Below, piece after piece: positions 1 through 32,067 of a stretch of 32,067 bases of DNA. Position numbers and translations under genes: made by a program. Under the pieces are notes generated by a model. The model was not told the origin of the DNA. It saw nothing but the letters and a program-made list of their open reading frames with translations, and ran no database searches. The number at the start of each line of letters is the position of its first letter. The stretch's first letter is position 1. This DNA comes from an uncultured Clostridia bacterium (GTDB lineage Bacteria; Bacillota; Clostridia; Christensenellales; Aristaeellaceae): contig CAMVHE010000031.1 in assembly GCA_947167215.1 (NCBI GenBank), forward strand, positions 1-32,067, written 5' to 3'.

Positions 1-26
1 GTACTCTGCCGTTGCCTGTTTTTTCT

Positions 27-79
27 GAAAACAGCAGCAGGCGGCAAAGCGCTTCAGTTCAGCGCTCCACCGCCTGCTG
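27..79 (-). terminator. Intrinsic terminator of the GH13_18 operon
   Basis: On the minus strand a 10-bp outer stem (35-44 pairing with 70-79) encloses a second inner stem (AGCGC/GCGCT) and is followed by a TTTT run (28-31). It lies about 25 bp past the stop codon of the phosphorylase gene and most likely ends the kinase-phosphorylase transcript. Confidence 0.75.
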
Positions 80-104
80 GGAGATTCCGTTCCCGGGTTG
101 CGTA

Positions 105-1634
105 TTAATTCTGTTCAAATGTAACTTTCCCATTTTCGCCTTCTGCTGCAACATGGAAGGCACCCGTCAGAAGATCTGCTTTCAGAGAAGCTTTTTCCCC
201 TTCATATTCCCATATCAGCACGATGGTATGGGCATCCGGCGCTTCTACGGTCAGGTGGGCATCAAAGTCAAAAGCCCTGCAGCTGTTCCGGATTTTCAGA
301 AGCTTCAGCTGATCCTGGACCACCGGCAGATTCATCCGCTTTTCCATTTCCCCGACGGACAGATTCGTACGGTTGATTTCCTTATGTCCTGCTTCCCCGC
401 TTCTTGCCACTGCGTCCAGATCGTTCTTTCCTGCAAACAGATCCAGATACCAGACCTGCGGCTTGCCGGGCATAAACAGCTGGAGGGCACGGGCCAGCAG
501 CAGCTTGCTCTCCTCGCAGTTCAGCGCACTGAAATAGGTGGCATTCACCTGATAATACATATTCTTTTTCCCGTGCAGGTTCTTGATCAGGCCGCCTCGG
601 CGGACAATCAGGTCGATCAGCCCCTGAATGCGCTCATCCGGTACCAGGCCCTTCAGATCCAGCATGGGGATGCCGTCATGGCATCCCAGCATATTCACGC
701 ATCGGATGTTCCGTTCCTTCTGCTCCCTGGCCCACTTCACCAGATACTGCGGATCATGGTTCTCGATGGCGTCAATGAGCAGTCCGGGCAGGAAGAAGTC
801 ATAGGTCATGAAGCCCTTTTCCGCCAACGTTGCATAGCTTCCCTCACTGTAGGCAGCATGGATTTCAGGAAGCAGCGTCAGACCCCGTTTTTCCGCCATC
901 TGACGGATACGTTCAAGAATCTCCCAGGTTTCAGGCTCATTCATGAAATTTCGCCTTCCCGGCAGCTTGGAGGCATAGCCGAAGGCATCCAGGCGAACAA
1001 TGGAGGCACCGTAACCGGCAAGCTTATCCAGTACTTCCTCGTAGTACTGCCACACCAGCGGGGACTGAATGTTTACGTCCATCTGCCCCAGGTAGCTGCG
1101 TTTTCCAGTCACCGGGTCCGTTTTTACTTCCTGATAGAAGGTGTTCCAGTAGGGAACTTCCTTCCCATCCGGGAACTGCACCATCAGAATGGGCAGACCG
1201 GGCTTACGGAAAAACATATCCTGGATATACTTTTCGTCCGGCTGAATATAGCCCTCCTCCGTCATCCGGCCCCTGCCTTCCCAGAAGGTATTCCAGTTGA
1301 TGAAGAAATCCCGGTATTCGGATTTTTCTCCATTTCTCAGCATATCCTGGAACTGGGGCGACTGTACCGAGAGATGATTGAGGATAAAATCCAGCTTCAG
1401 GTCCATTCCGAGGGCACGCAGACGATCGAGATCTTCCGGAGTGCTCAGATTCCGGTCAAGGTCATAGCTGATGACGGAGAAGCCCCGGTCAAGATCGGTG
1501 GTGAATACGCTGGGAAGAATATAAAATGAACGGAAAGCCCCCTTCATTTCCTTTCTTTCCAGCAGGGTGGCGATATCAGCCAGAGTGCCTCCCATACTGT
1601 CTGGATAGGCATTCAGCATTGCTGCGCTGTTCAT
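105..1634 (-). CDS. GH13_18 sucrose-phosphorylase-family glycoside phosphorylase
   Basis: A 509-residue cytoplasmic enzyme of the sucrose phosphorylase subfamily of GH13. These enzymes split an alpha-glucoside with phosphate to give alpha-glucose 1-phosphate. The catalytic set is visible: nucleophile Asp216 in VRLDAFGY, acid/base Glu257 in LPEIHAAY, and Asp320 in GCHDGIP. The length is normal for the family. The start is supported by AAGGAG about nine bases upstream, overlapping the stop of the preceding kinase gene, so the two are cotranscribed. The region after Asp320 differs from classical GtfA, so the acceptor (fructose, fructose 6-phosphate, glycerate or glycerol) cannot be read from sequence. 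Family assignment is firm; substrate is open. Confidence 0.9.
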   Translation of the reverse strand: MNSAAMLNAYPDSMGGTLADIATLLERKEMKGAFRSFYILPSVFTTDLDRGFSVISYDLDRNLSTPEDLDRLRALGMDLKLDFILNHLSVQSPQFQDMLRNGEKSEYRDFFINWNTFWEGRGRMTEEGYIQPDEKYIQDMFFRKPGLPILMVQFPDGKEVPYWNTFYQEVKTDPVTGKRSYLGQMDVNIQSPLVWQYYEEVLDKLAGYGASIVRLDAFGYASKLPGRRNFMNEPETWEILERIRQMAEKRGLTLLPEIHAAYSEGSYATLAEKGFMTYDFFLPGLLIDAIENHDPQYLVKWAREQKERNIRCVNMLGCHDGIPMLDLKGLVPDERIQGLIDLIVRRGGLIKNLHGKKNMYYQVNATYFSALNCEESKLLLARALQLFMPGKPQVWYLDLFAGKNDLDAVARSGEAGHKEINRTNLSVGEMEKRMNLPVVQDQLKLLKIRNSCRAFDFDAHLTVEAPDAHTIVLIWEYEGEKASLKADLLTGAFHVAAEGENGKVTFEQN

Positions 1635-1647
1635 ATGCGTTTGCTCC

Positions 1648-2556
1648 TTACTCTTTCGCCATCAGGAGGCGGTAATCCGCAAAGGACAGCAGCTGTCCCT
1701 GTTTGCTCAGAATAATTCCTGCCTTGTAAGCCTGGGCTTCCAGTTTTTTCTGTTCGATGTCGAGCACCAGGCTGGTAAAGGCGCTGTCCGTCTTGCCATC
1801 CCGGTTTCTGGCCCGGCGGTGGGCAAGGGTTTCTGCGGGTGTGGAGTTGAGCAGGACAGGAATATCAATTCCTTCGAGGAACTCGCTGTTGCCGTGAGTC
1901 CATTCCACAATCAGCACCTTCGTCTCCGAAAAATCCACTTTCTCATACCACAGCTCGGTCGTTTCTCTTCCCATGCGTTTGAGATAGATCTCGGTTTCTC
2001 CCTGGTGGAAGCGCGCAAGGATATCGGAAACTTCCCCGAAATTAATCTCGTTGGGAGTGCCCAGATAGCCGGTCAGCGCCCGGCGTCCGGACCGCTGGTA
2101 TACCTTCAGCCAGGCATTTTCCTGTGCTCCAGCCGGGTCAGCATCTTTGTCTTCCTCCCAGAGCTGCCGAAGCTGCCGGGAAATCTGCGGCGTAAGCAGG
2201 TCCTGCATCACCAGACCCTGCAGTCCGCCCTGCCGGTACACCCGTACCCGTTCGATATCGTTGTCCCGCGGAATGCGGCGGGGATAGTTATCGCCGCTCA
2301 GAACATAGGTCCCGATGCCGGCTTCCCGGAGATAGTATGCCAGCACGGAAGCAATTTCACTTTTTCCCACTCCACTGCCGCCGCATACGGCAATGATGCA
2401 GCGGTTTTGCTGCAGGTCATTCATTTTCTCCCTCAGTACCGGATAGATTGCCTGGGCCTTAAGAATATGGTCTTCTCCAACACAGATTTTGTCGCCGGGC
2501 ATGTCGCCATGCGGTATGGTTTCGGGAAGCTCCGGAAATGTCGGTATCATTGTCAT
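1648..2556 (-). CDS. P-loop kinase, uridine-kinase-like, substrate unknown
   Basis: A 302-residue P-loop protein with Walker A GGSGVGKS at residues 59-66 and a SGDNYPRR segment about 25 residues later. That segment resembles the substrate loop of uridine kinase/phosphoribulokinase-like enzymes. I chose the ATG at 2556 because AAGGA lies eight bases upstream. A longer reading from 2655 would start upstream of the promoter at 2588-2616 and so would not be transcribed from it. The gene is first in a two-gene operon, 13 bp before the phosphorylase gene. Context suggests it phosphorylates the sugar or a product handled by the phosphorylase; that is inference. Databases often label relatives adenylylsulfate kinase, which I do not endorse here. 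Confidence 0.7.
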   Translation of the reverse strand: MTMIPTFPELPETIPHGDMPGDKICVGEDHILKAQAIYPVLREKMNDLQQNRCIIAVCGGSGVGKSEIASVLAYYLREAGIGTYVLSGDNYPRRIPRDNDIERVRVYRQGGLQGLVMQDLLTPQISRQLRQLWEEDKDADPAGAQENAWLKVYQRSGRRALTGYLGTPNEINFGEVSDILARFHQGETEIYLKRMGRETTELWYEKVDFSETKVLIVEWTHGNSEFLEGIDIPVLLNSTPAETLAHRRARNRDGKTDSAFTSLVLDIEQKKLEAQAYKAGIILSKQGQLLSFADYRLLMAKE

Positions 2557-2587
2557 GTACCCGTCCTTTTTTAGAATGATATGGGAA

Positions 2588-2616
2588 ATACTAGTCTTTT
2601 CCCTGTTTTTTGTCAA
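2588..2616 (-). promoter_or_regulatory. Sigma-A-type promoter for the kinase-phosphorylase operon
   Basis: On the minus strand TTGACA (2611-2616), a 17-bp spacer, then TAGTAT (2588-2593). Transcription would begin near 2581, leaving a leader of about 25 nt before the ATG at 2556. Confidence 0.8.
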
Positions 2617-2743
2617 TCCCCCGAAACTGCAAAATACAGTAAAAAATCGGTACACGAAGGGACATGCGGCGGCGCAGGGACCGACCGGAAGGCAGCGGGT
2701 CTTTTTTCCCGGATCATCTCCTTGAGACAGATACTCCCCCCAA

Positions 2744-2758
2744 ATTTGTTGAACAAAT
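2744..2758. promoter_or_regulatory. Palindrome, candidate GntR operator
   Basis: ATTTGT-TGA-ACAAAT is a perfect 6+3+6 palindrome ending three bases before the -35 box of the plus-strand operon. Its core TTGTTGAACAA fits the TNGTNNNACNA pattern typical of FCD-type GntR regulators, and the operon encodes such a regulator (11053-11727). The assignment is inference. Confidence 0.5.
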
Positions 2759-2761
2759 CTG

Positions 2762-2790
2762 TTGACAGCTATTCCTTATACCTGTATACT
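2762..2790 (+). promoter_or_regulatory. Sigma-A-type promoter of the AtuA/ABC/ADP-ribosylglycohydrolase operon
   Basis: TTGACA (2762-2767), a 17-bp spacer, TATACT (2785-2790). The expected start near 2797 gives a leader of about 60 nt. No second clear promoter was seen before 12568, so this probably drives the whole operon. Confidence 0.85.
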
Positions 2791-2855
2791 ATTTCTAAAG
2801 TTTTCGCCCGCTTTCTGATGTATTTGTTATTCTGTCAATTGAAAGTTGGTGATTT

Positions 2856-4217
2856 ATGACGAATTCTCTCCGTATTCTTTCCCCGTGCGGTATTCTCGGC
2901 TATGGTTTTCCGGAGTCATCCCTCGCCCTTGCGATGGATGAGCACCCGGACGCCATTATTGTCGACGCAGGAAGCACGGATGCCGGACCGCACAAGCTTG
3001 GTGCCGGCGTCGCCATAGTCAGCAGAGAAGCCGCCAAAATTGACCTTTCCCGCCTGATGCATGCGGCAAGGTCTGCCCACATTCCGCTGCTGATCGGGTC
3101 CGCTGGCGGATCCGGTGCACGCAAGCATACAGACTGGACATATGACATTATTGCAGAGGTGGCCCGGGAGATGGGCTGGTCCGCCCGAATCGCAGTCATC
3201 TATGCAGATATTCCCAAAGAGGACGTCCTGACCGCTCTTCATGACGGACATATCCACCCCATGAGTCCCAACGTTCCGGAGATCACTCCGGAAACACTGC
3301 AGGAAACCAACGGCGTCGTGGCACAGATGGGCGTGGAGCCGGTCCTTGAAGCACTGGCCCTTGCGCCCGATATCATCCTGTGCGGCCGGGCTTATGACCC
3401 TGCTCCTTTTGCCGCATTCGGCATGTTCCACGGATATGATCCTGCGCTCTGTCAGCATCTGGGAAAGATCCTCGAATGCGGAGCGCTCTGTGCGGAACCG
3501 GGAAGCGCCAAGGATGTGATCCTTGGAGAACTCCAGGAAACAGGCTTTGAAGTATGGCCGGTAAACCCCGGGCGAAAATGTACGGTAACCACCGTAGCCG
3601 CCCATACTTTCTATGAGAAAGAGCATCCCACCTTGCTGCACGGGCCCGGAATGGTTCTGGACCTTTCCGAATGCAGGTTTACTCAGGTCACTCCCCACCG
3701 GGTGCGCATCGAAGGCAGCCGGCTTGAGAAAGTACCGTATGCCATCAAGCTGGAAGGTGCCCGGCGGGTGGCCTACCGGACTTTTGTTCTTGCAGGTATT
3801 CGGGACCCCATGCTCATCGAACGCATGGAAGAAGTGGAAAACGCAGTTGTGGAATCGGTGGATCAGTATTACGGCGGTCTGCCGCCGGAAGTCCAGATTC
3901 ATTTTTACCATTATGGAAAGGATGCCGTCCTTGGGCCCCTGGAGCCCACCCCGGTAGCCGGTCATGAAATCGGCCTGATGTTCGAGGTCATCGCACCCAC
4001 CCAGGAGATGGCCAATGCAGTCTGTGCCAGTGTCCGCTCCACCTATCTCCATTACGGATTCCCGGGGCGCAAGTCTTCTGCCGGCAATCTGGCCTTTCCC
4101 TTTGCCCCCAGTGACATCCCGTTCGGACCCGTATACATCTTCAGCGTATACCATCTCATGGATGTTGCCGACCCCTGCGCCTTCTTCCCTGTGGAATTGC
4201 GGGAGGTGACGTTATGA
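2856..4217 (+). CDS. AtuA-like protein (DUF1446 family)
   Basis: A 453-residue protein with the architecture of the acyclic-terpene-utilisation AtuA/DUF1446 family. It has an N-terminal VDAGSTDAGPHKLG segment, a glycine-rich GSAGGSGARKH stretch at 81-91, and a DIILCGRAYDPAP motif. The family's biochemical activity is not securely established. In Pseudomonas the founding gene is needed for citronellol/geraniol catabolism, but many homologues sit in unrelated sugar-like operons. The ATG at 2856 has only a weak GGTG ribosome site six bases upstream. It overlaps the DUF4387 gene by 4 bp, so the two are translationally coupled and probably form one enzyme. It is the first gene after the promoter, and transporter genes follow. 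Family call strong, function open. Confidence 0.85.
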   Translation: MTNSLRILSPCGILGYGFPESSLALAMDEHPDAIIVDAGSTDAGPHKLGAGVAIVSREAAKIDLSRLMHAARSAHIPLLIGSAGGSGARKHTDWTYDIIAEVAREMGWSARIAVIYADIPKEDVLTALHDGHIHPMSPNVPEITPETLQETNGVVAQMGVEPVLEALALAPDIILCGRAYDPAPFAAFGMFHGYDPALCQHLGKILECGALCAEPGSAKDVILGELQETGFEVWPVNPGRKCTVTTVAAHTFYEKEHPTLLHGPGMVLDLSECRFTQVTPHRVRIEGSRLEKVPYAIKLEGARRVAYRTFVLAGIRDPMLIERMEEVENAVVESVDQYYGGLPPEVQIHFYHYGKDAVLGPLEPTPVAGHEIGLMFEVIAPTQEMANAVCASVRSTYLHYGFPGRKSSAGNLAFPFAPSDIPFGPVYIFSVYHLMDVADPCAFFPVELREVTL

Positions 4218-4525
4218 CCAGCCTTCAGTCCCTATGCCGCGTTCTGCGCAGCAAAAACAGCGGTCCTTTCGAGCTGACCCTGGACATCCTGCTTCCCGAC
4301 CGGGAAAGCTATGAAAGGGTGCTCGCCTCCGGGCTCATTACCCGGGAAAACATTGCATCGCTCTATCACATTTCCCCGCAGGACATCGTCACGCTGGCCC
4401 GTATGGACCAGGCCTACGGCATCAAGATAACCCTGCTCCGGCAGGTTTCTTCCGGTACTGTCGGGGACCGGGATGTCTATGGTGCCCAGCAGATCGCGCC
4501 ACTCATGAACCTCATGATTCCCTGA
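4214..4525 (+). CDS. DUF4387 protein, partner of AtuA-like protein
   Basis: A 103-residue protein matching DUF4387, a small domain that habitually follows or is fused to AtuA/DUF1446 proteins. Recognisable stretches are the SKNSGPFELTLDILL segment near the N-terminus and GDRDVYGAQQ near the C-terminus. The start codon overlaps the previous stop (TTATGA). No signal peptide or membrane segment is visible. The conserved pairing suggests it is a subunit of the same enzyme as its neighbour, but no reaction can be assigned from sequence. Confidence 0.85.
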   Translation: MTSLQSLCRVLRSKNSGPFELTLDILLPDRESYERVLASGLITRENIASLYHISPQDIVTLARMDQAYGIKITLLRQVSSGTVGDRDVYGAQQIAPLMNLMIP

Positions 4526-4536
4526 AAGGAGGCCCT

Positions 4537-5445
4537 ATGGACAGCCTCAGACAGAAGGAAAAGCATCGCTATGTGCGGGGAGACTGGGTTCTCTACGCCA
4601 TGCTCCTGCCTACCCTCCTTTACTTCGTCATATTCCGGGTTCTTCCAATCCTCAATATGAGGCTGGCATTCTTCACCTATAAGGCAAAAGGGCCCTGGCA
4701 GTTTGCCGGCCTCAAGTACTTCAGGCAGATCTTTTCGACGCCGCAGTTTCCGACGATTCTGCGCAATACGCTCGTGATCTCCTTCATGAAGTACATTCTC
4801 CTTTTCCCCTTCTTTGTTCTTTTTGCCATCCTTCTTTCTGAAATGCGCTTCACCCGTTGCCGCAAGTTCGTTCAGATCATCTCGTACCTTCCCCACTTTC
4901 TCGGCTGGGTCGTGATCGCGGGTATCTGGATCAACTTCCTGTCCTATGGCGGCGCCGTTTCCGAACTGCTCTCGCACTTCGGGATCGCTCCCCGCAACCA
5001 CATGACGGACAAGGGGGAAATTCGCTGGATCCTCATGATTTCGGAAGGCTGGCGTTCCATTGGCTGGGACTCCATCATCTACTTCACTACCATCATCGGC
5101 ATCTCCCCGGCCCTTTATGAAGCGGCGGATATCGATGGCGCCAACCGGTTTCAGATTATTCGGTACATCGTTCTGCCGGCACTGCTGGCACCCATGTCCA
5201 CCATGTTCATTCTGAACCTCGGATACTTCATGAGTGCAGGCTTTGACCAGGTTCTGAACTTCAGCAACAGCGCCGTACAGAATACCATCGACATTCTCGA
5301 CACCTACATTTACCGCATCGGCATCCAGCAGGGACAGTATTCCCTGGCCAGTGCCGTCGGCCTTTTCAAGGGGCTGGTGGGCATGGTGCTCGTACTGTGC
5401 ACGCACTTCACTTCAAAGCGCCTGACCGGCGAAGGTGTATGGTAA
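4537..5445 (+). CDS. ABC transporter permease, LplB/YteP type
   Basis: A 302-residue inner-membrane permease with about six hydrophobic segments and the cytoplasmic EAA coupling motif at 195-202 (EAADIDGA), which docks on the ATPase. Sequence style matches LplB/YteP proteins, which carry oligosaccharides and uronide-containing glycans in Bacillota. It starts 12 bp after the DUF4387 gene with AAAGGAGG upstream, and its stop overlaps the ribosome site of the second permease. No ATP-binding subunit is encoded in this operon. Such importers commonly share an MsmX-like ATPase encoded elsewhere, so this is expected rather than a defect. Confidence 0.9.
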   Translation: MDSLRQKEKHRYVRGDWVLYAMLLPTLLYFVIFRVLPILNMRLAFFTYKAKGPWQFAGLKYFRQIFSTPQFPTILRNTLVISFMKYILLFPFFVLFAILLSEMRFTRCRKFVQIISYLPHFLGWVVIAGIWINFLSYGGAVSELLSHFGIAPRNHMTDKGEIRWILMISEGWRSIGWDSIIYFTTIIGISPALYEAADIDGANRFQIIRYIVLPALLAPMSTMFILNLGYFMSAGFDQVLNFSNSAVQNTIDILDTYIYRIGIQQGQYSLASAVGLFKGLVGMVLVLCTHFTSKRLTGEGVW

Positions 5446-5458
5446 GGAGGCGGCAATC

Positions 5459-6355
5459 ATGGCAAGACTATCTTATGCAAAACGCCGCATGCTGACCCCC
5501 GGGCAGATCATTCTGACTGTCCTGATGCTGCTTCTGGCGCTCACCATGCTGGTTCCGATCCTCAACATCATCGCCAATTCCTTCTCGGATCCCGCAAAAT
5601 CCCCTTCCATGAGCGGACTGCGGATCATCCCGGACGGTTTTTCCCTTCTCAATTACAGCATTGTCCTGTCCAATACGACCATCATGCCTTCCCTGTGGAA
5701 TTCCGTAAAGATCACGATCATCGGCACGCTGATCAATATCGTTCTGACCACCATGGCCGCCTATGCCCTGACCCGTCCCGGGCTGCGGTTTAAGCAGGCG
5801 ATCATGGTCTTCCTCATCATCATGATGCTCTTTGATCCCGGCACCGTTCCCGAGTACCTGACCGTCAAGCAGCTGGGCCTGATGGGTTCCCAGTGGTCGG
5901 TCATTCTGGTTACTGCCGTCTCTGTCTATTATCTCATCATCATGATGCGGTATTTCAATGCCGTTCCCCAGGAAATCTGCGAAAGCGCCACCATTGACGG
6001 AGCAGGTCATCTCCGGATGCTTTTCTCCATCATCATGCCCCTGTCCATGGCAGGCATTGCCACGATCACCATGTTCTACGCCGTCGTGCGCTGGAATGAA
6101 TACTTCCGGGCAGGCATCTACATCACCAAGAACAGCAAGACCACACTCCAGGTGATCCTTCGCCAGTACGTGGTCAGCAATGACACGGCAACCCTTATCG
6201 GCGACAAGAACATCGCCAAATATGTCAATATCCTTGATTACAACGCCCTCAAAAATGCCACCATCGTAGTGGCCATCATCCCCATCCTGATGCTCTATCC
6301 GCTGGTACTCAAGTACTATACCAAGGATGTGCTTGCAGGTTCCGTCAAGGGCTGA
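5459..6355 (+). CDS. ABC transporter permease, LplC/YtcP type
   Basis: A 298-residue permease pairing with the one before it. It has about six membrane segments and an EAA-like loop near 173-184 (EICESATIDGAG). I chose the ATG at 5459 because AGGAGG ends eight bases upstream; an in-frame GTG at 5435 would place that ribosome site inside the gene. The stop codon of the first permease forms part of the same AAGGAGG, a typical coupled arrangement. Role: second half of the membrane channel for the binding protein encoded next. Confidence 0.9.
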   Translation: MARLSYAKRRMLTPGQIILTVLMLLLALTMLVPILNIIANSFSDPAKSPSMSGLRIIPDGFSLLNYSIVLSNTTIMPSLWNSVKITIIGTLINIVLTTMAAYALTRPGLRFKQAIMVFLIIMMLFDPGTVPEYLTVKQLGLMGSQWSVILVTAVSVYYLIIMMRYFNAVPQEICESATIDGAGHLRMLFSIIMPLSMAGIATITMFYAVVRWNEYFRAGIYITKNSKTTLQVILRQYVVSNDTATLIGDKNIAKYVNILDYNALKNATIVVAIIPILMLYPLVLKYYTKDVLAGSVKG

Positions 6356-6365
6356 TTCCGAATCC

Positions 6366-6383
6366 TTCCCTGCATTCAGGGAA
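6366..6383 (+). other. Short hairpin ahead of the binding-protein gene
   Basis: TTCCCTG-catt-CAGGGAA forms a 7-bp stem in the 51-bp gap between permease and binding protein, followed by a run of A and the AAGGAGG ribosome site. On the plus strand there is no T-tract, so it is not a terminator. An mRNA processing or stabilising element is possible. Confidence 0.4.
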
Positions 6384-6406
6384 AAAAATACAAGGAGGTT
6401 ACTCAT

Positions 6407-7843
6407 ATGAAGAAGTTGCTCGCGCTTACCCTGTCTCTGCTGCTTGTTCTGGTCTCCGTTGCGGCTCTGGCTGACATCGGAACGCCGGACAAACCCGTCA
6501 AAGTACGCTATCTCTGCAAAGACGTGGATCCTGCAGACCCTGACGTACAGACCATGGCAACCGTCATTGAGGAAAAGATGGCTGCTCTTGGCCAGTATGT
6601 GGATCTCGAGATTATGGAAGCACCGGCCGGCACCTATGCGGATGCAGTCCCGCTGGCTCTTTCCACCGGTGAACTGGAAGCAGACCTGGTCTATTTCCAG
6701 GGCGGAGACCAGAGCTGTGCCAACCTGGGCCTTCTCGAAGATCTGACTCCCTATATCGAAGGCGCCACCTATGTCAAGGACCGCATGACCGCCTATAACA
6801 AGGCCAGAGTTGCGAACTATCCGTATCTCCTCTGGCTCTCCTGGTCAACTACCTATATTCCGATCATGCGGGAAGATCACCTCAATGCCATCGGCATGCT
6901 GGATACCCTGAAGGCAGACCCGAGTGTCGAGAATTATCATACCGCCTTCAAGAAACTGGTCGATGACGGCTATGTCAAGTATGCCTTCTCCGGCGACGGC
7001 AGCATGACCCGTGCCAACCATATGTTCAACAATGCCTTCGGCGTCACTTCCACCATCACGAAGGATGCGGATGGAAAGTATGTCTACTACATTGCCACGG
7101 AAGCAGAAAAGAATCTTATCGCTTTCTATGCACAGTGCTATGCAGAAGGCCTGATTGACCCCGACTATCTGACCTCCAAGTGGTCGGATGTACAGCAGAA
7201 GTTCTATGCCGGTGAACTCGGCATGTTCTGTGCTACCCAGGGCGCTGTGGTGGATTCCTACTGCAAGAAGATCACCGCGAACCAGGGCGAGGCTGCCAAA
7301 GGCGTCGTACTGCCTCCTGCCGGCGGCGTCTCCTACATCTCCACCTCCGTTGCCAAGGAAACCCGCGGCTTTGCCATCAATGCGGAATCCGATCAGGACG
7401 TCAAGGATGCTGCCTTTGCAATTCTTGACTTCATGGCTTCTCCGGACGGACGCATCATTGACAAGCTGGGCATTGAAGGCGTACACTACAACGTCGTAGA
7501 CGGCAAGGTTGAACTGACGGACCGTTATGATGAATGGTGGGCCAAATTCTGGGAGACCTTCAACGGCCTCGACGAGAACTTTGTCGACAAATCGATGCTC
7601 ATGCTTCCTCAGGCATGGGAAAGCTTTGAAATGGCAGAAAAGTACTACACGGAAGATGTCGATGTGGTACTGCCGGATGACATGCTTCCCTATTATGATG
7701 CAGTCATGGCCATGTTCAACGACGTTTCCACCTCCATCATCCTCGGACAGTCTTCCATTGACGAATATGACAAGTTCATCCAGGACTACTACAAGAATGG
7801 CGGCGATCAGCTGGCGGAGTATCTCGCCACCGTTCTCGATTAA
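6407..7843 (+). CDS. Extracellular solute-binding protein, LplA/YtcQ type
   Basis: A 478-residue exported binding protein for the two permeases upstream. It opens with a classic signal peptide (MKKLLA, a hydrophobic core, then VAALA) with likely cleavage after Ala22. There is no lipobox cysteine, which is unusual for a Gram-positive binding protein. The body has the alternating aromatic-rich pattern of family 1 sugar-binding proteins, for example DYLTSKWSDVQQKFYAGELGMF. A strong ribosome site (AAGGAGG) precedes the ATG. Hairpins lie on both sides of the gene (6366-6383 and 7857-7882), an arrangement that usually raises binding-protein mRNA above that of the permeases. The ligand is unknown. 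Confidence 0.85.
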   Translation: MKKLLALTLSLLLVLVSVAALADIGTPDKPVKVRYLCKDVDPADPDVQTMATVIEEKMAALGQYVDLEIMEAPAGTYADAVPLALSTGELEADLVYFQGGDQSCANLGLLEDLTPYIEGATYVKDRMTAYNKARVANYPYLLWLSWSTTYIPIMREDHLNAIGMLDTLKADPSVENYHTAFKKLVDDGYVKYAFSGDGSMTRANHMFNNAFGVTSTITKDADGKYVYYIATEAEKNLIAFYAQCYAEGLIDPDYLTSKWSDVQQKFYAGELGMFCATQGAVVDSYCKKITANQGEAAKGVVLPPAGGVSYISTSVAKETRGFAINAESDQDVKDAAFAILDFMASPDGRIIDKLGIEGVHYNVVDGKVELTDRYDEWWAKFWETFNGLDENFVDKSMLMLPQAWESFEMAEKYYTEDVDVVLPDDMLPYYDAVMAMFNDVSTSIILGQSSIDEYDKFIQDYYKNGGDQLAEYLATVLD

Positions 7844-7856
7844 TCCGTTCTCTCAT

Positions 7857-7886
7857 GGGGATCTGCCAGATGGCAGGTCCCCTTTT
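7857..7886 (+). terminator. Intercistronic hairpin with short T-run, likely partial terminator
   Basis: GGGGA-t-CTGCCA / TGGCAG-g-TCCCC forms an 11-bp stem with one wobble pair and a 2-nt loop, followed by TTTT. It sits 13 bp after the binding-protein stop while the operon continues. Partial termination or 3' end protection is more likely than a full stop. Confidence 0.6.
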
Positions 7887-7917
7887 CTGACACTGCACGG
7901 CATTCCGTTCTGTCGGC

Positions 7918-7951
7918 TGTGGCAAGGGGAAGGCATCTTCCTTTTGCCACA
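7918..7951 (+). other. Second intercistronic hairpin before the ADP-ribosylglycohydrolase genes
   Basis: TGTGGCAA (7918-7925) pairs with TTGCCACA (7944-7951), extended inward by GGAA/TTCC. It has no T-tract and lies just before the AGGAGG of the next gene. It may affect mRNA decay or translation of the downstream genes. Confidence 0.4.
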
Positions 7952-7971
7952 ACCGTATAGGAGGAACCCCT

Positions 7972-10056
7972 ATGGATCAACAAACATTGCTCTCAAAAAT
8001 CTACGGCGGTTTTCTCGGCATGAATGCCGGCATCCGCCTGGGCGCCCCTGTGGAGCCTTCCATCTGGACCTGTGAACGCATTGCCCGCACCTATGGCGAC
8101 ATTCACGGATACGTCAAGGATTACAAGCACTTTGCCGCCGATGATGACGCAAACGGCCCCGTCTTCTTTCTGCGTGCCCTGGATGACACCTGCGGTGCAG
8201 AGCCGACTCCGCAGAGCGTGGCGGAAGCATTCCTGAATTATGCCCGGGAAGGAATCGGCATGTTCTGGTGGGGCGGCCTTGGCGTCAGTACCGAGCACAC
8301 CGCCTACCTGAACCTTCTCCATGGCATTCCTGCCCCGCAGTCCGGTTCTATCCGGCAGAACGGCAAAACGATTGCCGAACAGATCGGCGGTCAGATCTTT
8401 ATCGACACCTGGGGGCTTGTCGCTCCCGGGGACCCTGCACGTGCAGCCCGTTATGCCCGTGCTGCCGCCTCAGTAAGCCATGACGGAGAAGCGCTCCACG
8501 GCGCCGCCTTTATTGCAGGCTGCATCGCTGCTGCTTTTACCATGGACAACATCCGGGATATCGTTGAAACCGGCCTTTCCCTGATTCCGGAAGACAGCCT
8601 CTACTCCCGGGTGGTCCGTGCAGTCCGCTCCTTCCATGATGCGCATGCTCCGGAAGGCTGGCAGGCCTGCCAGAAAATGCTCGAAGCTGAATGGGGCTAT
8701 GACCGTTATCCCGGGATCTGCCACATCATCCCCAATGCAGGAGTCTGTGCCCTGGCACTTTTCTACGGCCAGGGGAACTTTGACCGGACCATTGAGATTG
8801 CCACCATGTGCGGATGGGATACCGACTGCAATGCCGGAAATGTCGGCACTATTACAGGCGTACTCTGCGGAATTGATGGAATCTCGGACTGCTATCGCAC
8901 CCCGATCAATGATGAGCTGGTGCTCTCCGGCATTTCCGGCTATCTCAATATTCTGGATATTCCCACCTATGTCTACACCCTGGCTGCCTGGGGATACCGT
9001 CTCCGGCAGGAACCCGTGCCCGAAGAGATCGCATCGCATGTTCATCCCGGACGCATTGCCTTTGATTTCTCGCTTCCCGGGTCGACCCACGGTCTCTGTC
9101 TCTCGGATCCCTACCTGATGCGGAAGACCCCGAAGGACGGCGGCCTTGAGGTTCTCTGGCCCCGTATCAACCGCGGAGAATCCGGACGCATCTTCCTGAA
9201 GACCTTCTACCGCCGCAGCGATTTCAGCGACGAACGCTACAAACCGGTCTTCTCCCCCATTGCCTACCCGCAGCAGACGGCGGAGATCTCCCTGACCTAT
9301 GAAAAATGGGCAGGGGAGAGCATCTGCATCAGCCCCTATGTCCGGAAAGGCATCTCCGGGGAAATACTGCTTCAGAAACCGCAGATTCTCCGGGAGTCCG
9401 GGGATTATACCTTCTCCTTTACCCTGCCGGACTGTGACGGGGATGTGATCTCCGAAGTCGGTCTGCATGTGGAGGGCAATTCCCCCCGCATCCTCTATGA
9501 TGCCGGAAGACTCCTGCTGCATACCTTCTCGATCTCCGGCCCTGCCAGATACCGCATCCGTGTCGGCATCATGCCGGAAGAATTTGCGCAGCTTCTGCCT
9601 TTCTCCCAGAACCACGGGTCCTGGCATGTGGAGGACGGCTCCATTTCCGTCCTTGCCCTTTCCCATGCCGAATGCCTTACCGGCAACTACTTTACCCGCG
9701 ACGTATCGGTCACAGGCCGCATCCTGCCCCAGAACGGCACCAGCCATCTTCTGGCCCTGAGGGTACAGGGAACCCGACAGGGCTACTATGCAGGGCTGGA
9801 CGGCGAAGGGCGCATCTCGATCCTGCATCATGACCGGAATACCCTGCATCGTCTTGCCAGTGCGCCATTTGACTGGAAGCTGGAACAGGAGTATACGCTG
9901 AATTTCTCCGCCCAGGGTACGAAACTAACGCTTTCCATTGACGGAACTCCCGTCCTCACCGCAGAAGACGGACATCTGGATCATGGCATGATAGGATATG
10001 CACTGTACGACAGCGGCCGTGCCGCACTCTCCGATCTAGAAGTGGAGGAATACTGA
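7972..10056 (+). CDS. ADP-ribosylglycohydrolase-family protein fused to a beta-sandwich domain
   Basis: A 694-residue cytoplasmic protein. Residues ~1-340 are an ADP-ribosylglycohydrolase (DraG/ARH) domain: [17 protein letters not shown] at 12-28, an acidic triplet DDD at 57-59 in place of the usual TDDT, and the metal site GWDTDCN at 281-287. Relatives of this type hydrolyse N- or O-ribosyl bonds with two magnesium ions. Residues ~345-540 are of unclear fold. Residues ~545-694 look like a concanavalin/LamG-type beta sandwich as in DUF1080 proteins ([31 protein letters not shown]). Such appended domains usually bind sugars. AGGAGG precedes the ATG. The next gene is a second family member, 1 bp away, so a shared ribosyl-type substrate is likely. 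Confidence 0.8.
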
Positions 10057-10057
10057 C

Positions 10058-11050
10058 ATGCTATCATTTGACGAAATGAAGAGGAACCCGGAACGCTTCC
10101 TGGACAAGGCCCGGGGCGTCATGGCCGGCCTGGCCATCGGTGACTCCTTCGGAGACGCCTCCCGAAAACAGGACAATCAGCTGGCCTATGGAATCACCAC
10201 GGATTTCGGCCCCGGCGCCAGCTGGAGCACTGATGATACCGAATTCGGTCTGCTGACCGCCAAAACCCTCATTGCCTGCGGCGGCAGACTGACCCCGGAA
10301 GCCGTGGCAGAAGCCTGGAAACGGGATGTTGTCACGCTGGACGAAGAGCTCCACCGCGGCGGCAACAGTGAGATGGAAGCCGCTGCCAATCTGCGGAAAG
10401 GCCTCATGCCCCCGCTGACGGGCAAATATAACTCCTACGGTTCCTCCGACGGCGCAGCCATGCGTGCAGCCCCCATCGGCATTGTTTTTGCCGGTGACAT
10501 TCCCGGTGCTGCTGCCGCTGCAGAAGCAGATGCCTGCGTCAGCCATTATGCGGACGGAATCTGGGGCGCCCAGGCTGTTGCCTGTGCCGTAGCCGCCGCC
10601 ATGGCAGATGCCACCATGGAGGAAATCCTGGAAGCCGCCCTGTATGCCGTTCCTGCCGACAGCTGGTTCTCCTATACGTTCCATCTGGCACAGGAGATTG
10701 TTGCCTCCGGTGACATTCTGAGCTCCTGGATGCCGCTTCATGACCAGCTCCGTACCCGGTATAAGGCCGCCGTACCGGAAGCCGTCTCTGCCGCCTTTGC
10801 CCTTCTGAAGCTTGCTCCTCCGGATTTTGCCCAGGCAACCATTCTTGCAGGCAACTACGGGCGGGATGCAGACACCATTGCCGCCATCTGCGGTGCTGTC
10901 ATGGGTGCCCGGTTCGGCCTGTCCTCCATTCCTGCCCGCTGGGCCGCAAAAACGCGCTATCCCTCCGGAACCTGTCTCCCGATGGCAAAAGGCATTGACC
11001 TTCAGGACATTGCTGACCAGCTCGCCGGAATTGCCCTGGCGAAGGAGTAG
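10058..11050 (+). CDS. ADP-ribosylglycohydrolase-family protein
   Basis: A 330-residue ADP-ribosylglycohydrolase (DraG/ARH family) with a complete-looking dinuclear metal site: STDDTE at 57-62, SSDGAAMRAAPIG around 129-141, and GRDADT at 268-273. The N-terminal GVMAGLAIGDSFGD motif is standard. It starts one base after the previous gene's stop with GGAGG nine bases upstream, and the GntR gene follows after two bases. Classical members remove ADP-ribose from proteins or nucleic acids. In an operon with a sugar-type importer and a phosphatase, a metabolic role on an imported ribosylated compound is more plausible than protein de-modification; that is inference. Confidence 0.85.
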   Translation: MLSFDEMKRNPERFLDKARGVMAGLAIGDSFGDASRKQDNQLAYGITTDFGPGASWSTDDTEFGLLTAKTLIACGGRLTPEAVAEAWKRDVVTLDEELHRGGNSEMEAAANLRKGLMPPLTGKYNSYGSSDGAAMRAAPIGIVFAGDIPGAAAAAEADACVSHYADGIWGAQAVACAVAAAMADATMEEILEAALYAVPADSWFSYTFHLAQEIVASGDILSSWMPLHDQLRTRYKAAVPEAVSAAFALLKLAPPDFAQATILAGNYGRDADTIAAICGAVMGARFGLSSIPARWAAKTRYPSGTCLPMAKGIDLQDIADQLAGIALAKE

Positions 11051-11052
11051 CC

Positions 11053-11727
11053 ATGCCGCAGGAAAAGAAGCGCCTTTCGGATCAGGCACAGGAGGAACTG
11101 CTCCGCCGTATCCATTCCGGGGAACTTTCTCCCGGAATGCGCCTTCCCAGCGAGCCGGAACTGGCCAAAGAGCTTGGAATTTCCCGCGGTATTCTCCGGG
11201 AAGCCCTCAATGCCCTGCAGGAGAAAGGCTACATCCGACGGATTCCCCACGGCGGTTCCACAATTCTTCAGCGGAGTGATGAAAAAATATCCGAGCACAT
11301 CCTCAGCAATATGGAAAAGTGCAGCTATATGGAGCTCATGGAATTCCGGGAAGCCCTGGAAACCAAATCCATCCAGCTGGTGATCGACAGGGCATCCGAT
11401 GAGGAAATCGAATCCCTTTCTGACCTCATTCCAATTACCAACGACCGTGGTCCGGAGACACTGGACCGTTATTTCCATTATCGTCTTGCACAGCTCAGCC
11501 AGAACCGCCTGTTTGTGGTTTTCATCGATACCTATTATGAAATGATCCGGCACTTTGCGCTCAACACTTACCAGAGTGAAAGCACCCGGAAAGAGATGGA
11601 AGCCGAACATACCCGGATCGTTTCCGCCCTTCAGGCGGGAAATAAGGAAGCGGCAGTACAGGCTGTCAAGACCCATCTCACGAACGCAAAACATCGCGCA
11701 CTGGAGGTTTCTGATGCAAACAAATGA
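11053..11727 (+). CDS. GntR-family regulator, FCD subfamily
   Basis: A 224-residue transcription factor. Residues ~8-70 form the GntR winged helix (RLPSEPELAKELGISRGILR). Residues ~90-215 form the all-helical FCD effector domain. Its four metal/effector ligands appear intact: Asp138 and His142 (DRYFH), His186 and His208. FCD regulators bind carboxylic acids or sugar acids and usually repress their own operon. The gene lies inside the operon, with an AAGGAG that overlaps the upstream stop codon, so autoregulation through the palindrome at 2744-2758 is likely. The ligand cannot be read from sequence, but the subfamily favours an acidic metabolite. Confidence 0.9.
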   Translation: MPQEKKRLSDQAQEELLRRIHSGELSPGMRLPSEPELAKELGISRGILREALNALQEKGYIRRIPHGGSTILQRSDEKISEHILSNMEKCSYMELMEFREALETKSIQLVIDRASDEEIESLSDLIPITNDRGPETLDRYFHYRLAQLSQNRLFVVFIDTYYEMIRHFALNTYQSESTRKEMEAEHTRIVSALQAGNKEAAVQAVKTHLTNAKHRALEVSDANK

Positions 11728-12568
11728 TGTCCGCCTTATCGTCACCGACCTGGATGGAACTTTCCTGGGAGACGGAGGTATTCTCTTCGAACAGAACGGT
11801 GCCGCTTTCCGGGAGGCCAGCAGGCAGGGCATTGCGATCGCCATCGCCACAGGCCGCATGGCTCCCGTAGCTGCTCACATGGCTTCCACCCTGGGCATGC
11901 ACCGGTGCACCCTCATCGGCCTCAACGGCGGTCAGGTCTGGGATTCTCCTGCACCGGTTCACATCGAGCAGCACGTCTTTCCCACTTCCCTCTCCCATGC
12001 CATTCTGGATATCATCCGTGAGCATCACTGCCGTGGCAATGCCTATTCCGAAGATACCTTTTATTCCACCCAGCGCTACTCTACGGAAGCAGGGGAACGA
12101 TTCAAGAAAAGCTATTCGGAAGCAGGAATCCGGATTATCAACCATGATAGCGCCCTGGATCTGGCCTATGATGCCCCGCTACTGAAAATGCTGGTCCGGG
12201 ACACTGGCGACACCCAGGCCTATCTTGCCTGCAAGGAAGCCATCGGCGCCCTGCCCGGCGTTTATCTCGCCTCCTCCTTTGCCCACAACTTTGAAATCAT
12301 GCAGAAAGGCATTTCCAAGGCGGAGGCCGTCTCGCATCTGGCCGCGTCCCTCGGAATTTCCATGTCCCAGGTCATGGCTTTCGGCGATTACGACAACGAT
12401 CTTCCGCTGCTCTCACAGTGCGGCTACTCCGTAGCTATGGGCAATGCGCTGCCGGAAGTCAAAGACACCTGCCGTTTCCTTACAAAAACCAATGAGGAAT
12501 GCGGCGTTGCCTATGGCATCCATGCACTCCTGAACAACCAGCTTGATCTCATCCGCAAACCGGTATGA
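11714..12568 (+). CDS. HAD-superfamily phosphatase, Cof type
   Basis: A 284-residue haloacid dehalogenase phosphatase of the Cof/YidA type. It has nucleophile motif TDLDGT with Asp12 and Asp14, a large cap domain in the middle, and the C-terminal motif GDYDNDLPLL with paired aspartates that hold magnesium. I chose the ATG at 11714, which overlaps the regulator gene by 14 bp, because GGAGG lies six bases upstream and the protein opens directly into the first motif. It is the last gene of the operon. It probably dephosphorylates a sugar phosphate produced in the pathway, though Cof enzymes are often promiscuous. Confidence 0.88.
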   Translation: MQTNDVRLIVTDLDGTFLGDGGILFEQNGAAFREASRQGIAIAIATGRMAPVAAHMASTLGMHRCTLIGLNGGQVWDSPAPVHIEQHVFPTSLSHAILDIIREHHCRGNAYSEDTFYSTQRYSTEAGERFKKSYSEAGIRIINHDSALDLAYDAPLLKMLVRDTGDTQAYLACKEAIGALPGVYLASSFAHNFEIMQKGISKAEAVSHLAASLGISMSQVMAFGDYDNDLPLLSQCGYSVAMGNALPEVKDTCRFLTKTNEECGVAYGIHALLNNQLDLIRKPV

Positions 12569-12694
12569 GATTGTTCTTCCTTCTGCCCTGCATGCCCCTG
12601 ATGCTGCAGCAGCGGGAAAGTCCGACCGGCGGCTTCTTCCGCATCCAACTGCGCTGTTCCGCTTTCCATTCGAAAAGGACAGCGCCATTTTCCC

Positions 12695-12755
12695 TAAAAA
12701 AAGTCACGCCCCTCCCGCTTCGACGGCGGGATAGGGCGTGACTTCTTTTCTTTTC
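12695..12755. terminator. Bidirectional intrinsic terminator
   Basis: An 11-bp perfect stem (12701-12711 with 12734-12744) encloses an inner GC stem. It has a T-rich tail on the plus strand and an uninterrupted T run on the minus strand (12695-12700). It separates the convergent operon end (12568) and deoC (12794) and serves both. The rest of 12569-12694 shows no gene. Confidence 0.9.
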
Positions 12756-12793
12756 CGATAGCGAAGATTCCCCGAAGGCCTTACGGAATAAGC

Positions 12794-13450
12794 TTATGCC
12801 TTCTGTTCCTTGAGAATCTTGATAATCCTGCTGGTTCCCAGTCTGCTGGCACCCAGCTCGATAAACTTTTCAGCATCCGCCAGCGTTGCGATGCCGCCGG
12901 CTGCCTTGATGCGTACCTGCTTGCCCACATGGGCGGCAAAAAGGGCGATATCGTCAAAAGTCGCTCCGGCAGTGGAAAAACCGGTAGATGTCTTGATGAA
13001 GTCTGCACCGCATTCCGTCACTATTCTGCACATGCGGATCTTCTCTTCTTCCGTAAGCAGGCAGGTTTCAATGATGACCTTCAGGATCAGCTCCCCGCAG
13101 GCCGCTTTGAGGCAGCGGATTTCATTGGCAACATACTCATCATTTCCGGCTTTCAGCATGCCGATATTGATCACCATATCGATTTCCCTTGCACCGTTGG
13201 CAATCGCTTCCCGGGTTTCAAATTCCTTGGCGGCGGTCGTCATGTTTCCGTTGGGAAATCCGACTACAGTGCAGATCGTCATGTTTTCCCCGCAATATTC
13301 GTGGGCCATTTTCACATAGCAGGGCGGAATGCATACCGAAGCAGTATGATATGCCATTGCATCATCACAGAGTGCACGTATCTCCTCCCAGGTTGCCGTC
13401 TGCTTGAGCAGGGTATGGTCAACCATGGAACAAATCTTTGCATTATCCAT
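12794..13450 (-). CDS. deoC: Deoxyribose-phosphate aldolase
   Basis: A 218-residue class I aldolase that cleaves 2-deoxyribose 5-phosphate to glyceraldehyde 3-phosphate and acetaldehyde, the last step of deoxynucleoside breakdown. The Schiff-base lysine is Lys153 in FIKTSTGF, the second active-site lysine is Lys182 in RIKAAGG, and Asp91 sits in EIDMVIN. Length is normal. An AGAGGA site lies eight bases before the ATG. The gene has its own promoter and stands apart from the nucleoside phosphorylase and deoxyribomutase genes it often accompanies; none of these is in the window. Confidence 0.95.
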
Positions 13451-13485
13451 TTATTCATTCCTCTTTTCATCATAGAAGTGCCTTA

Positions 13486-13514
13486 AGCATACTCAATATA
13501 AAGGAGTTCGTCAA
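13486..13514 (-). promoter_or_regulatory. Promoter of deoC
   Basis: On the minus strand TTGACG (13509-13514), a 17-bp spacer, TATGCT (13486-13491). It lies just downstream of the alaS terminator, so deoC is an independent unit. Confidence 0.7.
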
Positions 13515-13527
13515 GCATTCTTTTCCG

Positions 13528-13561
13528 AAAAAAATCCCCTGACATTCATCTGTCAGGGGAT
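13528..13561 (-). terminator. Terminator of alaS
   Basis: An 11-bp perfect stem (13534-13544 with 13551-13561), a 6-nt loop and a run of seven T on the minus strand, 6 bp after the alaS stop codon. Confidence 0.92.
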
Positions 13562-13566
13562 AATGA

Positions 13567-15375
13567 TCAGGCTTCGTTAGGGTCTGCACCAATGGTTGCC
13601 TTGATGCGGCGAACACCGGCAGAAGAAGACTCTTCCTTGAGAATCTTAAAGCTGACCAGCTCACCGGTATGCGTAGCATGGGGTCCTCCGCAGATTTCCT
13701 TGGAGTACGGTCCCATGGTGTACATGCGTACACGCTCGCCATACTTGCTCTCGAAGAGGCCGATGGCACCTTCTGCCTTGGCTTCGGCCACGGTGGTCTC
13801 CTTCATCTCAATCGGCACATCCGCCTGGATCCACTCATTGACCAGAGAAGAAACCTCCGCCAGCTCTTCCTTCGTCATTTTACGGCCGAAAGTAAAGTCA
13901 AAACGCAGACGTTCCGCGGTAATGTTGGAGCCCTTCTGGGCAACTTCCGGTCCAAGTACCTTCCGGAGAGCAGCATGAAGCAGGTGTGTTGCCGTATGCA
14001 GGCGGGTTGTCTGTACGCTGTGATCAGCGAGGCCGCCCTTGAAGCGCTGTTCTGCGCCGGCATGCGAGTTCTTCTGGTGCTCTTCGAAATGCTTCTTGAA
14101 GCCTTCCTCATCGACCGTCAGGCCATTCTCTGCAGCCAGCTCCCGGGTCATCTCAATGGGGAAACCGAAAGTGGTATAGAGGTCAAAGGCAGCCATACCG
14201 TCAATCTGCTTGCTGTCTCCCATCCTCGCCACCAGTTTCTCGAACTCACGCTCGCCCTGACGCAGCGTCTTCGCAAAACGGGATTCTTCCAGCTTGAACT
14301 GTTCCATCACAAACTGTTCGTTCTGGCGCAGTTCCGGATAGACTTCCGCGTACTGGTCAATAATCACCTTGGCGATTTCACCGGTAAATCCATCCGGCAA
14401 GCCGATCTCCAGTCCGTACCGTACGGCGCGACGGATCAGGCGGCGGAGCACATAGCCCTGGTCAACGTTGGACGGGCTGACACCGCGGGGATCGCCCATG
14501 ATGAAAGTAGAAGTCCGCAGATGGTCCGCAATGATGCGGAATGCTTTGGTGACATCCTCGCTCTCGCCGTACTGCTTTCCGGAAAGTTCGGAGATTTTCG
14601 CCAGGATCCCCGTGAATGCATCCGTTTCATAAACGGTTCCAACCCCGTTGAGGGTAGCAATGGTTCTCTCCAGACCCATGCCCGTATCCACGTTCTTTTT
14701 CGCAAGGGGCACATATTTGCCGTCTGCGGTCTTGTTGTACTGCATGAACACGTCGTTCCAGATTTCAAGGAAACGTCCGCAGTCGCAGGCAGGAGAACAA
14801 TCCGGTCCGCAGGGCGGCTGGTCCTTGATGATAAACATCTCGGTATCCGGTCCGCAGGGTCCGGTCTGTCCGGCAGGTCCCCACCAGTTGTGCTTCCGGG
14901 GCAGGAAGTAAATGTTCTCAGGCTTCACACCGTTTTCCATCCAGTATCCGGCAGCTTCCTCATCCCGAGGAATATCCCCTTCTCCTTCAAACACCGTGAA
15001 AGCCAGCTTATCCTTATCCAGACCCAGATACTCTTCACTGGTCAGGAATTCCCAGCTCCAGGAAATCATTTCTTTTTTGAAATAATCACCGAGGGACCAG
15101 TTTCCAAGCATCTCAAAGAAGGTCAGATGGGAAGCATCGCCTACTTCGTCAATATCACCGGTACGGATGCACTTCTGCACGTCGGTGAGTCTGGTTCCTG
15201 CCGGATGCTTGCTGCCCAGCAGATAAGGTACGAGCGGATGCATGCCAGCGGTGGTAAAGAGCACGGTAGGATCATTTTCCGGAATTACAGAAGCGCTGGG
15301 AATGACAGCATGGCCTTTGCTCTTGAAAAAGTTCAGCCACATGGCACGAAGCTCGCCGGATGTTTTCGGTTTCAT
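13567..15375 (-). CDS. alaS: Alanyl-tRNA synthetase, short form without C-terminal domain
   Basis: A 602-residue alanyl-tRNA synthetase. The aminoacylation core is at the N-terminus (motif 2 region THLTFFEMLGNWSLGDYF; LEIWNDVFMQY; GMGLERT). The editing domain follows with its zinc ligands HTATHLLH and CGGPHATHTG. The protein ends directly after the editing domain, so the C-Ala/DHHA1 domain and its coiled coil, normally about 270 further residues, are absent. Short forms of this kind are known in some bacteria, and no frameshift or remnant follows, since the terminator begins 6 bp later. I chose the ATG at 15375 (AAGGA nine bases upstream). The longer reading from 15477 would run through the T-box. 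Confidence 0.95.
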   Translation of the reverse strand: MKPKTSGELRAMWLNFFKSKGHAVIPSASVIPENDPTVLFTTAGMHPLVPYLLGSKHPAGTRLTDVQKCIRTGDIDEVGDASHLTFFEMLGNWSLGDYFKKEMISWSWEFLTSEEYLGLDKDKLAFTVFEGEGDIPRDEEAAGYWMENGVKPENIYFLPRKHNWWGPAGQTGPCGPDTEMFIIKDQPPCGPDCSPACDCGRFLEIWNDVFMQYNKTADGKYVPLAKKNVDTGMGLERTIATLNGVGTVYETDAFTGILAKISELSGKQYGESEDVTKAFRIIADHLRTSTFIMGDPRGVSPSNVDQGYVLRRLIRRAVRYGLEIGLPDGFTGEIAKVIIDQYAEVYPELRQNEQFVMEQFKLEESRFAKTLRQGEREFEKLVARMGDSKQIDGMAAFDLYTTFGFPIEMTRELAAENGLTVDEEGFKKHFEEHQKNSHAGAEQRFKGGLADHSVQTTRLHTATHLLHAALRKVLGPEVAQKGSNITAERLRFDFTFGRKMTKEELAEVSSLVNEWIQADVPIEMKETTVAEAKAEGAIGLFESKYGERVRMYTMGPYSKEICGGPHATHTGELVSFKILKEESSSAGVRRIKATIGADPNEA

Positions 15376-15398
15376 GTTTCTTCTTCCTTTCTTGCATA

Positions 15399-15626
15399 AC
15401 AAAAGCGCCTGCATCGTCCGGGGACGAACAGACGCATATTCGCGGTACCACTCCGGTTGGTGTTCTTCAACACCCACTCTCCTCCGTTAACGCCGGAATG
15501 TACGTCTCATTCATCACGAGAAAACTCCCCGGAGGGCTTGGGCAGATGCGTAACGCCGGGCTTCCACCTGTCCCGACTCGCTGTGGTCCGTTTCTCTGCT
15601 TTTCTTTCCGGATCATGGTTTACAGT
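15399..15626 (-). promoter_or_regulatory. T-box riboswitch controlling alaS
   Basis: On the minus strand the leader holds a stem I region with CAGCGAG and GGTGGAAGCCC-type distal motifs, a GGTGTT-gaag-AACACC hairpin, and the conserved T-box GTGGTACCGCG (plus coordinates 15441-15451). A terminator hairpin follows (15405-15435) with a TTTT tail (15401-15404). The T-box bulge reads UGGU, which pairs with the ACCA end of a tRNA whose discriminator base is A, as in tRNA-Ala. Uncharged tRNA-Ala would favour the antiterminator and alaS expression. The specifier codon was not assigned; a GCA near the base of stem I is one candidate. Confidence 0.9.
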
Positions 15627-15631
15627 CCGGC

Positions 15632-15660
15632 ATTATAGAAGGAATACCTGTTTTTGTCAA
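15632..15660 (-). promoter_or_regulatory. Consensus promoter of alaS
   Basis: On the minus strand TTGACA (15655-15660), exactly 17 bp, TATAAT (15632-15637). This is a perfect sigma-A consensus, in keeping with control at the T-box rather than at initiation. Confidence 0.92.
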
Positions 15661-15891
15661 GCACTTTTCCAATTGGTGCCTCATTTTCATGCAGTGGTTC
15701 CAAAGAAAACGGCCATTCCTCTGCATTTGGAAGGTCCTTCCGCTGATGGCAGTCCGGTAACCGACATCATCGCCAAAGAAGGTGCTCCGCTCTGTTCTCT
15801 CCCCTGTTCCTGCAGTCTGCGGGCAGCAGATTTCCCAGGTCTTTCCTCCGGACAGCCCCTTCTCTGGAAGCTCTGTCCTTTCCCTGAAAAC
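15661..15891. other. Intergenic stretch without a supported gene
   Basis: Between the alaS promoter and the terminator of the cell-wall protein gene there are open frames on both strands. None has a ribosome site with a plausible start or recognisable protein sequence. Only a short GGAAGG-t-CCTTCC palindrome was noticed. Confidence 0.6.
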
Positions 15892-15924
15892 AAAAAAGCA
15901 GGGAGCAACACTTGGCTGCTCCCT
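15892..15924 (-). terminator. Terminator of the peptidoglycan-binding protein gene
   Basis: On the minus strand AGGGAGCA pairs with TGCTCCCT (15900-15907 with 15917-15924), followed by GC and TTTTTT (15892-15897). It lies 47 bp after the stop codon. Confidence 0.85.
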
Positions 15925-15953
15925 ATAAAGAGGGGGTTGGGGGCTTGTTAATT

Positions 15954-15970
15954 GGAATACCTGGTATTCC
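15954..15970. repeat. 17-bp palindrome directly after a stop codon
   Basis: GGAATACC-T-GGTATTCC is a perfect 8+1+8 inverted repeat that abuts the stop codon of the peptidoglycan-binding protein gene. There is no T-tract, so it is not the terminator, which lies further on. It could be an mRNA 3' element or a protein-binding site. Confidence 0.5.
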
Positions 15971-18832
15971 TTACGGCAGCTTTGTCACACTCTTATTCAG
16001 AAGTTTAATGGCTTCCTGAATGGCTGCCTGGTGACCACTGTCCACCTTATCGGTTCCGCTTGTCCTCGAATTCAAGAAGTGCAGGCAGAACTGACCCGGG
16101 TAATTATTGGTCGTAATATCCTGCTGTCCATGAGGCACGCCATACATGGAGCAGACAATCTTGTAAGATCCGTAGGTGAACATCATCGGGCGGCGATAAT
16201 AGTGGTCGCTGGAATTGATGTAGTTAGCATTGGAAACGCGATAGATCGCGCAGAACTTGGCGGTATCGTTTGCCGTCAGCGGCTCCGCGTCCAGATGGTT
16301 TCCTGCAGACTGCACGTGGATATTGATCGTAATTCCGGTCCGCAGGTCTGTCAGCTTTGCCTCACGGCCCCGCACAAATCCAAGCTTTGCAAACTCACCC
16401 GTGGTGCTCTTTGCACTGAACCAGTCAACTGTATAGATCGTTCCGGAGGAATCAATGGTTCCTCCCGTAGCACCGGCCACCTTGCTCTGAAGTGCTGCAA
16501 TGGTCTTGGGACCTGCAATGCCGTCTGCCGTCAGGCCGTTGTCACTCTGGAAGGACTGTACTGCGTCCACAGTTTTGCTGCCATAATGGCCGGTAACATC
16601 TCCATTATAATATTTCAGCAGCGTCAGCCATTCCTGGATGGTGGAAACCATCGCTGCAGTATCGCCATACCGATAGGAAGTCGTATCCGTATATCCGTAC
16701 TTCGAGGAATCCACATTGGTCGTCACAAACTCGCCGCTGATATAGCGGTAATCGCCGTTGTACCAGATCTTGTACCACCCGCTGTCATAATCGACATAGG
16801 TGAAGATATCCCCGCTGTTCACGCGTCCTGCAATGTCGTCCTTTGTGCTGGGGCCAGTACGGACTGCAACATTTCCAGCCTTGACTTCCAGAACACCTGA
16901 GATCTCGTAGTCTCCTCCGCCGCCTCCGGAAGAACCGCCATTGCTCGCATTAAAGTCCGAATAGGAAATGATGGTAACCAGATCGCTGCGGACATAACCC
17001 ACATAGGAGTATCCGTCTTGGTATGCCTTTACATAGTACCAGGTAACCCCGTTACGCGTCACCTGCTTGGAAATCTTCATGGTGGTGCCGATATCCAGCT
17101 GGGCTTTGCCCTGGGAAGTAGCACTGGCTTCCTTCCGCAAAACAGCCTTCTTTGATGCCCGTGCATAACTAACCAGCGTAGAAGAACCATTCACCGCGGA
17201 GTTCTTGGTACCGGAGCTGGTCGAAATGGAGGAACCTGCCTTTGCATTGATCGCAGCAATGGTCTTGCTGCCGGCAATACCGTCAATGGTAAGGCCATTG
17301 GCTTCCTGGAAGCGTTTGACCGCTTTTGCCGTCAGTGCTCCATAGTTTCCGGTGATATCGCCATAATAGTAGCCGAGCTTGGTTAGTGCCGTCTGCAGAG
17401 CGGTAACAGAAGAACCGCTGTCCCCCTGCTTGAGTGAGGTAGATGCCACACTGTAGCTGGACTTGGAACCCGTTCCGGTTTCGCTGGCCAGTCTGCTCTG
17501 AAGTGTCGGCGTAGCGGTACCGGTCTGTGAAAGACCTTTCGCCTTCTGATATTTCATCACGGCCGCCTGTGTCATGGAGCCAAAGTGTCCGGTGATGTCG
17601 CCGTAATAGTAACCCAGCGTCGTAAGATTCATCTGGAGATTACGTACAGCCGTTCCCGTGGATCCCACACTGAGTGTAGTGCCACTTGTGGAACCGGAAG
17701 AGCTGGAAGTTGTTCCCTTCGATGCATTATTAATGGCCGTCAGGGTTTTTGCACCAGCAATGCCGTCTGCCGTCAGTCCATTTCTAGCCTGGAAGGCGCG
17801 GACTGCAGCCTGTGTCTTCTCCCCATAATGACCGGTAACCTCTGCAGTGTAATATCCCAGATTCTTCAGCTTCTGCTGAAGCGTGGATACTGCAGTTCCC
17901 TCGCTGTTCAGCTGCAGCGTGGTACCTGTCGTAATGGAAACAGAACCGCTGCCTCCCTTTTTCTGTACCGCAGTGGCAATAGCACTCAGTGTCTTTGCAC
18001 CGGCTACACCATCCTGGGTCATGCCATATGCCTTCTGGAAAGACTTGACAGCCGTCTCCGTCTTTGCACCAAAGTTGCCCGTTATTTCTGCCCAGTAATA
18101 CCCGAGTGCTGTAAGGTCCTTCTGGAGCTGGGCAACTGCCGTACCGGAAGAGCCCAGTTTCAGTCCTGCAGCAGTGGAGCTGGAAGAAGTGGGAGTGGAA
18201 ATGGAATTCAGCTTGGCAATGGTTTCAGGACCTGCTACGCCGTCTGCCGTCAGATTGTAACGCTTCTGGAATTCCTTGATGGCGGCAACGGTCTTGGAAC
18301 CTGCATTGCCCGTAATCTCACCGGAATAAATGCCCATTGCCTTGAGCTTCGTCTGTACCTGTTTCATGGTCTCCACGGAAGTGGATCCGGAAATACCGGT
18401 GCCGGAAGAAGCCTTTGCAGCTGCCCGCTCCTTGGCCGTCTTGGTGCCGGCCACCTTGCTGGGAATGCTGCCGTTCTCTACCCCGAACTGGGTCTTTGCC
18501 TGAGTAGCGCTGAGCATCTTGACATAAGTCGTCTTCCCATCACTCTGGCATACCCAGCCGGAAATAATATCGCCCTCATGGGAACGATACTTCACTTCGA
18601 TAAAAGTCAGTCCGCCGCTTTCCTTTGACTGGAGTGCATAGACACACCGATCCTTGACGATGTTATCAATCGTCGCAGCGCTGGTGGATGCACTTTCACG
18701 CACGCGGATTCTGTCCTTCGTCTGACCGTAAACCTTGCTGTAACTGGCACCCAGAGCAGGCAACGCCCATAACACAGTCACAAGGCACAGGATCACGGCA
18801 AACATGATGCGTTGATGAATCCTGTTGTTCAT
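15971..18832 (-). CDS. Secreted SH3/peptidoglycan-binding-repeat protein with uncharacterised C-terminal domain
   Basis: A 953-residue exported protein. Signal peptide ~1-29 (ends ALPALGA). A bacterial SH3-like domain follows at ~35-108. Five peptidoglycan_binding_1 repeats lie at ~151-210, 223-287, 305-370, 386-450 and 466-528, each with LGYY..ITG.YG.KT and DG.AG.KT signatures. Two more SH3-like domains sit at ~555-622 and ~645-708, separated by a glycine linker, and a sixth binding repeat at ~724-785. Serine/threonine-rich linkers join the units. Residues ~798-953 form a distinct domain with conserved-looking Cys861, Cys884, His901, Cys916, His918 and His934; I do not recognise its family. 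It lacks the SHGCVRL-type motif of L,D-transpeptidases. A wall-bound hydrolase or carboxypeptidase is a guess. The ATG has GAGGGG eight bases upstream. Confidence 0.85.
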   Translation of the reverse strand: MNNRIHQRIMFAVILCLVTVLWALPALGASYSKVYGQTKDRIRVRESASTSAATIDNIVKDRCVYALQSKESGGLTFIEVKYRSHEGDIISGWVCQSDGKTTYVKMLSATQAKTQFGVENGSIPSKVAGTKTAKERAAAKASSGTGISGSTSVETMKQVQTKLKAMGIYSGEITGNAGSKTVAAIKEFQKRYNLTADGVAGPETIAKLNSISTPTSSSSTAAGLKLGSSGTAVAQLQKDLTALGYYWAEITGNFGAKTETAVKSFQKAYGMTQDGVAGAKTLSAIATAVQKKGGSGSVSITTGTTLQLNSEGTAVSTLQQKLKNLGYYTAEVTGHYGEKTQAAVRAFQARNGLTADGIAGAKTLTAINNASKGTTSSSSGSTSGTTLSVGSTGTAVRNLQMNLTTLGYYYGDITGHFGSMTQAAVMKYQKAKGLSQTGTATPTLQSRLASETGTGSKSSYSVASTSLKQGDSGSSVTALQTALTKLGYYYGDITGNYGALTAKAVKRFQEANGLTIDGIAGSKTIAAINAKAGSSISTSSGTKNSAVNGSSTLVSYARASKKAVLRKEASATSQGKAQLDIGTTMKISKQVTRNGVTWYYVKAYQDGYSYVGYVRSDLVTIISYSDFNASNGGSSGGGGGDYEISGVLEVKAGNVAVRTGPSTKDDIAGRVNSGDIFTYVDYDSGWYKIWYNGDYRYISGEFVTTNVDSSKYGYTDTTSYRYGDTAAMVSTIQEWLTLLKYYNGDVTGHYGSKTVDAVQSFQSDNGLTADGIAGPKTIAALQSKVAGATGGTIDSSGTIYTVDWFSAKSTTGEFAKLGFVRGREAKLTDLRTGITINIHVQSAGNHLDAEPLTANDTAKFCAIYRVSNANYINSSDHYYRRPMMFTYGSYKIVCSMYGVPHGQQDITTNNYPGQFCLHFLNSRTSGTDKVDSGHQAAIQEAIKLLNKSVTKLP

Positions 18833-18913
18833 AGAAATACCCCTCTCTCTTGTGATCCATTCTTTTCATAGCCAGAAAAGGACGGAATGAACCCATCTAG
18901 AAATCACGCATCA

Positions 18914-18942
18914 ATATTATTACAAAATTGTTAACTTGTCAA
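18914..18942 (-). promoter_or_regulatory. Promoter of the peptidoglycan-binding protein gene
   Basis: On the minus strand TTGACA (18937-18942), a 17-bp spacer, TAATAT (18914-18919), leaving a leader of about 75 nt. Confidence 0.85.
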
Positions 18943-18961
18943 CAGCAAATTTTAAGAAAGT

Positions 18962-19927
18962 TCATTTTTCTTTATCAGTTCGTTCATTTTCCCGTAATAT
19001 TTTGTTTTCATTTGCGGGTTTCGGCAGCTGGAGATGCTGTCTCGGTACAAAAGCGGAGAAAACCGTATCCCCTTCCCTGCTTTCCAGGCTCACCTTTCCT
19101 CCCAGATCCGTAACAATCTGATTTACGATGTACAGCCCCATGCCATGCCCCGTCCGCTTTGTGGTAAAGCCTGGTTCAAACAGTTTCCGCTGCACCTTTT
19201 CTTCCATTGCAGGCCCGTTGTTCCGTACTGAGAAAAACCAGCTGTGCTGATCCTCGCCAAGAACAAGCTCCACCGTAGGCTTCTCCCCTTCCGGCAGGTG
19301 CGCCGAGGTTGCAGCGTCCAATGCATTATCCAGCAGATTGGCAAGCACACGGCAGATTTCCCATGCCGGCATGTTGGGATCATCCCATTTTGCCGCAATG
19401 TTGACTTTCAGTTCTGCGCCACGGTGTTCCGCTTCCACAATTTTCGACTGGATCAGTGCATTCACTGCCGGAGAATCCGTCCGGAGCTTCTTGCTCACGC
19501 GATGCATGTCTCCATAGATGCTGTCTATATAACGAAGCGCCTCCTCCGATTCTTCCATTTCGATGAGGCTGTATATGACCTGAATATGATTCATGAAGTC
19601 ATGTCTCTGGGAACGCATCTCCCGCATCAGGTTTTCGAGCTGTGCATAGGAAGCATCCAGTATATGCTCCTGCCTCAGATTTTCGATGCTCTTCAGAACG
19701 GTCATCACATCGGTTGCCGCACCGGCGATCACAATCAGCAGGCAGAGTACAGAGGTTGACTTTACCAAGATGGATTCCAGTGCCAGGCCGTACATCAGTT
19801 TCATGATAATCCCCACCATGATCAGAGCGGCCAGCACTTCGAATGTATTTGCGGCAACCGCTACGGCAGCCAGCCGCTTTGCGGTATGCTCATCATATCG
19901 CTTCAGTTTCCCTACATTGAGTCGCAT
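18962..19927 (-). CDS. Orphan GHKL sensor histidine kinase (AgrC/Spo0B-like)
   Basis: A 321-residue membrane kinase. Two hydrophobic helices at ~22-46 and ~52-74 are joined by only a few residues, so there is almost no extracytoplasmic sensor. The phosphoacceptor His109 lies in RHDFMNHIQ, the N-box Asn197 in NLLDNALDA, and the G-box at 259-267 (TGHGMGLYI). This is the AgrC/CitA-like class with a Spo0B-type dimerisation helix pair. I chose the ATG at 19927, with a G-rich site (AGGGGGGG) upstream; a TTG at 19948 would add seven residues and start at the edge of a hairpin. No response regulator is in the window, so its partner is unknown. A strong hairpin lies just upstream in its leader. Confidence 0.85.
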   Translation of the reverse strand: MRLNVGKLKRYDEHTAKRLAAVAVAANTFEVLAALIMVGIIMKLMYGLALESILVKSTSVLCLLIVIAGAATDVMTVLKSIENLRQEHILDASYAQLENLMREMRSQRHDFMNHIQVIYSLIEMEESEEALRYIDSIYGDMHRVSKKLRTDSPAVNALIQSKIVEAEHRGAELKVNIAAKWDDPNMPAWEICRVLANLLDNALDAATSAHLPEGEKPTVELVLGEDQHSWFFSVRNNGPAMEEKVQRKLFEPGFTTKRTGHGMGLYIVNQIVTDLGGKVSLESREGDTVFSAFVPRQHLQLPKPANENKILRENERTDKEK

Positions 19928-19949
19928 TATGTCCCCCCCTGTAATCAAG

Positions 19950-19992
19950 AGAACGGGCGCCCCGGGGCCATTGCCCCGGAGGCACCCGTTCT
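19950..19992. other. Very stable hairpin in front of the histidine kinase gene
   Basis: AGAACGGG (19950-19957) pairs with CCCGTTCT (19985-19992), continued inward by GCC/GGC and CCGGGGC/GCCCCGG with a 4-nt loop, nearly 20 bp in all. Neither side has a clean T-tract. It may end the psuKG-nucleotidyltransferase transcript (minus strand) or regulate read-through into the kinase gene. I saw no clear promoter in 19993-20142. Confidence 0.6.
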
Positions 19993-20142
19993 TCTGTACA
20001 GTGTTCTGGTAAAGTCTTCTGTTTTTCCTGCACCGGGCTCTCCCCGGTCAGTTCATCCCGCAGCGGTATTGTTCTTCAGACTGCCGTCCTGCTCAGAATC
20101 CCTTTTCCGAATCCGGCAGGACCTTTTCTGCAGTCCTTCTGC

Positions 20143-21048
20143 TTACTCGTGCAGCGATGCAGGATATACGCCGGACTCGTGAAGCTTACGGAGGTCCGCC
20201 TGAACCGTGGGTTTGTCTTCCTTATAGGTTACGCCAAACCAGACCGCATCCGTGGTAAGCATTGGAACTGTCAGCTTGCCTTCCTTCATCATCTGGTCCA
20301 CAAAAGACGGAAGCAGGCACTCCGCCTTGATGTCTTCGGGCTTGAGGCCCTTCAGGAAGTTCTCAAAATAGGTTTCCATCTGTCCGAAGATCCATGGCGT
20401 GAATCCCCAGAAGTTCATGGAAACCGGAGCCACCGGGTTCAGAAGCACGCCGGGCTCTCCATCGGCCAGATCCCGGATCTCACCGTTGGGCATCTGCTGA
20501 ATCTTGAAGGTTTCCACCACACCGGACAGATTTCCGTTTTCCACGGAGCAGATACCGCGGGTCACGGTACCATTCTTCGATACGGTATTGCGGAGCTCAT
20601 AGCCTACGATGGTTGCCTCACCCTCTGCTTTCAGTTCCTGAAGCTTCGGGTAAATGGTGCTGAAAGCACTGGTTCCATAGTAATCGTCTGCATTGATGAC
20701 CGCGAAGGGCTGATGAATCAGATCCTTGGCCACCAGCACGGCATGAATGGTTCCGAAAGGCTTGGTGCGCTCTTCCGGAATATGATAGAAGGAAGGAACG
20801 CTAGAGAAATCCTGGAAAGCATAATCCACGCGGATTTTCTTGGACACCCGGTCTCCGCAGATTTCCGCGAGCATTTTTTCCATTCCCGGCTTGATAACAA
20901 AAACCACCTGGTCAAATCCGGCACGAATGGCGTCATAAATGGAATACTCCATCAGAATTTCGCCGTTCGGCCCCAGTCCATCCACCTGCTTGTTTCCGCC
21001 GTAGCGGGAACCCATACCGGCAGCCATGATCAGTAACGTTGCACCCAT
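20143..21048 (-). CDS. Sugar nucleotidyltransferase-family protein
   Basis: A 301-residue protein of the NTP_transferase (GT-A-like) fold. It has the nucleotide-binding signature AAGMGSRYGG at 9-18 and the metal-binding NADDYYG motif at 119-125. Relatives attach a nucleoside diphosphate or monophosphate to a sugar phosphate or similar acceptor. This roughly 300-residue subgroup is common in Clostridia, and its substrate is not established. It begins 19 bp after psuG with AGGAGGAG before the ATG, so it is probably transcribed with the pseudouridine genes. A functional link to pseudouridine breakdown is not obvious. Confidence 0.8.
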   Translation of the reverse strand: MGATLLIMAAGMGSRYGGNKQVDGLGPNGEILMEYSIYDAIRAGFDQVVFVIKPGMEKMLAEICGDRVSKKIRVDYAFQDFSSVPSFYHIPEERTKPFGTIHAVLVAKDLIHQPFAVINADDYYGTSAFSTIYPKLQELKAEGEATIVGYELRNTVSKNGTVTRGICSVENGNLSGVVETFKIQQMPNGEIRDLADGEPGVLLNPVAPVSMNFWGFTPWIFGQMETYFENFLKGLKPEDIKAECLLPSFVDQMMKEGKLTVPMLTTDAVWFGVTYKEDKPTVQADLRKLHESGVYPASLHE

Positions 21049-21067
21049 GATAATCTCCTCCTAAATA

Positions 21068-21994
21068 TTAAAGCTTCGCAAGTTCGACCGCAATCTTCGC
21101 AGCCGCCCTTGCATTATTAAAGGCCAGCTGAATATTGGTTTTCAGGCTGTCGCCGCCTGTTTCCTCCACAATGTGGGCAAGCATGAACGGGGTAATGTCC
21201 TTGCCCTTGACGCCTGCCGCATCTGCCTGTGCCAGAACTTTGTCAATCACGGCACTCATGGCATCAAAATCCATGGCATATTCTTCCGGCACCGGGTTTC
21301 CGATAAGAATGCCGCCGTTCAGACCCATTTCCCACTTTGCCTTGCAGATTTCCGCCACTTCAAGAGGCGTTGCGGCATTCACGTCCACGCCGAATCCGCT
21401 CTTGCGGCAGTAGAAAGCCGGGAAATCATCGGTACCCAGGCCAACCACCGGTACGCCCATGGTTTCGAGGTATTCGAGTGTTCTGCCAATATCCAGAATC
21501 ATCTTCGCCCCGGCACACACGACTGCCACGGAGGTATGCGCCAGTTCCTGGAGATCGGCGCTGATATCCATGGTCACCTCGCCGTGACGATGGACGCCGC
21601 CGATGCCGCCGGTGGCAAAAACCCGGATGCCTGCCATCTCTGCCAGGATCATGGTCGTTGCCACTGTGGTTGCTCCGGTCAGCTTCCTTGCTACGACGAT
21701 CGGAAGATCCCGCCGGCTCACCTTGCGGACGCCCTTCGCCTCGCACATGCGCTGCAGTTCTTCCTTCGTAAGACCTACCTTGAGCCGTCCGTCAATGACA
21801 GCCATGGTAGCAGGCACTGCCCCTTCTGCACGGATGATTTCCTCCACCCTGCCGGCAAATTCAAGGTTTTCCGGATACGGCATTCCATGGGAAAGAATGG
21901 TGCTTTCGAGGGCAACCACCGGCACTCCGCAGGCAATGGCGCTGCGAATTTCCGGAGTAATGTCGAGATATGGTTTCAAGCTTCTCAGATTCAT
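21068..21994 (-). CDS. psuG: Pseudouridine-5'-phosphate glycosidase
   Basis: A 308-residue enzyme that splits the C-C glycosidic bond of pseudouridine 5'-phosphate to uracil and ribose 5-phosphate. Family hallmarks are present: Glu30 in ALESTILSHGMPYP, Lys91, the FATGGIGGVHRH loop with Asp143 shortly after, and the Schiff-base lysine Lys164 in CAGAKMILDIG. Length is normal. Its start codon overlaps the psuK stop by 4 bp (TTATGA), giving coupled translation of the kinase and glycosidase that act in sequence. Confidence 0.95.
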   Translation of the reverse strand: MNLRSLKPYLDITPEIRSAIACGVPVVALESTILSHGMPYPENLEFAGRVEEIIRAEGAVPATMAVIDGRLKVGLTKEELQRMCEAKGVRKVSRRDLPIVVARKLTGATTVATTMILAEMAGIRVFATGGIGGVHRHGEVTMDISADLQELAHTSVAVVCAGAKMILDIGRTLEYLETMGVPVVGLGTDDFPAFYCRKSGFGVDVNAATPLEVAEICKAKWEMGLNGGILIGNPVPEEYAMDFDAMSAVIDKVLAQADAAGVKGKDITPFMLAHIVEETGGDSLKTNIQLAFNNARAAAKIAVELAKL

Positions 21995-22914
21995 AAGATA
22001 TACTCCTTTATCATGTCCTCTATGATCTGCGGGGTCATCCGCGCATTAATGGTATTCTCAGAGGCAATGGCAACGAGCCCGGCCGCCATGGCTGTCCATA
22101 CGGTTTCTTTCATGCTCATTCCCGTTTCGTCCGCATAGATGATTCCCGCCATGGCCGCATCCCCCGCTCCTGTCGCATTCACCATTCTGTCAAACGGCCT
22201 GCTGGCAGCAGTCATGGTTCCTTCCGGTCCGCAATACAGCATCCCTTTTTCGCCAAGGCTGACAAACACACGCCGGACACCGCTTTCCCTCAGGGCAGCG
22301 GCAGCCATCGTGATATGCGGAAGGGTGTCACAGGGCAGATTGGTCAGGGCTTCCAGTTCCATCCGGTTCGGCTTTACCGTATCAAATGCACCGATGCACG
22401 GAGCCAGTGCCCTCGCCCAGCTGGTAGATACCGGATCCAGATACAGCGGTACTGAAACCTTCTCTGCAAGGTATCGGACGACACAGAGCGGAAGGTTTCC
22501 ATCGCAGACAATACGGTCTGCACTTTGAATCGTATCCAGGGCACCATCAATAAAATCTTCTTTCAGGTCCCGGATCAGCTTCATATCGCTCATTGCCATG
22601 AGCATATCACCGGATTCATCCATCATGGAAACATAGGAGGTGGAACTTGCACCGGGAACAACCCGGATCGCGGAAGTATCCACCCCCGCCGTCCGGCAGC
22701 TTTCCAGGATAATCTGACCGGCGGCATCATCTCCGACAGCGGTTACCAGGGAGACCGGCAGCCCCAGCCTGGCAAGGTTTTCACAGATATTGCGGCATAC
22801 TCCTCCGGGCGACATGTGAAGTCTTCCGGGATTGGAATCCCGCATGATCAGCGGCCGTTCACTTTGGCAGTGCATATCGAGATTTGCTCCGCCAACTCCG
22901 ACTATCTTCCCCAT
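21991..22914 (-). CDS. psuK: Pseudouridine kinase, PfkB family
   Basis: A 307-residue PfkB/ribokinase-family kinase, assigned as pseudouridine kinase from its 4-bp overlap with psuG. Motifs: GGVCRNICENLARLG near 37-51 and the anion-hole/catalytic NATGAGDAAMAG with Asp252. I chose the ATG at 22914. An in-frame ATG at 22938 would leave only a few leader bases after the promoter at 22951-22979. The ribosome site for 22914 (GGGAG) is somewhat far, about 12 bases, so the start is less certain than the function. Product: pseudouridine 5'-phosphate for PsuG. Confidence 0.85.
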   Translation of the reverse strand: MGKIVGVGGANLDMHCQSERPLIMRDSNPGRLHMSPGGVCRNICENLARLGLPVSLVTAVGDDAAGQIILESCRTAGVDTSAIRVVPGASSTSYVSMMDESGDMLMAMSDMKLIRDLKEDFIDGALDTIQSADRIVCDGNLPLCVVRYLAEKVSVPLYLDPVSTSWARALAPCIGAFDTVKPNRMELEALTNLPCDTLPHITMAAAALRESGVRRVFVSLGEKGMLYCGPEGTMTAASRPFDRMVNATGAGDAAMAGIIYADETGMSMKETVWTAMAAGLVAIASENTINARMTPQIIEDMIKEYIL

Positions 22915-22950
22915 AACATCTGTCCGGCTCCCTTCCATGCAGTACCTATC

Positions 22951-22979
22951 ATTGTATTCTCTTTTTCTACGAAAATCAA
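22951..22979 (-). promoter_or_regulatory. Promoter of the psuK-psuG operon
   Basis: On the minus strand TTGATT (22974-22979), a 17-bp spacer, TACAAT (22951-22956). It stands back to back with the promoter at 23006-23034. Confidence 0.7.
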
Positions 22980-23005
22980 GCCTCAATCATTCCCGCTCAT
23001 TCCGG

Positions 23006-23034
23006 TTGCATCTGCACATCGGAGTTGTTATAAT
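23006..23034 (+). promoter_or_regulatory. Promoter of the pectinesterase-like gene
   Basis: TTGCAT (23006-23011), a 17-bp spacer, TATAAT (23029-23034), with an extended -10 TG two bases before the hexamer (TGTTATAAT). Confidence 0.85.
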
Positions 23035-23066
23035 GCATCAGAATTACATGAGGAAAGGATACATCC

Positions 23067-23843
23067 ATGTTTACAATCCGCGTTACACCCGGCGGGGAAC
23101 CCGATACGCTGGAAAAAGCCCTCGCCATGCTTCCGCCGGATGGTCCCGCGGCCATCCAGCTCACTGCGGGCGAATGGTTTGAGGCAGTCCGCATCACCCG
23201 TCCGCATACTACGATTGCCGGGCCTTCTCCGGACCATCCTTCCCAGGCTCAGCTGCTCTGGGACGATCCTTCAGTCCCCGTACTCTCCATCGGTGCCGAA
23301 GATGTCAGCCTTTCCGGGCTTACTGTCCAGAATACACTGACATCAGGCAATGGCACTGCTTGCGCAGTAATCTCCGGAGACCTTAAAGCCACTCATTGTG
23401 CTTTTCTCGGAAGCGAGGAAGTCCTTTGCATTTCCGGCCATGCCGCTTTCTCCGGCTGCCAGATTTCCGGCACGGCACATCTGCTGTCCGTCAGTGGAAT
23501 CTGCCGGGCAGAAAGCTGCACCTTTACCAGTCTGACGGAAAACCGCTTTCTCCTCTCTCTGTCCGGTCATGCACCCGAAGCGCTGCTTCGCTACTGTCGG
23601 TTCTATGCCCATGATCTTCCGGACAGAAGTGTGTCTATTGCCGACCTTTCCTCCTCCGGCGGTTCCCTTATCCTGCTGCAGAACGGGATTGACCGTCCCT
23701 ATCGCGGAGAATTCCGCTTTGCGGCGAACTCCTGCTGCTCGGTAAAACATTCCGGCAATTGGGGCCCCGGTGCCCAATGGCCGGAAGCAGAAAACCTGAT
23801 ACGACTGTCCGAAGCGGAAATACGAGAAATTGTTTCCTTATAA
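23067..23843 (+). CDS. Pectinesterase-like beta-helix protein, probably catalytically inactive
   Basis: A 258-residue protein without a signal peptide that follows the layout of carbohydrate esterase family 8 (pectin methylesterase): the VSLSGLTVQNT strand, a C-x-FLGS turn and a GT-x-x-L-L turn. Where the family has the catalytic GYQDTLY and GTVDFIFG motifs, this protein reads LGSEEVL (Glu117, Glu118) and GTAHLLS (His138). The upstream catalytic Gln seems to be Thr97, and no GRPW arginine motif is visible. It is also shorter than usual. It therefore looks like a cytoplasmic beta-helix that has lost esterase activity or gained another role. AAAGGA lies eight bases before the ATG. It is monocistronic between its own promoter and terminator. 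Confidence 0.7.
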   Translation: MFTIRVTPGGEPDTLEKALAMLPPDGPAAIQLTAGEWFEAVRITRPHTTIAGPSPDHPSQAQLLWDDPSVPVLSIGAEDVSLSGLTVQNTLTSGNGTACAVISGDLKATHCAFLGSEEVLCISGHAAFSGCQISGTAHLLSVSGICRAESCTFTSLTENRFLLSLSGHAPEALLRYCRFYAHDLPDRSVSIADLSSSGGSLILLQNGIDRPYRGEFRFAANSCCSVKHSGNWGPGAQWPEAENLIRLSEAEIREIVSL

Positions 23844-23849
23844 TATAAG

Positions 23850-23906
23850 AAGGCTGCAGGCCACAGAAAGCGCTACACTGCTTTTCGTGTCCCTGCGGCC
23901 TTTTTT
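23850..23906 (+). terminator. Terminator of the pectinesterase-like gene
   Basis: AAGGC-t-GCAGG pairs with CCTGC-g-GCCTT around a long, partly paired loop and is followed by TTTTTT (23901-23906). Confidence 0.8.
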
Positions 23907-24052
23907 GACAATCCTTTCTGTGTGATCCGGCAGATTATTTCTGTATGAAATTTCCCCAATTAAGACGGAAGCTGTGGAAAATATCCATTTTTCTTATCAT
24001 TGATTCAAAAAATCAGATTCCGACCCAAGGATTGAATTTTTTTCATTTGATA
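23907..24052. other. AT-rich intergenic region without a gene
   Basis: AT-rich spacer between the preceding terminator and the oppA promoter. It contains a short TGATT-caaaa-AATCA inverted repeat and A/T tracts that could bend DNA upstream of the promoter. No coding frame is supported. Confidence 0.6.
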
Positions 24053-24081
24053 TTGAAATATTTCTCAAACAGGAGTAAAAT
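24053..24081 (+). promoter_or_regulatory. Probable promoter of the oligopeptide transporter operon
   Basis: TTGAAA (24053-24058), a 17-bp spacer, TAAAAT (24076-24081), with an AT-rich upstream region. The leader to the oppA ATG would be about 75 nt. Confidence 0.65.
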
Positions 24082-24083
24082 AT

Positions 24084-24131
24084 ATGGGCAATTTACTCTA
24101 TCTTTTATGGTTTAACCATTTAAAGAGGTGA
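24084..24131 (+). CDS. Possible 15-codon leader peptide
   Basis: ATG at 24084 opens a 15-residue frame (MGNLLYLLWFNHLKR) closed by TGA at 24131, 31 bp before oppA. AGGAG lies eight bases upstream, but that site falls inside the proposed promoter spacer. The peptide could only be made if transcription starts further upstream. It may be chance. Confidence 0.15.
   Translation: MGNLLYLLWFNHLKR
24107..24119. promoter_or_regulatory. Palindrome in the oppA leader, candidate operator
   Basis: ATGGTT-T-AACCAT is a perfect palindrome about 20 bases past the expected transcription start. Its core TGGTTTAACCA fits TNGTTNAACNA, the same pattern as the palindrome at the GntR operon promoter (core 2746-2756). 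It would suit roadblock repression by a GntR-type protein. Confidence 0.4.
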
Positions 24132-24162
24132 GTAAAAAAAATTTAAAAGGAGGATTTCAATC

Positions 24163-26217
24163 ATGAAAAAATTCCTGTCACTGTTGCTGGTGCTGGCTAT
24201 GGCACTGGGCGTTGTGAGCGCGCTGGCAGAAAACGTCGTTTACGAGCGTGCTGATGACGAAGAAATCTACCTTGAAGTTCTCGGCGAGTACGATGAGCTT
24301 ATGCAGACTGCCAAGGCTGCAAAAACCGTCGACGAGCGCTTCGTTCTGGAAGCCCAGGCTGAGGCATATCTGCTTGACTCTGCCGTGTTTATTCCTACCA
24401 CCACCCAGGGCGGTGCCTACACCATCAGCCGTATTGCTCCCCGTACCGTGCCTTATGTGCAGTGGGGCAACGACGACGACCGCTGGCACTCCATGGTGAT
24501 CGCTGACAATTTCATCACCCCGGATGTCCGCGCAAAGCTGCTGGACGCCTGGGCAAAGGCTGTTGCCGGCGAGGGCGAATATGATGCTGCTGCCATCCTC
24601 CAGGAGAATGGATACGGCCTGGTGAAGGATTATCGCTACACCTTCGCCACCGCTCCTGTCACGCTGGACTGGCTGAACACCTCTTCTCAGTCTGATACCG
24701 AAATCACCGTAAACACGGTTGACGGTCTGGTTGAGTACAACAATCTCGGACAGATGCAGCCCAAGATTGCAAAGTCCTGGGAAGTTTCTGAAGACGGCCT
24801 GACCTACACCTTCCACCTCCGTGATGATGCCAAGTGGTTTACCTCTGAAGGCACCGAGTATGCTCCTGTAGTTGCTCAGGACTTCGTAGCAGGTTTCCAT
24901 CACATGCTCGACACCAAGGCTGGCCTTGAGTGGCTGGTTGAAGGCGTTGTTGCCGGTGCTTCCGAGTACCTGGCTGGCGGCGAATTCTCCGAGGTTGGCT
25001 ATGAAGCGATCGACGATCACACCCTGGCCATCACCCTCTGCGAGCCGACTTCCTATTTCATGACCATGCTGACCTACAGCTGCTTCCTGCCGATCTGCGA
25101 AGACTGGTATCTGAGCCACGGCGGACAGTTTGGCCTGGAAGAGTATCAGGAAGCTTTTGCTGATACCAACACCTATACCTTCGGTAAGAACACCGACGTT
25201 TCCTCTCAGGTTTACAGCGGACCGTTCCTGCTCCAGAAGCTGAATCCTGACTCTGAAATCGTTGTTGTCAAGAACCCCAACTACTATGATGCCGACATCG
25301 TCACCCTCGACTCCATCACCTGGATCTATGACAATGGCGAGAACATGGCACAGACCTATGCGGATACCGTTGACGGCGTCTATGCCGGCATCGGCCTGAC
25401 CGAAGCTTCCGGCACCCTTGCTCTTGCCAAGGCTGACGGCAACTTCGAAAAGTATGCCTATGTTTCTGACACCACTTCCACCACTTACTTCGGCGGCCTC
25501 AACGTGAACCGCGGCACCTATGCTCTTGCCAGCGGCGCAGTGGCTTCCTCCAAGACTGAGCAGCAGAAGATCGATACCCATACTGCTCTCATGAACAAGA
25601 ATTTCCGTAAAGCTTTCCTCCACGCCTTTGACCGTGCCACCTATAACGCAGTCAGCCGTGGCGAAGATCTGAAGCTGGCCAACCTGCGGAATATGTACAC
25701 GCATCCTGAGTTCGTCCAGCTGGAAAATGATACTACCGACGCAGAAGGACATACCTTCGCTGCCGGCACCTTCTATGGCGAGCTCGTGCAGTATTATCTC
25801 GACCAGAAGAATGCTCAGATCAAGGTTGCTGACGCTCAGGACGGCTGGTACAATGCTGATCTGGCAAAGGCTTACCTCGAGACCGCTAAGGAAGAGCTTG
25901 GCGACACCGTAACCTGGCCTATCACCATGGACGTTGTTTACTACTCTGCCTCTGCTGCCAATACCGCTCAGGCTCAGGCTTGCAAGCAGGTTATCGAGAA
26001 CACCCTCGGTGCTGAGAATGTTGTTGTGAACCTGGTAGAAGCCACCACTTCCGAAGACTTCTATGCTTCCGGATATCGTGCCACCACCGGTTTTGCAGGC
26101 AACTTTGACCTGTTCTACGGCTCTGGCTGGGGTCCTGACTTCGGCGATCCTTGCACCTACCTCGACACCTTTGGAGTCAACGGCTATATGCTGAAGGTTA
26201 TCGGTATCGACTATTAA
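24163..26217 (+). CDS. oppA: Oligopeptide-binding protein (AmiA/OppA type) with circularly permuted order
   Basis: A 684-residue exported binding protein of SBP family 5, nearest in style to streptococcal AmiA. The signal peptide ends VVSALA (cleavage ~22) and has no lipobox cysteine. Residues ~35-135 (LGEYDELM, DERFVLEAQAEAYLLDS, IPTTTQGGAYTISRIAPRTV, LLDAWAKAV) resemble the segment normally at the C-terminus of AmiA. After a linker, ~160 onward gives the usual N-lobe (TLDWLNTSSQSDTE, DGLVEYNNLG, WEVSEDGLTYTFHLR) and the rest of the domain. The protein ends at GWGPDFGDPCTYLDTF plus about 18 residues, where a normal protein would continue into the segment now at the front. Total length is normal. 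AAAGGAGG precedes the ATG. It is rich in GCT/TCT codons relative to its neighbours, which suggests high expression. Confidence 0.85.
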   Translation: MKKFLSLLLVLAMALGVVSALAENVVYERADDEEIYLEVLGEYDELMQTAKAAKTVDERFVLEAQAEAYLLDSAVFIPTTTQGGAYTISRIAPRTVPYVQWGNDDDRWHSMVIADNFITPDVRAKLLDAWAKAVAGEGEYDAAAILQENGYGLVKDYRYTFATAPVTLDWLNTSSQSDTEITVNTVDGLVEYNNLGQMQPKIAKSWEVSEDGLTYTFHLRDDAKWFTSEGTEYAPVVAQDFVAGFHHMLDTKAGLEWLVEGVVAGASEYLAGGEFSEVGYEAIDDHTLAITLCEPTSYFMTMLTYSCFLPICEDWYLSHGGQFGLEEYQEAFADTNTYTFGKNTDVSSQVYSGPFLLQKLNPDSEIVVVKNPNYYDADIVTLDSITWIYDNGENMAQTYADTVDGVYAGIGLTEASGTLALAKADGNFEKYAYVSDTTSTTYFGGLNVNRGTYALASGAVASSKTEQQKIDTHTALMNKNFRKAFLHAFDRATYNAVSRGEDLKLANLRNMYTHPEFVQLENDTTDAEGHTFAAGTFYGELVQYYLDQKNAQIKVADAQDGWYNADLAKAYLETAKEELGDTVTWPITMDVVYYSASAANTAQAQACKQVIENTLGAENVVVNLVEATTSEDFYASGYRATTGFAGNFDLFYGSGWGPDFGDPCTYLDTFGVNGYMLKVIGIDY

Positions 26218-26241
26218 TCGAATGCGAGCACGCTGACCATC

Positions 26242-26276
26242 ACAAGGAGGGGAATCCTTCCCCTCCTTGTTTCTTT
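26242..26276 (+). terminator. Strong hairpin between oppA and oppB, likely partial terminator
   Basis: A perfect 13-bp stem (26242-26254 with 26258-26270), a 3-nt loop, then TTCTTT. It lies 24 bp past the oppA stop, and oppB follows without a visible promoter. Partial read-through would keep binding protein in excess of the membrane complex. Confidence 0.75.
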
Positions 26277-26323
26277 ACAGAGTAAATCCTCTGTCCCAAA
26301 TCTCAAATGAAGTTGGTGTCATT

Positions 26324-27904
26324 ATGAAACGATACATGGCCAGACGTATCCTGTTCTCCGTGTTTTCCTTGCTCGTGGTCATTTCTGTGGTCATGTTGCT
26401 GGTGTATACGCTGATCAACAGAAACGTCATCTTTCAGATGGATGACGTCTGGAATAAGAAAACCCTCAATGACCGCATCGTTTATGAATATGTTCAGTAC
26501 CAGAAGTACGGCTATCTCAATTATGCGGATTATTCCAATTTCCTTAAAACAAAGTATTCTTCCCTTTTAGGAGACGGTTATACCAAAGATGCCGGATATA
26601 AAACAGACAAGGACGCAATTCAGGATGAGAATACTTATCTTGACAACGCCTCTGTGAAGGAGTTCATCTCCACTTACGAAGCGAAAGGATATACCATCAA
26701 TTACATTCAGCCTGCCCGTTCTGCTTCCGGCAAGGTGCGCAATGGAGGTAACGGCTACCTTCTTGCTGTGATGGAGCGCAGTGTTTTCCTGCGTCTATTT
26801 GATTACATTACCCATCTTTTTACCGTTGAAACTACCAACGACGTTCAGGACCCTGCCCTGACGGAGCGTTATATTCGCGTGGAGAAGGATCCTTACAGCG
26901 GACTGTTTGCTGTCGTAGGTTCCGGTACCACCCATAAATACCTTCTGTATTTCAGTTCCAGATTCCCCTTTATTCATCAGAATTTCATCCATCTGAATCT
27001 TGGCACTTCCTTCACCAAGTATCGCGGTCAGGAAATGACAGAAGTTATCAACCGGCCCACCGGTGAACAGGTTCAGATTGAAACTCAGTATCCTCTGCAG
27101 ATTGGCACTGACGAAAAAGTCATGACCGCTCTGGATTTCCATTCTCTGACCTACAATGCAACCCCCAGCAAGAAGGATCTGACACAGTATCCGGATAACT
27201 ATACTACAGCATCCTACCGCTTCGGCGGATTGTCCATGATCGAGAACTCCTTCGTAATCGGTCTGATTGCCACTGCTCTTGCGTATCTCATCGGACTGCC
27301 GCTGGGTATTCTCATGGCGCGCTACAAGGACGGATTCTTTGACAAGCTGGGCAATATGTACATCATCTTTATCATGTCCGTCCCGTCCCTGGCCTATATC
27401 TTTATCTTTGCCTCCATTGGTACTTCCCTTTTCCATCTTCCGTACAAATTTGCCAATGCGGAAGTCAAGATTCTGGCCTATATCCTGCCGATCATTTCCC
27501 TGTCCCTGCCTTCCGTAGGCAGCCTCATGAAATGGATGCGCAGATACATGATCGACCAGATGAACTCGGACTACGTTAAATTTGCCCGTGCAGAAGGCTT
27601 ATCCGAAGGTGAGATTTTCAGTCAGCATATCAGCCGCAATGCCATGATCTATCTGGTCCATGGCATTCCTGCCAATATTCTCGGCTGCCTTACCGGTGCC
27701 ATCATCACGGAACGTGTATACGCGGTTCCCGGTGTCGGCAACCTGCTGACAGTGGCAATCAATGGTCATGACAATGGCATCATTGTGGGATGTACCGTTT
27801 TCTACACCACCCTTTCCATTCTTTCCCTGATCCTGGGTGACCTTCTGCTGGCCGCTTATGATCCCCGTATTTCTCTCTCATCCAGCAAAGGAGGTGGAAG
27901 ATAA
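26324..27904 (+). CDS. oppB: Oligopeptide ABC transporter permease, AmiC/OppB type
   Basis: A 526-residue permease. One membrane helix at ~9-30 is followed by a large extracytoplasmic domain (~31-305), then about five helices with the EAA loop beginning ARAEGLSEGEI at 421. The large external domain with GSGTTHKYLLYFSSRFPFIHQNF is the hallmark of streptococcal AmiC and is absent from plain OppB of ~310 residues. I chose the ATG at 26324, where the protein opens MKRYMARR; a TTG at 26267 lies within the preceding hairpin. The ribosome site (TTGGTG) is weak, consistent with low permease output. The stop overlaps the next start by one base. Confidence 0.92.
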   Translation: MKRYMARRILFSVFSLLVVISVVMLLVYTLINRNVIFQMDDVWNKKTLNDRIVYEYVQYQKYGYLNYADYSNFLKTKYSSLLGDGYTKDAGYKTDKDAIQDENTYLDNASVKEFISTYEAKGYTINYIQPARSASGKVRNGGNGYLLAVMERSVFLRLFDYITHLFTVETTNDVQDPALTERYIRVEKDPYSGLFAVVGSGTTHKYLLYFSSRFPFIHQNFIHLNLGTSFTKYRGQEMTEVINRPTGEQVQIETQYPLQIGTDEKVMTALDFHSLTYNATPSKKDLTQYPDNYTTASYRFGGLSMIENSFVIGLIATALAYLIGLPLGILMARYKDGFFDKLGNMYIIFIMSVPSLAYIFIFASIGTSLFHLPYKFANAEVKILAYILPIISLSLPSVGSLMKWMRRYMIDQMNSDYVKFARAEGLSEGEIFSQHISRNAMIYLVHGIPANILGCLTGAIITERVYAVPGVGNLLTVAINGHDNGIIVGCTVFYTTLSILSLILGDLLLAAYDPRISLSSSKGGGR

Positions 27905-28872
27905 TGAACAGCGATGCAAAGCTGCAGGATAAGGATCTTTTCACATTTATTGATAGCGATTCTATCCAGTCTGAAAAAATCATCGCACCGCGCTATTCTT
28001 ACTGGCGCTCTGTCTTCCGTGTCTTTTTCAAGAAAAGGATCAACATTGTTCTCATTGTTTTCTTTATTATTCTGGTCCTTTCCTCCCTGCTGTTTCCCAT
28101 TTTCTTCCCATATCTTCCCTATGAGAATGTTACCGACGCCAAGTCCTACAATCTGAGCCCCTCGGCAGCAATGGATTACTTCAACAATGGCGCTTTCGAC
28201 CTGAAATGGATCTTCGGCACCGGCCAGCAGGGCAACTCCATTTTCTACGGCATCATGGCATCTGCAGGAACCTCTCTCAAATTGGCGGTTATCTGCGCTG
28301 CCATCAACATGACCATCGGCATCCTACTGGGTGCTGTGTGGGGATATTCAAAGACGTTTGATCAGATCATGCTGGTCATCTACAATATCATTGCAAACGT
28401 CCCTTATATTCTCCTCATTTCCGTGCTGGTTTACGTCATTGGTGCCGGCTTCTGGAGCTTCATCTTCGCTCTGTGCGTCACCGGCTGGCTGAGCATCGCC
28501 TACTTCTTCCGGACCCAGGTGCTCATCATCCGCGACCGTGAGTATTCCCTCGCTTCCCGCTGTCTGGGAACTCCCATCCCCCGCATGATCAGCCGGAATA
28601 TTCTTCCTTTCCTGACTTCTGTCACCGTTACGCTGCTTGCAACGGAACTGCCTTCCTATATCTCCATGGAGGTTTTCCTGTCCTATATCGGCGTTGGCAT
28701 GAGTGCAGAAGTTCCTTCCCTGGGCCGTATGATCCAGGAAGCACAGTCTTCCTTCATGGTCTATCCCTGGGCTTTCTGGCCGCCCGTTGTCATTGCATCT
28801 GCAATAACCATTATTCTTTATGTTCTGGGACAGAATCTGGCCGACGCCTCTGACCCGCGTACCCACATGTAA
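27904..28872 (+). CDS. oppC: Oligopeptide ABC transporter permease, AmiD/OppC type
   Basis: A 322-residue partner permease. It has a cytoplasmic N-terminal tail of ~45 residues, a first helix at ~46-69, then an OppC-type domain with GTGQQGNSIFYGIMASAGTS and the coupling loop ASRCLGTPIPRMISRNILP. The start codon shares one base with the oppB stop (TAATG), with AAAGGAGGTGG inside the end of oppB, so translation is coupled. It forms the second half of the peptide channel. Confidence 0.93.
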   Translation: MNSDAKLQDKDLFTFIDSDSIQSEKIIAPRYSYWRSVFRVFFKKRINIVLIVFFIILVLSSLLFPIFFPYLPYENVTDAKSYNLSPSAAMDYFNNGAFDLKWIFGTGQQGNSIFYGIMASAGTSLKLAVICAAINMTIGILLGAVWGYSKTFDQIMLVIYNIIANVPYILLISVLVYVIGAGFWSFIFALCVTGWLSIAYFFRTQVLIIRDREYSLASRCLGTPIPRMISRNILPFLTSVTVTLLATELPSYISMEVFLSYIGVGMSAEVPSLGRMIQEAQSSFMVYPWAFWPPVVIASAITIILYVLGQNLADASDPRTHM

Positions 28873-28883
28873 GGAGGTGCAAA

Positions 28884-30713
28884 ATGGAACAAAATCAGAT
28901 GAATGCCCTCCAGACACCTGCTCCGTCAGACCGCAAGGTACTTCTTTCCCTGCGGAATGTCAGCGTTAAGTTCAACGTTCGCGGCCGTATTCTGACTGCA
29001 ATCCGAAACGTTTCTCTGGACATTTATGAGAATGAATCCATCGCTATCGTCGGTGAATCCGGTTCCGGCAAATCCGTGCTGACCAAGACCTTTGCCGGCA
29101 TGCTGGACTCCAATGGCTTTATTTCCGAAGGCAGCATCATCTTTTCCGATGACGAGCTTTCTGAAACCAACGCTACGCTCACGCCGTACCATCGCCGCAT
29201 GGTCAAATCTTTTGCGGAAACGCTGAACCAGTATTCCGTTCTGGAACGCGGTGCTGAGGAATACCGTCAGATTCTGGTACTGGAAGCCCGAAAAAAACAT
29301 GAAGCTTCTTTATCAGAGGAAGAGGAAGAAGCCTTCAAGAACCGTCTGCAGGAAATGAATGGTACCATCATTGAGACCAGCAACTACATGCAGACGCTGG
29401 ACCGTCATAATGCCGAAGATATGGCGGAATACAGGCAGTGCGAGGCCAAGATCGAAAACCTCCGGGCAGAGATCAAGAAAACCGAACAGGAGCGGGATGC
29501 CCTGATTGCAAAGCATTCTGCCGCCTACAAGCAGAACAGCAAGCTTCAGGCAGATGAAGCGGCCGAGCTTGAACGCCTCAAAAAACTGCGCGAAGAAAAA
29601 ATGGCAACGGAAGAAAAGCCCGGCAATCCGCATGGGCTTTCGGATGAAATCATTGAGCGCAATCGCATTCTTGCCTATGAAGTCCTGCTTTCCATTGCCA
29701 GATATCCACGTCTTTCCCAGGTCAAGTTCCTCCGCATATTGAAAAAAGCTTTCCGGGAAGCCATGATAGTCGGCGATGACCTGATGAACAAGGGAGTCCG
29801 CAATCGTATCTTCCAGACCTGCGTTTTCTATGTGGAGTTCCGTTCTCTGGACGAAGCTGCCGGCATCGTACACGGTTATGCGGTTATTGACTGCGCACAC
29901 GTTAAGTACACCAAAGACTGGCAGCAGATTCGCGGCAAGCGCATTGCCACTGTCTTCCAGGACCCCATGACCAGTCTGAACCCGGTCATTACGATCGGCA
30001 AACAGATCATGAATGTCATCCTGAAGCACCAGAAGTGCTCTCAGCATGAAGCACGCAAGCGCACCATTGACATCATGGGCAAGGTGGGCATCCCCGATCC
30101 GGAATCCCGTTTTGATGACTATCCTTTCCAGTATTCCGGCGGCATGCGTCAGCGTATCGTCATCGCCATTGCCCTTTCCTGCCAGCCGAAGATCCTCATC
30201 TGCGACGAGCCCACGACTGCACTGGATGTGACCATTCAGGCTCAGATTCTGCAGCTCATCAAGGACCTTCAGAAGGATCTTGGTTTTACTACCGTTTATA
30301 TCACCCATGACCTGGGCGTGGTTGCCAATGTTGCCGAGCGTGTTGCCGTGCTCTATGCCGGCCAGATCGTTGAACTGGGCATGGTAGATGAAATCTTCTA
30401 TGATCCCCGTCATCCGTACACCTGGGCACTGCTCTCTTCCCTGCCCCAGCTGACAGAGAAAAATACCGAGCTGTTCTCGATTCCGGGAACTCCGCCTTCT
30501 CTGTACAACAAAATTACCGGTGATGCCTTTGCAATGCGCAGTTCCTACGCCATGGCCATCGACATGAAGGAAGAACCTCCGATGTTCAAAGTCACGGATA
30601 CCCATTATGCGAAGACCTGGCTGCTGGATCCCAGGGCGCCGAAGGTGGATCCGCCGAAAGGCATTCAGAATTTGCATGAAAAAATGGTCAGAATCTATGG
30701 CGAGGAAGATTAA
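28884..30713 (+). CDS. oppD: Oligopeptide ABC transporter ATPase, AmiE/OppD type, with ~250-residue insertion
   Basis: A 609-residue ATPase. Walker A GESGSGKS at 57-64, Q-loop Gln359 (VFQDPMTSLNP), signature YSGGMRQR at 417-424, Walker B ILICDEP at 437-443 and H-loop His475 are intact. Normal AmiE proteins are ~355 residues. The excess lies between GSIIFSDDELS (~93) and KDWQQIRG (~344). The insert has a charged helical stretch at ~125-245 likely to form a coiled coil (IENLRAEIKKTEQERD, ELERLKKLREEK) and a helical part at ~255-335. The C-terminal peptide-transporter tail (SIPGTPPSLY, GDAFAMRSSYAM) lacks the four cysteines of many OppD proteins, as in streptococcal AmiE. AAGGAGG precedes the ATG. 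Confidence 0.92.
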   Translation: MEQNQMNALQTPAPSDRKVLLSLRNVSVKFNVRGRILTAIRNVSLDIYENESIAIVGESGSGKSVLTKTFAGMLDSNGFISEGSIIFSDDELSETNATLTPYHRRMVKSFAETLNQYSVLERGAEEYRQILVLEARKKHEASLSEEEEEAFKNRLQEMNGTIIETSNYMQTLDRHNAEDMAEYRQCEAKIENLRAEIKKTEQERDALIAKHSAAYKQNSKLQADEAAELERLKKLREEKMATEEKPGNPHGLSDEIIERNRILAYEVLLSIARYPRLSQVKFLRILKKAFREAMIVGDDLMNKGVRNRIFQTCVFYVEFRSLDEAAGIVHGYAVIDCAHVKYTKDWQQIRGKRIATVFQDPMTSLNPVITIGKQIMNVILKHQKCSQHEARKRTIDIMGKVGIPDPESRFDDYPFQYSGGMRQRIVIAIALSCQPKILICDEPTTALDVTIQAQILQLIKDLQKDLGFTTVYITHDLGVVANVAERVAVLYAGQIVELGMVDEIFYDPRHPYTWALLSSLPQLTEKNTELFSIPGTPPSLYNKITGDAFAMRSSYAMAIDMKEEPPMFKVTDTHYAKTWLLDPRAPKVDPPKGIQNLHEKMVRIYGEED

Positions 30714-30725
30714 AGGAGGGAAAGC

Positions 30726-31670
30726 ATGAACAACGAAAATCGGGAAGTATTGCTTTCCATTCAGAACCTGGATGTTGTCTTTAAGCAGGGCCGTAACAGT
30801 TTCAAAGCGGTTTCCGACGTCAGCTTTGATATCTACAAGGGCGAAACTCTCTCTCTGGTTGGAGAGTCCGGCTCCGGCAAGACCACGGTCGGCCGTGCTA
30901 TCGTCCGCATCAACCCCTGCTCCAATGGTGCCATCTATTTCAAGGGAGAGAAAATCTCCGGCAAGCTTTCACGTGCCAAGGACCGCGAAGTCATCCGGAA
31001 AATTCAGATGGTTTTCCAGGACCCTGCGGCATCCCTTAACGAACGCGCAACCATTGAATACATCATTTCTGAAGGTCTTTACAATTTCCATCTTTACAAG
31101 GATGAAAAAGATCGGATACGCAAAGTGGAAGAAGCCATTAACTCCGTAGGACTTCTGCCCGAACACCTCACCCGTTACCCCCATGAGTTTTCCGGCGGCC
31201 AGCGCCAGCGTGTCGGCCTTGCCCGTTCCATTATCATGGAACCGGAGCTTATCATTGCCGATGAACCCATTTCCGCACTGGATGTTTCCATCCGTGCGCA
31301 GGTGCTGAATCTGCTCAAGAAATTCCAGGTGGAGCGTGGTCTTACCTATCTGTTTATTGCCCACGACCTTTCCATCGTCCGGTTTATCAGTGACCGTATC
31401 GTGGTTATTTACAAGGGCCGCATCATGGAGATTGCCGAAACCGAGGAGCTCTTCAAGTATCCGCTCCATCCTTATACGCATTCTCTCATGTCCGCTATTC
31501 CCATTCCGGATCCCATTCTGGAAAAGAAGAAAAAGCTCTTTATCTATACTCCCAAGGAATACGGCGAAAACGAAAAGCCTGAATTGACAGATATCGGCAA
31601 CGGGCATATGGTCTTCGGTTCTCCGGAGGAAATTGAAGCTTATCGAAAGCTGCGTTTCAAAGACGCTTAA
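30726..31670 (+). CDS. oppF: Oligopeptide ABC transporter ATPase, AmiF/OppF type
   Basis: A 314-residue ATPase of normal length, with Walker A GESGSGKT at 46-53, Q-loop Gln98 in [14 protein letters not shown], signature FSGGQRQR at 155-162, Walker B ELIIADEP at 174-181 and the FIAHDLS H-loop. It ends with the AmiF-type tail [10 protein letters not shown]. Unlike its partner it carries no insertion. It starts 12 bp after oppD with AAAGGAGGG and closes the operon, followed by a terminator. With OppD it forms the heterodimer that powers import. Confidence 0.95.
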
Positions 31671-31674
31671 AAAC

Positions 31675-31704
31675 AAGAAGGCTGTAACAGCCTTCTTTTC
31701 TTTG
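31675..31704 (+). terminator. Terminator of the oligopeptide transporter operon
   Basis: A perfect 10-bp stem (31675-31684 with 31688-31697), a 3-nt TAA loop and a TTCTTTTCTTT tail, directly after the oppF stop codon. Confidence 0.92.
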
Positions 31705-31734
31705 TAAAGGGTAGATAGAGCGGTGCAAAAATAG

Positions 31735-31783
31735 ACATACCCCACGTGAATTACAGTCACTCTGTGTTTCACGTGGGGTATGT
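31735..31783. terminator. 16-bp perfect hairpin, possible terminator of a convergent gene
   Basis: 31735-31750 pairs perfectly with 31768-31783, and the loop contains ACAG/CTGT. On the minus strand it is followed by TCTATTTTTGC. It therefore resembles a terminator for minus-strand transcription entering from beyond the right edge. The oppF operon already has its own terminator. Confidence 0.55.
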
Positions 31784-31855
31784 GTTTGTTTCGGTGCATG
31801 CAGAAAAAACTCAAACGTGCATGCGAATGAGCGCGCCGAAGAGTCCTCCCTTAAT

Positions 31856-31911
31856 AGGGGAGGCAAAAGCCTGCGAGAAACGGAGTCATATGTGCAGACG
31901 TACCCCTTGGG
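31856..31911. repeat. Direct repeat, copy A
   Basis: A 56-bp unit beginning AGGGGAGGCAA and ending ACGTACCCCTTGGG. Its last ~34 bases match copy B with one substitution, and the middle differs by short changes. It contains a short GTACGT-type stem-loop and CCCC-tt-GGGG. The adjacent left side adds CCTCCC, which pairs with its GGGAGG. The surrounding 31784-32067 shows no supported gene. Confidence 0.8.
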
Positions 31912-32009
31912 GCCAATAATGGCAGATATCCTCCAGAAACATCCAGCTGATATGTCTCCAATCCCAGCGGTCTGTATCATCCTGCGCATGAACAGGCCTG
32001 AGCATCAAC

Positions 32010-32067
32010 AGGGGAGGCAAGAATCCTGGGAAGAAACGGAGTCGTATGTGCAGACGTACCCCTTGGG
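32010..32067. repeat. Direct repeat, copy B, cut by the window edge
   Basis: 58 bp matching copy A, 98 bp after its end. It is two bases longer than copy A, which shifts any reading frame and argues against a coding repeat. Its right boundary, and whether more copies follow, cannot be seen. The 98 bp between the copies are unrelated to the repeat as far as I can tell. Confidence 0.75.

Follow-up and report, generated by a model that had tools for sequence, protein, structure and literature searches.

Evidence for a circularly permuted Ami/Opp-type binding protein at the head of an amiCDEF operon in an uncultured Clostridia bacterium

Introduction

Can the receptor of a peptide importer carry the end of its chain at the beginning and still be the same receptor? 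This question is raised by a gene on contig CAMVHE010000031.1 of an uncultured Clostridia bacterium (assembly GCA_947167215.1), the 32,067 nucleotides of which are referred to here as the window. An initial annotation, made from the letters alone, proposed that the piece that ends normal AmiA proteins stands in this gene directly after the signal peptide, and that the arrangement is a permutation rather than a truncation. The natural standards for comparison are AmiA, AliB, AliC and AliD of the pneumococcal Ami system (structures 8a42, 8qlj, 8qlh and 8qlc; PMC11192437), with which the protein has its body fold in common. OppA and DppA belong to the same Pfam family (SBP_bac_5, PF00496) and are of normal order; OppA is without the ~30-residue C-terminal helix of the Ali proteins (PMC11192437). 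In this study, we examined the order of the segments, their distribution among relatives, the predicted fold and the operon that the gene heads. Our analyses indicate that the gene very probably encodes a circularly permuted Ami/Opp-type binding protein, in which the last fifth of AmiA follows the signal peptide, the chain ends where that piece would normally start, the usual two-lobed trap is predicted to form, and peptides are likely handed to the AmiCDEF transporter of the same operon.

Results

The gene and its parts, all on the plus strand, are as follows.

24163..26217, plus strand: permuted AmiA-type peptide-binding protein gene, a single open frame of 684 aa plus stop
24163..24228, plus strand: likely signal peptide, residues 1-22 (SALA/EN, no lipobox Cys), by eye from the translation
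24244..24582, plus strand: displaced C-terminal piece, residues 28-140 (phmmer to AmiA 522-627 and AliB 515-609, tail profile and junction alignment)
24568..24621, plus strand: new linker, residues 136-153, bridging the former C-end and the former mature N-end; both permuted subclades conserve it
24622..26214, plus strand: body, residues 154-684, the mature N-terminal four fifths of AmiA (phmmer and structure alignment)
26128..26139, plus strand: WGPD motif, residues 656-659, aligned as the counterpart of AliB W500/D503, with its role taken from PMC11192437
26182..26214, plus strand: new C-end GYMLKVIGIDY, at a constant spacing from WGPD throughout the family (junction alignment)

When the protein was compared with solved structures by phmmer, residues 154-670 matched positions 13-497 of the AmiA chain (8a42) with 288.4 bits and residues 38-139 matched positions 522-627 with 26.0 bits (i-Evalue 2.6e-5). 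AliB (8qlj) gave the reversed order too, with residues 40-133 falling on 515-609. The N-terminal segment thus does align to the C-terminal segment of AmiA, and the limits first proposed for the two segments, 30-135 and 160-684, were correct to within a few residues. By homology, with the names of the structural elements taken from PMC11192437, the displaced piece comprises the end of domain III, the last strands of domain I and a helix equivalent to the C-terminal alpha19 of the Ali proteins. This Ami/Ali-type terminal helix is absent at the C-terminus, and its likely equivalent is residues 120-134, before the body. SBP_bac_5 was the sole Pfam match above cut-off (residues 198-672, 154.7 bits vs 32.4), and no NCBIfam model reached its cut-off for the 684-aa protein. 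Since Pfam reports only the body and the NCBIfam models stay below cut-off, the rearrangement is invisible to standard annotation. As had been claimed, no residual C-terminal coding precedes the next gene: the 106 bp that separate the permuted gene from amiC (ATG at 26324) were searched, and no leftover tail frame was found.

To score the order of the segments, the mature protein was rotated cyclically in steps of 5 residues, and each rotation was compared with a profile of 21 normal-order relatives. The native order gave a best single match of 328.0 bits over profile positions 13-479, and rotations starting at residues 144-153 gave up to 388.3 bits over positions 13-593, which is nearly the whole profile. 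Six further permuted proteins (P0012, P0027, P0089, P0134, P0150 and P0184) had their rotation optimum at the same joint between tail and body. Three normal-order controls were each excluded from their own profile; two peaked at rotation 0, and the third was level, with 601.8 bits in native order and 601.9 when rotated by its loose end. The construct with the true tail rotated into place was reported by HMMER as a split match, with a best single domain of 224.4 bits and a whole-sequence score of 394.6, compared with 335.6 for the body alone; constructs with shuffled tails had a best single domain of at most 335.4 bits.

The position of the new C-end is equally regular. Counted from the W of W-x-P-D, the chain runs on for 29 or 30 residues in 235 of the 236 permuted proteins that bear the motif (241 were examined and 5 were without it), and 135-155 residues in normal proteins (131 motif-bearing, 135 examined). 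Given the rotation optimum at the joint in P0001 and the six others, together with this constant distance, the reversed order lies far beyond chance. At the new C-end, the consensus GYM.K.IG(L/I)(F/Y/DY) aligns with GDMLNYSGINY of L012, the nearest normal-order relative, where the normal chain continues, so the chain does stop where the moved piece should begin. Between the former C-end (...AW.KAV.GE) and the former mature start runs the linker G.Y...YL..KGYTL..Y, and the fact that both permuted subclades share this linker points to one ancestral joint. Two segments are reversed, nothing is left over, and rotation gives one full-length match, as in a circular permutation.

The same order recurs in a large family. 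A search with the window protein yielded 1,445 matches, the best 120 of which had 67-100% identity and included the window's own sequence (P0002), and a search with the diverged relatives L010 and L011 (45 and 42% identical to the window protein) yielded 5,867, of which the best 120 were likewise considered. All 240 of the 240 matches listed from both searches were permuted; none was of normal order and none had two tails. When L012 was the query, the best 120 of 3,995 matches were all of normal order (120/120). Among one-per-species genomes, 80 of the 80 best loci, out of 453, were permuted; the titles of these records name Clostridia, Lachnospiraceae, Oscillospiraceae, Erysipelotrichaceae, Christensenellaceae, Spirochaetales, Sphaerochaetaceae, Treponemataceae and others, and most are metagenome-assembled. 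Of 396 genomes of the order, 18 had a match at E <= 1e-60, and the span of the query classed 13 of these as permuted (the window's own included) and 5 as normal; of 391 genomes of the class, 6 had a match, 5 permuted (own included) and 1 normal. These genome sets overlap in part, as illustrated by L061 and L109, which have identical bodies.

Several members depart from the common form. L042:1904-3961 (DUQK01000028.1) is a permuted gene broken into two frames by a stop. Five proteins, P0175, P0180 and P0202 (951-1072 aa) and P0132 and P0148 (840-844 aa), have a long spacer after the signal peptide and ahead of the moved tail; these spacers are acidic, of the TEAPTEAETEEV type, or coiled, as if the tail stood on a stalk. 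We considered whether these longest matches (840-1072 aa) were duplications and rejected this, as it is such a spacer in a permuted protein that accounts for their length.

A maximum-likelihood tree was built from bodies only (72 rows, 557 columns). All 48 permuted rows formed one clade, with 99 bootstrap and 88 SH-aLRT support, and the clade was present in 99% of 200 bootstrap trees; none of 500 label shuffles was as low as the observed clustering of permuted rows. The permuted clade is sister to an L012-like normal clade of 7 rows, followed by 14 other normal rows, a rooting that is less sure than the clade itself because the program gave a long-branch warning for the outgroup and L024. Judged from sequence, then, the window protein is not a one-off: it belongs to a large family whose sampled members fall in one clade. 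Six records with spirochaete titles (L056, L049, L053, L067, L083 and L101) are permuted operons placed among Bacillota on the body tree, and their placements suggest either transfer between phyla or mislabelled bins.

A likely route to the permuted order would start from a tandem copy of the gene within the operon; the two copies would fuse in frame, and the first body and the last tail would be lost. No intermediate, with one tail in front of the body and another behind it, turned up among the 241 and 120 proteins or in the further loci that were screened. The moved tail could instead derive from a different paralogue, a possibility also considered for the moved part of the sugar-binding protein TpMglB-2 (PMC4990184). 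By tail profile score, the permuted tail is closer to tails of the L013/L015 type (38-49 bits) than to that of L012 (29 bits), as a paralogous origin would have it. By mean pairwise identity, however, the L012-like normals are the closest normal group to each of the two permuted subclades, in tail (32.6 and 29.5%) and in body (35.6 and 34.8%) alike, and between the two permuted subclades A and B the identity is 41.8% for the tail and 45.3% for the body, although the differences are slight and the tail offers few positions. That tail and body diverge in step agrees with, and does not prove, descent of the tail from the same gene, and we regard a paralogous source as unlikely.

The AlphaFold2 model of the full-length monomer is confident (pLDDT 94.7, pTM 0.90), including residues 31-140, where pLDDT is 95-98. 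Residues 153-684 of the model superpose on AmiA 33-534 over 493 aligned residues with an rmsd of 1.9 A, and the four best structure matches are AmiA/Ali proteins. The Foldseek/VIA alignments are sequential, so that a rotated match cannot show in them, and it is the body that they cover. The last residue of the model, 684, falls on AmiA 534, AliB 529 and AliD 527; domain III of AliD spans 297-582 (PMC11192437), and AliD 527 is thus inside it. The usual three-domain, two-lobed fold is predicted to be kept, with the tail presumably in the place of the AmiA tail, to judge from the confidence values of the model. A different arrangement would be a domain-swapped dimer, in which the tail of one chain completes another. 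AliC, a relative, was crystallised as a domain-swapped dimer, though there whole lobes swap (PMC11192437). The single-chain model, for which a monomer was what was modelled, is confident through the tail, and we therefore hold a swapped dimer to be quite improbable and retain the monomeric, self-completed fold.

A truncated AmiA with an unrelated N-terminal domain that merely resembles the lost tail would also yield two segments. The similarity of the tail alone to AmiA is modest (26 bits), and the tail folded alone (130 residues, 64 sequences) reached a pTM of only 0.50, had no strand of 3 or more residues, and gave no match at E <= 0.001 in a fold search of the PDB, with no AmiA/Opp protein among the 50 matches listed. 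Strands 76-78 and 86-89 of the tail are present in the full model, and their loss in the lone tail is expected if the tail completes the sheets of the body; because the tail strands need the body, the uninformative fold of the lone tail does not count against its origin in AmiA. Against an unrelated domain, the tail profile of the permuted family detects the C-terminal piece in 120 of the 120 normal-order proteins listed, the full profile is matched, with a gain of about 60 bits, once the chain is rotated, and the tail stays collinear along its length in the junction alignment. Coincidental resemblance is thus very improbable, and the original call of permutation over truncation is borne out by the moved tail, the completed profile and the permuted homologues. 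Finally, although the window's genome is a draft (204 contigs, 7.14% contamination), an assembly artefact that misjoined two gene copies or a repeat has next to no probability, since hundreds of homologues have the same order, including all of those listed from both searches and at the best loci, with the gene present in the one-contig 3.4 Mb genome G414 and the two-contig 3.3 Mb genome G213, and the position of the C-end is constant to within a residue in nearly every motif-bearing member.

The permuted gene heads a complete amiCDEF operon in the window, and the features downstream of it are as follows.

26242..26270, plus strand: hairpin of 13 pairs with T-rich sequence after it, in the spacer upstream of amiC (terminator scan)
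26324..27904, plus strand: amiC-type permease with a large extracellular part, ~526 aa (MKRYMARR start)
27904..28872, plus strand: amiD-type permease, 322 aa
28884..30713, plus strand: amiE-type ATPase, 609 aa, with a ~240-residue insert
29172..29897, plus strand: AmiE insert, aa about 97-338, between Walker A (57-64) and the Q-loop (356)
30726..31670, plus strand: amiF-type ATPase, 314 aa

A scan of 23840-26400 found 4 terminator-like sites where shuffled sequence had 2.1 on average, so that the strong hairpin is no more than a suggestive terminator candidate; possibly it acts as a partial terminator, with binding protein made in excess of transporter. One promoter-like site, at 24053-24081, was found where 1.9 are expected, which is within chance. 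Elsewhere in the window, at 21068-22986 on the minus strand, lies an adjacent gene pair that we take to resemble a pseudouridine glycosidase and a kinase.

At 76 of the 80 best loci, amiC lies downstream of the permuted gene. Of the remaining four, three (L048, L090 and L098) break off inside the gene or a short way past it, and the other is L099, where amiC, D, E and F were sought in the 6 kb after the permuted gene with no match. L099:109-2691 is an orphan permuted member, an 861-residue frame with a longer N-terminal part. The AmiE of these operons is remodelled: 278-375 residues stand between Walker A and the Q-loop in all 78 of the permuted operons that were readable, and 46 residues in all 10 normal operons with readable motifs. 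The permuted loci number 92, of which 14 are unreadable (12 are cut before the end of amiE, and the others are L099 and L140, whose 582-residue AmiE frame has no readable motif pair). The other 11 normal loci comprise 10 complete AmiE frames of 348-371 residues and 1 that is cut, and the insert is in none of the 20 complete normal-order AmiE frames. The insert is coiled-coil-like; no Pfam family scored above its cut-off in it, and PDB sequences matched it at E 0.43 at best. Since each trait probably arose once, the association of permutation and insert reflects shared descent and is not proof of functional coupling. The large ectodomain of AmiC is not special to the permuted set, as seven normal operons have AmiC frames of 498-528 residues.

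The residues that hold the ligand are conserved. AliB W500 and D503 hold the N-terminus of the peptide (PMC11192437), and W656, P658 and D659 are present in 122 of 122 aligned permuted sequences. With this W-x-P-D grip conserved, peptide binding by lobe 2 should be kept. Homology and operon position make peptide the likely ligand and AmiCDEF the likely partner.

Discussion

Like the pneumococcal Ami proteins, the permuted protein has the W-x-P-D grip and a matching tail with a long terminal helix, and both systems include amiCDEF partners with a large-ectodomain AmiC. The permuted protein differs in being tail-first, in having its new ends in domain III by homology, and in the conserved linker between its old ends, and its operon differs in the ~240-residue insert of AmiE. 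The nearest precedent for the kind of rearrangement is TpMglB-2 (Tp0684) of Treponema (PMC4990184), a natural circularly permuted glucose-binding protein for which a 'Cluster Bc' was proposed and which has relatives in treponemes and in gut Gram-positives. Both are permuted binding proteins of ABC importers, both occur in spirochaetes and gut Gram-positives, and in both the signal end has been relocated on the fold. As described there, however, TpMglB-2 is a type I, cluster B, sugar-binding protein, whereas the permuted protein belongs to SBP_bac_5 and does not have the fold by which Cluster Bc is defined. In TpMglB-2, strands from the N-terminus were relocated to the C-end and the hinge gained a fourth crossing; in the window protein, a piece from the C-terminus was relocated to the N-end, which would call for no further crossing between the lobes.

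The initial annotation held such a permutation to be undescribed in peptide-binding proteins. This stands in so far as no permuted peptide-binding protein was found in the literature that we searched (the matches listed, by titles and abstract openings, among open-licence PMC papers, which do not include preprints), and in PMC10326533 and PMC7701253, 'circularly permuted' is said of other proteins. It is qualified by the sugar-binding TpMglB-2, which had already been published. The kind of permutation is thus known, and it is for the peptide-binding (cluster C) case, the size of the family, the single clade and the operon that no report was found.

The location of the cut has possible consequences for how the receptor is held. 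By homology, the cut would lie in lobe 2, with both new ends in domain III, and the old C-end (the equivalent of AliD alpha19, in lobe 1) would run through a linker of ~18 residues to the old N-end in domain I; by the domain limits of AliD, the lobe crossings would remain two. The N-terminus, secreted or anchored, would then hang on lobe 2, which grips the N-terminus of the peptide, and not on lobe 1, and a lipid anchor, where a lipobox exists, would likewise leave from lobe 2. In the Ami model, ECD2 of AmiC touches lobe 1 only and AmiD touches lobe 2 (PMC11192437). By analogy with that model, a tether on lobe 2 could alter the geometry of docking. A search of the translation of the window protein for a lipobox Cys found none, which weakens this argument for the window protein itself. 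At least two other SBP_bac_5-like proteins of the same genome, L002 and L004, also have signal peptides with no evident lipobox cysteine. A lipobox-like motif is carried by 100 of 241 permuted proteins and by 63 of 120 normal ones; as both sets have it, the permutation is not tied to lipid anchoring and is not explained by it alone.

Published cases of natural circular permutation in binding proteins are rare, the one that we found being that of a sugar-binding protein, and standard annotation hides the present one, as Pfam and NCBI models see the body only at most. It is conceivable, and we offer it tentatively, that the importer was rebuilt once, in that an ancestral Ami operon would have gained both a permuted receptor tethered by lobe 2 and the AmiE insert, the two being coupled in docking and firing, before spreading among gut Firmicutes and spirochaetes. 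As the enlarged AmiE ATPase, whose insert has no counterpart in the libraries searched, occurs in the same operons as the permuted receptor, the lineage amounts to a natural experiment in importer design.
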